From IMG/VR virus record IMGVR_UViG_3300007533_000007, positions 1 to 37,762 of that record: a DNA stretch of 37,762 nucleotides; one strand, written 5' to 3'. Source of the DNA: a virus. This document shows positions 1 through 37,762 of this stretch, piece after piece (within the stretch, counting starts at the first letter, position 1; each line of letters begins with the position of its first letter). The position numbers and the translations under genes were made by a program. The notes under the pieces were generated by a model. That model made no database searches, had not been told where the DNA came from, and saw nothing but the letters and a program-made list of their open reading frames with translations.

Positions 1-149
1 ATATCAACATCCATTTTAGCGGCGAACCACAGCATCCAGTCCCCACGCTCGCACTCAGCCCAGGCTTGCTTCAGGGTTCGCTCGCCCACCCACTCGACGG
101 CTTCCGAGCAGGCATTCATTTCAACAAGGCGTTCTTTAAATGTTTTCAT
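1..149 (-). CDS. N-terminal part of alanine-repeat phage protein (continues at 37762)
   Basis: The reading frame starts at ATG 149-147 and runs off the window at base 1. The visible 49 residues contain 'EAVEWVGERTLKQAWAECER' followed by 'GDWMLWFAAKM', a signature I know from the head of a widespread phage and bacterial protein family whose tail is an alanine-rich repeat. Base 1 joins base 37762 in the same frame (split codon AT|T), so this is the N-terminus of the gene annotated at 37342-37762; together they make 189 residues. The start overlaps the stop of the ribbon-helix-helix gene as ATGA. Function of the family is unknown. Confidence 0.85.
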   Translation of the reverse strand, partial: MKTFKERLVEMNACSEAVEWVGERTLKQAWAECERGDWMLWFAAKMDVD

Positions 150-310
150 CGGTTATCCACTGGTTTACGGTCGTATGTGTATTCTTTTATAAACCTCGTC
201 ACTACCCAAGTCATCGAACGTCCCTCAGATTTTACCCTTTCTTTGAAGTCGTTCTTAAGGCGTTCATTTAATTCAACTACCAATCGATCTGTATCTGTCG
301 TTTCGGTCAT
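146..310 (-). CDS. Small ribbon-helix-helix (Arc-like) DNA-binding protein
   Basis: This 54-residue protein has the Arc/MetJ pattern: a short beta strand (RLVVELNERL), helix A (NDFKERVKSEG) and helix B starting 'RSMTWVVTRFIKEY'. Such proteins bind operators as dimers through the strand, so a transcriptional regulator of the phage is the likely role. Its stop overlaps the start of the alanine-repeat gene (ATGA), so the two are co-expressed. The leader before ATG is AT-rich with no Shine-Dalgarno. Family assignment is by pattern only; which operator it binds cannot be seen. Confidence 0.75.
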   Translation of the reverse strand: MTETTDTDRLVVELNERLKNDFKERVKSEGRSMTWVVTRFIKEYTYDRKPVDNR

Positions 311-389
311 TTTATAATAGTGTTGTTTATAATCTTATTACAATCTATGTACATCATATGACAGATGCAAGCGATAGATCAAATTTAAT

Positions 390-545
390 TTACTGTATTA
401 TTTCCACCTGAAACCCCGCCTCTAAAAGCTCTAACTGCTTTTCTGAAAGCGGGGGGTGTGGCGGGTATTCTATTTCGGTTTCACGGTCCAATTCGAGTTC
501 GGGGTACTTTGCTTTTATCTTGCTGTACAGTTCTTCAGGACTCAT
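390..545 (-). CDS. Small acidic protein coupled to the replicative helicase
   Basis: A 51-residue frame starts at ATG 545-543, overlapping the helicase stop codon as ATGA, which implies translational coupling. The product starts MSPEELYSKIKAKYPELELD, has a proline-rich stretch (YPPHPPLSEKQ) and ends in a short helix. I do not recognise the family. The tight overlap, the helical start and the absence of a competing frame support a real gene. Bases 311-389 downstream hold no gene that I can see. Confidence 0.7.
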   Translation of the reverse strand: MSPEELYSKIKAKYPELELDRETEIEYPPHPPLSEKQLELLEAGFQVEIIQ

Positions 546-1834
546 AAGAATTCAGGTTCTTTTACAAGGTTGTGAAATCGTTGGTAGCCCCCCTGGAATC
601 CAATCTTTACCGATCCCGTCTTTCCACCCCTGTTTTTTGCTACGATAAGCTCTACAATATTATCAGTATGCTTACCTGACCACTTTGGAGGGTCACTTTT
701 AGGGAAGTATTCAACCCCGTCGGCCATCGGGTTCCAAAGAAGTATCGCCGTGTTCGCCCATTGCTCTATAGCCCCTGATTCCCGAAGCTGGTGCAGTTTC
801 GGGCGAGTGGTATGCTTTGTTTCCCTGTTAAACTGCGAGAGCGCTATAACAACAATATCAAGGTCCTGCGCTATACGTTTTAATTCTTCCATGATACGTG
901 CTACTTCCCGCTCCCGTGTCTGCCCTTTGCTTATAATCTGCTGCAAGTAATCAACTACTAAGACTGATATGTCCTTTTGTAGCTTCAGGCGTCGCGCCGT
1001 CGCATAAAGCTGGTCAATGTCCATAGAGCCTTTATCGATGATAGTGAGCCTACACCCCTTCATCTTCTTTTTAGCCTCCGATATGGCCGCCCTGTCGCGT
1101 ATCTGTCGATTTCTGATGGCTTGGTAAGGTACGTCAGCCATGTTCGCATAGAAGCGCTCTATTATTTCCGATTTTGTCATTTCCATCGTAACAAGCGCCA
1201 CCGGGTCCCGTAGGCTTATATGCAGACAAAGGTGATGGGCCAACGAGCTTTTCCCGTGCGCCGTCTTCCCGGCAAGCACAACCAAATTTCCCGGCCTGAA
1301 TCCCTGTGTAATATTATCCAAATCCAGCCCTGTTTTTATACCCCCCTCGATAGGCTCATATAGCTTCCGTGTTTCCTCGTCAATTATTTCCGGCAGGTGC
1401 GATTCGCGTTCTGTCAGCTCATCCGACAAAAGATTAAAAAAGTCCGTTCCCGCTTCAGCAAACAGCTGGTCGCTTTCGGCCCCGTATTCTTTAGCTTTTC
1501 TTGCGTAATTCTGGCATAACAGAGAAAACTCCCGCGCCTTCCGATAGCGCACAAGATACTGGCAGGCTACTTCAATCCCTTGATCCTTCACCCCTTTTGC
1601 GGCCTCAATTATATCCGGTACGAGGTGGGCCTGCCCATTCAGCCTGTCGCGAAGGGCCGCCTCACCTAACGGGGCATCGCTGGTAAACACGCTGCGTATA
1701 GACGTAAATATCAATTTGTGGTTTTCGTTGTAGAAATCATCCTCTCCCACAAGCGAAAGCATTAGGCTACAAGCATCCTCGCTATCTAAAGCCTTACCAA
1801 GAAGGGCGCGTTCTATTTCGGGTGCTGAAATCAT
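542..1834 (-). CDS. dnaB: DnaB-like replicative DNA helicase
   Basis: A 430-residue protein with the DnaB layout: an N-terminal helical domain beginning 'APEIERALLGKAL' (about residues 1-100), a linker, then a RecA-like ATPase core. Walker A is 'GKTAHGKSS' near residue 190 and Walker B is 'VLVVDYLQ' near 290, followed by the H3-like 'VVIALSQFNRE' and 'LRESGAIEQWA' seen in DnaB. It unwinds DNA at the phage fork as a hexamer. It overlaps the upstream replisome organiser by 4 bp, so organiser and helicase form one replication operon. Length is slightly below that of bacterial DnaB (about 470), as usual for phage copies. Confidence 0.93.
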   Translation of the reverse strand: MISAPEIERALLGKALDSEDACSLMLSLVGEDDFYNENHKLIFTSIRSVFTSDAPLGEAALRDRLNGQAHLVPDIIEAAKGVKDQGIEVACQYLVRYRKAREFSLLCQNYARKAKEYGAESDQLFAEAGTDFFNLLSDELTERESHLPEIIDEETRKLYEPIEGGIKTGLDLDNITQGFRPGNLVVLAGKTAHGKSSLAHHLCLHISLRDPVALVTMEMTKSEIIERFYANMADVPYQAIRNRQIRDRAAISEAKKKMKGCRLTIIDKGSMDIDQLYATARRLKLQKDISVLVVDYLQQIISKGQTREREVARIMEELKRIAQDLDIVVIALSQFNRETKHTTRPKLHQLRESGAIEQWANTAILLWNPMADGVEYFPKSDPPKWSGKHTDNIVELIVAKNRGGKTGSVKIGFQGGYQRFHNLVKEPEFL

Positions 1835-2496
1835 AAATGTACCGCGTCCTTTCTCCAGGGATAACCACCCTTTTTTTCTTCCTCTATCCTATCCCCGTTG
1901 TATTGCTTGTAGTTGGCAATCCATGTTCCTGCCTGCCTGTGCCAGTTATCTATACGTTTACCCTTACCCTTGTTTTTTCTCCAATCCATATCTTCATAGT
2001 AGTTAATAAACTTCTCCGCTTCCAGTTCCACGTCTTTGGCTAATATGTCGGAATCACTGAAATACTCTCTCACTTCTTCCAAATCGGGGGGTGCACTATT
2101 ATCTTTTTCTTTTTCTTTATCCTTATCCTTATAGCTTAAGCTTTGCTTAACGTTTGCTTTAGCATTGCTTGCACGTGCCAAACCACCCTTTCTACCAGCC
2201 TCAACCCGTTTTTTCCGCTTTTCAGATAGTTTATCATACTGCTTGTCAAGAAACTTTATCCTTGCAAAACCATCATCAGATTTATCAATTATACCAACAC
2301 TTAAGAGCTGCTCTATCTCTGCTGTAGCATTGCTAAAGCGTTTCTTAAGCTTTGCTATAGTTATGCTGCAATCCTGAAACCAATAATATGAACAAACAGA
2401 AATGAACACCCCTTGTGCCTGATATGACTCCAGCGAAATATCATCATTTAGCCATTCGCTTACATGGAATCTGAAATAGGGCAAGTCTTTACTCAT
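1831..2496 (-). CDS. Replication initiation / replisome organiser protein (DUF1376-like)
   Basis: 221 residues. The first 110 resemble the DUF1376 winged-helix domain of phage replication proteins ('YFRFHVSEWLNDDISLESY' with 'GVFISVCSYYWFQDC'), followed by a lysine/aspartate-rich linker (KDKDKEKEKD) and a C-terminal part with 'WRKNKGKGKRIDNWHRQAG' that resembles the helicase-contacting tail of DnaD/lambda O-type proteins. It sits directly before the helicase gene with a 4-bp overlap, the normal place for an origin-binding loader. Origin recognition is inferred from family and context; no origin repeats are visible inside the gene. Confidence 0.75.
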   Translation of the reverse strand: MSKDLPYFRFHVSEWLNDDISLESYQAQGVFISVCSYYWFQDCSITIAKLKKRFSNATAEIEQLLSVGIIDKSDDGFARIKFLDKQYDKLSEKRKKRVEAGRKGGLARASNAKANVKQSLSYKDKDKEKEKDNSAPPDLEEVREYFSDSDILAKDVELEAEKFINYYEDMDWRKNKGKGKRIDNWHRQAGTWIANYKQYNGDRIEEEKKGGYPWRKDAVHL

Positions 2497-2678
2497 ATCT
2501 CCAAATACTCACTTATCTTTATGATTGACGAGGTGTACTCGTCGGGAGTCAATAGCTCCTGCTGTAGCTTAAATTTGAGCCTCTCATACGCCATGATTCG
2601 GTCTTGGTATGGCATACTTTCTACATCTTCCTGATCGAATTCGTAATAGACCCAGTCTTGTATTTCTTGTATGTCCAT
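2493..2678 (-). CDS. Small acidic protein at the head of the replication operon
   Basis: 61 residues, strongly acidic, starting MDIQEIQDWVYYEFDQEDVE, with two helical stretches. It overlaps the replisome organiser by 4 bp. The family is not recognised. Its ATG lies immediately after the T-tract of a strong hairpin (2687-2730), so transcription reaching it either starts downstream of that terminator or reads through it. Confidence 0.75.
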   Translation of the reverse strand: MDIQEIQDWVYYEFDQEDVESMPYQDRIMAYERLKFKLQQELLTPDEYTSSIIKISEYLEI

Positions 2679-2686
2679 AATAAAAA

Positions 2687-2730
2687 AAGCCGACCCCCTC
2701 AGAGGACAAGGCTCTGAGAAGTATCGGCTT
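2687..2730 (-). terminator. Two-tier hairpin terminator or attenuator before the replication operon
   Basis: On the minus strand TAAGCCGA pairs with TCGGCTT (2724-2730 with 2687-2693), enclosing a second perfect pair, CTCAGAG with CTCTGAG (2712-2718 with 2698-2704). GGCT is followed by a run of seven T. This is an intrinsic terminator, but its T-tract ends only a few bases before the ATG at 2678. A 6-bp hairpin (CGGTTT/AAACCG, 2737-2754) precedes it. The arrangement suits either termination after the 98-residue gene or attenuation control of the replication genes. Confidence 0.75.
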
Positions 2731-2833
2731 AATATTCGGTTTATCGGGAAACCGTGTCAGTCCTTGTCACTCACACAGTTCACCATAAATAAGTCAATGC
2801 TTTATATTAATTATTTAAGGCAACTATTACAAG

Positions 2834-3130
2834 TTACGCTTGCCCGTTTCCAGCGTATTTTTCCAGGCGGTCTTTAAGCTGCTTCACTTCCTTATTAACC
2901 GGCCAGCCAGAAGCGGCGAAGGCTTTCTGCTTAATCAATTTCATGTCAGCCGGTTCCAACTCCAGTTCAGTATCGGTATCCTCGGAGGCTTTGCCAGTGT
3001 ATTCAAGTTTATTTTTTATTTTCAGGCACTGGTCAATCTGCCCCAGGCTGATACCCCCGGACATCTGAATATTCGAAAATAGGGCGTGAAGGTTTTTGCG
3101 CTGCCAAACGGATAGCTTGTATTTAGGCAT
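2834..3130 (-). CDS. Hypothetical phage protein, 98 residues
   Basis: Starts MPKYKLSVWQRKNLHALFSN. The protein is helical, with an acidic middle (ASEDTDTELELEP) and a basic, helical C-terminus ending AGNGQA. No family recognised. It follows the 125-residue gene after a 2-bp gap and is the last gene before the terminator at 2687-2730. Bases 2755-2833 between the gene and the hairpin have no further reading frame. Confidence 0.7.
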   Translation of the reverse strand: MPKYKLSVWQRKNLHALFSNIQMSGGISLGQIDQCLKIKNKLEYTGKASEDTDTELELEPADMKLIKQKAFAASGWPVNKEVKQLKDRLEKYAGNGQA

Positions 3131-3132
3131 AG

Positions 3133-3510
3133 TTATTTTTGGATTACGTAGATTTTGTCAAGTTTATCTTCTATAGATTTCCATGTAGCATCATCGGTAT
3201 AAATACAAATCCCGTATGTTTCGCCGTCATTTACATCATCCAAGCCTATAACATGAGTCGGCTTTTCCACATCGAATGTTTGATCATATTCACTACCGGA
3301 TAATTTGATTCTTGCCTTACCTATTAGTTCTCTCGGTAGATCTATTTCGGCACGTGTTATTCCATGCCTTTTATGACCGTATGTTCTCATTTTGCACGAT
3401 ATATCGCCTATATCGGACTTGTCCCCTATCTCTGTCTTTGATTCAGGAACAAGGGCTGCTGGCATTAACGGTATTGCGGGAAGTGATGTAAGAAAGTTTT
3501 TTCTACGCAT
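3133..3510 (-). CDS. Hypothetical protein with a possible Tat-like N-terminus; first gene of the minus-strand programme
   Basis: 125 residues. The start 'MRRKNFLTSLPAIPLMPAAL' has twin arginines and a weakly hydrophobic stretch, which could be a Tat-type signal peptide but is short and proline-rich. The rest looks beta-rich (RAEIDLPRELIGKARIKLSG, KPTHVIGLDDV) and gives no family match. It is the most upstream minus-strand gene in the circular order, facing away from the plus-strand cassette, so it may be early expressed. The start has no Shine-Dalgarno. Confidence 0.65.
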   Translation of the reverse strand: MRRKNFLTSLPAIPLMPAALVPESKTEIGDKSDIGDISCKMRTYGHKRHGITRAEIDLPRELIGKARIKLSGSEYDQTFDVEKPTHVIGLDDVNDGETYGICIYTDDATWKSIEDKLDKIYVIQK

Positions 3511-3550
3511 AGTGTTTTTTAGTTAGTTTCTTAAATATAACAAAAGTTAT

Positions 3551-3580
3551 TTGAAATTGTGACCGTACTTGCCGATATTT
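3551..3580 (+). promoter_or_regulatory. Candidate promoter for the plus-strand cassette
   Basis: TTGAAA at 3551-3556 and TATTTT at 3575-3580 are spaced by 18 bp, compatible with a sigma-70 type promoter. TTTG at 3550-3553 with the same TATTTT also loosely fits the Bacteroidota -33/-7 pattern. Transcription would begin near 3587, just before the structured RNA. It lies in the divergent gap between the 125-residue minus gene and the cassette. Consensus matches are modest, so this is a candidate only. Confidence 0.35.
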
Positions 3581-3586
3581 TAATCG

Positions 3587-3704
3587 TTGACATTTTGAAT
3601 GGATCATTCCTGAAAGTCGTGTGCCCTATCAGGGGCGATCCCCCAACAAATTAGCCTGAAGGCGAATGTGAGGCACACCACATTTTAGCTTTCAGGCTTT
3701 TTTA
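3587..3704 (+). ncRNA. Structured non-coding RNA with predicted pseudoknot and intrinsic terminator
   Basis: Four helices can be drawn on the plus strand. GAATG-GAT-CATTC (3597-3609) and GGGG-CGAT-CCCC (3632-3643) are small hairpins. An 11-bp stem pairs 3653-3663 (AGCCTGAAGGC) with 3688-3698 (GCTTTCAGGCT, one G-U), capped by a second stem AATGTG/CACATT (3665-3670 with 3679-3684). Its 8-nt loop AGGCACAC contains GGCACAC (3672-3678), the exact complement of upstream GTGTGCC (3619-3625), giving a 7-bp long-range pseudoknot. TTTTTT follows the main stem at 3697-3703, so the RNA would end near 3704. No open frame covers it. No known RNA family is recognised. GAATGGATCA at 3597-3606 resembles box B of the neighbouring array (8 of 10). 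Confidence 0.7.
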
Positions 3705-3718
3705 TTAGTCAGTGTGCA

Positions 3719-3826
3719 TAAGAAACCCAAAAAACTGAAACGAGTCAGTACGCTTAATAAACCCAAGATGCTAAAATGAATCACAATAAGTTAGAAACCC
3801 AAGTAGTTGAAATGAATCATAACTAA
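3719..3826 (+). repeat. 36-bp two-box repeat array, upstream block (3 units)
   Basis: Three contiguous units begin at 3719, 3755 and 3791, each exactly 36 bp: box A TAAGAAACCCA (11 bp), a variable 8-mer, box B AAATGAATCA (10 bp), a variable 7-mer. Variable blocks are AAAAACTG/GTACGCT, AGATGCTA/CAATAAG and AGTAGTTG/TAACTAA. The first unit is worn (box B AAACGAGTCA), and a fainter box B (TTATTAGTCA) overlaps the end of the RNA terminator. The last unit ends directly at the AAGGAG ribosome-binding site of the following gene. Confidence 0.95.
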
Positions 3827-3837
3827 AAGGAGTCAAT

Positions 3838-4779
3838 ATGTCTAAAGAAGCCCTTAAAACTGCGATCATAGAAAAACAAAATGGTGAATGTGCTCTGTCG
3901 GAAGCCCCGTTAAAGCCCGACCTCATGCTAGTTGATACCGACCGAATTCTACAAAAAAAGGACGGTGGTATCTATACGACCGAGAACACCCGTGTCGTTG
4001 ATCCTGTCGCTCACATGAAACGACACGGCAACTACAGGGACCGCGAGGAAGCATTGCACGAGTTGAAGGTAATCATGGACGGGAGAGAGAAAGTTCGCCA
4101 GCATGTCAATGCAACGGGCAACCGTATTTTAGCAATGGAACGGGGAACAGATGACCTTGACGTGAATACGATTGATTGGCTCAAAGAACAACAGGATGCA
4201 GCAAAAAAACGTTTGTCAAAGATAGACCGCAAGGTTAAAAAGCATCTGGAAAGAATGCCGCATGAAATCATTAATGCGGCCCTGGATGTGGATTCTGTAG
4301 GTCCGATTACAGTAGCTTATATGATGATCTATATTGACATAGAGAAAGCTCCCTACGTGTCAAGTATGTGGAAATATACCGGCCTTCACACATCATCGCA
4401 CCAACGATATAAGAAAGGGGAAACTTCCGGCGGGAACAAAACACTTCGGACCGCCCTTTATACGATGGCCGAATCGCAGATACGCGGACGCGGTGCTTAC
4501 CGTGATGTTTACGACCGTACAAAGGCGAAGCTTGAAGTCAGTGAAAAGATTACTAAGAGCCGAAATACGCAAGGTAATCTTATTGAATGCAAGTGGAAGG
4601 ACACCAAGCCTTCACACAGGCATGGAGCCGCTATACGGCAAATTATGAAGCATTTCCTTGCCGATTGGTGGATCGTACACCGTACGCTCGAAGGACTTGA
4701 TACTCCAAAACCTTACCCGATAGAAAAGTTAGGACATAAAAACTGGATTTATCCAGAGGAAAGAGGGTGGGAATATTAA
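3838..4779 (+). CDS. IS110-type transposase C-terminal (Tnp) domain protein lacking the DEDD domain
   Basis: 313 residues, with AAGGAG placed 7 bases before ATG. Residues about 142-215 match the IS116/IS110/IS902 transposase domain (Transposase_20): 'VDSVGPITVAYM' (helix-hairpin-helix), 'WKYTGLHTSS' and 'TSGGNKTLRTALY'; Ser186/187 sit where IS110 enzymes carry their nucleophilic serine. A coiled coil (about 110-140) precedes it. The RuvC-like DEDD domain of IS110 enzymes is absent. Instead residues 1-66 look like a worn HNH fold (C18, D33/D35, GG43-44, N50, H59, H63). The C-terminus (255-313) has 'SHRHGAAIRQIMKHFLADWW' and ends 'LGHKNWIYPEERGW'. Known IS110 enzymes recombine DNA with a bridge RNA. 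Here a structured RNA lies upstream and repeat arrays lie on both sides. Function is inferred. Confidence 0.75.
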   Translation: MSKEALKTAIIEKQNGECALSEAPLKPDLMLVDTDRILQKKDGGIYTTENTRVVDPVAHMKRHGNYRDREEALHELKVIMDGREKVRQHVNATGNRILAMERGTDDLDVNTIDWLKEQQDAAKKRLSKIDRKVKKHLERMPHEIINAALDVDSVGPITVAYMMIYIDIEKAPYVSSMWKYTGLHTSSHQRYKKGETSGGNKTLRTALYTMAESQIRGRGAYRDVYDRTKAKLEVSEKITKSRNTQGNLIECKWKDTKPSHRHGAAIRQIMKHFLADWWIVHRTLEGLDTPKPYPIEKLGHKNWIYPEERGWEY

Positions 4780-4789
4780 TCAACACTGG

Positions 4790-5132
4790 AAAGAAACCCA
4801 TAAAGTTGAAATGAATCACGTTCCTTAAGAAACCCATGAAGCAAAAATGAATCATGATAAAAAAGAAACCCAAGCGCCTAAAATGAATCACTTCTCCTAA
4901 GAAACCCAAAATGTTAAAATGAATCATGTGTGATAAGTAACCCACGACTTTGAAATGAATCATGACTCCCAAGAAACCCATATAGTTTAAATGAATCATC
5001 ACTCCCAAGAAACCCATGATAGGAAAATGAATCAGATGGTTTAAGAAACCCAATATGTTAAAATGAATCATTTTTTTTAAGAAACCCATATTATAAAAAT
5101 GAATCAGACCATTTGAGAAACCCAATATATCA
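4790..5132 (+). repeat. 36-bp two-box repeat array, downstream block (9 full units plus a worn end)
   Basis: Units start at 4790, 4826, 4862, 4898, 4934, 4970, 5006, 5042 and 5078, with a final half unit at 5114. The period is exactly 36 bp throughout. Box A is (T/C/A)AAGAAACCCA with single changes in a few units. Box B AAATGAATCA is identical in all nine. Variable 8-mers and 7-mers keep constant length; examples are TAAAGTTG/CGTTCCT, AGCGCCTA/CTTCTCC and ATATGTTA/TTTTTTT. The 8-mer tends to end GTTR. Some blocks look duplicated (AAATGTTA and ATATGTTA; TGACTCC and TCACTCC). The core of box B, TGAATCA, is a near-palindrome. The array ends about 40 bp before the next gene. Confidence 0.95.
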
Positions 5133-5172
5133 CATAACCGCAACGTACATAATAGGCAGTAAAAAAAACACT

Positions 5173-5622
5173 ATGAAATACCTGATAACCTTTCTACTAC
5201 TTCCGTCAGTTATTGCGGCACAATCCATTTCTGTAGCTCCTACTTCATTTAAGGCATGGGGTAAAACTGGATATTATTCATCTATTTCAGCATCCTATAA
5301 AAATATAGGCATTCACTATTTCCATCCGTACAAAACATTGTATTGGAAGAATGAAAATTATGAGGGAAATGGTCCTGAAACAACTCCTGCTTTTGCCATA
5401 TCATATACTCCTATAAACGTAGAGGATATACTGAGAGCTGGTGCTATTATTTTTGATAGGCCTTTTCCGATAAAGATTGGATCTCAAATTAATTTTAAAT
5501 TATCGGCTGGATATTCATTTGGAATAGTTCGAGTATCATATGTTCATATCAGTAATGGATTCGGTATTATGAATGATGTAAATCCTGGTATGGATATGAT
5601 GCAACTATCTCTCAACCTGTAA
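5173..5622 (+). CDS. Secreted PagL-like (lipid A 3-O-deacylase / acyloxyacyl hydrolase-like) outer-membrane protein 1
   Basis: 149 residues, starting at MKYLITFLLLPSVIAAQ, a clear signal peptide; the in-frame ATG at 5113 would spoil it. The mature part alternates as in a small beta-barrel. Near the end is 'YVHISNGFG' followed by 'VNPGMDMMQLSLNL', matching the H-x-S-N plus NPG pattern of PagL, whose His and Ser (here H125, S127) are catalytic and which removes an acyl chain from lipid A in the outer membrane. The expected acidic partner is not obvious. The next gene is a paralogue. A phage copy could alter host LPS during infection; this is inference. Confidence 0.5.
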   Translation: MKYLITFLLLPSVIAAQSISVAPTSFKAWGKTGYYSSISASYKNIGIHYFHPYKTLYWKNENYEGNGPETTPAFAISYTPINVEDILRAGAIIFDRPFPIKIGSQINFKLSAGYSFGIVRVSYVHISNGFGIMNDVNPGMDMMQLSLNL

Positions 5623-5716
5623 TTTTATACTGATTGTTCAACCGAAAATACTTCGCTAAAATGGGTATATAAATTATATTACTAATGCTTAATCAATCGC
5701 AACTAACCTGTAAGTT

Positions 5717-6151
5717 ATGAAACGTTTACTGATCATTCCATTGATTCTAATCACAACTACTGCAATATGCCAGACAGTTTCATTCGCTCCTTATTCGGCC
5801 AAATTATGGGGACAAACCCCACAAACAGCCACAATAAGTGCTGAATATGAAAACTTTGGTTTGCATATTTTTGCACCGAGGGGGCGCCATGTGAACGATC
5901 AAGGCAACGAAATGGAACTAAGTTTTGCTGCATCATATAAAAAGCCGATACTCCAAAAAGTATTAAAGGCTGGGGTTATGGTATTTAGTCGTCCATTCCC
6001 TACTGATTCTGATTATCAAGTCAATTTTATTATTGATGCCGGATATACTTTTAATGGTGTACGTCTTTCATACGTGCATATTTCCAATTTGGGACTCGGA
6101 AAATACAATACCGGGTTCGATACTTTTCAAGTTACATTTCCGCTTTTCTAA
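5717..6151 (+). CDS. Secreted PagL-like outer-membrane protein 2 (paralogue)
   Basis: 144 residues with a signal peptide (MKRLLIIPLILITTTAIC). It aligns along its length with the preceding protein: 'VSFAPYSAKLWGQT' with 'ISVAPTSFKAWGKT', 'YENFGLHIF' with 'YKNIGIHYF', 'SRPFP' with 'DRPFP', and 'LSYVHISNLGLG' with 'VSYVHISNGFG' (H121, S123, N124). The NPG motif is replaced by 'YNTGFDTFQV', so activity is less certain. It lies 94 bp after gene 1; that gap (5623-5716) shows no gene. A duplication within the plus-strand cassette is likely. Confidence 0.5.
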   Translation: MKRLLIIPLILITTTAICQTVSFAPYSAKLWGQTPQTATISAEYENFGLHIFAPRGRHVNDQGNEMELSFAASYKKPILQKVLKAGVMVFSRPFPTDSDYQVNFIIDAGYTFNGVRLSYVHISNLGLGKYNTGFDTFQVTFPLF

Positions 6152-6156
6152 CATCC

Positions 6157-6176
6157 GGGGGGGCGAAAGCCCCTCT
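6157..6176. terminator. GNRA-capped hairpin between convergent genes
   Basis: GGGGC-GAAA-GCCCC (6160-6173), extended by G-U and G-C pairs to 6157-6176, lies between the stop of the plus-strand PagL-like gene and the stop of the minus-strand tail fibre gene. It is followed by TTAATTAA on the plus strand rather than a long T-run, so it is probably a weak bidirectional terminator closing both transcription units. Confidence 0.55.
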
Positions 6177-6179
6177 TAA

Positions 6180-8522
6180 TTAATCCCCTTCAAGAGTTAT
6201 AAGAATATTATCTTTAAGCTCTCCTGTTACCGTATTTGTATCGCCCGGATCATTTGAATCATTCCCATCAACTTCTACCACAAGCACAACTTGCAGAGTA
6301 TCTTTAGTACCATCCGTCATAGAACCAATATCCACTTCTAATGTAAATGATTTACTATTAGCTGAACCTCCACTCGTTACAGTTGCCGTATTTGTTCCTG
6401 CATAGCTTACAAATTGCGCTGTTATCTTTGCCGTCACCGTTATTCCGATTCCACCTGTTGTTCCTGATACAGAAAGAGAATCACTATCCGAGCCATATAT
6501 TTTTAGTTTTTTATGGGTTGGCTTTTTCAGTACATCAACTTCAAGTTTTACTTGTTGGTTTGTGCTAAAATCACCGCCTGAACTACTATCTGTTGTTGTC
6601 CATGTGACAGGTGTTATGCTTGCTGAATCATTATCAGACCCTGTAGCCGCATCACTTTTTTGATATACAAGTTGAAGCGCTTGTGATGAAAAGAATGTAC
6701 CATCTGCAAGAATATGAAAAAGTGAACCGTCCCCATCCTTATCATCCGCCCCGGCAAAGAATACCTTTGTAGAAGCTGCTCCACGCTGTATCATCCCGGA
6801 AAACGTCCCTGCCGTCTGCGATCCGTCCTCGGTCCAAAGATGCGTAGAGTCTATATTATATCCACCTATGATCCCCCCCGTTGCCGTAAGCTCCCAAACA
6901 GGACTTGCAGACCCTCCATTGATAGGATGGTCTGATCCGTTAGCAAGGTTGTCAAATCCCTTTATAGCCGGACTGTCGCCAGCGTTCGTGGCGTTAATAT
7001 ATATGGAGTCCCCGTTAAGCCGTGATACGGTATCACCAGCACCTATATCACCCTCGGTCCCGCTGTCTACGCTGTAGCTGTAGGTGTAGGACCCCGCACT
7101 CCCGCTGTGGCCGCTTGTGATGCTCAAGAATACGTTTGAGAATCCAGTAACCCCATAAGCCCCGCTGGATACGACAACATCATCCCCGTTGTCAAATACT
7201 TCATCTTCCACCGTTATCGTATTCGATCCTGTGTCAATGCTTACCACCTGCGATACGGCACTTGCTACAAACTCGCCCCCCATGCCTGAAACGGTCTCAG
7301 GCTTGAACAGGGTAGTGCGAAGGGTGTCAATCTGTGCGGTTGCAATATCAGCCGTCCCCGTCACTTCCAAATCCCCCTGAATGTCGGCATCCCCGACTGC
7401 GGTAAAAACGTTGCCGGCGGTGAGAGAGGCAGTGCCTATTGAGACGCCCCCACCACCATGAATACGCATTCTTTCGATCTCACCACTTGTCCCATCAGGA
7501 TGAGTCAAAAAAGATATTGATCCATACTCATTCGCAAGTTTAATCTGATCATCACCAAACCTATATTGAAAAAATCCCTGCCTCGTGCTTCCATTATACC
7601 ACGATATAAAAGGATTGTGCGGGCTTGTGTCGTTGCCAATAAACCGCAATCTTTCTTCACCACTAATATCTGGACTCACAATTAGTCCGCCGACGGTCAC
7701 CGTGCTGCCGGAAGTGAGGGAGGTGCCAAATGCACCTGTTGCGAATCGTACGTTGTCACCCGTGCCCAGCGCCTGCGGGTCGTCGTCGGGGAAAAGATTA
7801 GTGCCGTTTATTGAGATAGCATTAAAGTCAGCGTTAAGCCCCGCCTGCTGGAAGTCAAAAATCGTAGCCGGTCGCACAGCCAGTATACCAGAAGCGGTAT
7901 TCTTGATGACCTCTCCTATAATCTGAACTACGTTGTCGCCTGTGGGCTCGGTACCCGTAATCCCACCGGGCGTGGAAGCCGACAGGTATACCGTATCGCC
8001 CTCACTGAATGAGGAAAGATCAAACCCCGAAGCGTCCCCTCGTGTCAAGACCTCCCCAAATGAGTTATCGGATATATCCTGAACTGCTACTCCGTAGGCA
8101 GGTATCTTGTTTCTGTCCGATGCGTCAGCGAGATCGACGGTAGGAAAGTTTCCGTTAGAGCCGGTAATATAAACGGCCTCGCCCTGACTTATCGCAGCTC
8201 CAGAATTGTTTCGCACAATCTGTACGGCGTCGCGGCTTAACTCAAAGTCAATACCAGATGAGTTCACATAATGAAGTGTCGAAAATCCGCCCTCATCTAC
8301 GTTGTAAAGACGGGCGATATTGCCGGAAGGATTAGCCGGGGTCGAAATCTGGTCAAGGTCGATAAATCCATTAACCGTCTGGTTATTGATGGATATGTTT
8401 TGTGCGCCGTCGGTGACCTTGTCCCACAGGTCGATAAAATTCTGATCCAACTCAGAATGAGTAAGGGTATTACCTTTCGTCGTAAAATCAGCATCCGTAA
8501 GTGTCCGAAGTGTCTTGCTCAT
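6180..8522 (-). CDS. Tail fibre / receptor-binding structural protein
   Basis: 780 residues, the last gene of the late region. The N-terminus (TLTHSELDQNFIDLWDKV) is a motif common at the start of phage tail fibre and tail collar proteins. The body is rich in G, S, T, D and N with short beta repeats such as 'SISINGTNLFPDDD', 'LRFIGND' and 'MRIHGGGGVSIGTASL', resembling the shaft of trimeric fibres. The C-terminal 130 residues look like immunoglobulin-like beta folds. No S74 peptidase chaperone is evident. It would sit at the tail tip and bind the host surface. It overlaps the preceding tail gene by 4 bp. Confidence 0.8.
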   Translation of the reverse strand: MSKTLRTLTDADFTTKGNTLTHSELDQNFIDLWDKVTDGAQNISINNQTVNGFIDLDQISTPANPSGNIARLYNVDEGGFSTLHYVNSSGIDFELSRDAVQIVRNNSGAAISQGEAVYITGSNGNFPTVDLADASDRNKIPAYGVAVQDISDNSFGEVLTRGDASGFDLSSFSEGDTVYLSASTPGGITGTEPTGDNVVQIIGEVIKNTASGILAVRPATIFDFQQAGLNADFNAISINGTNLFPDDDPQALGTGDNVRFATGAFGTSLTSGSTVTVGGLIVSPDISGEERLRFIGNDTSPHNPFISWYNGSTRQGFFQYRFGDDQIKLANEYGSISFLTHPDGTSGEIERMRIHGGGGVSIGTASLTAGNVFTAVGDADIQGDLEVTGTADIATAQIDTLRTTLFKPETVSGMGGEFVASAVSQVVSIDTGSNTITVEDEVFDNGDDVVVSSGAYGVTGFSNVFLSITSGHSGSAGSYTYSYSVDSGTEGDIGAGDTVSRLNGDSIYINATNAGDSPAIKGFDNLANGSDHPINGGSASPVWELTATGGIIGGYNIDSTHLWTEDGSQTAGTFSGMIQRGAASTKVFFAGADDKDGDGSLFHILADGTFFSSQALQLVYQKSDAATGSDNDSASITPVTWTTTDSSSGGDFSTNQQVKLEVDVLKKPTHKKLKIYGSDSDSLSVSGTTGGIGITVTAKITAQFVSYAGTNTATVTSGGSANSKSFTLEVDIGSMTDGTKDTLQVVLVVEVDGNDSNDPGDTNTVTGELKDNILITLEGD

Positions 8523-8965
8523 TGCACATATCCTACATCGACATACCCGCTCTCAACATAAGAGCCGAATGTCGTGGTTACAATTTCTGCTTCCATCACA
8601 TCAATATCAGGCACATATCCTCCTATTGTCTTACCGTACTCAATTCTATTTGCAAATGTTCCGGCCGGAACCACCACACGGGCATTTGACAGGTCTGTGC
8701 CTTCGCTTATTGTAAAAGAGCTACCCCCGTCCAAGTCGGATGCGATGTTATTGAACACGCTTCTATAAGTGTCGGGCTCCAGGCATCTCCGGTATTGGAT
8801 TCGGTATGAACGTCGAATCCCTCTTATGTTATGCCGGAGCGTGCCGTCCAAAGCCTTGTCTGGCCGACCCCAATCTTCGAGGTCGGTGGTAACATCGTAA
8901 TCCTGCACCTTGAGGGTCTGCGAGCCCCCGGATTGAGTATAGAATGTGATATTTTTTAGCGTCAT
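8519..8965 (-). CDS. Minor tail / distal tail protein A
   Basis: 148 residues. It is a paralogue of the next gene: both begin with a 'K.ITF/K.ITAVHF' strand, share 'DKALDGTLRHNIRGIRRSY' versus 'DKALSGKYRQNLRGLRPSV', then a 'VFNNIAS/LFNDIIV' helix and a 'SSFTI/DSITFY' strand. Position between the fibre and the 403-residue tail protein suggests a distal tail or adsorption-complex component. Function is inferred from order only. Confidence 0.65.
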   Translation of the reverse strand: MTLKNITFYTQSGGSQTLKVQDYDVTTDLEDWGRPDKALDGTLRHNIRGIRRSYRIQYRRCLEPDTYRSVFNNIASDLDGGSSFTISEGTDLSNARVVVPAGTFANRIEYGKTIGGYVPDIDVMEAEIVTTTFGSYVESGYVDVGYVQ

Positions 8966-9426
8966 GGTCCTTCAAGATAGCTTGGGATGCTTGTTATTTC
9001 ATTTAGGGAGACAAGCCGAAGCGACGGGACAAAAGTCCCGGTTGTATTGCGATAATTGGTCCCATAGGAGGAGGGTTCCAACACCACCTCGAAATTATCA
9101 GCTTTCGAGGCATCCGGGTAAAAAGTAATTGAATCTGCGTTATTGGTCACAAAAGCTACAATAATATCATTGAACAGGTTTCTCATGCGGGTTGACTGAG
9201 TAGATCCGTCATAGCGAAGCTCCACCGACGGCCGCAGCCCCCGCAGGTTCTGTCGGTACTTCCCGCTCAAAGCCTTATCAGCAAAAGATCCGGTGTAGAA
9301 TTCGGGGTCAATCTGAATATTGTAATCAGATACGTTAATCGTATATCGCTGTCCTGTGTTTTCGTCTCCATTTGAAAAGTTGGAGTTCTCAAAATGGACC
9401 GCCGTTATCTTTTTTGCAAGGCTCAT
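8962..9426 (-). CDS. Minor tail / distal tail protein B (paralogue of A)
   Basis: 154 residues, overlapping protein A by 4 bp and clearly similar to it in fold order. It starts MSLAKKITAVHFENSNFSNG and contains 'LSGKYRQNLRGLRPSVELRY'. A tandem duplication that has diverged is the simplest origin. Its likely location is the tail tip, between the tape-measure-associated protein and the fibre. Confidence 0.65.
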   Translation of the reverse strand: MSLAKKITAVHFENSNFSNGDENTGQRYTINVSDYNIQIDPEFYTGSFADKALSGKYRQNLRGLRPSVELRYDGSTQSTRMRNLFNDIIVAFVTNNADSITFYPDASKADNFEVVLEPSSYGTNYRNTTGTFVPSLRLVSLNEITSIPSYLEGP

Positions 9427-10634
9427 ATCTCGTATGCTATCAAATTAACTTTATCAGCCATAAAATCATATTCTATCTCCGAAGGCCTCCATGTCGTATT
9501 CTGAAGGGCGGCCGGGAAACTAGTGTCCAGCGTTATAGGCTCATAAGGTTTGATGGTCTCTATACCGTGTACAGTCAGGGTAATCGTCTTCGCACCATCA
9601 GCTCCGTAGGCTTTTCCATAGGCGCTTACACCGTCGGCTACTACGACCGAGGACAAAGTTGTACCAGCATCAGCGTAATAAAGACCTGATCCCTGCCAAT
9701 CAGCCCGGTTTATAGGAACAGGGGAAAAACTAACCGATAATGATTTTTTTGCCAACGTATTGAATTGCGTGGTAGATGTTTCCGACCAGGTACCTTGTGG
9801 CGGTGAATTAATATTCGAATTATCCAGCGTCACAGTTATATCAAAATATTCCTCAGCCCCTAAATTCAAATTTATACTCTCCACATCAGATTCCGACAGA
9901 GTCACGGCATTGGTCGTATCAAGGCGGTACTCGTAAAAGTTATACCCCAGCATAGATCCCAATATCCCCCCTTCAACCGCCGCCATCCAGAAAATGACAT
10001 CTTCAACTGTATAATTAGAGGCTTCTCCATTATTTACTGCTACATAGGTATTTGATGAGCTATGTGATACAAAATTGTCAGAAGCAATACTGAAAGTCCC
10101 AGAAGAATTAACTTCATCTGAAAATCCCCCCTCTATCAAATCACTAATATGGACACAGTCATATTGAGTACCTCCTCCTCCGTTTTGTTCTATTAAATAT
10201 GTTGTTGTTGCACCGGTAATAAAAACATCTATAGGAGTTCCATTGGTCCAGTCGGTCCTCGACTTTATTGTTACCTCTCTTGACTCGCGGTCGTAGGATA
10301 CATCCTTTTTCTTGAACTTGAACTCGTCGGTAAAAGAAGTTCCACTTTTGAAGGTATGTGATATTGTGACCGTCACCAAACTGCTTCCTATCGCCATCAT
10401 ATCCTCTATCATACTCGACCCGTCGTCCATCTTGTCGAAAGCGCTGAATGTAAACTCCCCCAAATCAAAGTAGACCGAATCGGCCGACTCCTCATCGGAC
10501 GCAACATCCCATGTTCCCTTCATGGATGAAATACTTGACACCTCAAACGAAGTCGTAGCGAAAGCAGCGTTTGTCATTGACAGCGACATATCACCGCTTC
10601 GCATCGAGAAAGTATTAGAACTAAGTGTACCCAT
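9423..10634 (-). CDS. Tail structural protein downstream of the tape measure
   Basis: 403 residues, rich in serine, threonine and beta structure, with little similarity that I can name. It starts MGTLSSNTFSMRSGDMSLSM. Segments such as 'SLVTVTISHTFKSGTSFTDE' and 'SREVTIKSRTDW' look like beta sandwiches. It comes immediately after the tape measure (1-bp overlap), where siphophages encode the distal tail or tail-hub protein. The specific hub role is inference. Confidence 0.65.
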   Translation of the reverse strand: MGTLSSNTFSMRSGDMSLSMTNAAFATTSFEVSSISSMKGTWDVASDEESADSVYFDLGEFTFSAFDKMDDGSSMIEDMMAIGSSLVTVTISHTFKSGTSFTDEFKFKKKDVSYDRESREVTIKSRTDWTNGTPIDVFITGATTTYLIEQNGGGGTQYDCVHISDLIEGGFSDEVNSSGTFSIASDNFVSHSSSNTYVAVNNGEASNYTVEDVIFWMAAVEGGILGSMLGYNFYEYRLDTTNAVTLSESDVESINLNLGAEEYFDITVTLDNSNINSPPQGTWSETSTTQFNTLAKKSLSVSFSPVPINRADWQGSGLYYADAGTTLSSVVVADGVSAYGKAYGADGAKTITLTVHGIETIKPYEPITLDTSFPAALQNTTWRPSEIEYDFMADKVNLIAYEI

Positions 10635-12232
10635 TATACGCTGATAAGGTCATTTTTAAGTTCTCGCTCCCCGTCCCGGACAAGAAGGGCCGCCCCTTTT
10701 CGATCTATTTTATTAGTCACGTTCACCTGTATGGCACGCCGGCGGGCAAACTGGTTTTCAAACATGCCCGCATTTAATCCTCTTCGGCGCTCCTGTTCGG
10801 CCAACGACAATGTTTCGGTTTTAAAGCCTTGCCTTGATCCTCCTCGCTGTCCGCCCCCCTGCCTGCCCCATCCACCGCCACTTCCTATATCTGTAGAGCG
10901 AATAGCTGCAAGGCGTGCCAGCCCTTGAGCAACCGCCACCGCCGCCGCAGCCGCCGCTCTCGCGGGCGCATCAGGGGTGGGAATGGCAAGCTGGGACTCG
11001 TAGGCTTTCTGCGCCGAGGCATACGTACTGACAAGGGTCTGAGCTATAGCAAGACCTTTTGACTGCCCAAAAGCTTGCCCTATAAGGTCGGATGCCGCCG
11101 AGATAGCATTGGTCATAATCTCCGATCTCTGTGTTTCTGCTATCTTTTGTATCTGGGTTTTTTTGTCTTCTTTTTCCTGTGTTATATGTACTTCCCTGTC
11201 GGCCAACTCCTGCAAAAACTCTGTCCGCGTCGTACCCAGCTCGGCAAACCGCGCCTCCTCACGCTGTCGCTCGGCTTCGGCTCCTGCACCAAACACACTC
11301 ACGCCGCCAACTTCGCCAGCTCGTCCTATGTCAATCGGACTTCCTCCACCCCCTCCACCCCCTCCCGTTAGCCTGTTTACATCCTCTTGAAGATCCCTTT
11401 TCCGTTGAAGTTCTTTGTTTATATCCTGATATTTCTTTCGAAGTATAGCAAGGTCGGAATCCAAGGATTCAGCATTCTGCTTCTGGCGATGTATAAAATT
11501 TAATTGCGCCCGAAGAAGCGACTTATTATCTCCATATTTTTCAAACGCCTGAGCTACAAGTCGTACTTCCTCTTCTGTTGTCAGATCGAATCGTTCTTGA
11601 AGTTTTTGCGTTCGTTCTATCTCCTCCTGTATGCGCTGTTTCTTAAACTCAAGCTGTTTTATACTAAATTCATCTTCACCAAAAAACTCCCGCTCTCCCA
11701 ATGCCGAAACCAAACTATCAAGCCGGTCAGTAAGGGTCTCAACCCCTTTATCAAGTTCATCTGTTGCCTTTTTAGCTCCAAACAGCTTTTCTCCGAACAG
11801 TGATATAGCAGTTATCGCAATGTTAATACCTAATATAATACCACCCGGTCCCAACAGGGAAGAACCCATCGCTTTCAATGCCCCAGTAAAACCCCCGGCC
11901 CTGTTGGACACGTTGGCGAACTGCTCACTCATAAAGGCAATGTTATTGCCGATAGCGCGAGACCCCTGTGCAAACCCAAACTGAAACTGTTGGGCGTCGT
12001 TGACAATATCGCCAAAGGAGAAAAGCGTCTGGTTGGCACCTGATATTGTACTACGCATTACACGGTTGGAACTGCTGACCTTCTCGGTAACTTCTTTTTG
12101 ACGGGCTAGCTCCTTGTTGACATTACGAACGCTCTTGACCATATCATTGGAGGCACGTTCGGCCTGGTTGGCCAGAATGGTAAACTCCTGTTTTTCGCTG
12201 TCAACACGTATATTTAGTCGGGCATCAGCCAT
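10634..12232 (-). CDS. Tape measure protein
   Basis: 532 residues. It is helical with a predicted coiled coil near the start (ERASNDMVKSVRNVNKELAR), a hydrophobic segment (SSLLGPGGIILGINIAITAI, about 130-150), more coiled coil (190-290), a glycine run, then an Ala-rich helix (APARAAAAAAVAVAQGLARL). This matches the layout of tape measure proteins, which set tail length and enter the host envelope. It follows the chaperone pair and overlaps its frame by 8 bp. The short length predicts a short siphovirus tail. Confidence 0.85.
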   Translation of the reverse strand: MADARLNIRVDSEKQEFTILANQAERASNDMVKSVRNVNKELARQKEVTEKVSSSNRVMRSTISGANQTLFSFGDIVNDAQQFQFGFAQGSRAIGNNIAFMSEQFANVSNRAGGFTGALKAMGSSLLGPGGIILGINIAITAISLFGEKLFGAKKATDELDKGVETLTDRLDSLVSALGEREFFGEDEFSIKQLEFKKQRIQEEIERTQKLQERFDLTTEEEVRLVAQAFEKYGDNKSLLRAQLNFIHRQKQNAESLDSDLAILRKKYQDINKELQRKRDLQEDVNRLTGGGGGGGGSPIDIGRAGEVGGVSVFGAGAEAERQREEARFAELGTTRTEFLQELADREVHITQEKEDKKTQIQKIAETQRSEIMTNAISAASDLIGQAFGQSKGLAIAQTLVSTYASAQKAYESQLAIPTPDAPARAAAAAAVAVAQGLARLAAIRSTDIGSGGGWGRQGGGQRGGSRQGFKTETLSLAEQERRRGLNAGMFENQFARRRAIQVNVTNKIDRKGAALLVRDGERELKNDLISV

Positions 12233-12485
12233 CTATCGGTGGATTTTCTGTTTTCTGTTTTGCCATCGCCGCCCGGTATATCTGGAACGGTGAGTAATTC
12301 TCATAAAACGACCTCGCCTTATCCAGATCCCACCCGGCCAGGTATTGGCACCAATACAACAACGGATCATCATAAACCCGCTGGTCCTCGCTCACATAAG
12401 CACCTACAAACACGTCAATAGGTACGTCCTGCAAGGAAAAAAGACGCTCGACCGCAGCACCTACATCGAGGCCTGCGGTCTCATA
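12225..12485 (-). CDS. Frameshift extension of the tail assembly chaperone (gpT-like)
   Basis: This frame stays open from within the end of the 100-residue chaperone gene to the tape measure start (87 codons) but has no convincing own start; the first candidate is a TTG at 12434. It encodes '..YETAGLDVGAAVERLFSL' followed by 'DPLLYWCQYLAGWDLDKARS'. A -1 slip at GGTTTTT (12491-12485) would join it to the upstream chaperone, giving the long G-T type fusion found before tape measure genes in most siphophages. The slippery site is not the classical GGGAAAG, so independent translation from TTG remains possible. Confidence 0.6.
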   Translation of the reverse strand, partial: YETAGLDVGAAVERLFSLQDVPIDVFVGAYVSEDQRVYDDPLLYWCQYLAGWDLDKARSFYENYSPFQIYRAAMAKQKTENPPIDG

Positions 12486-12763
12486 AAAACCTGCCTGAGG
12501 AAGTCGAACTGACCGGCCGGGAACTCATCTCTTGCAAACCATTCTACATCGGGCAGTCCTTCGTCAAACTCAAACATCACATCCGAAGCCTCGCGGTAAT
12601 ATTCGTACAAAGCCTGTGAGGCTTCTTCTTCGCCGGCGTCTTCGGTCTGTTGTTGCAGTTTCTCTCCAAGCTCGGCCATCTTTTGCAACCTGCCGGTAGT
12701 GCGCCATTTTAACTTTATGGGTTTGCCGTCAAAGGATGATTCGATGCGTTCGCCTAACTTCAT
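12461..12763 (-). CDS. Tail assembly chaperone (gpG-like)
   Basis: 100 residues, starting MKLGERIESSFDGKPIKLKW, acidic and helical, ending 'QVFMRPQASM'. It sits between the tail tube genes and the tape measure, where the short form of the tail assembly chaperone is normally encoded. It binds the tape measure during tail assembly but is not in the virion. Its 3' end carries the possible -1 slip site. Confidence 0.7.
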   Translation of the reverse strand: MKLGERIESSFDGKPIKLKWRTTGRLQKMAELGEKLQQQTEDAGEEEASQALYEYYREASDVMFEFDEGLPDVEWFARDEFPAGQFDFLRQVFMRPQASM

Positions 12764-13656
12764 CAGTATTTAGTATATGTGGTTTCGGTTCCGATTCTAA
12801 GGGAGGGGTCGCTTACCTCGTTGGTCACTGTCCCCGATGTAGCCTTAAGGGAAAGGCGGCAGACAACTTGAACGGTGTTTGCGGGCGTAGTCCCGGTCAC
12901 GATTTTGCGGCCTGTAGAGGAGAAAGTCGTGGTCTGCGATGATATCACACTGTCAGAGGAGTCGACAAATTCAAGCTCTATCTGTTCGGTCGTATAAGTC
13001 CCTGTTCGAGAGTCATTGTTGATGGCAAAGGTAATCTGTTCGCTTTCAAAGGGAAAATAGATAGCTCGCTCGAAATCTCTTTGAGTAGTATCGGCCTCTA
13101 ATGTCTGCGTTCCGGTCGCAAAGGTTGAGGTAGTAAACCCGGTTGCACTCCATCCGTCGGCTACTCCGCTTGAGTCGGCATCGCCCCAAACGTAGAGTCC
13201 AAGCCCATTGGCTCCTGCTTTAACGCCTCCGGAGTGGATTCCTGTAGACGGGTCAAAGCCGGGGGTCCCTCGCTTGGTGATCATTATGCCATGCGACTTC
13301 CGGTCGGAGTACTTATTAGCCTTTCCTATCCGCGCAAGCTCCGAGGTTGTCTGTTTATCGCCAAAATGAAGGAAACCGTCAATCAAAAGGCCCGCCACGT
13401 AAACCTCGGTCTCACTCGATACAAAGCTGTCAAGGTCGGTCTCCTCGGAAGAACTACCTACTAAAGTACGTATATCCAGCTCATGGTCCATCATGTCCAT
13501 GATTGTCTGCCCGTTCTCTGCTGTGACTGTCTGCTCGGACATGGAATACCCGAACGTGGCAGCCCCGTCAACGCCCTCGGTGACGTTGGAAAGGACCACC
13601 ACGTTGTCAGGCGAAGCGTCTTCAACGATAGCTATTTTTCTAAGGTGATTAATCAT
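12763..13656 (-). CDS. Major tail tube protein paralogue with C-terminal immunoglobulin-like domain
   Basis: 297 residues. The N-terminal 120 align with the 135-residue protein upstream ('TVTAENGQTIMDMMDHELDI' versus 'TTTVEDGQTIINAFDADVDI'; 'ETEVYVAGLLIDG' versus 'EAKFILIGATGVDD'). The remaining 170 residues are Ser/Thr-rich beta strands ('TTFSSTGRKIVTGTTPANTV') like the Ig-type or carbohydrate-binding decorations on tail tubes. Two tail-tube paralogues in tandem, one decorated, would allow a mixed tube. The role is inferred from position and content. Confidence 0.7.
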   Translation of the reverse strand: MINHLRKIAIVEDASPDNVVVLSNVTEGVDGAATFGYSMSEQTVTAENGQTIMDMMDHELDIRTLVGSSSEETDLDSFVSSETEVYVAGLLIDGFLHFGDKQTTSELARIGKANKYSDRKSHGIMITKRGTPGFDPSTGIHSGGVKAGANGLGLYVWGDADSSGVADGWSATGFTTSTFATGTQTLEADTTQRDFERAIYFPFESEQITFAINNDSRTGTYTTEQIELEFVDSSDSVISSQTTTFSSTGRKIVTGTTPANTVQVVCRLSLKATSGTVTNEVSDPSLRIGTETTYTKY

Positions 13657-14060
13657 GAGGTTGCGTATGGAGTAGAGGTGGCGCGTTGCGAGGCCCGGAA
13701 ACGAACGCCCTTTCTAAGAGCCGTATCGTAATCCTCAAAGGCCCTCATGCGCACATTGTCAACGGCAAGATCGTCAACACCCGTCGCACCGATAAGGATA
13801 AACTTGGCTTCCGATACAATGGTAGCATCCGTCTGCACGTTGGCGTCCGACAAGATATCCTCATCGTACAGAAGAATGTCTACATCGGCATCGAAGGCAT
13901 TTATGATAGTCTGTCCGTCCTCCACCGTTGTTGTTTGTTCCTCATGGTTGATGGTGATGTTATCGGCATCGGTAAGGGTATATTCGGTTCCCCCGCCTTT
14001 GGTAAATCCCGCCGCACCTACTTCGATCTTAATGTATATTTGTGGTTTGGTATTAGCCAT
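13653..14060 (-). CDS. Tail tube protein
   Basis: 135 residues, beta-rich and acidic, starting MANTKPQIYIKIEVGAAGFT. It is the short paralogue of the next gene and overlaps it by 4 bp. Located after the tail completion genes and before the chaperone and tape measure, which is the standard position of the tube protein. Confidence 0.65.
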   Translation of the reverse strand: MANTKPQIYIKIEVGAAGFTKGGGTEYTLTDADNITINHEEQTTTVEDGQTIINAFDADVDILLYDEDILSDANVQTDATIVSEAKFILIGATGVDDLAVDNVRMRAFEDYDTALRKGVRFRASQRATSTPYATS

Positions 14061-14253
14061 CGTCTTTGGGTTTTGTTATGTTGAAATACTTCTTGTTATC
14101 CTTGATGTAATCCCATGACAAATCGGTAAAATCTGCAAACGAACTGTCAAGGGTAAAACGGTACATTCTTCTCCCGTCCCGCTCATACGCCTGAGCTTCG
14201 GTCCCTTTCGGGATGTCGCGGAACCGCTGGTTTGTAGTTATAATGTAACTCAT
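14053..14253 (-). CDS. Small head-tail region protein, 66 residues
   Basis: The start is taken at ATG 14253 (MSYIITTNQRFRDIPKGTEA) because it overlaps the upstream stop as ATGA; a longer frame begins at 14304. The product is basic to neutral and ends with KKYFNITKPKDDG. It overlaps the tube protein start by 8 bp. No family recognised. Confidence 0.7.
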   Translation of the reverse strand: MSYIITTNQRFRDIPKGTEAQAYERDGRRMYRFTLDSSFADFTDLSWDYIKDNKKYFNITKPKDDG

Positions 14254-14666
14254 GCCTCGTTGTTGTATATTTCTGATATCTGGTACGTCTGGTTGTAAAC
14301 CCACCGTTTCAACTGCGGGTCATACCGCACAAAGTTCTCGCTTATAAGACGCATAAATTGGCTGTCAATCTGTTTCCCTGCCAAAGTGTTTTCGGTTGTG
14401 AGTAATGCACTTAGCACGCCCTGGTGCGTCCTGCGGTTACGGAACATATGCGTTATGGTGAAGTTTTGCCTGTTATGCTGGTATGTGCCTTGCGAGTTAA
14501 TATCTTCATCAATGTTTTTTCCAGTGTACGCTACCAAAATAACCTTTTCTTTTTTCGTATCAAACGAGGTGGGATCGTCCGGGTACGCCGCCACCTGCGC
14601 GTCACTATGCGCTGTTTTCAGGTCGTTTACGATTGAATCCTCACGCGCTTCTCTACTCGTTGCCAT
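14250..14666 (-). CDS. Tail terminator / Gp37-like minor protein
   Basis: 138 residues, starting MATSREAREDSIVNDLKTAH, with 'EKVILVAYTGKNIDED' and 'FTITHMFRNRRTHQGVLSAL', a pattern like the DUF1834/Gp37 phage proteins that cap tails. It lies between the gp10-like connector and the tube gene, the usual place of the tail terminator. Assignment is moderate. Confidence 0.55.
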   Translation of the reverse strand: MATSREAREDSIVNDLKTAHSDAQVAAYPDDPTSFDTKKEKVILVAYTGKNIDEDINSQGTYQHNRQNFTITHMFRNRRTHQGVLSALLTTENTLAGKQIDSQFMRLISENFVRYDPQLKRWVYNQTYQISEIYNNEA

Positions 14667-15144
14667 CTATTTGTGATTCAAGGTTACGGGCAAATACTTC
14701 GCTTATATCAAATTCCGGTTGTATGCCTAATCGGTTGCCGGGGTTTATTCCTGCCAGCACCCAATAGATACCTCCCAACCTGCGCGGGTTGCCTTCCAGA
14801 TCCGATGCGTACTCGGCAAGGTTAAAAAGGGTGCCTATCACATCTCCACCACTCTGCCGGGCATCTTCCTTCCCGTACTGATTTGAAAGGTTGCCCGTCA
14901 CATCAGCCCACCCGCCGGGATGCGGCTTTCGTAGCGGCAGGGCATGCGAATAATAGTAGTAAGGTCCCGAAGGCCCCGTTCGTATCTTCGCCCCTTGCTG
15001 GCTGCCGCGGGAATAATCAAAGCTCCTAAGGTAGTTGACAGACTCATCTAAGGTAGCCTGCAAGGCTAATACCATCGTCCCAGAAAGATCGTCTCCAAGT
15101 TGCCGGGCTTTCTCAGCCAGGTTGTCTTCTAATTGTATTTTCAT
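14653..15144 (-). CDS. Head-tail joining / neck protein (gp10-like)
   Basis: 163 residues, start taken at ATG 15144 (MKIQLEDNLAEKARQL), which overlaps the stop of the membrane protein upstream as ATGA. It has an N-terminal helix, 'IRTGPSGPYYYYSHALPLRK', 'TGNLSNQYG' and a basic tail region, as in HK97 gp10-type neck proteins where a 'tG.L..S/Q' segment follows the helix. Expected at the head-tail junction. Confidence 0.55.
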   Translation of the reverse strand: MKIQLEDNLAEKARQLGDDLSGTMVLALQATLDESVNYLRSFDYSRGSQQGAKIRTGPSGPYYYYSHALPLRKPHPGGWADVTGNLSNQYGKEDARQSGGDVIGTLFNLAEYASDLEGNPRRLGGIYWVLAGINPGNRLGIQPEFDISEVFARNLESQIDGNE

Positions 15145-15671
15145 ATCAGGTAAACTCCGGTTAAAAATAGCGCGTATCCTGTCGGCACATGCCATCCCAA
15201 CCCATGCACAAGTGAATGAATATCATCATGGGGATTGTCACCCATGTAATTAAACACAAACGCTATCGCTCCAAACGAAGACGCATGTAGCGCACCGGCA
15301 GGATTTGATTTCACTAAAATGATAAATACCGCCATTATCCCCACCCCTACTGCCACACGGGAAACGCCTACGGTGAATATAACCACAAGGGACAACAGCA
15401 CGGCAAGGGCTGCGCCAATTTGGCCCACAAGCCCAGCCCCGACAAGGAGGAGTGATATCAGGACAAGGTACATGCCGAGGTAATCGAGCTTGCGGGTAGA
15501 GTTGGATCGCTTCGTGCCGAGATGATAGTGGTGAACACCGCTCAGAACGCCCAAAACAGCCACAGAACCCGCCGGATTGCGTAGCGAGGGGTCGTACTGC
15601 AACATCGACCATCCGGCAAGGATGTAGGCTAAATTTGTAAGCGTTGCTATGAGGACTTTGCGATTATCCAT
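15141..15671 (-). CDS. Seven-span membrane protein with CREST-superfamily hydrolase motifs
   Basis: 176 residues from ATG 15671 (a GTG at 15704 is an alternative start). About seven hydrophobic segments are visible. The polar residues fall where the CREST superfamily (alkaline ceramidases, PAQR, TMEM8-like) keeps its metal site: S44 and H48 in 'GVLSGVHHYHLG' (spacing 4), D63 in 'KLDYLGMY', and H148/H152/H156 in 'PHDDIHSLVHGLGWH' (H-x3-H). In characterised members these bind zinc and cleave amide or ester bonds in lipids. It lies between the holin and a neck protein gene with a 4-bp overlap downstream. A role in lysis or envelope change is inference. I know of no routine phage counterpart. Confidence 0.5.
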   Translation of the reverse strand: MDNRKVLIATLTNLAYILAGWSMLQYDPSLRNPAGSVAVLGVLSGVHHYHLGTKRSNSTRKLDYLGMYLVLISLLLVGAGLVGQIGAALAVLLSLVVIFTVGVSRVAVGVGIMAVFIILVKSNPAGALHASSFGAIAFVFNYMGDNPHDDIHSLVHGLGWHVPTGYALFLTGVYLI

Positions 15672-15720
15672 ATTGCGATTATTAAAATGATACCCTGAAC
15701 GCACCGGGTAATTTTACGAA

Positions 15721-16107
15721 TCACTTTTTATAAGTTTTCATTATCTTTTCCCCGCTCCTGCCGACAATATACCCACCTATACCGATCTTGAGCAAGTCAA
15801 ATATCGAATCCAGCACGTCGGGGTTGTCTACAATGTACTCGGGTGCAAGCCCAAACCAGTAAATAAAAAGCAGTCCAAGAAACGAGAGCATCGTAATTGG
15901 ACGCCAACTTCGTTGCAGCCAGCTCTCGCCCTCAGCCTCGGCCACTATTATATCACGCTTGGCCTCCAGCTCCTTATCCAGAGACTCACTCAAAGCCATC
16001 TCAATCTTATACTCCAGCTCCTTGGCCTTGTCCTTGTCCGTCACGACCTCACTGATGACGTCGGTCACAGGCTTAATCAATCTTTTTATGAGTCCGAATA
16101 TGGGCAT
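15721..16107 (-). CDS. Holin (three-segment holin superfamily type)
   Basis: 128 residues. It has an amphipathic, charged N-terminal half (KDKAKELEYKIEMALSESLD), a 'SWLQRSWRPITMLSF' motif typical of the Holin_3TMs family found in phages and gene transfer agents, then hydrophobic segments 'LGLLFIYWFGL' and 'LLKIGIGGYIVGRSGEKI'. It abuts the M15 peptidase gene by a 1-bp overlap. It should form inner-membrane pores for the endolysin. Confidence 0.8.
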   Translation of the reverse strand: MPIFGLIKRLIKPVTDVISEVVTDKDKAKELEYKIEMALSESLDKELEAKRDIIVAEAEGESWLQRSWRPITMLSFLGLLFIYWFGLAPEYIVDNPDVLDSIFDLLKIGIGGYIVGRSGEKIMKTYKK

Positions 16108-16421
16108 TATTTCAATGTTTGAACGTCAAATCCTATATGTATGTGATCACCTTCATCAAATACTTCGTATTCGTCCGTCAGCCTTTCGGCTATCATATCT
16201 GCTGCTTTCGCTCTCTGGGCGTCAGTAAAATCCCACACGCGAATATCAATGGCATTGCCTACGTAATGATCGCTGCCTCGCTTATGAGTGCCGTCTCGGA
16301 CGCTGGTAACCACAAAGTTATCATAGTTATCAAGCTCCCGGTACACCTGCCCGGCTGTAAGCGCCGCCCAAATCATTTCAGGCCGCGCACCAAAAAGACG
16401 TACATCATGTTTAAACTTCAT
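16107..16421 (-). CDS. Endolysin, M15 family D-Ala-D-Ala carboxypeptidase-like
   Basis: 104 residues, a minimal M15 peptidase. The metal ligands are visible: 'GSDHYVGNAIDIRVWD' supplies His and Asp of the H-x6-D motif, and 'EGDHIHIGFD' supplies the catalytic acid region and the H-x-H. It would cleave peptide cross-bridges in peptidoglycan at lysis. It lies directly before the holin and is coupled upstream to a 27-residue frame through ATGA. The short length matches single-domain phage endolysins. Confidence 0.85.
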   Translation of the reverse strand: MKFKHDVRLFGARPEMIWAALTAGQVYRELDNYDNFVVTSVRDGTHKRGSDHYVGNAIDIRVWDFTDAQRAKAADMIAERLTDEYEVFDEGDHIHIGFDVQTLK

Positions 16422-16501
16422 GACTTTCCCTGATCATCTCGAACTCGCAGGAATTGCTGTATGCCTTCCAGCGAAAATATCTGCTTAATCAAGCTTGTCA
16501 T
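16418..16501 (-). CDS. Tiny 27-residue frame in the lysis cluster
   Basis: ATG at 16501 is preceded by AGGAG at a good distance. The frame ends at a TGA overlapping the endolysin ATG. It starts MTSLIKQIFSLEGIQQFLRV and lacks a membrane segment. It overlaps the end of the upstream membrane protein by 17 bp. The ribosome-binding site and coupling support translation, possibly just to load ribosomes for the endolysin. No family. Confidence 0.5.
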   Translation of the reverse strand: MTSLIKQIFSLEGIQQFLRVRDDQGKS

Positions 16502-16772
16502 ACGGACTCCTGTAAGGGGCGTTATTAATGATTTCAAGAATCTCTTTTATAGTATAATCATCCGAGGCCTTGGCAAACTGTATAAGAACGGCCTCATGCT
16601 GCTGCTGTCGAATCTGAATGTACCGAACAGTCTCAATCATAGGTTCAATTTCTTTCACCTGGTAATACACATTAACCATTGCCCACGTAGACATCGCTAT
16701 AAGACCGATAGCCGACATCGTAAGCCATGTCAAGATCGTATGCCAATATTTTTTCCAGAATTCTTGTATCAT
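16485..16772 (-). CDS. Small single-span membrane protein with coiled coil (possible spanin-like)
   Basis: 95 residues. The N-terminal cytoplasmic part (MIQEFWKKYWH) is followed by a membrane segment (TMSAIGLIAMSTWAMVNVYY) and a long periplasmic helix (VKEIEPMIETVRYIQIRQQQ). This N-in, single-span, coiled-coil layout resembles inner-membrane spanins or holin accessory proteins. It lies in the lysis block. No lipoprotein partner is seen, so the spanin idea is tentative. Confidence 0.6.
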   Translation of the reverse strand: MIQEFWKKYWHTILTWLTMSAIGLIAMSTWAMVNVYYQVKEIEPMIETVRYIQIRQQQHEAVLIQFAKASDDYTIKEILEIINNAPYRSPYDKLD

Positions 16773-16885
16773 CTAAGCACCACCTCAATATGTTCAAGTG
16801 TCGTTGTCCCTATCTTGTAGAAAGGCACAGGATGTTCAATATCGTATTCCTGCTCGTACACCCAGCGCCGCGACTCGTCGCTCAT
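16769..16885 (-). CDS. Small 38-residue protein
   Basis: It starts MSDESRRWVYEQEYDIEHPV and is coupled by ATGA overlaps to both the gp36-like gene upstream and the membrane protein downstream. It is soluble in composition and of unknown family. The double overlap with neighbours is the main evidence. Confidence 0.65.
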   Translation of the reverse strand: MSDESRRWVYEQEYDIEHPVPFYKIGTTTLEHIEVVLR

Positions 16886-17373
16886 ATCACATAGGGTATT
16901 TTGGTGTCGTCATATTTTTCGTCAAGGTCCAGCCGGTATTCTCCGTCCCCAATAAATCGGGCTTTCATAAGCGCTTTCTTATACCGATGGTAAATCGTTG
17001 ATACATCTTCTACATGCCGGGTGTTTTCATCATCAAGATAGTACCTTGTGATCTCCTGTATGATGTCTACAATAAGGCCGGGCACGTCGGACTGTAATAT
17101 GTCAAACCCGTCAGACTGAAGCGGCCACTTATAAAAGCGTTTCAGGTGCGGTTCAACATCGGCCTGCGCTCGATCTATATACCTGTTGAGTTCGGTTTCA
17201 ATATCGCTTTCCAAATCGTTGGACGTGTTGTCATCTACAAACATATCGGAGATATAAGAGGTTCGGTCGTCATCTATGACGCTACCGTCAATTATACCTT
17301 TGTTTGTAAGAAGCTGCCCTATCTCTACAACGCCGTATTCAAGGACAAACTGTTTAGCGGTTGCCAGCCTCAT
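16882..17373 (-). CDS. Head-tail connector (gp36 / Mu gpJ-like, DUF1320-like)
   Basis: 163 residues. It is helical with 'LNRYIDRAQADVEPHLKRFY' followed by 'VDIIQEITRYYLDD' and 'VSTIYHRYKKALM', the helix pattern of adaptor proteins that sit under the portal (gp15 of SPP1, Mu gpJ). It follows the capsid and LEM/SAP-like genes, the expected position. It would connect the portal to the neck. Confidence 0.7.
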   Translation of the reverse strand: MRLATAKQFVLEYGVVEIGQLLTNKGIIDGSVIDDDRTSYISDMFVDDNTSNDLESDIETELNRYIDRAQADVEPHLKRFYKWPLQSDGFDILQSDVPGLIVDIIQEITRYYLDDENTRHVEDVSTIYHRYKKALMKARFIGDGEYRLDLDEKYDDTKIPYVI

Positions 17374-17737
17374 CTATCATCTCCATTATATCCGCTTTCG
17401 TGTCCGTCTGCCGTACCGTTATCCCGTTGGCTTCCGCATACGCCTTTAGCTCCCCACGCAGCCATTGCATCGACGGTGTCTTGGACTCATCGCCCGACTC
17501 AACGATCTGCCCGTCATAGGTAAGGTGCACAAGGGGTGTATCGGTCTCGACACACGCATCAAAGACATCATCATGCTTCCCATAGACTAATACTTTGTCA
17601 GCCCGATGAAGCTCACCGGGCTGTCCAAAGTAATCGGGATTACGGAACCGCAGGGTATCATTTTCATCGATATCCTGTTCCGCAAGCGGTCGGGCCTCGT
17701 CGAATTCATCGTTACTAACATATAAGTAAACGATCAT
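17354..17737 (-). CDS. Small virion-region protein with C-terminal LEM/SAP-like helices
   Basis: 127 residues. The last 35 ('QWLRGELKAYAEANGITVRQ' then 'TDTKADIMEMI') look like a HeH/LEM or SAP-type helix-extended-helix motif, often found in phage proteins encoded just after the major capsid gene. The N-terminal part is acidic with a beta start (MIVYLYVSNDEF). It overlaps the connector by 20 bp. Confidence 0.6.
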   Translation of the reverse strand: MIVYLYVSNDEFDEARPLAEQDIDENDTLRFRNPDYFGQPGELHRADKVLVYGKHDDVFDACVETDTPLVHLTYDGQIVESGDESKTPSMQWLRGELKAYAEANGITVRQTDTKADIMEMIDEAGNR

Positions 17738-18723
17738 TAACGTACCTCGTAATAAGTTCCGGCCGTATCCTTGAAGTCGTTGGCCGTCTGATTCCAGTTG
17801 CCCGTCGTGCTCAGGTCGGAGTCGGCAGTAATGGGAGTTGATCCGGTGTAATCGTATCCTTTAATCTTGATGGTGAACGTGTATTCACCCTGGATACGAA
17901 TCGACAGGTTGTCGTTCCCCGTCACGACTTCACTTACCAACTCATCCTCTTCGGATTCCTCAACAACAAGCGCTCCCTCAGTAAGTGCGCACCATTTGTA
18001 TGAGGCGATATTGGGCGATGTTGAGGCGCCGTCGGTATCCTTCAGGCTGGACGAGTCGCTGATAACAATAGGTCGTCCCAGCGAAGGCGTCGAAGCGGTG
18101 GTAATGGAAGTCCCGGCCACGTTTTCGACCTGAATATCGAACGATGCCTTACGCAAGTCGTTAAGCGGCTTGGAATGGGATACAAACGTTACCAGCCGTC
18201 CCTCACGGTCGCCGAACAGGTTAAGCAGGTTCGACAGGCGGTCATAGTCTATGACAGCGCCGGTACCGCTGTAGTAGTTGGTGCTCGCCGTTCCGGTGCT
18301 TACGGCGGTGGTAAAGACCAACAGCGCCGTGTTGACCATATCGGCCAGCTTGTTGCGCTGGGCCATCTGCCCCAAAATGCGGGAGAACTCCCGGTCGTCA
18401 CTTCCTACCGCTTTAAGCGAGTTAAGGGTGTTTTCGATAGGTCCAATCGTCCCAAAGACCTTCGGCCAGTTGTTGTCGTCGCTGGTCAGCTTAATGGAAT
18501 CTTTATTGGACGTCGAAGTGGGATCGCGCCGGCTGGTCAGGGTGGATATCTTCTGCCAAAAGGCCTGAGCCGTCTTATTGCCTTCGTGGATACGGGGCAT
18601 TAGTTGAATAGCGCCCCGGCTTGCTTCGTTGAATACGTCAACCATCTGCTGGTTGACTTCGAATTGCCCGGTGTAGAATTCATCTTCATAGATCACCAGG
18701 TCGGATTGTGTTGCTACAGCCAT
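17737..18723 (-). CDS. Major capsid protein
   Basis: 328 residues, preceded by the scaffold gene and a non-coding leader with GAGGT before ATG. Visible features are 'FNEASRGAIQLMPRIHEGNK', 'LSNLLNLFGDREGRLVTFVS' and 'TPSLGRPIVISDSSSL', matching the fold order of HK97-type coat proteins with a spine helix, P-loop-like strand and C-terminal beta domain; 'AIVHS(K/P)' type 'FVSHSKPLNDLRK' is typical. It forms the shell. The exact family is not certain from sequence alone. Confidence 0.8.
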   Translation of the reverse strand: MAVATQSDLVIYEDEFYTGQFEVNQQMVDVFNEASRGAIQLMPRIHEGNKTAQAFWQKISTLTSRRDPTSTSNKDSIKLTSDDNNWPKVFGTIGPIENTLNSLKAVGSDDREFSRILGQMAQRNKLADMVNTALLVFTTAVSTGTASTNYYSGTGAVIDYDRLSNLLNLFGDREGRLVTFVSHSKPLNDLRKASFDIQVENVAGTSITTASTPSLGRPIVISDSSSLKDTDGASTSPNIASYKWCALTEGALVVEESEEDELVSEVVTGNDNLSIRIQGEYTFTIKIKGYDYTGSTPITADSDLSTTGNWNQTANDFKDTAGTYYEVR

Positions 18724-18818
18724 AATAGTTACCTCTGTTAAGTTATATTTTGCTTAACTCGTCAATTAGATAGGCTGACGGTAACCTCATGGCACGCCTT
18801 GACGCGGCGGTACGAGGG
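18724..18818 (-). promoter_or_regulatory. Leader of the major capsid gene with hairpin
   Basis: This 95-bp gap between scaffold and capsid holds GTTAAG-(10)-CTTAAC (18737-18758), a hairpin lying just before the AGAGGT ribosome-binding site on the minus strand. It could stabilise or process the capsid mRNA, or mark a separate promoter allowing high capsid expression. No frame is seen in it. Confidence 0.4.
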
Positions 18819-19547
18819 TTATCTACCCCTAATTTCTTTTACTTTTTGTTTCATCTGCTCAAAGTCATTATCGGGCTTGCCGCCTTGGCGACCGCCCTGA
18901 TAATTGCTTCCGCCCTGCGTGGGATCTTTGAACAGGTCCTCGTTTTCAGGGTCTTTTTTCAGGTCCTTAAACCAGTCTTCGATAGTTCGAAGCCCGTTCG
19001 CACCACCCAGGAAATTTCCTTCTTCATCCACTTGAGCATATCTGCCCTTGTCGGGATGCCATCGAAACTGATCCTCGGCCATAAGCTCAATAAGCGACTT
19101 GCCGCCGCGTACCGGCCGTAGTGCGTGCTGGGTCAACCCTTCTTTCTGGCCGACCCTTAAAACCTGGCTTGAAAGTTGCGAAGATTTTAGGCTCTTGTTT
19201 TCTTTTTTCAGAGGTTCTACCTCTTCGGAATATATTTCCGAGCGTATATCTTCGGTCAACTTATCAATATCAACATCTTTAGGCGCCTTCAGTTTGCCGT
19301 TTTCATCGAACTCACCGCCTCGCTTGCGGATCTGATTACGGATGAACTCTTCATCCTCAGCCAATTCCTCGCGGGCGTTCTTTTTGGCTCCTGAAATACG
19401 CCGTTTTACTTCATCCTGAAAATAATCCTTGCGAACGTAATTGTCCTCCAGATCACTTTCAGTGTATAGTCCTTCAGGCGGTTCCACTATCTCATCGTAT
19501 TCGAAATCGACAGTTTCATCGCCTCGTTTTGCTTTTATCTTTGGCAT
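18819..19547 (-). CDS. Capsid scaffolding protein
   Basis: 242 residues, very charged and helical (EEVEPLKKENKSLKSSQLSS coiled coil near the middle), with low-complexity Gly/Gln near the end (GGSNYQGGRQGGK) and a basic C-terminal helix (DFEQMKQKVKEIRGR) that in scaffolds contacts the coat. It lies immediately before the major capsid gene. It would direct procapsid assembly and then leave. No protease motif is visible. Confidence 0.8.
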   Translation of the reverse strand: MPKIKAKRGDETVDFEYDEIVEPPEGLYTESDLEDNYVRKDYFQDEVKRRISGAKKNAREELAEDEEFIRNQIRKRGGEFDENGKLKAPKDVDIDKLTEDIRSEIYSEEVEPLKKENKSLKSSQLSSQVLRVGQKEGLTQHALRPVRGGKSLIELMAEDQFRWHPDKGRYAQVDEEGNFLGGANGLRTIEDWFKDLKKDPENEDLFKDPTQGGSNYQGGRQGGKPDNDFEQMKQKVKEIRGR

Positions 19548-19623
19548 CTATCACGTTGGTTATGGTCAACGGTAATCCGTCTCGCGCTGTACGCCAGCGG
19601 TTGCGGTTTTTACTATAATACTG

Positions 19624-20346
19624 TTATGTACTGTTAATTTCAACCTTATACGATTCCAATATGGGGCGCATCACGGGAAAATATTGGTCAAAATACTCCT
19701 TGTAGTCAACATCTATAGTATTAAGGCTTTCCTGTATCCTGTCGAACTGGTGCATATCCTCCCCGGTCTTAATACTAAGAGAGGTCGCTCCCACCCTTTC
19801 GGGTCGCCAGATGGGTGCTATGCGCCGTTCCCATGGCCAAATGTTGTTATTGAGGTGACCATCAGCATTACGCCGCTTGCCGGGCCGCCAGGGATTCCAG
19901 TCCACCGCTTCCAATAGCCTGCTTGAAAGGGTTCGCCCGGTGCCTATCGTCCGGTTGCGGAAACAGTACATTCGGCGCGTAAATACGTCCAGATTATAAT
20001 GTGAATATATTCTAATAGAATCCATCCCGCCCTCAAGCAGCGTTTTCACCATATAAAAATATTCCGGGTTGTGAAGGTTGTCGGACCCTATAATCATCAC
20101 TCCCTCCACATCCCACTCTTTAAAGGGGGACATGGCCGCGTTCCATTTGTCGGTAAAGGGTTGATTTGGGTGCTCGCTGTATCGCCAGCCACTATCTTCG
20201 GCCACCACTCTCGATTTGTCCCCCTCACTTCCTACCGCGTGCTTGACAAGCTCAATACCGCCAAGGTCTAATCCATTATAATAGGATAGTACAATACGCG
20301 ACAGGCGGGGACGCTTCCAGAGCAAAGTAAGGAGTCCTAATCTCAT
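19624..20346 (-). CDS. Glycosyltransferase-like protein
   Basis: 240 residues. The start 'LGLLTLLWKRPRLSRIVLSY' and 'VEGVMIIGSDNLHNPEYFYM' follow the GT-A pattern, with 'GSDN' at the place of the DxD metal site. 'FTDKWNAAM' resembles the 'kwNag' segment of GT2 enzymes. Its GTP/UDP-sugar donor is unknown. It overlaps another GT2-like gene by 4 bp and lies amid capsid genes, so a virion or host-surface glycan target is possible. A 76-bp gap (19548-19623) separates it from the scaffold. Confidence 0.6.
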   Translation of the reverse strand: MRLGLLTLLWKRPRLSRIVLSYYNGLDLGGIELVKHAVGSEGDKSRVVAEDSGWRYSEHPNQPFTDKWNAAMSPFKEWDVEGVMIIGSDNLHNPEYFYMVKTLLEGGMDSIRIYSHYNLDVFTRRMYCFRNRTIGTGRTLSSRLLEAVDWNPWRPGKRRNADGHLNNNIWPWERRIAPIWRPERVGATSLSIKTGEDMHQFDRIQESLNTIDVDYKEYFDQYFPVMRPILESYKVEINST

Positions 20347-20996
20347 TGCTTAAAAGGATAATCGGTTGTGTCGGGCAGGTTCCACCGGATGGAATTGACC
20401 GCATCTGTTTGGGTTTTGTGGTCTTTTTTATACTCTTCGTAGATAGTCCAATCGGGATTCAAATATCCAATCCACCCCTCCTCGTGCTCTATAGCAACCC
20501 TCATAATGCCCTGATTCTCGCAGGCAATAGAAAACCATATATCAGCCATATTTGCCGCCTTGAAATCCTCCATGCTTATCTCAATAGTATCCGAATGAAA
20601 ACAAAGCGCACAGGTAGCAATGATCTGCACAAACTGGTCCGCACCGTTACGATCAAGAGCTCGGATACAATCAAAGGGCGATTTGTAGTAGGATCGAATG
20701 GGCTGTGTATGGAAGGTTCTTCCATGCAGTCCTATGACCGCTTTTCGATTGTATTGCTCCACCTTGCTAACCATCACATCGGCGTAGTCCGAAGGATATA
20801 GAAGATCATCGTCACATATAAATATATACCCTTCCATCTGATCTACACGCCAGAACTTGTTGGCATCACCCAAATCATTATCCCCCCTTTTTATTTGCAG
20901 GCTGTCTACTTGTGGAATGATAGATGCCACAACCTTTCCTATAATATCTTTTCTTTTCGGGATGGTCGCCATTGATCCTATACGTAACCGGCTCAT
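20343..20996 (-). CDS. Glycosyltransferase family 2-like protein
   Basis: 217 residues. 'RIGSMATIPKRKDIIGKVVA' is a GT2-like start and 'GYIFICDDDLLYPSDYADVM' carries a DDD motif for metal and sugar-nucleotide binding at the end of a core strand. The C-terminal half, with 'ADIWFSIACENQG', fits an acceptor-binding region. It is coupled to both neighbours by 4-bp overlaps, forming a three-gene modification unit with a sulfotransferase-like gene. Confidence 0.7.
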   Translation of the reverse strand: MSRLRIGSMATIPKRKDIIGKVVASIIPQVDSLQIKRGDNDLGDANKFWRVDQMEGYIFICDDDLLYPSDYADVMVSKVEQYNRKAVIGLHGRTFHTQPIRSYYKSPFDCIRALDRNGADQFVQIIATCALCFHSDTIEISMEDFKAANMADIWFSIACENQGIMRVAIEHEEGWIGYLNPDWTIYEEYKKDHKTQTDAVNSIRWNLPDTTDYPFKQ

Positions 20997-21493
20997 ACAT
21001 TGCTTATGTGATTATGAAATAAAAAGGTTTTCGGGTCAAATCCCTCCTCGGGTGGGGAAAGGGTGGCAATATCTTCCTGCACTCTTTTAACGTTACACTC
21101 GGTATTCAATACTCTTGCAATCACCCCTATAAAGTGATTCGTGTGATCTCTAATATCGGGGTATACAGCGTGGTAGTCGGCGTGCTTGTCCCAACATCGA
21201 AGCCACATATTCCACTTGCTATAAAGAGGGTCTTCCAACGGCTCCCCATAGAAACGCTCCCACGAGGAATGTACTTCCTTTATGTTGCGGGATGAGGTAA
21301 ATATGTAATCGGCTGCCTTCGCCAGTTCGGGCCGGTACGGGTGTATTTTAACCAGATCAACATCATCAATATTACGAGGCTGGTAGTTGCTCTCCCTCGG
21401 ATAGACCCGGTATGACTCCTCCAATATTAAACGTATGATATTCATCAGTAGGGTTGAGCCGCTTCGCTTCATACCTGCCACAACAACAATCAT
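20993..21493 (-). CDS. Sulfotransferase-like protein (P-loop, PAPS-binding type)
   Basis: 166 residues from ATG 21493, which overlaps the upstream stop as TGATG. The N-terminal strand and loop 'VVVAGMKRSGSTLLMNIIRL' match the 5'-phosphosulfate-binding motif of sulfotransferases, and 'IFTSSRNIKEVHSSWERFYG' matches the 3'-phosphate-binding R..(N/D)...SS segment. The family moves sulfate from PAPS to sugar or protein hydroxyls. It is shorter than typical (250-300). Together with two glycosyltransferases it suggests a sulfated glycan; the acceptor is unknown. Confidence 0.65.
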   Translation of the reverse strand: MIVVVAGMKRSGSTLLMNIIRLILEESYRVYPRESNYQPRNIDDVDLVKIHPYRPELAKAADYIFTSSRNIKEVHSSWERFYGEPLEDPLYSKWNMWLRCWDKHADYHAVYPDIRDHTNHFIGVIARVLNTECNVKRVQEDIATLSPPEEGFDPKTFLFHNHISNV

Positions 21494-21861
21494 CAGTCCT
21501 CCCATGCGAACTTGTGAATATTAACCGCGGCCGTATCGGCTTTACCAGTAAGAGTAACACCGTTCACTCTGAATACGGCATACTCTTTCGGGTCAATTCT
21601 TTGATGGAATACGCCGGATGCGCCTATCTCAACAAAGTTGTCATTATCAAGGTTGACAATACAGACAATAGGATTAGATCCGGCGTCACCGGGAAGGCCT
21701 ATACTTTCCTCACTTAGCCCAATCTCCTGGGTCTCCCCGTTCATAAAATCATCCCCATCCATCGTAACCCCAAACGATAGTGTGCCGGATTCGATTTCGT
21801 CGGGCAGATTGTCTAAATCCGTCTCGTATTTGAATCTTGTATACCCTTTAAGTGTCGCCAT
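21493..21861 (-). CDS. Small beta-rich protein, possible capsid decoration
   Basis: 122 residues, starting MATLKGYTRFKYETDLDNLP, acidic, with beta segments 'GTLSFGVTMDGDDFMNG' and 'PIVCIVNLDNDNFVEIG' and ending 'AAVNIHKFAWED'. It lies between the minor head gene region and the modification genes. No family is recognised; a minor virion component is a guess from location. Confidence 0.6.
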   Translation of the reverse strand: MATLKGYTRFKYETDLDNLPDEIESGTLSFGVTMDGDDFMNGETQEIGLSEESIGLPGDAGSNPIVCIVNLDNDNFVEIGASGVFHQRIDPKEYAVFRVNGVTLTGKADTAAVNIHKFAWED

Positions 21862-22128
21862 TGCGTAACCTTTCTTTTTCCTTAAATGCCTGTTTTACCA
21901 ATTTAATTATTTCATCCTTTCTCTGTTTCACTGTCCACTTTTGACCATTGATTAAATATATATTAGTATCACCTGTATCAGCAGAACTTATATTGCATAT
22001 ATAATCATAATATATTGTTAGATCATCCCATTCAACATCATTAAATCCTCAGGCTTAGGATCTATTCCAAGTCCCTCAAAATCAGGCTGATCTTCGCCCT
22101 TAAATGCTGCTGTTAATGTTACAAACAT
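21848..22128 (-). pseudogene. Small gene apparently split by a frameshift
   Basis: A frame starting at ATG 22128 (MFVTLTAAFKGEDQPDFEGL, TAATG overlap with the minor head gene) stops at 22018 after 36 codons. The -1 frame is open from about 22048 to 21848 without a usable start and encodes 'DDLTIYYDYICNIS' and 'INGQKWTVKQRKDEIIKLVK', which reads as real protein. Adding one T at the TTT of 22043-22045 joins both into a 93-residue protein. This may be a sequencing indel, a true mutation or programmed frameshifting. The restored gene would overlap the next start by 14 bp. Confidence 0.55.
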
Positions 22129-23267
22129 TATGCTACCTGCGTTTGTTGTTGTTGCCATGACTGCCAGGCGAGTTGTACGTACCGGTTCGCCTGACTTGTA
22201 GTATAAGAAATATACCGGGGAGTCAAATCCCTTGAACGCGAGGTTACCAAAGATCCCATAAGCTGTGCAACTTCCGGATCCTGAATCATGCGAGGCTTTA
22301 CAGGGTCCTCTCTATCCATCCCCCACTCGGAGGGCTGTCGCATCACATACAACCTTGTACACCCATCAAACGGGTGCGGTTTAGCCGGCAGGGTTGAAGG
22401 GTAGTAAATACCCGGTCCCAGCCCGTGAAAGTCGTACCGCTCAAAAACATCGCACACATCAGGCGCACTTCTTAAACCGCTGTGTCTGCCCGACGTCTGC
22501 CATTTAAGGCCCTTATTTACCGGGTTGCGCTCGGCGGCCACGCGTTCGCCCTCGTGGATAGCTACATCGATCTCGGTCTGCGCTATCCTTCGGGCGTTGA
22601 ACATCTGCCGGCGCATAGCCTCCGAAAATCCAACTTCGTCCGGTATTTCTTCCATTCGAGCCGATATAAGTTCGGTAAGTGAAATTCCTTGCTCATCGGC
22701 TATATTTTGCAAGGCTTTAATGTCGGGCGCATCACCTAATGATAGAAGCCGCGCTATCCTGCGGGTCGTCTCCTGCCAGTCACCGCTCTTGATACCCCGC
22801 TCAATAAGATCCGACAAAGGCCCCGACAAAGCACTTGAAATGCGCGAGTTCTGCAAGGTCTTAAAAGAATTAACTACATCAATACCACGCCGGGTAAACA
22901 TACCCTCTAAAGCATCAATGTTAAATCCTTCAAACGAGTAATTGATATTCACGCCCGCCTGGGATGAAGCCTGCTTTATAAGCTCTTCGTGCAGACGTCG
23001 CACCCCGGATATTGCCTGATCGGCCTGCCGTTTGACGATACCATCCACTCCGCTGCTCCATCGCTGTATCGACGAGATGATCTCTCGCCTCAGTCGCCCG
23101 GCTGCTTCGGGCGATATGTCCCCGGTCCTGAGCTGCCGAAGTACGCCACGGAGTTCAGCCACCCACCGTCGAATGATACGCTCCTCCAATCCAGAAGTAG
23201 AACGGCGAGATATAAGACGCCGGCCTCGAAGAATCTTCTGTTGATATGCATTTGGATCAAAGGGCAT
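22128..23267 (-). CDS. Minor head / head morphogenesis protein (SPP1 gp7 / Mu gpF-like)
   Basis: 379 residues. The C-terminal half has 'ARRIAQTEIDVAIHEGERVA' and 'SAPDVCDVFERYDFHGLGPG', then 'LPAKPHPFDGCTRLYV', the R-T-E and C-x-x-C/H pattern of the phage Mu gpF domain. The N-terminal half is basic and helical. Such proteins bind the portal and occur in a few copies inside the head. The position directly after the portal fits. Confidence 0.85.
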   Translation of the reverse strand: MPFDPNAYQQKILRGRRLISRRSTSGLEERIIRRWVAELRGVLRQLRTGDISPEAAGRLRREIISSIQRWSSGVDGIVKRQADQAISGVRRLHEELIKQASSQAGVNINYSFEGFNIDALEGMFTRRGIDVVNSFKTLQNSRISSALSGPLSDLIERGIKSGDWQETTRRIARLLSLGDAPDIKALQNIADEQGISLTELISARMEEIPDEVGFSEAMRRQMFNARRIAQTEIDVAIHEGERVAAERNPVNKGLKWQTSGRHSGLRSAPDVCDVFERYDFHGLGPGIYYPSTLPAKPHPFDGCTRLYVMRQPSEWGMDREDPVKPRMIQDPEVAQLMGSLVTSRSRDLTPRYISYTTSQANRYVQLAWQSWQQQQTQVA

Positions 23268-23309
23268 TAATTATATTTTTTGGCATAAATTAAACCTTGC
23301 AGGGCAAGG

Positions 23310-24842
23310 TCAGCTGCCGTTAACAATATCTTTAAGCTCTCGGTCAAAATCAGATGATCTTGTCTTTCGGGCCTGCCTGCTTTCAATGACTTGCTGGAGT
23401 TCCTCTTCTTCGTAATTGATATTGTAATGATCCAGCCATTCTTTGACCGCATCCAGAATAGCCGTCTTGTCAGCAGGAACCGTTTCCATTCCAAACAAGC
23501 CATCTTTAAGTGCGGTAATACGTTTCTCCACGTCTATCGGCATAAAGTCGGTCGTACGCTCTACTTTAGCCTGTCCCCAAATCTGTCGGTTTGCCCCCAT
23601 TTCCTCAACTGTAACCTCTTCACCCGACATGTCGAAGCTGCGCGCTGGGAAATAGGTTTGCTCGGTTATCCAGAACGCGAAGTTCTCGGCCTCGTCAACC
23701 GTGCCGGCCAATAGTTGCAAAAACGCCCCAATACCTTTGCTAAGGTCTTGCCGAACTTCGGTCGCCGTGCGCTCGCGGGCCGAATCCGAGTACTGCTGAA
23801 ATGCTACATATAAGAAATGCTCTACCTTTTGTTTGAGGCTCTCCTGTAGCTTCTCTGCAGGCGCTGTCGCCGGGGCGATGTAGTCATGGGTATTACTTGA
23901 ATCCGGATCATTCTGCAACACACTTGACCCTTCCTTAAGTTTTTCCACCACCTTTTCGTAAAGCTCATCCTTCCCAACCACGTTAAGGCGCGGGAAACAA
24001 GCTACCCACTCCAAAAAGTCTTTGGCAGACTCCTTGTTAAATATAGCGTTGTTCTTTTTGGCGAGGTTATACCCTACATATCTTCGAAGGGGCAGCTTAA
24101 ACCGGCGAATAGGAAGCGTCTGATTGCCGTTGCTGTCCTCGTAATAGTAAGGGCCACCGTCAATCTCCCGTATCGTAACCTCATCATCCTTTCGCGGGTC
24201 ATCAAAGGTCTTTACTTCCCTTTTGTACTGCGTCCATCCGTCAAGGAAATACACAAAACAACAATCCTCATATTCGGCCAAATCCTGTATGCTACTACGA
24301 TCATATATCTGGTCACGTACCTTCACCTGAACAAGACGCCCACTTTCATCATCCACCCAGTCTATAACATCCACCGGGTTTAGCAGGCGTGTGCGAGTCG
24401 GCATATCCCGGCGCCCCTGCCCTTCGACAAGGACCCAAAGCCATTGATTCACGACAAGATCAATAGTAGCCTGTTTCCACAATGTTCCCCAATTCATGCC
24501 CCGACCGTCGGCATTCTGTTGTATGGCGTGAGCTATCGTATCGGCTTCATCCGGGTCTCCAAGCCCGTCGTTTTGCCCCTCATCCTGCCACACCCGTATA
24601 GTCTTATCATCTACCGCATACAGGTAGCCAGCCAGCGTATCGGCTATGTGGCCAAAAAAAGGCGTGTAGTCAGATATATTCTTTCGTTCCTCGTAAGCTT
24701 CGCTAGCCTCGCCCATTGCCCGCTTTTGCAGGTAAGTATCCAGCTTATCCAATATTTCGGCGTTATAATGATCCTGTGTGTAAACCCATTTGGGTTCCCA
24801 TTCATTGTAGACAGGGTGTGTAGCATCAAACCAATGACTCAT
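23310..24842 (-). CDS. Portal protein
   Basis: 510 residues. It carries the SPP1 gp6/DUF1073-like pattern: 'NISDYTPFFGHIADTLAGYL' early, a wing with 'LLNPVDVIDWVDDESGRLVQ', 'YVGYNLAKKNNAIFNKESAK' and stem helices near 'YSDSARERTATEVRQDLSKG' typical of portal clip/stem regions. It overlaps the terminase by 4 bp. It forms the DNA channel at one capsid vertex. Bases 23268-23309 after it are an uninformative short gap. Confidence 0.88.
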   Translation of the reverse strand: MSHWFDATHPVYNEWEPKWVYTQDHYNAEILDKLDTYLQKRAMGEASEAYEERKNISDYTPFFGHIADTLAGYLYAVDDKTIRVWQDEGQNDGLGDPDEADTIAHAIQQNADGRGMNWGTLWKQATIDLVVNQWLWVLVEGQGRRDMPTRTRLLNPVDVIDWVDDESGRLVQVKVRDQIYDRSSIQDLAEYEDCCFVYFLDGWTQYKREVKTFDDPRKDDEVTIREIDGGPYYYEDSNGNQTLPIRRFKLPLRRYVGYNLAKKNNAIFNKESAKDFLEWVACFPRLNVVGKDELYEKVVEKLKEGSSVLQNDPDSSNTHDYIAPATAPAEKLQESLKQKVEHFLYVAFQQYSDSARERTATEVRQDLSKGIGAFLQLLAGTVDEAENFAFWITEQTYFPARSFDMSGEEVTVEEMGANRQIWGQAKVERTTDFMPIDVEKRITALKDGLFGMETVPADKTAILDAVKEWLDHYNINYEEEELQQVIESRQARKTRSSDFDRELKDIVNGS

Positions 24843-26068
24843 AAGTGTACGGTATCGCCGCCCTTTGTAGTTGTATGTTTATCTTCCAGGTAGCTGCAAA
24901 TATATCGCATTGCATCACAATGATGAAAAGACTGCTTATCTTCTATCTTTTCGGTCGGTTTGTTCTGATCGTCAAGCTCCCGGCTGTATGACTCCAGGTC
25001 GCTTATTAGTTCCTTCAGGTCGTCAAATACAATAAGCCTACCTGCCTTAAATAACGAATATACGCGGTCAATACCAACCTCAACATCTTTTATCGGCGGT
25101 TTATGAATATACAACCTACCTGCCTTAAACTCATCTCGCCACTGGTCTTCGCTCCAACTTCCCCCGTAAGCCGTGTATCCGTTGCGCGATCCCGTTATCG
25201 ATTTTGCGTGTTCGGCAGCTGTCTTACCCCCATCCTTGTAACTGTCATAAGCATACAGGGTATGGTCTTCATGGTCCTCTGCTATATACACACACACGGT
25301 ATTAACCCCTCCGAAGTCAAGTCCTATATACCTTTTCCATCCCGGCGGCACGCTAAAACGCTTACACTTGTTTTTCTCGTCAAAACAGTCGTAGATCATA
25401 CCAGCCGGCCGCTCAAAGATTCCTTTGTACATCATATTAAACTTCCAGCGTGGCATATGATCTTGCTGACGGCGGTATTCCTCTTCGGGAAATGCGGGGT
25501 TTGTCAGGCTGTCGAACTGTATAAGTTCAATATATTCGCCGTCGGCCTTGTCGTGTATTTCGCTTTTAAGCCATCCTAAAACGTACGGAGTGGTGGTTAT
25601 AAGTGCTCTTCCCTGGTGGATACTAAGGCGGCGTATGATAGCTTCCCAACTACCATACTTGAATTTCTTCTGCCCGGCCTCGTCAAGCCAAGCTGCTTTA
25701 GCCGTTGCGCTTTCCAGAGAGTCGGGGTCCTGTGCGTGTCCGAAAAAGATATTGGCCTTTATCCCCCCGGTGTCAAGCTGGAATATACGGTCTCCTTTTT
25801 GGTAATTGCCGAACGGGTCAAATATCTTCAGGAATTCAGGTAATACTTTCTTCTGCATCAGCGGATAAGTAGGCGCCGCAACTATATAATCCCCCTTGCC
25901 TTTGCGCTTTATTTCGTTCTTAAGCCATAGAGGACCTGTTACCGTCTTGCCTGATTGGGTTCCTGCCAGAAGTAATATAAAGCGTGCGGTACTGTTTAAG
26001 GCCTGCCATTGGCCTTTATGAGCCTTAAATACATACTTGTCGTCTCTAATCTTCTGTATCGGGTTCAT
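24839..26068 (-). CDS. terL: Terminase large subunit
   Basis: 409 residues from ATG 26068 (MNPIQKIRDDKYVF); ATG 26101 is an alternative that would overlap the small subunit more. Walker A 'LAGTQSGKT' lies near residue 40, the 'YPLMQKK' segment follows, Walker B with catalytic Glu is 'AAWLDEAGQ', and 'ALITTTPYVLGW' is the coupling motif III. The RNase H-type nuclease begins 'YIGLDFGGVNTV'. It pumps and cuts DNA at the portal. The packaging type (cos or headful) is not visible here; the circular permutation argues for headful or a circularised assembly. Confidence 0.93.
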   Translation of the reverse strand: MNPIQKIRDDKYVFKAHKGQWQALNSTARFILLLAGTQSGKTVTGPLWLKNEIKRKGKGDYIVAAPTYPLMQKKVLPEFLKIFDPFGNYQKGDRIFQLDTGGIKANIFFGHAQDPDSLESATAKAAWLDEAGQKKFKYGSWEAIIRRLSIHQGRALITTTPYVLGWLKSEIHDKADGEYIELIQFDSLTNPAFPEEEYRRQQDHMPRWKFNMMYKGIFERPAGMIYDCFDEKNKCKRFSVPPGWKRYIGLDFGGVNTVCVYIAEDHEDHTLYAYDSYKDGGKTAAEHAKSITGSRNGYTAYGGSWSEDQWRDEFKAGRLYIHKPPIKDVEVGIDRVYSLFKAGRLIVFDDLKELISDLESYSRELDDQNKPTEKIEDKQSFHHCDAMRYICSYLEDKHTTTKGGDTVHL

Positions 26069-26405
26069 ACTCTTCGGTAAGTGCGTCAAACAGGGATACA
26101 TTCAGGTCGCCCCCCAAGTCTACCCTGTCGCCGTAGCCTCTTTGCCGTCCTTTTGTGCGCAGGTAGAACTTCAATGCTTTAAAATGGTCTTTGTGGTCTT
26201 TGTCCCCTACAAGCTCCATCAGCCGGTTTTCGGCCTTGTCCAGATTGGCCTCGTTTACTGAATCGTATTCCTGTTTTACCTTGTCGCTTTCTGTAATGCG
26301 ATTGTGGACAGTTGTACGCGAACATCCCAAAGAACGCGCCGCAGCTGATATATTCCCCTCTGTCTTTTCAAGAGCGTCTATTATTTGCTTGTCAGTGTAT
26401 GCCAT
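26046..26405 (-). CDS. terS: Terminase small subunit
   Basis: 119 residues. 'NISAAARSLGCSRTTVHNRI' (about 14-33) is a helix-turn-helix of the type that binds the packaging site, followed by an oligomerisation helix (EANLDKAENRLMELVGD) and an acidic tail. It overlaps the large subunit reading frame. 'KALKFYLRTKGRQRGYGDRV' resembles the C-terminal part of TerS homologues. Confidence 0.88.
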   Translation of the reverse strand: MAYTDKQIIDALEKTEGNISAAARSLGCSRTTVHNRITESDKVKQEYDSVNEANLDKAENRLMELVGDKDHKDHFKALKFYLRTKGRQRGYGDRVDLGGDLNVSLFDALTEEYEPDTED

Positions 26406-26426
26406 CGCGTGCGAATGTCCAATTTG

Positions 26427-26507
26427 TCAGGCCCCATGATAGACCAGTTCTGTTATGATGATGTACAATACCATTATTGAAATTATAGAACCTATTATAA
26501 TATACAT
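26427..26507 (-). CDS. Tiny membrane peptide, 26 residues
   Basis: ATG at 26507 overlaps the stop of the next upstream gene as TAATG. The product, MYIIIGSIISIMVLYIIITE plus 6 residues, is almost entirely one membrane segment. Such peptides are easily missed; the coupling and clean hydrophobic content support a real gene. Its function is unknown; effects on the host membrane would be typical. Confidence 0.55.
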   Translation of the reverse strand: MYIIIGSIISIMVLYIIITELVYHGA

Positions 26508-26698
26508 TAATTCCTAAACCTGCTGATATACATTAGAGCACGTTCAAATATTTGCCTTGTTATATCTATCCAATCTGTTGCTACTACAATGTACCCCTTC
26601 CAGCTCTTTTCGTTTACTTCTGTAGACGTAATCTTGCATATTTCTTTCCCGTCTTTGTCATGAACTATGATATTTTCAAAGTTTTCTTTTACGGGCAT
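26507..26698 (-). CDS. Small hypothetical protein, 63 residues
   Basis: It starts MPVKENFENIIVHDKDGKEI, with a beta hairpin-like first half and 'DITRQIFERALMYISRFRN' as a C-terminal helix. It is separated by 1 bp from the upstream membrane protein gene and coupled to the tiny peptide downstream. Not recognised. Confidence 0.65.
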   Translation of the reverse strand: MPVKENFENIIVHDKDGKEICKITSTEVNEKSWKGYIVVATDWIDITRQIFERALMYISRFRN

Positions 26699-26699
26699 A

Positions 26700-26912
26700 T
26701 CAGTTCAGCATTTCTTGCGGGAATTCTACATCTTGTTCCTGTTCCCATTTTATTTGATCTGCTACGTCCTGTATGGTGTCTTTATACCCGTTCCAGTCCT
26801 TGCATGCCCTCCACCCCTCATTGAAGCCGTCGCGGTATCCTATGCGGTTACCCAGGTAGGCGGCGGCACAATATCCAGCTAGTGTTCCAAGTATAGCAAA
26901 AAAGTATGTCAT
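26700..26912 (-). CDS. Small single-span membrane protein, 70 residues
   Basis: The N-terminal hydrophobic segment (MTYFFAILGTLAGYCAAAYL) is followed by 'GNRIGYRDGFNEGWRACKDW' and an acidic soluble tail. This 'GxxxGYxDGFxxGW' pattern after one membrane span is common in small phage proteins of unknown role. It is transcribed just ahead of the packaging genes. Confidence 0.7.
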   Translation of the reverse strand: MTYFFAILGTLAGYCAAAYLGNRIGYRDGFNEGWRACKDWNGYKDTIQDVADQIKWEQEQDVEFPQEMLN

Positions 26913-26951
26913 ACCTAATTATAGTTAAATTCAGGGTTAATTGCATGTAGA

Positions 26952-27329
26952 TCATAATTTAGACAGAACAAGTATTGCCAACCCCAATAGTACGATTCCT
27001 ATCAGGATCGCTATCCAGTCGCCGGGGCGCATGTGTAGGTTTATTCCTCGCATTTTTGCTCCTTCACCATTTATTGATCTGTAATAATAATATCTATAAG
27101 TAGAGTCGAAACCATCTTCCATACTTCCTATACAATTCCCTACCTTAAATGCCTCTGGATCAATGGGATTAGATGCCCCATCACGAGTTTTAACACATAA
27201 ATCACCAATTTCTGCTCCAGCCCGCCTCTCCTCATATTCTATTTCGTCAACTATCCCCCACCCCCTCGGTCTGTTACCTATTGCGTCCGGGTTTACTCCG
27301 AATTTTTTAATTACATCTTCCTTATCCAT
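26952..27329 (-). CDS. Tail-anchored hypothetical protein, 125 residues
   Basis: A soluble, charged body (start MDKEDVIKKFGVNPDAIGNR) ends in a membrane segment 'WIAILIGIVLLGLAILVLSK', so it should be inserted by its C-terminus. GGAGAT stands before the ATG. The body contains 'RRAGAEIGDLCVKTRDGASN' and a tyrosine run. The family is not recognised. Gaps on both sides (26913-26951, 27330-27459) hold no gene I can support. Confidence 0.7.
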   Translation of the reverse strand: MDKEDVIKKFGVNPDAIGNRPRGWGIVDEIEYEERRAGAEIGDLCVKTRDGASNPIDPEAFKVGNCIGSMEDGFDSTYRYYYYRSINGEGAKMRGINLHMRPGDWIAILIGIVLLGLAILVLSKL

Positions 27330-27459
27330 ATCTCCTCTGTTTGGTTTCAGTTCTTATGATGTTATACATAAATATATCTTCCGGATTCCTTTTCTTTTAG
27401 GTACCACCTATAACTTATATCATCGTTTTACTTTATCACCGGATGCAGGATAATATGAT

Positions 27460-27724
27460 GTTATTCAAACAACGGGCTACTTGCCTTTAAGTTCAAGAAC
27501 AACGTTTCCAGATTTTGTAATCTGCTGGACCTGAAATACAAGCCCATTGATTTCGACTTCTTTCCCTTTTTCGGGCAAGTTGCCAATTGTCCCGCTATCT
27601 ACTTCACCAGATTTTATTTTTGAACTAAGTCTATCAGATAGTTCATCAAATTCTCCGGTCGTTGCTTCTAATATTTCTCCGTCTTTTCGTGTCTGCATAA
27701 TTAGTGCCTCGTTGTTTGAATAAC
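27460..27724. repeat. Perfect 15-bp inverted repeats flanking one small gene
   Basis: GTTATTCAAACAACG at 27460-27474 is the exact reverse complement of CGTTGTTTGAATAAC at 27710-27724. The pair brackets the 73-residue gene (27477-27698) almost to its ends. No duplicated target bases flank it. In RNA it would form a long-range stem closing the whole transcript of the gene; as DNA it resembles the ends of a minimal mobile cassette. Confidence 0.85.
27477..27698 (-). CDS. Small hypothetical protein within the inverted-repeat cassette
   Basis: 73 residues, starting MQTRKDGEILEATTGEFDEL and including 'LPEKGKEVEINGLVFQVQQI' and 'SGNVVLELKGK' in a beta-rich C-terminal half. It looks like a real, soluble small protein. 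It is enclosed by 15-bp inverted repeats. Family unknown. Confidence 0.65.
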   Translation of the reverse strand: MQTRKDGEILEATTGEFDELSDRLSSKIKSGEVDSGTIGNLPEKGKEVEINGLVFQVQQITKSGNVVLELKGK

Positions 27725-27805
27725 AAGCAAATCAAGCTGACCGGCTACAAACCTGTCAAATATCATTACCTGTAATTAGTGTTTTAGTTTAAATAAAATT
27801 CATAT

Positions 27806-27958
27806 TCAGTTATCCCCAAAATGTTCGGTTAAGTCTGCGCACCGTATCCGTTCGGCTGCCTCGATACATGCGTAGTCGTGTCCCGGATGTCCGAAGTCCC
27901 CTAAAATCATCGCAAGTTCCCGGTTATCCATGTTGCGTACCTTGTCCATCATCTGCAT
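27806..27958 (-). CDS. Small hypothetical protein, 50 residues
   Basis: ATG at 27958 is preceded by AGGA. The protein contains 'MDNRELAMILGDFGHPGHDY' and 'CIEAAERIRCADL', the style of a conserved small phage protein with His and Cys residues. Internal ATG codons could also serve as starts. It is too short for a firm assignment. Confidence 0.6.
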   Translation of the reverse strand: MQMMDKVRNMDNRELAMILGDFGHPGHDYACIEAAERIRCADLTEHFGDN

Positions 27959-27961
27959 TTC

Positions 27962-28033
27962 CTAAGAAAGCCGTTCAATAAAATCCTTTGATGGCTCATC
28001 TTCCCATTCGTTTATTTTGTTTGGTCCGCTCAC
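27962..28033 (-). CDS. Tiny 23-residue frame coupled to the ASCH-like gene
   Basis: GTG at 28033 overlaps the stop of the upstream gene (GTGA). The product starts MSGPNKINEWEDEPSKDFIE and ends at 27962, 3 bp before the 50-residue gene. It may be a coupling minicistron or the remnant of a longer gene. Confidence 0.4.
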   Translation of the reverse strand: MSGPNKINEWEDEPSKDFIERLS

Positions 28034-28710
28034 TTATCCTCCTTCACTTCAAATTCGATTACCCACACCCAGGGATTGCTTTCCCAGCTGTACCCTCTAT
28101 CTGCGTTGATGGAATCCCAAAGCTCATGAAACAATTCTTTAGAAGTCATAATGGTCTTCCCAAGGCTATCATCTACGCCTTCTGCCTGAGCATCTTTATT
28201 TGATATATCCTGCACCCGCTCCACGCGGACATCAGTTACAAGTAGTTGAATGCGGGAGGCCCCGCGTGGCATGTGAATAGATGGCTTCCAAGGCATATAT
28301 CCTTTGTCTTCGTACTCCTCTGCAAGCCGTTCAGACAGATCGATCTCCTTATAATGCCCTTCTACGGGCCACATCCGACCAACATTGACTTTATTTCCCG
28401 TTTTGTATTCTACAGTCCATTCTCCATCGTCCGGATCTTGCCTAATCGGCTTCCATGTCTCACGTACCCAAAGTTCATCGCCGGGCTTACCGTATGGGCA
28501 GTTTAATTTATGTCCTCCCCACTTATCTCCGTCGTCATCCTCACTATAGCACAAAAATTCCTGGTTGTCCTCGGACCAGTACGGGTCACAAAATCCATCT
28601 TTAAGCTTAATAACTCTACGCGTCTGCGTCTTTCGCCCGTCCAGGATAGCACGGATCATTTCGCTGTTAAAAATGATCGGCTTTTCGTTTACTTCGGTTG
28701 TGGTTGTCAT
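28030..28710 (-). CDS. ASCH/PUA-like phage protein
   Basis: 226 residues. It has the hallmarks of a common phage family with an ASCH-like fold: 'MIRAILDGRKTQTRRVIKLK', 'GDELWVRETWKP', 'MPRGASRIQLLVTDVRVERV', 'DISNKDAQAEGV' and 'LWDSINADRGYSWESNPWVW'. ASCH/PUA-like domains bind RNA or nucleotides; the exact role in phages is unsettled. It is coupled by ATGA to the duplicated gene upstream. Confidence 0.8.
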   Translation of the reverse strand: MTTTTEVNEKPIIFNSEMIRAILDGRKTQTRRVIKLKDGFCDPYWSEDNQEFLCYSEDDDGDKWGGHKLNCPYGKPGDELWVRETWKPIRQDPDDGEWTVEYKTGNKVNVGRMWPVEGHYKEIDLSERLAEEYEDKGYMPWKPSIHMPRGASRIQLLVTDVRVERVQDISNKDAQAEGVDDSLGKTIMTSKELFHELWDSINADRGYSWESNPWVWVIEFEVKEDK

Positions 28711-29114
28711 ACCGTTACCTCCCGTGCATCTATTACCGTTCCGTCGTCGAAATGGGATTGGTCGAAAGGGTAGACGCCGAGATCAAGCAGATTAATATCA
28801 ATAATCCCTATTTCTGAATTTGCTATACATTCCTTTGTGATAATTTTAATTGCTCCTTGTCTTGTCACCTCCTCATAATATGTTTTACTATCTGCACCTA
28901 AATGAGCCATCAATTCCTCATCCGTCATGCTTTCTATAGGGCGGGCGATGAGAGTGCAATATACAATCCTGATTGTTTCTGTATCCTTCTCATCTTCAAT
29001 ATGTCCAATAATCATATCGCCACAGATGCCAACTATATCCCAGTCCCATCCCCCAGGGTCCCTGAACTTAAATTTTCCATTCGCAAATAGATGCGGATAA
29101 TCTTTCCATTTCAT
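28707..29114 (-). CDS. Hypothetical phage protein, copy 1 of a mosaic pair
   Basis: 135 residues. It starts MKWKDYPHLFANGKFKFRDP after AGGAGGAGAT and ends 'QSHFDDGTVIDAREVTV'. Both ends and the internal 'LIARPIESMTD' are nearly identical to the gene at 34386-34799, while the rest differs. The family pattern (short beta start, 'RP.ESMT..E', late 'DL.VYP') is common in phages of Bacteroidota-type hosts, without known function. Confidence 0.75.
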   Translation of the reverse strand: MKWKDYPHLFANGKFKFRDPGGWDWDIVGICGDMIIGHIEDEKDTETIRIVYCTLIARPIESMTDEELMAHLGADSKTYYEEVTRQGAIKIITKECIANSEIGIIDINLLDLGVYPFDQSHFDDGTVIDAREVTV

Positions 29115-29185
29115 ATCTCCTCCTTTATCTCGTGTTTACGTATATATACAGTTTCTCTTTAAGCTCCTTCGCTATCCATTCATAA

Positions 29186-29821
29186 TCACTTATAATCGCC
29201 TTGCCTTATAGGTGTATCTATTGCTTCATCAACACCCCATCCTCTATCCAGTCGCATATAAATAGCATTATAATGATCCATTAATCCTTTATCTCTTAGG
29301 AGCAATGTTAGAGGCATTTCCTCACCTTTATACATAACTACCTTTGTATTTCGTCGATTTGCATTATTAACCCTTTGTGTTACAAATCGGCAATTTTCAG
29401 GGAAATATCCTTTATTATTATCGATCCTATCGATTGTTAATTCTTCACTATAACCATTGCCCATAGCCCATTCTTTAAATGATAAATAACTATTTTCCCA
29501 TTCATCACACATATCAATACCCCTATCATGGTACAAGTGTGACTCTGAATGATATGGTTTTGACCTTGTTTTCATGCCACGCCAAATATTATATAACTTC
29601 GTTCCTACTTCCCCATGATGTTCTCCAATAATACAGCCACATGACCTTACTCTATTATGTCTTAAATGTGATAATCTAACCTTTGTTTTATTACCGCAAT
29701 CACATTTGCACAAAAAGGCACGTTGTTTCTGTCCAGATGGTTGTATGAATTCCTTTACTTCTTTTACGACAGTCAACTTGCCATATCTTTCACCAGAATC
29801 GACGCTAATTCTTTTACCCAT
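29186..29821 (-). CDS. HNH-type homing endonuclease-like protein
   Basis: 211 residues. The N-terminal zinc-ribbon-like part has 'GKLTVV' and 'CKCDCGNKTKVRLSHLRHNR' with 'SCGC'. The centre has 'LYNIWRGMKTRS', 'HDRGIDMCDEW' and 'FKEWAMGNGYSEELTIDRID', then 'GYFPENCRFVTQRVNNANRR'. This is a frequent free-standing phage protein with an HNH/AP2-like arrangement that cuts intron-less or rival DNA. It is AT-richer than its neighbours, consistent with insertion. It stands between a possible tiny frame and the NinG-like gene; bases 29115-29185 hold no convincing gene. Confidence 0.7.
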   Translation of the reverse strand: MGKRISVDSGERYGKLTVVKEVKEFIQPSGQKQRAFLCKCDCGNKTKVRLSHLRHNRVRSCGCIIGEHHGEVGTKLYNIWRGMKTRSKPYHSESHLYHDRGIDMCDEWENSYLSFKEWAMGNGYSEELTIDRIDNNKGYFPENCRFVTQRVNNANRRNTKVVMYKGEEMPLTLLLRDKGLMDHYNAIYMRLDRGWGVDEAIDTPIRQGDYK

Positions 29822-29851
29822 TTCGTAAACTTTACATTATTTTTGTGTAAT

Positions 29852-30265
29852 TTACACAATGGTATTACCATCCTCAAGCTCTTCGAGCTTTTTCTTATAC
29901 TTTTTTGCTATTCTCTCGTAATCAGCTTGTGTCCTCTTGCATTTCATTCTCGATTTTATGTAAAGCTGTTTTGCCACATCTTCACCATACCGTTCTTCAA
30001 TGTATTTTTGATGTACTAATTGATTCCCATTGTGGAACCTATTTTCTTGTCTTGACTGAGCATGGCAATTTCGTTCATCATATCGTGTAGCTTCAAACCT
30101 ACGTGATATATAATGACCCGCATCAGCATTTTTCCAATGTATCCATTTACCAGATGTGCAACATTGAACAATCCCTCTATGGTCGGCATCCCTCTTTCTG
30201 ATATACTTAGAAAAGTATCGGTCGGCCTTTTTCTTTGCGTGCTTTTTGGATTTACTTGCTCTCAT
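29852..30265 (-). CDS. ninG: NinG-like recombination protein
   Basis: 137 residues. 'KADRYFSKYIRKRDADHRGI', 'VQCCTSGKWIHWKNADAGHY' and 'FEATRYDERNCHAQSRQENR' with 'NQLVHQKYIEERYG' match the lambda NinG family, a zinc-binding, HNH-related Rap recombinase-type protein that acts on branched DNA in phage recombination. It overlaps the helicase-methyltransferase gene by 4 bp. Confidence 0.8.
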   Translation of the reverse strand: MRASKSKKHAKKKADRYFSKYIRKRDADHRGIVQCCTSGKWIHWKNADAGHYISRRFEATRYDERNCHAQSRQENRFHNGNQLVHQKYIEERYGEDVAKQLYIKSRMKCKRTQADYERIAKKYKKKLEELEDGNTIV

Positions 30266-32484
30266 ATCTTAATATGTTCGAACAATTCTTTTTGCTGTCC
30301 AAACTCACCGGCCGCTACTTTAATGTTCTGTTCTGCTATATTATAATAGCTCGGTTTTAGCTCAGCCCCAATAAAAGACCGACCCATCTTCAATGCAATA
30401 TATCCCTCACTGCCAATACCCATAAACGGGCTACTCACTATATCACCTTCATTGCTCCACAGGTAAAGCGCTCGGCGTATTACATCCAATTGTAAGGGAC
30501 AAATATGCTTCTCGTCTCGTTCGCCCCTTGCCTGCCGGTAATCCAATACATCCGACTGGTTTATATCCATCCAAACTGGAGAAGCTATCTTTTGCCATTT
30601 TTCAACAGGAAAATCTTCTGGTCGGTGTCCTACCGGATCTGGATTATCTCCGGGTTTTCTCATTGTCACAATATAATCAGGAATACCCTGCCTGCTCATT
30701 GCAGAATCTTTTTTAAGCTGCTTCCATAAAAGTCCTAATGCCTTTGTGCGCTGCATAGCAATAACGGGATCTTTCCAGATTGTTACTTCGGAGTGATAGA
30801 TAAATCCCTTTTCTTGAAACAGGCGTATAAGGTCGCCCCTAAAATCTCGTATCCCTATGTACCCGTCAAAAGCTTTCGAAGTAGGCAGGTTCATGCAGTG
30901 AAAGCTTAGGAGCCTACCCGGTTTTGTCACCCTATATAATTCTTCTGCCAAATACCCAAAATGTTCAAAAAACTCTTCATCGGTCCGGGAATTACCCATA
31001 TCTCGCTCGCTGTCAGAATACGTATAAAGTGACGAAAAAGGAGGAGAGAAAATAGAATACCCGATTGATTCATCTTCAAGATCCCGATAGACCTCCACGC
31101 AATCACCAAGGTATATATCGTACCGATCCCCATGCGCCGACGTCCTGTTATATGATGAGGATTCTGTAGATAGTCCTTTGTTTTCGCTTATTACTTTTGG
31201 CATAAACTCCTTTACCATTTGGTTCATCTTTTGAGCGTTCTCATCTTTGCGCTTTATGTTTTCTATAACTCTACCCTCACGTATGGACGTTATGATCTTG
31301 ACATCAACATCTTTATCCTGGCCAAATCTCCAGCATCTCCTCACAGCCTGATAGTACTGTTCATAAGAATCCGACAGCCCGACAAATATCATCTTATTGC
31401 AGTGCTGCCAGTTCATGCCAAATCCTGCGATAGACGGTTTGGTAACGAGAACTCTTATATCGCCATCAGCAAAACCAAGCATTGCTTGTTCTTTATGAGT
31501 GTCCGAGTCAGCCCCTTTTATCTCTACAGCGTCCGGTATTGATTCCGTGAGTGCCTTAGATTCCCTATTTAGGTTACACCATACCAATACCGGATCATCC
31601 GTGCTGTTGGCTATTTCTGCTGCCTTATTTACTCTCTCTTTAAGTGATTCCTTCCGGGCGTTCCTACGTTCGGTCATCGTCACCGCAACTTCATGAAACA
31701 ACCCGTCCCGTTTCATATTTTCAGGATGAACCTGTATGTTTTCTTCACTCAGTTCAGGCAGCTTAAACCGCCCATCACCATACCCCAAATCTGATGGCTG
31801 TTCTACAACCGCCGCCCATTGAGCAACGAACTTCCAAAATTCCCTTTCGGCATGTTGTTTTAGCCTCCATTTTTGGGTATTGGATGAATCGTGTATGAAG
31901 TATTCTGCCAGCATTTCTTCACGACTGCATATCCCTAAAAACTCTGAATGGTTTCCTAACTCCATGAAGTCATTAGGTGAAGGTGTCGCACTACATGCAA
32001 GCCGGTAATCATAATGCTGGAATGATTCAATAAGCTGGTTTCGTGTCTTTGATGTGTAGCTTTTCAGTATGGAGCTTTCATCCAATACAATACCTCCAAA
32101 ATAATACAGGTCAAATTTATGAAGCTTTTCATAATTTGTTATCGAAATCCCCTGCTGCACTTCTTTCTGGTCTGATACGATGTTTACATTGGGAATATTA
32201 AATTTACCTGATTCTCTTAGTGTCTGTTGTGACACAGCAAGAGGAGCTAACAAAAGAACAGATTCCCCGGTATTTTTAAATACCTGATGTGCCCATTCAA
32301 GTTGCATAGGAGTTTTACCAAGCCCGCAATCAGCAAATATGGCCGCTCTCCCATTCTTTAGCGCCCATAAAACCAGGTCCTTTTGGAATCCAAACAACTT
32401 ATCGTTTAATTCTTCCCGATCTATTTCAAGTCCTTTAGGTTGTACTTTCTTTAGCTTTGTCTCTAAGAAGTCTGTGTATTTCAT
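30262..32484 (-). CDS. SF2 (SNF2-like) helicase fused to an N4-cytosine-type DNA methyltransferase
   Basis: 740 residues from ATG 32484, chosen because it overlaps the upstream zinc-ribbon stop as ATGA. The helicase half has Walker A 'ADCGLGKT' (51-58), 'LDESS' (134-138), 'LACSATPSPND' and motif VI 'QAVRRCWRFGQ'. The C-terminal quarter has 'YLGDCVEVYRDL', the catalytic 'SPPF' and, later, the SAM-binding 'SSPFMGIGSEGYIALK', an order (IV before I) seen in beta-class amino-methyltransferases. It probably modifies phage DNA while translocating. The target sequence is unknown. Confidence 0.85.
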   Translation of the reverse strand: MKYTDFLETKLKKVQPKGLEIDREELNDKLFGFQKDLVLWALKNGRAAIFADCGLGKTPMQLEWAHQVFKNTGESVLLLAPLAVSQQTLRESGKFNIPNVNIVSDQKEVQQGISITNYEKLHKFDLYYFGGIVLDESSILKSYTSKTRNQLIESFQHYDYRLACSATPSPNDFMELGNHSEFLGICSREEMLAEYFIHDSSNTQKWRLKQHAEREFWKFVAQWAAVVEQPSDLGYGDGRFKLPELSEENIQVHPENMKRDGLFHEVAVTMTERRNARKESLKERVNKAAEIANSTDDPVLVWCNLNRESKALTESIPDAVEIKGADSDTHKEQAMLGFADGDIRVLVTKPSIAGFGMNWQHCNKMIFVGLSDSYEQYYQAVRRCWRFGQDKDVDVKIITSIREGRVIENIKRKDENAQKMNQMVKEFMPKVISENKGLSTESSSYNRTSAHGDRYDIYLGDCVEVYRDLEDESIGYSIFSPPFSSLYTYSDSERDMGNSRTDEEFFEHFGYLAEELYRVTKPGRLLSFHCMNLPTSKAFDGYIGIRDFRGDLIRLFQEKGFIYHSEVTIWKDPVIAMQRTKALGLLWKQLKKDSAMSRQGIPDYIVTMRKPGDNPDPVGHRPEDFPVEKWQKIASPVWMDINQSDVLDYRQARGERDEKHICPLQLDVIRRALYLWSNEGDIVSSPFMGIGSEGYIALKMGRSFIGAELKPSYYNIAEQNIKVAAGEFGQQKELFEHIKI

Positions 32485-32639
32485 CCTCTTTTGTTTTGAA
32501 CATTCCAGGTCCAAACAACGTTTTTAGGATGCGTACTAACAGCGTATCTGTCGCAACGATGGCACCCAGCCGATGTTTGACCTATTTTTATCTTGTCCTG
32601 TTTTCCGCACTGTTTGCAAGGGTTAATATGTTGTTTCAT
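32481..32639 (-). CDS. Lar-like zinc-ribbon protein (possible restriction alleviation)
   Basis: 52 residues, starting MKQHINPCKQCGKQDKIKIG, with two CxxC knuckles (C8-x2-C11 and C26-x2-C29) and 'VVWTWNVQNK' near the end, the pattern of the Lar family (CPxCG ... C..C ... WN.R). Lar proteins reduce restriction of incoming phage DNA by helping methylation. Here it directly precedes and is coupled to the helicase-methyltransferase gene, which supports a role in that modification. Confidence 0.65.
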   Translation of the reverse strand: MKQHINPCKQCGKQDKIKIGQTSAGCHRCDRYAVSTHPKNVVWTWNVQNKRG

Positions 32640-32686
32640 CCAAGTCATTCAAATAATTCATTATCGTTGTGTGATGCCTGCTTTAG

Positions 32687-33073
32687 TCATACCCCCACAC
32701 CCTTCAATCCAAAATATATCTTTTCGGCGGCGCTGGCCGACACCTTCCCGTAATACCCGTGCAACAGATCTTCAATGACACTGCCCTCGTATTTGACCAA
32801 ATCGTATATGTCCTGGGTCGGCATCTGCATCGACAACCGGCAAATCTCGGTTCTGGCCTTCCGGTGATACTTGTAGCGCTTGGGTACCCGCTCCCCTTCA
32901 AGATAGTGCAGGTAGGGAATCTCCTCACGGGTCAGCGTGCCGTCGCGTTTCTTTTTGCGCAGCTCCAGCAGCTTCCGTTTGTCGTACTCCTTATCGGATA
33001 GCCCGCTTTTGGGTATTCTCATCTTCGAGGTATACTTGCCGTGGGTGCTTATGCCGGGTTTGGTTGGGGTCAT
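32687..33073 (-). CDS. Basic helical protein, 128 residues
   Basis: The start is set at ATG 33073 (MTPTKPGISTHGKYTSKMRI), coupled to the upstream stop as ATGA. It is strongly basic with 'KYDKRKLLELRKKKRDGTLT'-type helices ('YDKRKLLELRKKKRDGTLTR') and 'SAAEKIYFGLKGVGV' at the end. DNA or RNA binding is plausible; no family assigned. The following 32640-32690 holds only 9- and 12-codon frames. Confidence 0.65.
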   Translation of the reverse strand: MTPTKPGISTHGKYTSKMRIPKSGLSDKEYDKRKLLELRKKKRDGTLTREEIPYLHYLEGERVPKRYKYHRKARTEICRLSMQMPTQDIYDLVKYEGSVIEDLLHGYYGKVSASAAEKIYFGLKGVGV

Positions 33074-33270
33074 TTTGTGCTCCAATATTCTTTTTCTTGT
33101 AAATATGAGTCCTTCCATATTTCAAATAATTCGCTTCCTTCTTCATATGGATTTTGATCTACTTTAGTACCCATCCTATAATCTACAGCACCTCGTTTTT
33201 CCGCTAATTTTCTCAGCCTTTCCCTATCCATTCCTTCCCTTAGTTCCGATAAATTCATTTCTTCACTCAT
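33070..33270 (-). CDS. Small hypothetical protein, 66 residues
   Basis: It starts MSEEMNLSELREGMDRERLR after AAAGGAG and is highly charged and helical. It is the first gene after the tRNA-like element in the direction of transcription, coupled to the basic protein downstream. Not recognised. Confidence 0.7.
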   Translation of the reverse strand: MSEEMNLSELREGMDRERLRKLAEKRGAVDYRMGTKVDQNPYEEGSELFEIWKDSYLQEKEYWSTK

Positions 33271-33324
33271 CTTCTACTCCTTTAGTTAAGAGCCGGGTAA
33301 CTTACCCCAGCCCGGTTGTGGTTG

Positions 33325-33395
33325 TGCCGGAAGCAGGATTCGAACCTGCGCCTCCGGGTTATGAGGCCGGCGGCTTATCCGTTTGCCCTACCTGC
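33325..33395 (-). tRNA. tRNA-Met(CAT)-like gene with a poorly paired acceptor stem
   Basis: On the minus strand the 3' half is canonical: T arm GCAGG-TTCGAAT-CCTGC, anticodon loop CTCATAA (anticodon CAT), 4-bp anticodon stem CCGG/CCGG with one C-C mismatch, and D loop AAACGGATAA closed by GGC/GCC. The 3' acceptor strand TTCCGGC expects GCCGGAA at the 5' end, but GCAGGTA is present (5 of 7 pairs, two mismatches, tight spacing to the D arm). CCA is not encoded. It could be a worn tRNA, an atypical phage tRNA, or a tRNA mimic. Confidence 0.55.
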
Positions 33396-33397
33396 AT

Positions 33398-33549
33398 GAA
33401 ATATTAAGGGTGCGGCCTATGGCGATTGAACATCCAGGTTTCGCAACTTTATAGAGCGCTTTTAACTGGACTACACATCGTTCCTGCCACCTATGATCGG
33501 TTTCCGCACCCCGAAGTCGGGTTTAGCACCCTGGCTTCAAATAAGTATG
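33398..33549 (-). other. Structured non-coding stretch next to the tRNA-like gene
   Basis: No frame is seen. An 8-bp stem GGGTGCGG/CCGCACCC (33504-33511 with 33408-33415) encloses about 90 nt. Inside, CCAG...CTGG and CGC...GCG make a nested hairpin, and 'GTGTAGTCCAGTT' and 'GTTCAATC' recall D- and T-arm sequences. Upstream on the same strand GAAG..GGGT..ACCC..CTTC (33512-33538) forms another hairpin. This reads as a tRNA-derived or tRNA-like structured RNA rather than a functional tRNA. Confidence 0.4.
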
Positions 33550-33807
33550 TCAATCCTCGGTAGCTTCCGGCTTGGGTGCCTTCGAGATATCTAGGTAGTA
33601 TTCTTCACCTTCCTCGAAGAATCCTTGTGCAGATGGATTATCGATCTGCATTTCAAGCTCCCCATAAGGGGTCGCTTCGGAGAATTGGTTGTTCTCTTCG
33701 TTATCCTTATCGTCGGTGCCATAGACTGCACCCAATTGAGCCATTTCACTGTTTCCGTTATCCTCTACTTTCCGGCAGAAGAATTTTGCTCTTAGTGTAT
33801 AAGACAT
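33550..33807 (-). CDS. Small conserved-type phage protein, 85 residues
   Basis: The start is set at ATG 33807 (MSYTLRAKFFCRKVEDNGNS). The family pattern 'AKF.C', 'FSEATPYGELEMQIDNPSAQ' and 'FEEGEEYYLDISKAP' is one I associate with small hypothetical proteins in many phages, without known function. It sits alone between two structured non-coding stretches. Confidence 0.75.
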   Translation of the reverse strand: MSYTLRAKFFCRKVEDNGNSEMAQLGAVYGTDDKDNEENNQFSEATPYGELEMQIDNPSAQGFFEEGEEYYLDISKAPKPEATED

Positions 33808-34182
33808 ATTTTTTTGATTTAGGTTGTTAGTAAGGCCCGGGGCAATACAGCCCCGGGCACGGGTTTTCTCTACAGTACGGCCCCCGGACACATGGGCTTA
33901 CGCTGTTATCGGTGGTCTGGCTATTCCGCCACTCCGGCTTGTAGGGTGCAGTCAGGGTTTGGCAGTATAGAACCACTTCCAAGTTATCAGCTTGGCCCTC
34001 CTGCACCCATATTCAGTATATCAAATTAGTAGAGCGGTAGGACAGCATCCCCCGATCAATTACGGGGCAGCCCACGGGCCTTGTGGCGCATGGGAGGAAC
34101 GTTCCTGCTGCCCTCCGCTCATTATGTCAAAGCTCCCGGCCCGCCGTCAAACAGGCCGGGGCATCGGGATGTATGGGGGAAA
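33808..34182. other. 375-bp GC-rich non-coding region full of hairpins
   Basis: No gene fits here. A perfect 9-bp hairpin GCCCGGGGC-AATACA-GCCCCGGGC lies at 33835-33858, just upstream of the 85-residue gene. At 33944-34008 an 8-bp stem (GGGTGCAG/CTGCACCC) plus AGGG/CCCT encloses a perfect 5-bp, 7-nt-loop anticodon-like arm (33979-33995) and a T-arm-like hairpin, a compact three-way junction. CCCCG/CGGGG (34052-34066), a 12-bp palindrome AGGAACGTTCCT (34095-34106) and CCCGGCC/GGCCGGG (34135-34160) follow. Either several decayed tRNAs or one larger RNA is possible; the strand is not decided. Confidence 0.5.
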
Positions 34183-34389
34183 TTATACCTTGTTCCAGTC
34201 TACGTTGATTTTCGTTTCATTCTTATCAATGTCATATTCACCAACTTCTATATATTTGATACATATATCATATTCGAATTCTTCTTCAATCTCATCCAGT
34301 TTCTCTTGTATAAGAGGCTTCAATACCTGCTCTACCTCTTCCCGATATTGCTCTACGGTTATTGTGCGACCATCTTGTGTATTAATCAT
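34183..34389 (-). CDS. Small acidic protein, 68 residues
   Basis: The start is set at ATG 34389, overlapping the upstream stop as ATGA. It starts MINTQDGRTITVEQYREEVE and contains a long acidic helix (KPLIQEKLDEIEEEFEYDIC) and a short beta end. Unknown family. It is the last gene before the structured region. Confidence 0.7.
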   Translation of the reverse strand: MINTQDGRTITVEQYREEVEQVLKPLIQEKLDEIEEEFEYDICIKYIEVGEYDIDKNETKINVDWNKV

Positions 34390-34799
34390 ACCGTTACCTC
34401 CCGTGCATCTATTACCGTTCCGTCGCCAAAATGGGATTGAGGACCGGGATAAACTTCTAAATCCAATAGGCATATCATATTATCCATTCTCATTGTTCCT
34501 TGATTTGCAGTAACCTCAAGTACTTCCCGAAACTCCTTTAAGTCTGGTGAAAAATGATGTTCATAATTCCATTTGTGTATTCTATTTAACTCCCTATCCG
34601 TCATGCTTTCTATAGGGCGGGCGATTAATTTGGCGGTCTTTAGTAGTTCCTCATCTTCTTTTAACCACCCCAACACATTTGCACTAAAATTACAAACCCT
34701 ATCTTTCATCACCCTTTCAAGATAGTTTAGAGACTTAGAATTTAATTCTATCTTAAACTTCCCATTCGCAAATAGGTGCGGATAATCTTTCCATTTCAT
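34386..34799 (-). CDS. Hypothetical phage protein, copy 2 of a mosaic pair
   Basis: 137 residues. It shares its first 16 residues (MKWKDYPHLFANGKFK), an internal 'LIARPIESMTD' and its last 12 residues almost exactly with the gene at 28707-29114, at DNA level too, but the regions between differ. The same AGGAGGAGAT start context is used. Recombination at shared ends or recent partial gene conversion is indicated. Confidence 0.75.
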   Translation of the reverse strand: MKWKDYPHLFANGKFKIELNSKSLNYLERVMKDRVCNFSANVLGWLKEDEELLKTAKLIARPIESMTDRELNRIHKWNYEHHFSPDLKEFREVLEVTANQGTMRMDNMICLLDLEVYPGPQSHFGDGTVIDAREVTV

Positions 34800-35233
34800 A
34801 TCTCCTCCATTTCTCCGGTTATCTCGTCTATTTTGTACTGCTTGCGTATTTCAGGCCTTATAATTATTGAACAGTCATATTCCATATGCCTCAGTATGCG
34901 GTCAATAAACACTTTCCCTTCATCCAGGGTGTACGAGGACGTTTCCCGAACGTATAACAGCTGCTCGCCCGTCTCCGGGTCTCTAAACAATTTGTTGATA
35001 CCGTATTTCTTTTTCAGATAGAACTTAGCTTCTTCCGGGCTTAACCCCATTTCCTTCCCGTACACATCGAAGCATACGTGCATGAAGGCGTTCTGTAGGT
35101 TCGTGCGGGTCTGCTTCCACTCTTCGATTGAAGCCCCGTATTCGCCATCCTCAAGGCTGCCAAGGTATTTAAACAGCCGCTTCCGTCCTACAGTTATCTT
35201 GCCGTCCTGCTTTTGGAAGTATATCGGCTTCAT
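34796..35233 (-). CDS. NinB-like recombination protein
   Basis: 145 residues. 'RTNLQNAFMHVCFDVYGKEM' and 'LSPEEAKFYLKKKYGINKLF' match the 'R...QN.y.H' and 'ee.K..lK..yg' pattern of NinB/YbcN-type recombination mediators, which bind single-stranded DNA. It lies directly after the exonuclease gene (4-bp overlap), completing an annealing protein - exonuclease - mediator set. Confidence 0.65.
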   Translation of the reverse strand: MKPIYFQKQDGKITVGRKRLFKYLGSLEDGEYGASIEEWKQTRTNLQNAFMHVCFDVYGKEMGLSPEEAKFYLKKKYGINKLFRDPETGEQLLYVRETSSYTLDEGKVFIDRILRHMEYDCSIIIRPEIRKQYKIDEITGEMEEI

Positions 35234-35832
35234 GCAGCTACCTTTTCAAGTTCAATATCAAACTCTTTCGCTTTCGGTATCACTATGGTTTTCCAAAATT
35301 CAATACACCGATCTTCAATCATCGAAATAATTTCTTCATCACGATCAACTCGTTGCACATACATTCTAAGATCTTTCGGGAATCTCGGGTCATAGCTTAT
35401 AAAGTCGCACCACTCGCGTCCGGTTATCCACATATAGCCCTGCATCTGGTTCATGTAATTTGATACCTGCGTCCCATCTCGAAGGTTCGCCAGATGCCAC
35501 TTACGCCGCGGGCATTTTATTTCAATGAGTCCGTCATCTCCTACAAGCCCGTCCGGTTCGCCAGAAACATAATCGTATTCGTGGTGCCATATACGTTTTT
35601 TTTCTGGCAGTTCAATATAATTATAGCGCTCATATAAAAGCACGGCATCAGATTCCAATTCTGTTCCCCGCTTCATATCCCAGGATTCGTACTCATCAGA
35701 GAAATCTACCCCAAGAATCCGCATGACTATTTTGTCCGCGTAGGTTTCCGCACCTGCCCCAAGCCCTGATTTAGCCATCAGGCAATCAAGCTGCGAGGGT
35801 GATATGGTAGCTGGTCTACTCATCTTTCCCAT
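35230..35832 (-). CDS. YqaJ-type (lambda exonuclease-like) recombination nuclease
   Basis: 200 residues (an in-frame ATG at 35823 is an alternative start). The PD-(D/E)xK core is visible as 'RGTELESDAVLLYER', 'SGEPDGLVGDDGLIEIKCPR' (D, E-x-K) and 'YMNQMQGYMWITGREWCDFI'. It resects double-stranded DNA to provide single strands for the annealing protein encoded just upstream. It overlaps that gene by up to 17 bp. Confidence 0.87.
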   Translation of the reverse strand: MGKMSRPATISPSQLDCLMAKSGLGAGAETYADKIVMRILGVDFSDEYESWDMKRGTELESDAVLLYERYNYIELPEKKRIWHHEYDYVSGEPDGLVGDDGLIEIKCPRRKWHLANLRDGTQVSNYMNQMQGYMWITGREWCDFISYDPRFPKDLRMYVQRVDRDEEIISMIEDRCIEFWKTIVIPKAKEFDIELEKVAA

Positions 35833-36472
35833 TCTTTATCGATGCCAGTTCCCGCTTCTGTTCGTCCGTAAGCTCGTACATAACCGTCGCCTTACCTACC
35901 GACATTCTTCCAAGCCTTATCGATTCCTTAACCATCTCAAATTCTTCCTCATCTACAGGCTCACGATCTTGCAGGTCCTTGTCTACTGTGAACGGCTTGA
36001 TGTCCTTTCGGTTGATATCGGCCCCAAAGATACGACCGATTTTGTGGCAGGCATCCTTTATAGCAATCGTCTCCGCAATAGGGGCACTCATTGGCACGGC
36101 CCCGCGTTGTACGTTGCTCATATCCGATTTTAACGTACCTGTTTCTGTCTGCGTTTGCAGCTCGTCGGCCCCAACCCCGTCCTGCCATTCCCATTCGTTC
36201 GTGACCGGATGAAAGTAGTGAACACGAACCGTAACTTGGATAGCATTCATCAGCATCTTTGTTTCCTTCACTTCAATACGGTATCGTTTGAAAAGACGCT
36301 TGAGCATCAATTCCACCTTGTCGATAGGTATGTAAAGATGCCCTTTTATATAGGGGTGTTCTTTTACCCATTTCTCCGGAGGGTCCTGGTTGACAAGCCA
36401 GTTAAACTCGTCAGTCTTTTTTGCAAGCTCTTTGTCTTGTGTCAGTTCTGCTATAGTTGGTAGGTTACTCAT
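35816..36472 (-). CDS. Single-strand annealing protein (Sak/Rad52-like type)
   Basis: 218 residues. 'VHYFHPVTNEWEWQDGVGAD', 'QTETGTLKSDMSNVQRGAVP' and 'AETIAIKDACHKIGRIFGAD' with 'INRKD' follow the 'DG.Ga...K......a..tA.k.Aak.lG..fG..Lnr' pattern of phage annealing proteins of the Rad52/Sak type. It pairs complementary single strands made by the neighbouring exonuclease. The C-terminus is acidic. Confidence 0.75.
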   Translation of the reverse strand: MSNLPTIAELTQDKELAKKTDEFNWLVNQDPPEKWVKEHPYIKGHLYIPIDKVELMLKRLFKRYRIEVKETKMLMNAIQVTVRVHYFHPVTNEWEWQDGVGADELQTQTETGTLKSDMSNVQRGAVPMSAPIAETIAIKDACHKIGRIFGADINRKDIKPFTVDKDLQDREPVDEEEFEMVKESIRLGRMSVGKATVMYELTDEQKRELASIKNGKDE

Positions 36473-36629
36473 CTTTACCCTTGTTTATCTTTTCAACTCC
36501 TTCGATTAGGTCCCGGAATTTCTGCATCCCAAATCCTTCCTCACTTAATAGCTCATAGGCATCTTTCAGAGCATTAAAGTACTTCGAATCGTTGGCCGCT
36601 TTGTTGGCTACTTCATATACTTTACTCAT
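36465..36629 (-). CDS. Small hypothetical protein, 54 residues
   Basis: It starts MSKVYEVANKAANDSKYFNA and ends IEGVEKINKGKDE. It is helical and acidic, overlaps the annealing protein start by 8 bp, and its start overlaps the previous frame (GATGAGTAA). Unknown family, but tightly packed in the recombination operon. Confidence 0.7.
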   Translation of the reverse strand: MSKVYEVANKAANDSKYFNALKDAYELLSEEGFGMQKFRDLIEGVEKINKGKDE

Positions 36630-36780
36630 CTTTTATACCCCACATATCGTATTTTCTTAATGTGTTTTCAAGTTCAAGAAGCGCAATCAAATAATGCCTC
36701 CATAATTTCAGGTACGGCAGATATGGCACGGGCGTTTGTTCTTCTACCAGACCACGTGCATATATATCCGTTCGTCTCAT
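36622..36780 (-). CDS. 52-residue frame overlapping the previous gene; possible frameshifted C-terminus
   Basis: From ATG 36780 it reads MRRTDIYARGLVEEQTPVPY and ends 'LLELENTLRKYDMWGIKDE'. Its last 20 residues look like the natural continuation of the 55-residue gene (36674-36841), which stops at TGA 36676-36674 in the frame before. The two overlap by 107 bp, more than any other pair here. It is either a true overlapping gene or the downstream part of one gene broken by a +1 shift. Confidence 0.45.
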   Translation of the reverse strand: MRRTDIYARGLVEEQTPVPYLPYLKLWRHYLIALLELENTLRKYDMWGIKDE

Positions 36781-36841
36781 TCCCTATTATATTCTGGTCC
36801 TCAATTTTCCACGGAGTCGGTGTTATTTTCGGCTTTTTCAT
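36674..36841 (-). CDS. Small phage protein (NAR..aPE.meAL type), possibly truncated by frameshift
   Basis: 55 residues, starting MKKPKITPTPWKIEDQNIIG and containing 'RRTNARAISAVPEIMEALFD', the 'aNA..IaaaPe.leaL' motif of a common family of short phage proteins. Family members usually continue with a helix such as 'LLELENTL', which is found in the +1 frame just after this gene's TGA. The local sequence is GCT TCT TGA A; slippage from TCT to CTT would restore the frame. Confidence 0.6.
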   Translation of the reverse strand: MKKPKITPTPWKIEDQNIIGNETNGYICTWSGRRTNARAISAVPEIMEALFDCAS

Positions 36842-37185
36842 ACAAACCTCGATGGATGTGAAAGGTTGCGGTTTGTCTGCTCGATGTCCTCTTCGTGCTG
36901 TCGCTCATCCCGCACACGTCGCTTGACCGGCGTTGTCACATCATCAATGATACACTTGACATGCTCTACAAGCGCCTCGATAACGGACTCCTCACTTGTC
37001 ACCCGTTCGGCTAATTCTTTATCCGGCAGCCATACGTCAGGATTTGCGAAACCAGGAGGGAAACGCTTGTAGTTGTCAATGTGGTGGTTGTAGGATTTCT
37101 CCACCACTTTCTCTGCCTCCCTACGTATGAGGTCATGCAAGTCTTTTCGTGTTTTTTCTGTCCAGTATCCGCTTTCGTCTTTCAT
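36838..37185 (-). CDS. Hypothetical protein, 115 residues
   Basis: It starts MKDESGYWTEKTRKDLHDLI after GGAGGAGAT. It is charged and helical, with 'ALVEHVKCIIDDVTTPVKRR' in the second half. It overlaps the next gene as ATGA and shares its initiation region with the mosaic pair genes. Not recognised. Confidence 0.7.
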   Translation of the reverse strand: MKDESGYWTEKTRKDLHDLIRREAEKVVEKSYNHHIDNYKRFPPGFANPDVWLPDKELAERVTSEESVIEALVEHVKCIIDDVTTPVKRRVRDERQHEEDIEQTNRNLSHPSRFV

Positions 37186-37352
37186 ATCTCCTCCTCTTTT
37201 TTATCTTCCCACAGCCCCCAGGTGCTGAATGCGTGATACGACAGGTAGCCGAAGAACCCTGCCGTAAAAAGCACAAGCAGGGTGATCTTTAGCACATGCC
37301 ACATCGTAGCAAGCATAGCATCTTCAACAACTTGGGTTAGTTCATTTTCCAT
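37182..37352 (-). CDS. Small single-span membrane protein, 56 residues
   Basis: It starts MENELTQVVEDAMLATMWHV and has one membrane segment (LKITLLVLFTAGFFGYLSYH) and an acidic tail KKEEEI. It overlaps the alanine-repeat gene by 11 bp and the next gene by 4 bp (ATGA). Unknown function. Confidence 0.7.
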   Translation of the reverse strand: MENELTQVVEDAMLATMWHVLKITLLVLFTAGFFGYLSYHAFSTWGLWEDKKEEEI

Positions 37353-37762
37353 TGGGTATCTCCTCTGTAAATTCCTCCAGCTTTTCTATAATCATTTCAA
37401 AAGGAATAATATCACGGCATATTTCAGCCGACTTTTTAAGCAACTCCTTTTTAGCATAAGCATCAGCAGCATCAGCATCAGCAGCATCAGCATCAGCAGC
37501 ATCAGCAGCAGCAGCAGCAGCATAAGCAGCAGCAGCATAAGCAGCATCAATAGCAGCAGCATAAGCAGCAACAGCAGCAGCAGCAGAATCAGCAGCAGCA
37601 GCATCAGCAGCAGCAACAGCAGCAGCAGCATAAGCAGCATCAGCATCAACAGCAGCAGCAGCAGCAGCATCCAATTCCTGCCTTGTCGCCCGGCCCTCAG
37701 CGAAGGATTCGGCCACATCAAGGGCTTTTAGTGATCGCTCATCCTCCATTAGGTGCTGCACA
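37342..37762 (-). CDS. C-terminal part of alanine-repeat phage protein (begins at base 149)
   Basis: The frame is open at base 37762 and continues in frame from the partial gene at 1-149. The visible part begins 'VQHLMEDERSLKALDVAESF' and 'AEGRATRQELDAA', family features that precede the repeat. Then about 75 residues are Ala with Asp, Tyr, Val or Ser at short intervals (AAYAAAAVAAADAAAADS), written almost only with GCT codons, and a non-repeat tail ends IPNGK. In homologues the repeat likely forms a helix. Function is unknown. Confidence 0.85.
   Translation of the reverse strand, partial: VQHLMEDERSLKALDVAESFAEGRATRQELDAAAAAAVDADAAYAAAAVAAADAAAADSAAAAVAAYAAAIDAAYAAAAYAAAAAADAADADAADADAADAYAKKELLKKSAEICRDIIPFEMIIEKLEEFTEEIPNGK

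What the first reader, a model, noticed from the sequence alone, without database searches (positions are those of the whole stretch)
3551..5143. Candidate new system: structured RNA + two-box 36-bp array + DEDD-less IS110-type Tnp protein
On one strand, in the only gap of the phage gene order, lie a compact RNA with a predicted pseudoknot and terminator, an array of 36-bp units split around a gene, and a protein with the IS110 Tnp domain. IS110 recombinases use a bridge RNA with short paired guides to choose target and donor DNA. Here each array unit has two constant boxes and two short variable blocks (8 and 7 nt) of constant length, a shape that could hold short bipartite guides or sites. 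I infer an RNA-guided or array-rearranging DNA element, or a phage defence or counter-defence cassette. A DNA-binding array for the protein is the main alternative.
Basis: partly seen in the sequence, partly recalled or inferred. Interest (0 to 1): 0.93.

Follow-up and report, generated by a model that had tools for sequence, protein, structure and literature searches.

The report
Phage TIGR-TasH system with kissing-loop leader
The array and protein are a phage copy of TIGR-TasH, an RNA-guided DNA-cutting system described in 2025, so the main find is a new member of a known kind; the structured RNA in front of it looks like a phage leader element that also precedes other operons and does not seem to have been described.

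Summary
Window 3838-4779 encodes a 313-aa protein flanked by 3 + 10 units of a 36-bp two-box array, with a structured RNA just upstream (3601-3703).

The system is not new: it is TIGR-Tas, TasH subtype (Science 2025, PMC12045711). The protein is 52% identical to Salicola phage CGphi29 TasH, passes NCBI's TIGR_Tas_endo cut-off, and its predicted fold matches the TasH-tigRNA-DNA cryo-EM structure (Z 30). It has an N-terminal HNH nuclease and a C-terminal Nop/IS110-like domain. The array has the defining edge-8-loop-8 design. All 21 other tasH records, plus one TasA record, have such an array beside the gene. No self-targets were found; the targets are unknown.

The RNA is very unlikely to be a bridge or guide RNA. 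It is two hairpins with a 7-bp kissing interaction; the second hairpin is an intrinsic terminator. A second RNA of the same design lies at 2687-2790 (-), before the replication operon. Similar leader-terminator RNAs precede tasH or its array in four other phages, and a sequence-conserved family of five includes two with no tasH found. I read it as a phage cis-regulatory leader (attenuator). It has no Rfam match and is not mentioned in the TIGR-Tas paper's main text.

The parts
3601..3703 (+). Leader RNA 1: 5' hairpin (stem 3601-3641, loop with GUGUGCC), linker, terminator hairpin (about 3654-3697, apical loop AGGCACAC) and T6; 7-bp kissing loops
   Evidence: Sequence; MFE z -5.8; kissing pairing in 2 of 2000 shuffles; the only hit in the window in the strict scan; no Rfam match
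3704..3819 (+). [quoted passage not shown]
3838..4779 (+). tasH: HNH (about residues 1-65), coiled coil (71-139), Nop/IS110 C-terminal domain
   Evidence: 52% id to CGphi29 TasH; NF052498 113.1 bits, cut-off 100; PDB TasH E 3.6e-100; model pLDDT 90, Z 30 to 9w04
4773..5132 (+). TIGR array 2: degenerate edge repeat overlapping the tasH stop codon, then 10 complete units of 36 nt (edge AAATGAATCA, spacer A 8 nt, loop AAGAAACCCA, spacer B 8 nt)
2687..2790 (-). Leader RNA 2: same design as RNA 1 with exactly complementary 7-nt loops GACAAGG / CCUUGUC, terminator and T7, about 9 nt before the start codon (2678, -) of the first gene of the replication operon
   Evidence: MFE z -5.5; kissing loops in 2 of 2000 shuffles; no Rfam match at gathering score

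Best explanation
A phage-borne TIGR-TasH system. The two arrays are transcribed with tasH as precursor tigRNA and cut within the edge repeats into 36-nt tigRNAs (half edge, spacer A, loop, spacer B, half edge). A TasH dimer holds each tigRNA through its Nop domains. The two 8-nt spacers pair with opposite strands of adjacent target DNA, and the two HNH domains each cut one strand. Most likely use: removing or disabling competing mobile elements or phages. The kissing-loop RNA in front is a leader that ends transcription before the cassette unless the polymerase reads through, i.e. an attenuator of a kind the same phage also places before its replication genes. Shown here: homology, fold, array anatomy, association of array and gene, RNA structure statistics. 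Inferred from the published SpTasH/TaTasR experiments: processing, dual-strand targeting, cleavage. Inferred only: regulation by the leader, and biological role.
For: 52% identity over 97% of the query to CGphi29 TasH, the TasH tested in PMC12045711. NCBIfam TIGR_Tas_endo above cut-off, IS110 transposase model far below its own cut-off (29.8 vs 140). Fold matches TasH-tigRNA-dsDNA (9w04) over the whole length, Z 30, TM 0.89-0.90; the HNH part also matches Cas9 HNH and T4 endonuclease VII. Invariant D33, R36, G44, N50 and nearly invariant H59, H63. Arrays in all 21 other tasH records and one TasA record, near the tas gene and on its strand, with no further array of this type in those records. 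441 of 454 adjacent edge/loop gaps are 8 nt, matching the 16-nt total reported for SpTIGR. Edge repeats keep pairs 3-8 and 4-7 across loci (226/250 and 223/250 versus 207 and 173 in shuffles; 0 of 500 shuffles reach either); the loop lacks the 4-7 pair, as in the TasR structure.
Against: No target identified. No self-match beyond chance (one 15/16 and no 16/16 hit among 222 units), so nothing here proves that these guides direct cutting. Within single genomes the edge-repeat pairs do not covary beyond shuffles, so the covariation is between lineages. Array 2 has no clear terminator and its last edge repeat is missing, a small departure from the usual array end. The paper saw plasmid loss but no protection against conjugation or phage in E. 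coli, for TasR, so the competition role is not shown.
Confidence: 0.95

Rival explanations
1. An IS110-family transposon or remnant with a bridge RNA: the upstream structured RNA is the bridge RNA and the array consists of recombination sites.
For: Pfam Transposase_20 match; Foldseek matches to IS621; PHROG transposase labels.
Against: No DEDD RuvC domain; HNH instead. IS110 NCBIfam score 29.8 against a cut-off of 140. TasH structures match far better (Z 30 vs 15.9). The same RNA design occurs before a non-TIGR operon, and most tasH loci were not seen to carry such an RNA.
Confidence: 0.02
2. The array is only a set of DNA-binding or regulatory sites for the protein, with no RNA guides.
For: No transcript data; no target found for any spacer.
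Against: Constant 8-nt spacing with variable content across 23 records, strict orientation with the gene, edge-repeat pairing of the kind seen in the tigRNA structure, and experimental tigRNAs from the 52%-identical CGphi29 system.
Confidence: 0.02
3. The kissing-loop RNA is a dedicated TIGR accessory RNA (processing cofactor or regulator working with TasH) rather than a general phage leader.
For: It, or a similar RNA, lies directly before the array or tasH in 5 TIGR-TasH phages (window, L008, L012, L015, L025). In L012, L015 and L025 it is one conserved family.
Against: The conserved family also occurs in L028 and L029 before other small ORFs, with no tasH found in those records (the records are short). 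The window has a second RNA of the design before the replication operon. The L008 phage has two more away from TIGR. Many tasH loci show none in the flanks read.
Confidence: 0.08

Closest known systems
TIGR-TasH of Salicola phage CGphi29 (SpTIGR; PMC12045711; PDB 9w04, 21kl and related)
   Same: Same domain order HNH-coiled coil-Nop, 52% identity, phage-borne, edge/loop array with 8-nt spacers and 36-nt period, structured terminator RNA upstream of the cassette
   Different: Arrays on both sides of the gene rather than only after it; edge AAATGAATCA and loop AAGAAACCCA instead of AAGCGAGCCA and AAGACAACCA; leader RNA of unrelated sequence
TIGR-TasR (TaTasR, PDB 9mty)
   Same: Nop domain, coiled coil of the dimer, 36-nt tandem-spacer units, edge repeat with two pairs
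   Different: RuvC instead of HNH, 9-nt spacers, 23-28% identity in the structural matches (Z 19.9)
IS110-family bridge-RNA recombinases (IS621, PDB 8wt6/8wt9)
   Same: Related C-terminal Tnp/Nop domain (Z about 15.9)
   Different: DEDD catalytic domain, single bridge RNA, no array, recombination rather than cleavage

Membership tests
TIGR-Tas (TasH subtype) | Tas protein: Nop domain related to IS110 and box C/D proteins | tested here: met
   NF052498 113.1 bits (cut-off 100); fold match to TasH and TasR
TIGR-Tas (TasH subtype) | N-terminal HNH nuclease domain | tested here: met
   Residues 1-64 match the N-terminus of TasH 9w04, Cas9 HNH and T4 endonuclease VII; D33, R36, N50, H59, H63 conserved. 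Activity not tested
TIGR-Tas (TasH subtype) | Adjacent array of two alternating 8-12-nt repeats with short spacers of constant length | tested here: met
   Edge and loop 10 nt, spacers 8 nt, 13 units
[quoted passage not shown]
   5'-truncated edge at 3704-3711 and degenerate edge at 4773-4782; array 2 ends at a loop repeat plus 8 nt with no clear terminator
TIGR-Tas (TasH subtype) | Edge repeat has the box C/D pair plus a second covarying pair | tested here: met
   Positions 3-8 and 4-7 across 250 edge repeats, between loci; not within genomes
TIGR-Tas (TasH subtype) | 36-nt tigRNAs bound by the Tas protein | not testable with these tools
   Shown for SpTasH, FpTasA and TaTasR
TIGR-Tas (TasH subtype) | Dual-strand, tandem-spacer DNA targeting and cleavage | not testable with these tools
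   Shown for SpTasH and TaTasR
IS110 bridge-RNA recombinase | DEDD RuvC-like catalytic domain | tested here: not met
   N-terminus is HNH; IS110 NCBIfam model 29.8 bits against cut-off 140, matched only from residue 81

The most novel reading that the evidence does not exclude
The leader RNAs are an undescribed class of phage cis-regulatory RNA: a 5' hairpin whose loop kisses the apical region of a downstream intrinsic terminator hairpin, used as a switchable terminator (attenuator) in front of several phage operons and, repeatedly, in front of TIGR-TasH cassettes. Its one sequence-conserved family (L012, L015, L025, L028, L029) has two covarying pseudoknots.
Probability: 0.35. Interest if true: 0.6.

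Novelty: new member of a known kind. Interest (0 to 1): 0.35.

Why it matters
It adds about 20 TasH loci with 222 catalogued guide units to a system whose natural targets and way of growing arrays are unknown, and shows that these units do not match their own phages beyond chance. If the leader RNA is a switch, it would show when phages turn their RNA-guided nuclease on, and would be a phage regulatory RNA class used well beyond TIGR.

Tried and rejected
Bridge-RNA reading of the upstream RNA: rejected (no DEDD domain, same RNA design before a non-TIGR operon). Accessory guide or tracr-like role: not favoured, since the conserved RNA family occurs with no tasH found in L028 and L029. Self-targeting by the spacers: 222 units against their own records gave no more 14-16/16 matches than shuffled A/B pairs; all 13 window units rechecked, best 14/16. 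Rfam: nothing reached a gathering score for any of these RNAs. The first, loose scan for kissing terminators gave 42 of 203 terminators, too many to mean anything because of long loops; the strict scan gave 5 hits against 0-3 in shuffles but missed the bulged RNA 2. Close relatives of this phage by its DnaB helicase or by the gene at 3133-3510: none in IMG/VR, so no empty-site comparison was possible. TasH in GTDB species genomes and in plasmids: none found. A Streptomyces match to the RNA pattern (L031) scored 16 bits and looks like chance. A scan for the two extra kissing RNAs of the L008 phage found them only in that record. Viral-collection searches for individual spacer pairs were not run: a 16-mer is expected many times by chance.

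Full report
What is there. The record is a 37.8-kb virus contig of IMG/VR with terminase, portal, head, tail and DnaB genes. Between a minus-strand gene (3133-3510) and a plus-strand gene (5173-5622) lies one plus-strand cassette: a structured RNA (3601-3703), a short array (3704-3819), a 313-aa gene (3838-4779) and a long array (4773-5132). The array pattern occurs 12 times within 3 mismatches where shuffles give none. There are 13 complete spacer pairs.

What the protein is. The IS110 match (Pfam PF02371, residues 151-223) is real but is not the best description. The protein is 52% identical over 97% of the query to a Salicola phage CGphi29 protein, which the TIGR-Tas paper names as TasH and shows to be a tigRNA-guided, HNH-dependent nuclease. 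It passes NCBI's TIGR_Tas_endo cut-off and is far below the IS110 cut-off. PDB holds eight entries of that TasH sequence. An AlphaFold model built from 14 homologues (pLDDT 90) superposes on TasH in the tigRNA-dsDNA complex 9w04 from end to end (Z 30.0, 2.4 A, 305 residues), then on TasR (Z 19.9) and IS621 (Z about 15.9). The N-terminal 64 residues are HNH. D33, R36, G44 and N50 are invariant in 15 homologues and H59 and H63 nearly so.

What the array is. I collected viral homologues plus CGphi29 and read the parent records. All 21 tasH records besides the window (20 of IMG/VR and CGphi29) carry a two-repeat array near the gene on its strand, and the scan found no array of this type elsewhere in them; one record (G004) has arrays at six places over 5 kb. 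Of 454 adjacent edge/loop gaps, 441 are 8 nt. The repeat that begins each array truncated (AAATGAATCA here, AAGCGAGCCA in others) is the edge repeat: its positions 4 and 7 are C-G in some lineages and U-A in others (127 and 86 of 250), and 3-8 are mostly G-C, G-U or A-U. The loop repeat lacks the 4-7 pair. This is the edge/loop distinction described from the TasR structure. In this window one edge repeat, AAACGAGTCA, has changed both members of the 4-7 pair relative to AAATGAATCA. Within genomes the shuffles show no excess, so this is covariation between lineages.

Targets. Using the tandem-spacer rule (spacer A on one strand, spacer B on the other, 0-2 bp apart, both layouts), 222 units were matched to their own records with the arrays masked. 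There was no 16/16 and one 15/16 hit; shuffled A/B pairings give about three at 15. The guides do not target their own phage detectably. Their true targets remain unknown, as in the paper.

The RNA. It folds far better than shuffles (z -5.8) as two hairpins, and a 7-nt stretch of the first loop (GUGUGCC) is complementary to the apical loop of the second (GGCACAC). The second hairpin ends in T6, an intrinsic terminator. Looking for the same design, I found a second one in this window on the other strand, 2687-2790, with loops of exactly 7 nt that are perfect complements (GACAAGG / CCUUGUC), z -5.5, ending about 9 nt before the start codon of the first gene of the replication operon. For each, 2 of 2000 dinucleotide shuffles had hairpin loops complementary over 7 nt; RNA 2 was found by a search, so its figure is not a clean test. 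L008 has an analogous RNA with a 9-10-nt pairing directly before its first truncated edge repeat, and the same phage has two more, away from TIGR, with different, matching complementary stretches.

A sequence-conserved version lies before tasH in L012, L015 and CGphi29. A pattern scan of IMG/VR found two further records, L028 and L029, where it precedes other small ORFs and no tasH is found; these records are short. The five align well (covariance-model scores 98-118 bits, the members being its training set). The 7-bp pseudoknot GUAGCAG/CUGCUAC is GUGACAG/CUGUCAC in L015, two compensatory changes, and a second pairing between linker and hairpin loop is kept in all five with different sequences (6-8 bp). 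None reaches an Rfam gathering score. In CGphi29 a TTGACA-17-TATAGT promoter lies immediately upstream. So this is a leader that can end transcription just before the gene or array. Because it is shared with non-TIGR operons it is unlikely to be a TIGR guide. That it acts as an attenuator is inference. The main text of the TIGR-Tas paper does not mention such an RNA and says no accessory RNA was found; its supplements could not be read here.

Verdict. The main finding is a new member of a known kind (TIGR-TasH, confidence 0.95). The part that may be new is the leader RNA class.

Noticed in passing
window 2687-2790 (-): Second kissing-loop terminator RNA, before the replication operon; same design as the RNA in the finding.
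   Followed up: yes
L019/L069/L070 (record G016, 38918-40707): This 99-kb phage has two TIGR systems 4 kb apart: TasH with 8-nt spacers, and a second Tas (377 aa, probably TasR type by its N-terminus) with its own arrays TGCGAGCTA/TGAAATCTA and 9-nt spacers.
   Followed up: partly
L004 2600-8000: Arrays at six places among phage genes; most are followed by a ~77-nt element with a hairpin loop GGUUGG/GGCUGG/GGCUGA matched downstream by CCAGCC/CCAGCC/UCAGCC, which looks like a covarying pseudoknot before the next gene.
   Followed up: partly
L001 4960-5505 and L002 4940-5480: Arrays of two close relatives are collinear mosaics: shared units in the same order with units replaced internally, and some units sharing spacer A but not B; no sign of growth at one end.
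   Followed up: partly
L016 2980-3924: TasH with a degraded HNH domain (H59 to R, H63 to Q) but a complete array: possibly a binding-only TasH.
   Followed up: no
L027 2480-3549 (mycobacteriophage Euphoria gp70) and L026 3950-5010 (Microcystis phage Mvi-JY20): Proteins annotated 'transposase' or hypothetical that pass the TIGR_Tas cut-off (232 and 193 bits); Mvi-JY20 has a 36-nt array after the gene, Euphoria a series of stem-loops before it. 74 Mycobacterium phage records match the query, a good set for target searches.
   Followed up: partly
window 3712-3719: First spacer A after the leader, GTGTGCAT, shares GTGTGC with the leader's kissing loop and could pair with the terminator loop over 6 nt; chance is not excluded.
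   Followed up: no
window 5173-5622 and 5717-6151: Two related small ORFs with weak PagL (lipid A deacylase) matches below the cut-off.
   Followed up: no

What the first reader, a model, noticed from the sequence alone, without database searches (positions are those of the whole stretch)
3587..3704. Novel-looking RNA with loop-to-upstream pseudoknot and built-in terminator
The terminator hairpin loop (GGCACAC) is the exact complement of GTGTGCC 47 bases before it, and two GC-rich or perfect small hairpins lie around that segment. Seven perfect pairs in a long-range tie within 118 nt are unlikely by chance. It may be the guide or scaffold RNA of the neighbouring protein, or a regulatory leader that switches between pseudoknot and terminator.
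Basis: partly seen in the sequence, partly recalled or inferred. Interest (0 to 1): 0.76.

Follow-up and report, generated by a model that had tools for sequence, protein, structure and literature searches.

The report
Phage kissing-loop leader before TIGR-TasH
Just upstream of a phage RNA-guided DNA nuclease (TIGR-TasH) lies a roughly 105-base RNA whose front hairpin loop pairs with the loop of its own stop-transcription hairpin, an architecture that recurs with compensating mutations in other phages and most likely works as a built-in throttle on the gene behind it.

Summary
GTGTGCC (3619-3625) is complementary to GGCACAC (3672-3678), the loop of a strong + strand intrinsic terminator. Landing in the terminator loop with no linker gives p=0.0035. 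Comparison decides it. Twelve phage elements, one a second copy in this phage (minus strand, 2776-2682), share the order 5' hairpin, 24-33-nt joiner, terminator hairpin with complementary loop, U-tract, gene. In a seven-member subfamily P1 is fully paired with two double-changed pairs, the terminator stem covaries in 7 of 11 pairs, and a second pseudoknot covaries (2 of 5040 permutations). The neighbour is TasH with TIGR arrays; the RNA is not its guide. Most tasH loci lack it, it does not match the repeats, and it also precedes ParB_N-methylase, ParB_N, HNH and replication genes. Best explanation: a transcription-attenuating leader in which the loop-loop pairing forms before the terminator is complete and competes with it, as proposed for the guanidine-IV riboswitch. 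Structure is well supported. Attenuation, its direction and its signal are inferred. No Rfam match; not mentioned in the main text of the TIGR-Tas paper.

The parts
3551..3579 (+). promoter-like TTGAAA-17-GATATT, the only + strand promoter-like site between the divergent genes upstream of tasH
   Evidence: weak, shuffle p = 0.15
3601..3641 (+). P0 hairpin; its loop carries the P1 5' strand
   Evidence: MFE fold, (P1 5' strand 0.83 unpaired on average)
3619..3625 (+). P1 5' strand GTGTGCC
   Evidence: p = 0.0035
3632..3643 (+). alternative small hairpin GGGGcgatCCCC in the joiner, competing with P0
   Evidence: sequence; prefix folds
3653..3698 (+). P2, intrinsic terminator hairpin
   Evidence: one of only two canonical terminators recognised in the phage
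3672..3678 (+). P1 3' strand GGCACAC in the P2 loop, directly abutting the P2 3' arm
3699..3703 (+). U-tract
   Evidence: sequence
3719..3822 (+). TIGR array 1, three 36-bp units
3838..4779 (+). tasH, 313 aa, HNH-type N-terminus plus Nop/Transposase_20 domain
   Evidence: PDB TasH 21kl, E 3.6e-100; 52% identity to Salicola phage CGphi29 SpTasH
4783..5134 (+). TIGR array 2, about ten 36-bp units
2682..2776 (-). second copy of the element: P0 2776-2754 with exact 7-nt loop GACAAGG (2768-2762), P2 2728-2689 with exact 7-nt loop CCTTGTC (2711-2705), U-tract 2688-2682
   Evidence: (p = 0.006)
2493..2678 (-). 61-aa ORF starting 3 nt after the U-tract of the second copy; followed by a replication-initiation-like gene and DnaB

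Best explanation
The feature is a roughly 105-nt cis-acting transcription-attenuator leader built as a kissing-loop/pseudoknot RNA. Transcription starts just before hairpin P0. When RNA polymerase has made the loop of the terminator hairpin P2, that loop pairs 7 bp with the P0 loop (P1). This holds the terminator's 5' arm inside a closed loop while the 3' arm is still being made, slowing or blocking completion of P2 and letting a fraction of polymerases read through into the gene behind (in the window the TIGR array and tasH). If P2 completes first, a short terminated RNA is released. Shown by computation: P0, P1, P2, their covariation, and P1-before-P2 in equilibrium prefix folds. Inferred: that it controls read-through, that P1 favours read-through rather than termination, and that some factor tunes it.
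For: Seven-member subfamily (L015, L028, L031, L046, L047, L104, L105): 98.3% of cells paired, covariation score 0.509 versus 0.235 shuffled (0/500), P1 paired in all with two double-changed pairs, P2 double changes in 7 of 11 pairs. Second pseudoknot, joiner with P3 loop: only 2 of 5040 permutations as good. P1 p-values: W copy 1 0.0035, W copy 2 0.006, L017 0.0007, L021 0.0017. W copy 2, L021 and L030 each fold into two hairpins with exactly 7-nt, mutually complementary loops. P1 dominates prefix folds (0.8 or more) before P2 completes in 11 of 12 elements. The start codon lies 3-17 nt after the U-tract in all but W copy 1, leaving little room for another promoter. In six of seven subfamily-1 members a sigma70-like -10 box lies 7-9 nt before P0. 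Precedent: guanidine-IV riboswitch, kissing with the terminator loop gives read-through (PMC11611296, PMC10907184).
Against: No transcript data. No conserved ligand pocket is seen across the subfamilies, so the signal is unknown. P1 and P2 do not share bases and could coexist, in which case P1 would strengthen rather than oppose the terminator. The window's own promoter is weak (p = 0.15). W copy 2 does not show P1 in nested prefix folds. The window elements are related to subfamily 1 by architecture, not detectable sequence (model R1 does not find them). Most tasH loci lack the element.
Confidence: 0.55

Rival explanations
1. It is a free-standing small RNA gene: a promoter, a knotted ~105-nt RNA and its terminator. 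The RNA acts in trans (RNA target or RNA-binding protein), and the downstream gene is expressed by incidental read-through.
For: Promoter at a fixed distance from P0 and terminator at the other end define a discrete RNA; subfamily 1 has an elaborate double pseudoknot.
Against: A start codon sits 10-17 nt after the U-tract in ten elements (3 nt in W copy 2) with unrelated downstream genes, which fits a cis leader better. Loop sequences differ completely between elements outside subfamily 1, so no shared trans target is evident.
Confidence: 0.2
2. P1 coexists with P2 as a coaxial kissing complex and only makes a better terminator or a 3' end resistant to exonucleases.
For: In W copy 2, L021 and L030 the P2 loop is exactly the 7 nt of P1 with zero linkers, the geometry expected of a stable kissing complex.
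Against: Other strong terminator-like hairpins in these phages show no excess of loop-upstream pairing (18 versus 16.4 expected at p<=0.05); the elements lie before genes rather than after them.
Confidence: 0.15
3. It is an accessory or guide RNA of the TIGR-Tas system (tracr-like, bridge-RNA-like or a stem-loop tigRNA).
For: Lies next to tasH in at least six loci.
Against: No pairing with edge or loop repeats beyond chance (p 0.11-1.0); absent from most tasH loci; present before non-Tas genes.
Confidence: 0.04
4. The complementarity is a chance feature of an ordinary terminator.
For: 27% of shuffles of the 118 nt contain some 7-bp complement.
Against: Both canonical terminators recognised in the phage show it, it recurs at the expected place before other tasH genes, and it covaries.
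Confidence: 0.04

Closest known systems
Guanidine-IV (mepA) riboswitch
   Same: Leader RNA in which a loop upstream pairs with the terminal loop of the intrinsic terminator; the pairing is proposed to hinder the terminator and give read-through (PMC11611296, PMC10907184).
   Different: Here the tie is a full 7-9 bp helix with no loop sequence shared by all elements; subfamily 1 adds a second pseudoknot; found in phages before tasH, ParB_N, HNH and replication genes; no guanidine-related gene.
TIGR-Tas system (TasH type, Salicola phage CGphi29 SpTIGR)
   Same: The neighbouring gene and 36-bp-period dual-repeat arrays.
   Different: The leader RNA is separate from the arrays; the paper reports no accessory RNA and the searched main text does not mention a pseudoknot (PMC12045711). 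SpTIGR itself carries the leader.
ColE1 RNA I/RNA II-type 7-nt kissing loops (from memory)
   Same: Two hairpins with exactly complementary 7-nt loops.
   Different: Here both hairpins are on one RNA and one of them is a terminator.
Type III toxin-antitoxin RNA (ToxI) (from memory)
   Same: Promoter, pseudoknotted RNA, terminator, then a gene reached by read-through.
   Different: No tandem RNA repeats and no endoribonuclease toxin; downstream genes vary.

Membership tests
TIGR-TasH system (neighbouring locus) | Tas protein with HNH-type N-terminus and Nop domain | tested here: met
   PF02371 E 4.9e-5; PDB TasH E 3.6e-100; 52% identity to SpTasH; conserved DxDR...N...H in alignment A1
TIGR-TasH system (neighbouring locus) | Array of two alternating 8-12-nt repeats and short spacers, period about 36 | tested here: met
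   period exactly 36; repeats AAGAAACCCA and AAATGAATCA, 8-nt spacers
Guanidine-IV riboswitch | Upstream loop pairs with terminator loop | tested here: met
Guanidine-IV riboswitch | Conserved aptamer sequence and structure | tested here: inconclusive
   no relevant Rfam match even at E<=10, but presence of this family in the library was not verified
Guanidine-IV riboswitch | Guanidine binding | not testable with these tools
   needs in-line probing
Any Rfam 15 family | Covariance-model score at gathering threshold | tested here: not met
   only a tRNA-like match elsewhere in the window
tracr-like accessory RNA | Anti-repeat pairing to the array repeats | tested here: not met
   p 0.11-1.0
IS110 bridge RNA | Partner is an IS110 recombinase with RuvC/DEDD domain | tested here: not met
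   partner is TasH
Type III toxin-antitoxin RNA | Downstream endoribonuclease toxin | tested here: not met
   downstream genes are tasH, ParB_N-methylase, ParB_N, HNH and replication genes

The most novel reading that the evidence does not exclude
A previously undescribed class of phage RNA switches, in which interchangeable loop-loop pairs tie a 5' hairpin to the terminator loop, controls the timing of DNA-acting phage genes (TasH, ParB_N-methylases, HNH nucleases, replication genes). The seven-member double-pseudoknot subfamily would be a new structured RNA family with its own ligand or protein partner.
Probability: 0.35. Interest if true: 0.8.

Novelty: new variant of a known kind. Interest (0 to 1): 0.62.

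Why it matters
How phages express TIGR-Tas nucleases, and how they keep a nuclease or DNA modifier from acting at the wrong time, is unknown. A portable leader that throttles such genes would give a direct handle on TIGR-Tas biology: the characterised SpTasH locus carries one. It would also be a compact, sequence-programmable terminator switch, since only complementarity of two loops seems to be conserved across the elements. The covariation makes it testable with a few point mutants.

Tried and rejected
Exact 17-mer from the window in viral contigs: two chance hits. blastn of the element against tasH relatives and terminase relatives: nothing. Phage relatives by DnaB: none; by terminase: seven partial contigs with no DnaB match. 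Bacterial genome scans: no tasH relative, and one pattern hit in Paenibacillus that lacks the terminator and looks like chance. blastn of subfamily-1 members against phages and plasmids: only Salicola phage CGphi29 convincingly. Covariance model R1 on about 1 Mb of these phages: only the seven known members. General claim that phage terminators have loop complements: rejected. tigRNA spacer targets in 2.47 Mb of sequence held: none. Model search in proteobacterial genomes was not possible with the handles available. L034/L036 has a possible variant that I left out as ambiguous.

Full report
What is in the sequence. The second copy sits in the loop of a strong intrinsic terminator (3653-3698, then TTTTT) on the + strand; the 118 nt fold at -42.6 kcal/mol, z = -5.05. 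The first copy sits in the loop of another hairpin (3601-3641), so this is a loop-loop tie. A 7-bp tie somewhere in 118 nt is not rare (27% of shuffles). A tie to the terminator loop with zero linker is rarer (p = 0.0035).

The neighbourhood. The window is a virus record. The gene at 3838-4779 is a TasH: Transposase_20/Nop domain, 52% identical to the Salicola phage CGphi29 protein that the TIGR-Tas paper uses as its TasH example (PMC12045711), and matching solved TasH chains at E 3.6e-100. It is flanked by arrays of exactly 36-bp period with two alternating 10-nt repeats and 8-nt spacers, i.e. TIGR arrays.

Relatives. Twenty-nine tasH loci were fetched (several are duplicates). Reading the DNA upstream of tasH showed the same architecture with different letters in L015 (SpTasH), L017/L018, L021, L028 and L031. 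A systematic scan confirmed these and added L030, where it precedes an HNH gene. A pattern from L015/L028/L031 then found L046 and L047, and a relaxed one L104 and L105; none of these four is followed directly by tas. The same phage carries a second copy on the minus strand at 2776-2682, 3 nt before a 61-aa ORF that heads the replication genes; the two copies are the only canonical terminators I recognised in the window (part of that listing was cut). Most other tasH loci lack the element.

Structure. In the seven-member subfamily (alignment A2) the two longest conserved helices found without prior choice are P2, the terminator stem, and P1, the tie. Counting pairs: 98.3% of cells paired against 28-43% when slid, covariation score 0.509 against 0.235 in shuffles (0/500). 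P1 is paired in all seven with two pairs changed on both sides, and P2 has 7 of 11 pairs changed on both sides. A second pseudoknot joins the P1-P2 joiner to the loop of an inner hairpin; the observed pairing is matched or beaten by only 2 of 5040 permutations, itself included. In the window's second copy, L021 and L030, pseudoknot-free folding alone gives two hairpins with exactly 7-nt loops that are exact reverse complements. Pairs of neighbouring 7-nt-loop hairpins with complementary loops are rare in 4.3 Mb of strand searched (4 hits, two of them the window copy read on both strands; 0.6 expected).

How it probably works. In six of seven subfamily-1 members a sigma70-like -10 box ends 7-9 nt before P0, so transcription would begin at P0. 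The start codon comes 3-17 nt after the U-tract in every element except the window's first copy, where three TIGR units intervene. The gene therefore appears to depend on read-through. Folding of growing prefixes shows P1 at 0.8 or higher once the terminator loop is made, and lost when roughly 10-18 nt of the 3' arm are out, in 11 of 12 elements. This is the competition proposed for the guanidine-IV riboswitch, where kissing with the terminator loop promotes read-through (PMC11611296, PMC10907184). I commit to a kissing-loop transcription attenuator at 0.55. That attenuation occurs, its direction and its trigger are inferred. The main rivals are a free-standing small RNA (0.2) and a kissing complex that only strengthens or protects the terminator (0.15).

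What it is not. No Rfam family matches (only noise at E<=10). There is no pairing to TIGR repeats beyond chance, so it is not tracr-like. Its downstream genes vary (tasH, ParB_N-methylase, ParB_N, HNH, replication genes), so it is not a guide or a type III antitoxin. It is not a generic property of terminators in these phages (18 of 329 at p<=0.05 against 16.4 expected).

Limits. The window's copies share architecture but no detectable sequence with the seven-member subfamily (model R1 finds only the seven members), so common descent of all twelve elements is not shown; convergent use of one design is possible. Individual P1 p-values for the three subfamily-1 members tested are only 0.02-0.03; the case rests on covariation and position. 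No expression data exist here.

Noticed in passing
window 2682-2776 (-): Second element of the same design (7-nt loops GACAAGG/CCTTGTC) directly before the 61-aa ORF that heads the replication genes.
   Followed up: yes
L005 4660-4760, 4783-4884, 5745-5846: TIGR arrays of a TasH relative are interrupted inside a loop repeat by three ~75-90-nt inserts sharing a GGTTGGCTTCAGC...GCCAGCCTG core; an 8-bp stem is predicted but without double compensatory changes.
   Followed up: partly
L104 270-2108: A subfamily-1 leader precedes a ParB_N-N6/N4 DNA methylase fusion; the TIGR paper separately notes ParB-like genes next to tasA.
   Followed up: partly
window 5176-5622 and 5717-6151 (+): Two related short ORFs with sub-threshold matches to PagL (lipid A deacylase) follow the second TIGR array; they look like cargo genes.
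   Followed up: no
window 33325-33395 (-): Rfam tRNA match (45.4 bits) that ARAGORN does not report; perhaps a degenerate tRNA.
   Followed up: no
L017 2577-2656 and L061 427-523: An ORF (26 codons in L017; about 32 in L061) spans the element or an element-like terminator, possibly a leader peptide.
   Followed up: no
window 28707-29114 and 34386-34799 (-): Two ORFs share the same beginning (MKWKDYPHLFANGKFK) and a similar end, with different middles.
   Followed up: no

What the first reader, a model, noticed from the sequence alone, without database searches (positions are those of the whole stretch)
4790..5132. Array of strictly constant geometry with two variable blocks per unit
Twelve full units keep an exact 36-bp period, with boxes TAAGAAACCCA and AAATGAATCA nearly invariant while 8-nt and 7-nt blocks change. 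This is neither a CRISPR (spacers too short, two per unit) nor an ordinary iteron array (which would not keep alternating variable blocks). End units are worn, as in arrays that grow at one place. Some blocks are similar (AAATGTTA/ATATGTTA; TGACTCC/TCACTCC), hinting at unit duplication. Box centres fall about two helical turns apart, which also fits protein binding on one face of DNA.
Basis: seen in the sequence. Interest (0 to 1): 0.82.

Follow-up and report, generated by a model that had tools for sequence, protein, structure and literature searches.

The report
Phage TIGR-TasH RNA-guided DNA cutter
The repeated stretch is the guide-RNA array of a recently described RNA-guided DNA-cutting system (TIGR-TasH) in a bacteriophage; it is a new example of a known kind, and its guides, taken with those of 24 related phage arrays, carry a statistical hint that natural targets lie inside protein-coding genes.

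Summary
The array is real: exact 36-bp period, boxes and spacers as described, zero matches in shuffled sequence. It is a TIGR array. The neighbouring gene 3838-4779 (+) is tasH: NCBIfam 'TIGR-Tas system RNA-guided endonuclease' above its curated cut-off, phmmer E=3.6e-100 to the solved TasH, and a model with TM 0.91/0.93 to TasH-tigRNA-DNA. Correct register: edge AAATGAATCA, 8-nt spacer, loop AAGAAACCCA, 8-nt spacer. Twenty-nine IMG/VR records and Salicola phage CGphi29 carry the same arrangement with other spacers. Edge bases 4 and 7 covary as expected for pairing in the RNA. Two 92%-identical phages share 6 units and differ in the rest along the whole array, so growth is not at one end. No target was found in TIGR phages, including each phage's own genome, or in sister phages. 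New here: spacers of one unit fit one contiguous, in-frame coding sequence better than mispaired spacers, only in the published geometry. Verdict: new member of a known kind.

The parts
3838..4779 (+). tasH: 313 aa, N-terminal HNH nuclease domain, coiled coil and C-terminal Nop/Transposase_20-type RNA-binding domain
   Evidence: NCBIfam NF052498 113.1 bits, cut-off 100; phmmer E=3.6e-100 to TasH 21kl/9w04; Foldseek TM 0.91/0.93 to 9w04; HNH residues D33, N50, H59, H63 kept in 23-24 of 24 relatives
3702..3819 (+). upstream TIGR array: 3 guide units (spacer A/B: GTGTGCAT/AAAAACTG, GTACGCTT/AGATGCTA, CAATAAGT/AGTAGTTG); starts with a truncated edge TTAGTCA, ends with a full edge just before the tasH ribosome-binding site
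4773..5132 (+). downstream TIGR array: 10 guide units (36-bp steps, loop repeats at 4791, 4827, ... 5115); first edge (TTAATCA) overlaps the tasH stop codon, last edge decayed
4809..4818 (+). example edge repeat AAATGAATCA (tigRNA ends are expected in its middle; bases 4 and 7, and 3 and 8, can pair)
   Evidence: covariation in 283 edge repeats from 25 arrays; processing site by analogy with PMC12045711
4827..4836 (+). example loop repeat AAGAAACCCA
3653..3704 (+). strong hairpin with a U run directly upstream of the first unit; terminator- or attenuator-like, role unknown
   Evidence: RNA fold z-score -4.29 for 3600-3720; no Rfam match

Best explanation
This is a phage-borne TIGR-TasH locus. 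The arrays on both sides of tasH are transcribed on the + strand (inferred), and the transcript is cut in the middle of each edge repeat into 36-nt tigRNAs: half edge, spacer A (8), loop, spacer B (8), half edge (by homology with the experimentally studied SpTIGR of Salicola phage CGphi29, whose array geometry is the same). A TasH dimer holds one tigRNA through its two box C/D-like repeats. Spacer A pairs with one DNA strand and spacer B with the other over 16 abutting base pairs, and the two HNH domains cut both strands (shown for SpTasH in PMC12045711, inferred here). The natural target is most likely foreign DNA, probably coding sequence of competing phages or other mobile elements; this last step is inference from codon-phase statistics and from the absence of self-targets.
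For: Protein. Array geometry identical to SpTIGR (10+8+10+8). All 29 virus records found with tasH, and CGphi29, have such an array next to the gene. Truncated edges at array ends as published. Edge pair 4-7 covaries (CG 124, TA 117; mutual information 0.58 bits) while the same positions in the loop do not (0.03). No guide matches its own phage with 0-1 mismatch in the cutting geometry. Codon coherence of spacer pairs only with abutting half-sites: p=0.003, <0.00025 and 0.0015 with three codon models.
Against: No transcription, processing or cleavage was measured for this phage. No intrinsic terminator was detected after the downstream array and the last edge is decayed; a terminator-like hairpin lies before the first unit instead. 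No actual target was found.
Confidence: 0.95

Rival explanations
1. DNA-level protein-binding array (iterons, operator or partition site) in which the boxes are bound by a phage protein.
For: Regular box spacing; AT-rich intergenic DNA (GC 0.32).
Against: 18-bp spacing is 1.7 turns; spacers keep exact 8-nt length with unrelated sequence; edge bases covary as an RNA pair; a TasH gene is embedded and the same association recurs in 30 other records.
Confidence: 0.02
2. IS110-type transposon with a bridge RNA: the gene is a transposase and the array a by-product.
For: Transposase_20 domain, Pfam E=4.9e-05; Foldseek matches to IS621.
Against: NCBIfam IS110 model 29.8 bits against a cut-off of 140, TIGR-Tas model 113.1 against 100; the N-terminus is HNH, not DEDD; best structures are TasH.
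Confidence: 0.01
3. The system is TIGR-TasH but does not act on foreign DNA: its guides regulate or cut the phage's own or the host's genome (inheritance, lysogeny, takeover).
For: TasR in E. coli caused plasmid loss but no protection from phage (PMC12045711); host unknown, so host targets could not be tested.
Against: No guide of any of the TIGR phages matches its own genome at 0-1 mismatch in the cutting geometry.
Confidence: 0.25

Closest known systems
TIGR-TasH of Salicola phage CGphi29 (SpTIGR; NC_020844); solved TasH (PDB 9w04, 21kl)
   Same: HNH + Nop protein, 52% identity over the full length; edge/8/loop/8 units of 36 bp; edge truncated at array ends
   Different: Window has units both before and after tasH and no detectable terminator; edge AAATGAATCA against AAGCGAGCCA, loop AAGAAACCCA against AAGACAACCA; no shared spacers
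TIGR-TasR (PDB 9mty)
   Same: Nop domain and dual-spacer 36-nt units; model TM 0.54
   Different: RuvC nuclease instead of HNH; 9-nt spacers (PMC12045711)
IS110/IS621 bridge-RNA transposases
   Same: Shared Nop/Transposase_20 RNA-binding domain
   Different: DEDD domain and single bridge RNA; no array; fails the IS110 equivalog cut-off
CRISPR arrays
   Same: Repeats with variable guides beside an RNA-guided nuclease
   Different: Two 8-nt spacers and two alternating repeats per unit; no adaptation genes seen

Membership tests
TIGR-Tas (TasH type) | Tas protein with Nop-like RNA-binding domain | tested here: met
   NCBIfam NF052498 113.1 bits above 100; Foldseek to TasH, TasR, IS621
TIGR-Tas (TasH type) | N-terminal HNH nuclease with intact catalytic residues | tested here: met
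   Full-length match to solved TasH; D33, N50, H59, H63 present and conserved
TIGR-Tas (TasH type) | Adjacent array of two alternating 8-12-nt repeats with two short spacers per unit | tested here: met
   10+8+10+8, 13 units
TIGR-Tas (TasH type) | Arrays begin and end in truncated edge repeats | tested here: met
   TTAGTCA at 3705 and TTAATCA at 4776 at the starts; decayed last edge after 5132. The upstream array ends in a full edge.
TIGR-Tas (TasH type) | Rho-independent terminator after the array (reported as typical, not as defining) | tested here: not met
   None found after 5132 on the + strand; a hairpin with a U run lies before the array instead
TIGR-Tas (TasH type) | Extra base pair in the edge repeat supported by covariation | tested here: met
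   Positions 4-7 in edges, 24 of 25 arrays by consensus, about 4 joint switches on the tree but few on well-supported branches
TIGR-Tas (TasH type) | Processing to 36-nt tigRNA and tandem-spacer DNA cleavage | not testable with these tools
   needs RNA and biochemistry; shown for SpTasH in PMC12045711
IS110 RNA-guided transposase | Score above IS110 equivalog cut-off; DEDD domain | tested here: not met
   29.8 bits against 140; HNH in place of DEDD
CRISPR | Single repeat with single spacers of about 25-40 nt | tested here: not met
   two repeats, two 8-nt spacers per unit

The most novel reading that the evidence does not exclude
Spacer pairs of TasH arrays are copied from, or selected to match, contiguous 16-bp stretches of protein-coding DNA (abutting half-sites, no gap) of other genomes, and units or half-units are replaced anywhere in the array. 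This would say where natural TIGR targets lie and how arrays turn over, two questions left open in the paper that described the systems.
Probability: 0.55. Interest if true: 0.65.

Novelty: new member of a known kind. Interest (0 to 1): 0.42.

Why it matters
It adds a well-preserved TasH locus from an uncultured phage and a comparative set of 31 virus records (about 275 distinct guide pairs). That set gives hints on two questions the founding paper leaves open: natural targets (coding DNA, abutting half-sites, not the phage itself) and array turnover (whole-unit replacement all along the array, with spacers of shared units conserved). If the coding-DNA signal holds, targets could be sought by searching phages and plasmids of the same host.

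Tried and rejected
Iteron or operator array and IS110 transposon: rejected. Targets: 276 guide pairs against 1.9 Mb (both strands) of TIGR-phage DNA, two layouts, gaps 0-2: same counts as mispaired controls. Window guides against sister phages found by terminase: nothing. Exact 16-mer scans of IMG/VR for four window guides and one G006 guide gave 4-41 gap-free hits each. The larger counts come from heavily sampled gene families (a baseplate-like motif YEAKGT for TGAAGCAA/AAGGAACG; an exonuclease-like gene in antisense for AGTAGTTG/ACTTATTG), so I treat them as chance. No phage hit by the YEAKGT guide, in the part fetched, matched any other window guide at 0-1 mismatch. A shared codon phase of all 13 window guides looked striking but reaches only p=0.03 under the stricter control; not claimed. 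Loose sequence consensus in the B spacers of the window (p about 0.001, best of 42 slot tests): kept as unexplained. TasH in plasmids and in 84,980 species genomes (two pattern scans): none found. Host: not identified.

Full report
What is there. The window is a 37,762-base virus record of a tailed phage: terminase, portal, major head, tape-measure and DnaB-type helicase genes, almost all on the minus strand. Around 3.7-6.2 kb lies a plus-strand island: a first array of three units (3702-3819), a 313-codon gene (3838-4779), a second array of ten units (4773-5132) and two small predicted outer-membrane-like genes with sub-threshold PagL similarity. The two-box pattern of the finding has 12 matches in the window and none in 100 shuffles.

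What it is. The gene product carries a Transposase_20 domain, but scores above the curated cut-off of the NCBIfam model 'TIGR-Tas system RNA-guided endonuclease' (113.1 against 100) and far below that for IS110 transposases (29.8 against 140). It matches the solved TasH protein at E=3.6e-100. An AlphaFold2 model from 20 sequences (mean pLDDT 91.7) superposes on TasH-tigRNA-DNA 9w04 with TM 0.91/0.93, then on TasR and IS621. The HNH residues D33, N50, H59 and H63 are kept in 23-24 of 24 relatives, the window included.

The array. TIGR arrays were described in 2025 (PMC12045711): alternating edge and loop repeats with two spacers, processed to 36-nt tigRNAs, units up- and/or downstream of the tas gene, truncated edges at the ends. 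Aligned by this scheme the window reads edge AAATGAATCA, 8 nt, loop AAGAAACCCA, 8 nt. The register is set by the ends: arrays start with the 3' half of the edge, here TTAGTCA at 3705-3711 and TTAATCA across the stop codon of tasH. In Salicola phage CGphi29, the TasH system studied in that paper, the same reading gives edge AAGCGAGCCA and loop AAGACAACCA with 8+8 spacers.

Relatives. Two IMG/VR scans gave 29 records with TasH; with CGphi29 and the window, 31 systems, 25 of them distinct. Every one has a 36-bp array beside tasH. No plasmid and no species-representative genome matched in the scans made.

RNA constraint. Over 283 edge repeats, bases 4 and 7 are CG in 124 and TA in 117, mutual information 0.58 bits; the loop shows 0.03. 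The two letters change together about four times on the TasH tree, though only one such contrast lies on well-supported branches. This is the extra edge pair described for TasR, seen here for TasH, and it argues for RNA rather than a DNA-binding site.

Turnover. G006 and G007 are 92% identical phages. Of their 14 and 15 units, six are shared with at most one difference per spacer pair (2 differences in 96 spacer bases), in the same order, and the rest are unrelated, scattered along the array. One further unit keeps spacer A while spacer B differs at 4 of 8 bases. Loops of shared units are identical, edges drift. Same-slot near-duplicates are in excess across arrays. So units are replaced and duplicated at many places; growth at one end is not supported.

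Targets. In the published geometry the target strand reads spacer B followed by the reverse complement of spacer A (deduced here from the 8-nt 3' overhangs and the C-5 rule). Direct searches found nothing above mispaired controls, and no guide matches its own phage at 0-1 mismatch. A different test was informative: under a codon model, real spacer pairs joined without gap are more coherent with one reading frame than pairs permuted within the same array (p=0.003 with each phage's own codons, <0.00025 pooled, 0.0015 with codons of phages outside the TIGR set). Gap 1 and gap 2 show no such excess at the 5% level and the reversed order shows the opposite; pairs taken across the edge instead of the loop show no excess. 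Without the window p=0.007. The effect is small, and although the layout was predicted beforehand by the paper, several layouts were tabulated in the first run. It suggests that natural targets are contiguous 16-bp sites in protein-coding DNA.

Assessment. Identity as TIGR-TasH is secure by protein and array tests. Processing, cleavage and biological role are inferred from SpTasH. The turnover and coding-frame results are not in the founding paper and are modestly supported.

Noticed in passing
L012/L037, record G024 (IMGVR_UViG_3300033149_002604), about 9400-14760: TIGR arrays are dispersed in several blocks around tasH; five blocks end in a truncated edge followed by a conserved element (AAGCGTTCCGAAGGTTGGCTTCAGC ... 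GCCAGCCTG) whose ends could pair as a hairpin, with the next array sometimes starting right after it.
   Followed up: partly
window 3730-3809 and 4801-5132 (B spacers): Spacer B of the 13 window units shares a loose positional consensus (about W-R-A-W-G-Y-T-R), unlikely by letter shuffles (p about 0.001, kept after removing near-duplicates); spacer A does not.
   Followed up: partly
window 3653-3704: Strong hairpin followed by a U run directly before the first TIGR unit, on the strand of the array; transcription must start downstream of it or read through.
   Followed up: no
window 5173-5622 and 5717-6151: Two small proteins with signal-peptide-like starts and sub-threshold PagL similarity directly downstream of the array, low GC (0.35-0.38); possible outer-membrane cargo.
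   Followed up: no
window 37453-37669: Long AGC-rich tandem repeat (15/9/24-bp periods) at the right end of the record.
   Followed up: no
window 33325-33395 (-): A tRNA gene in the phage.
   Followed up: no
records G006/G007 (loci L019, L020): Shared TIGR units differ at 2 of 96 spacer bases while flanking DNA differs by about 5-8%; spacers may be under purifying selection, weak statistics.
   Followed up: partly
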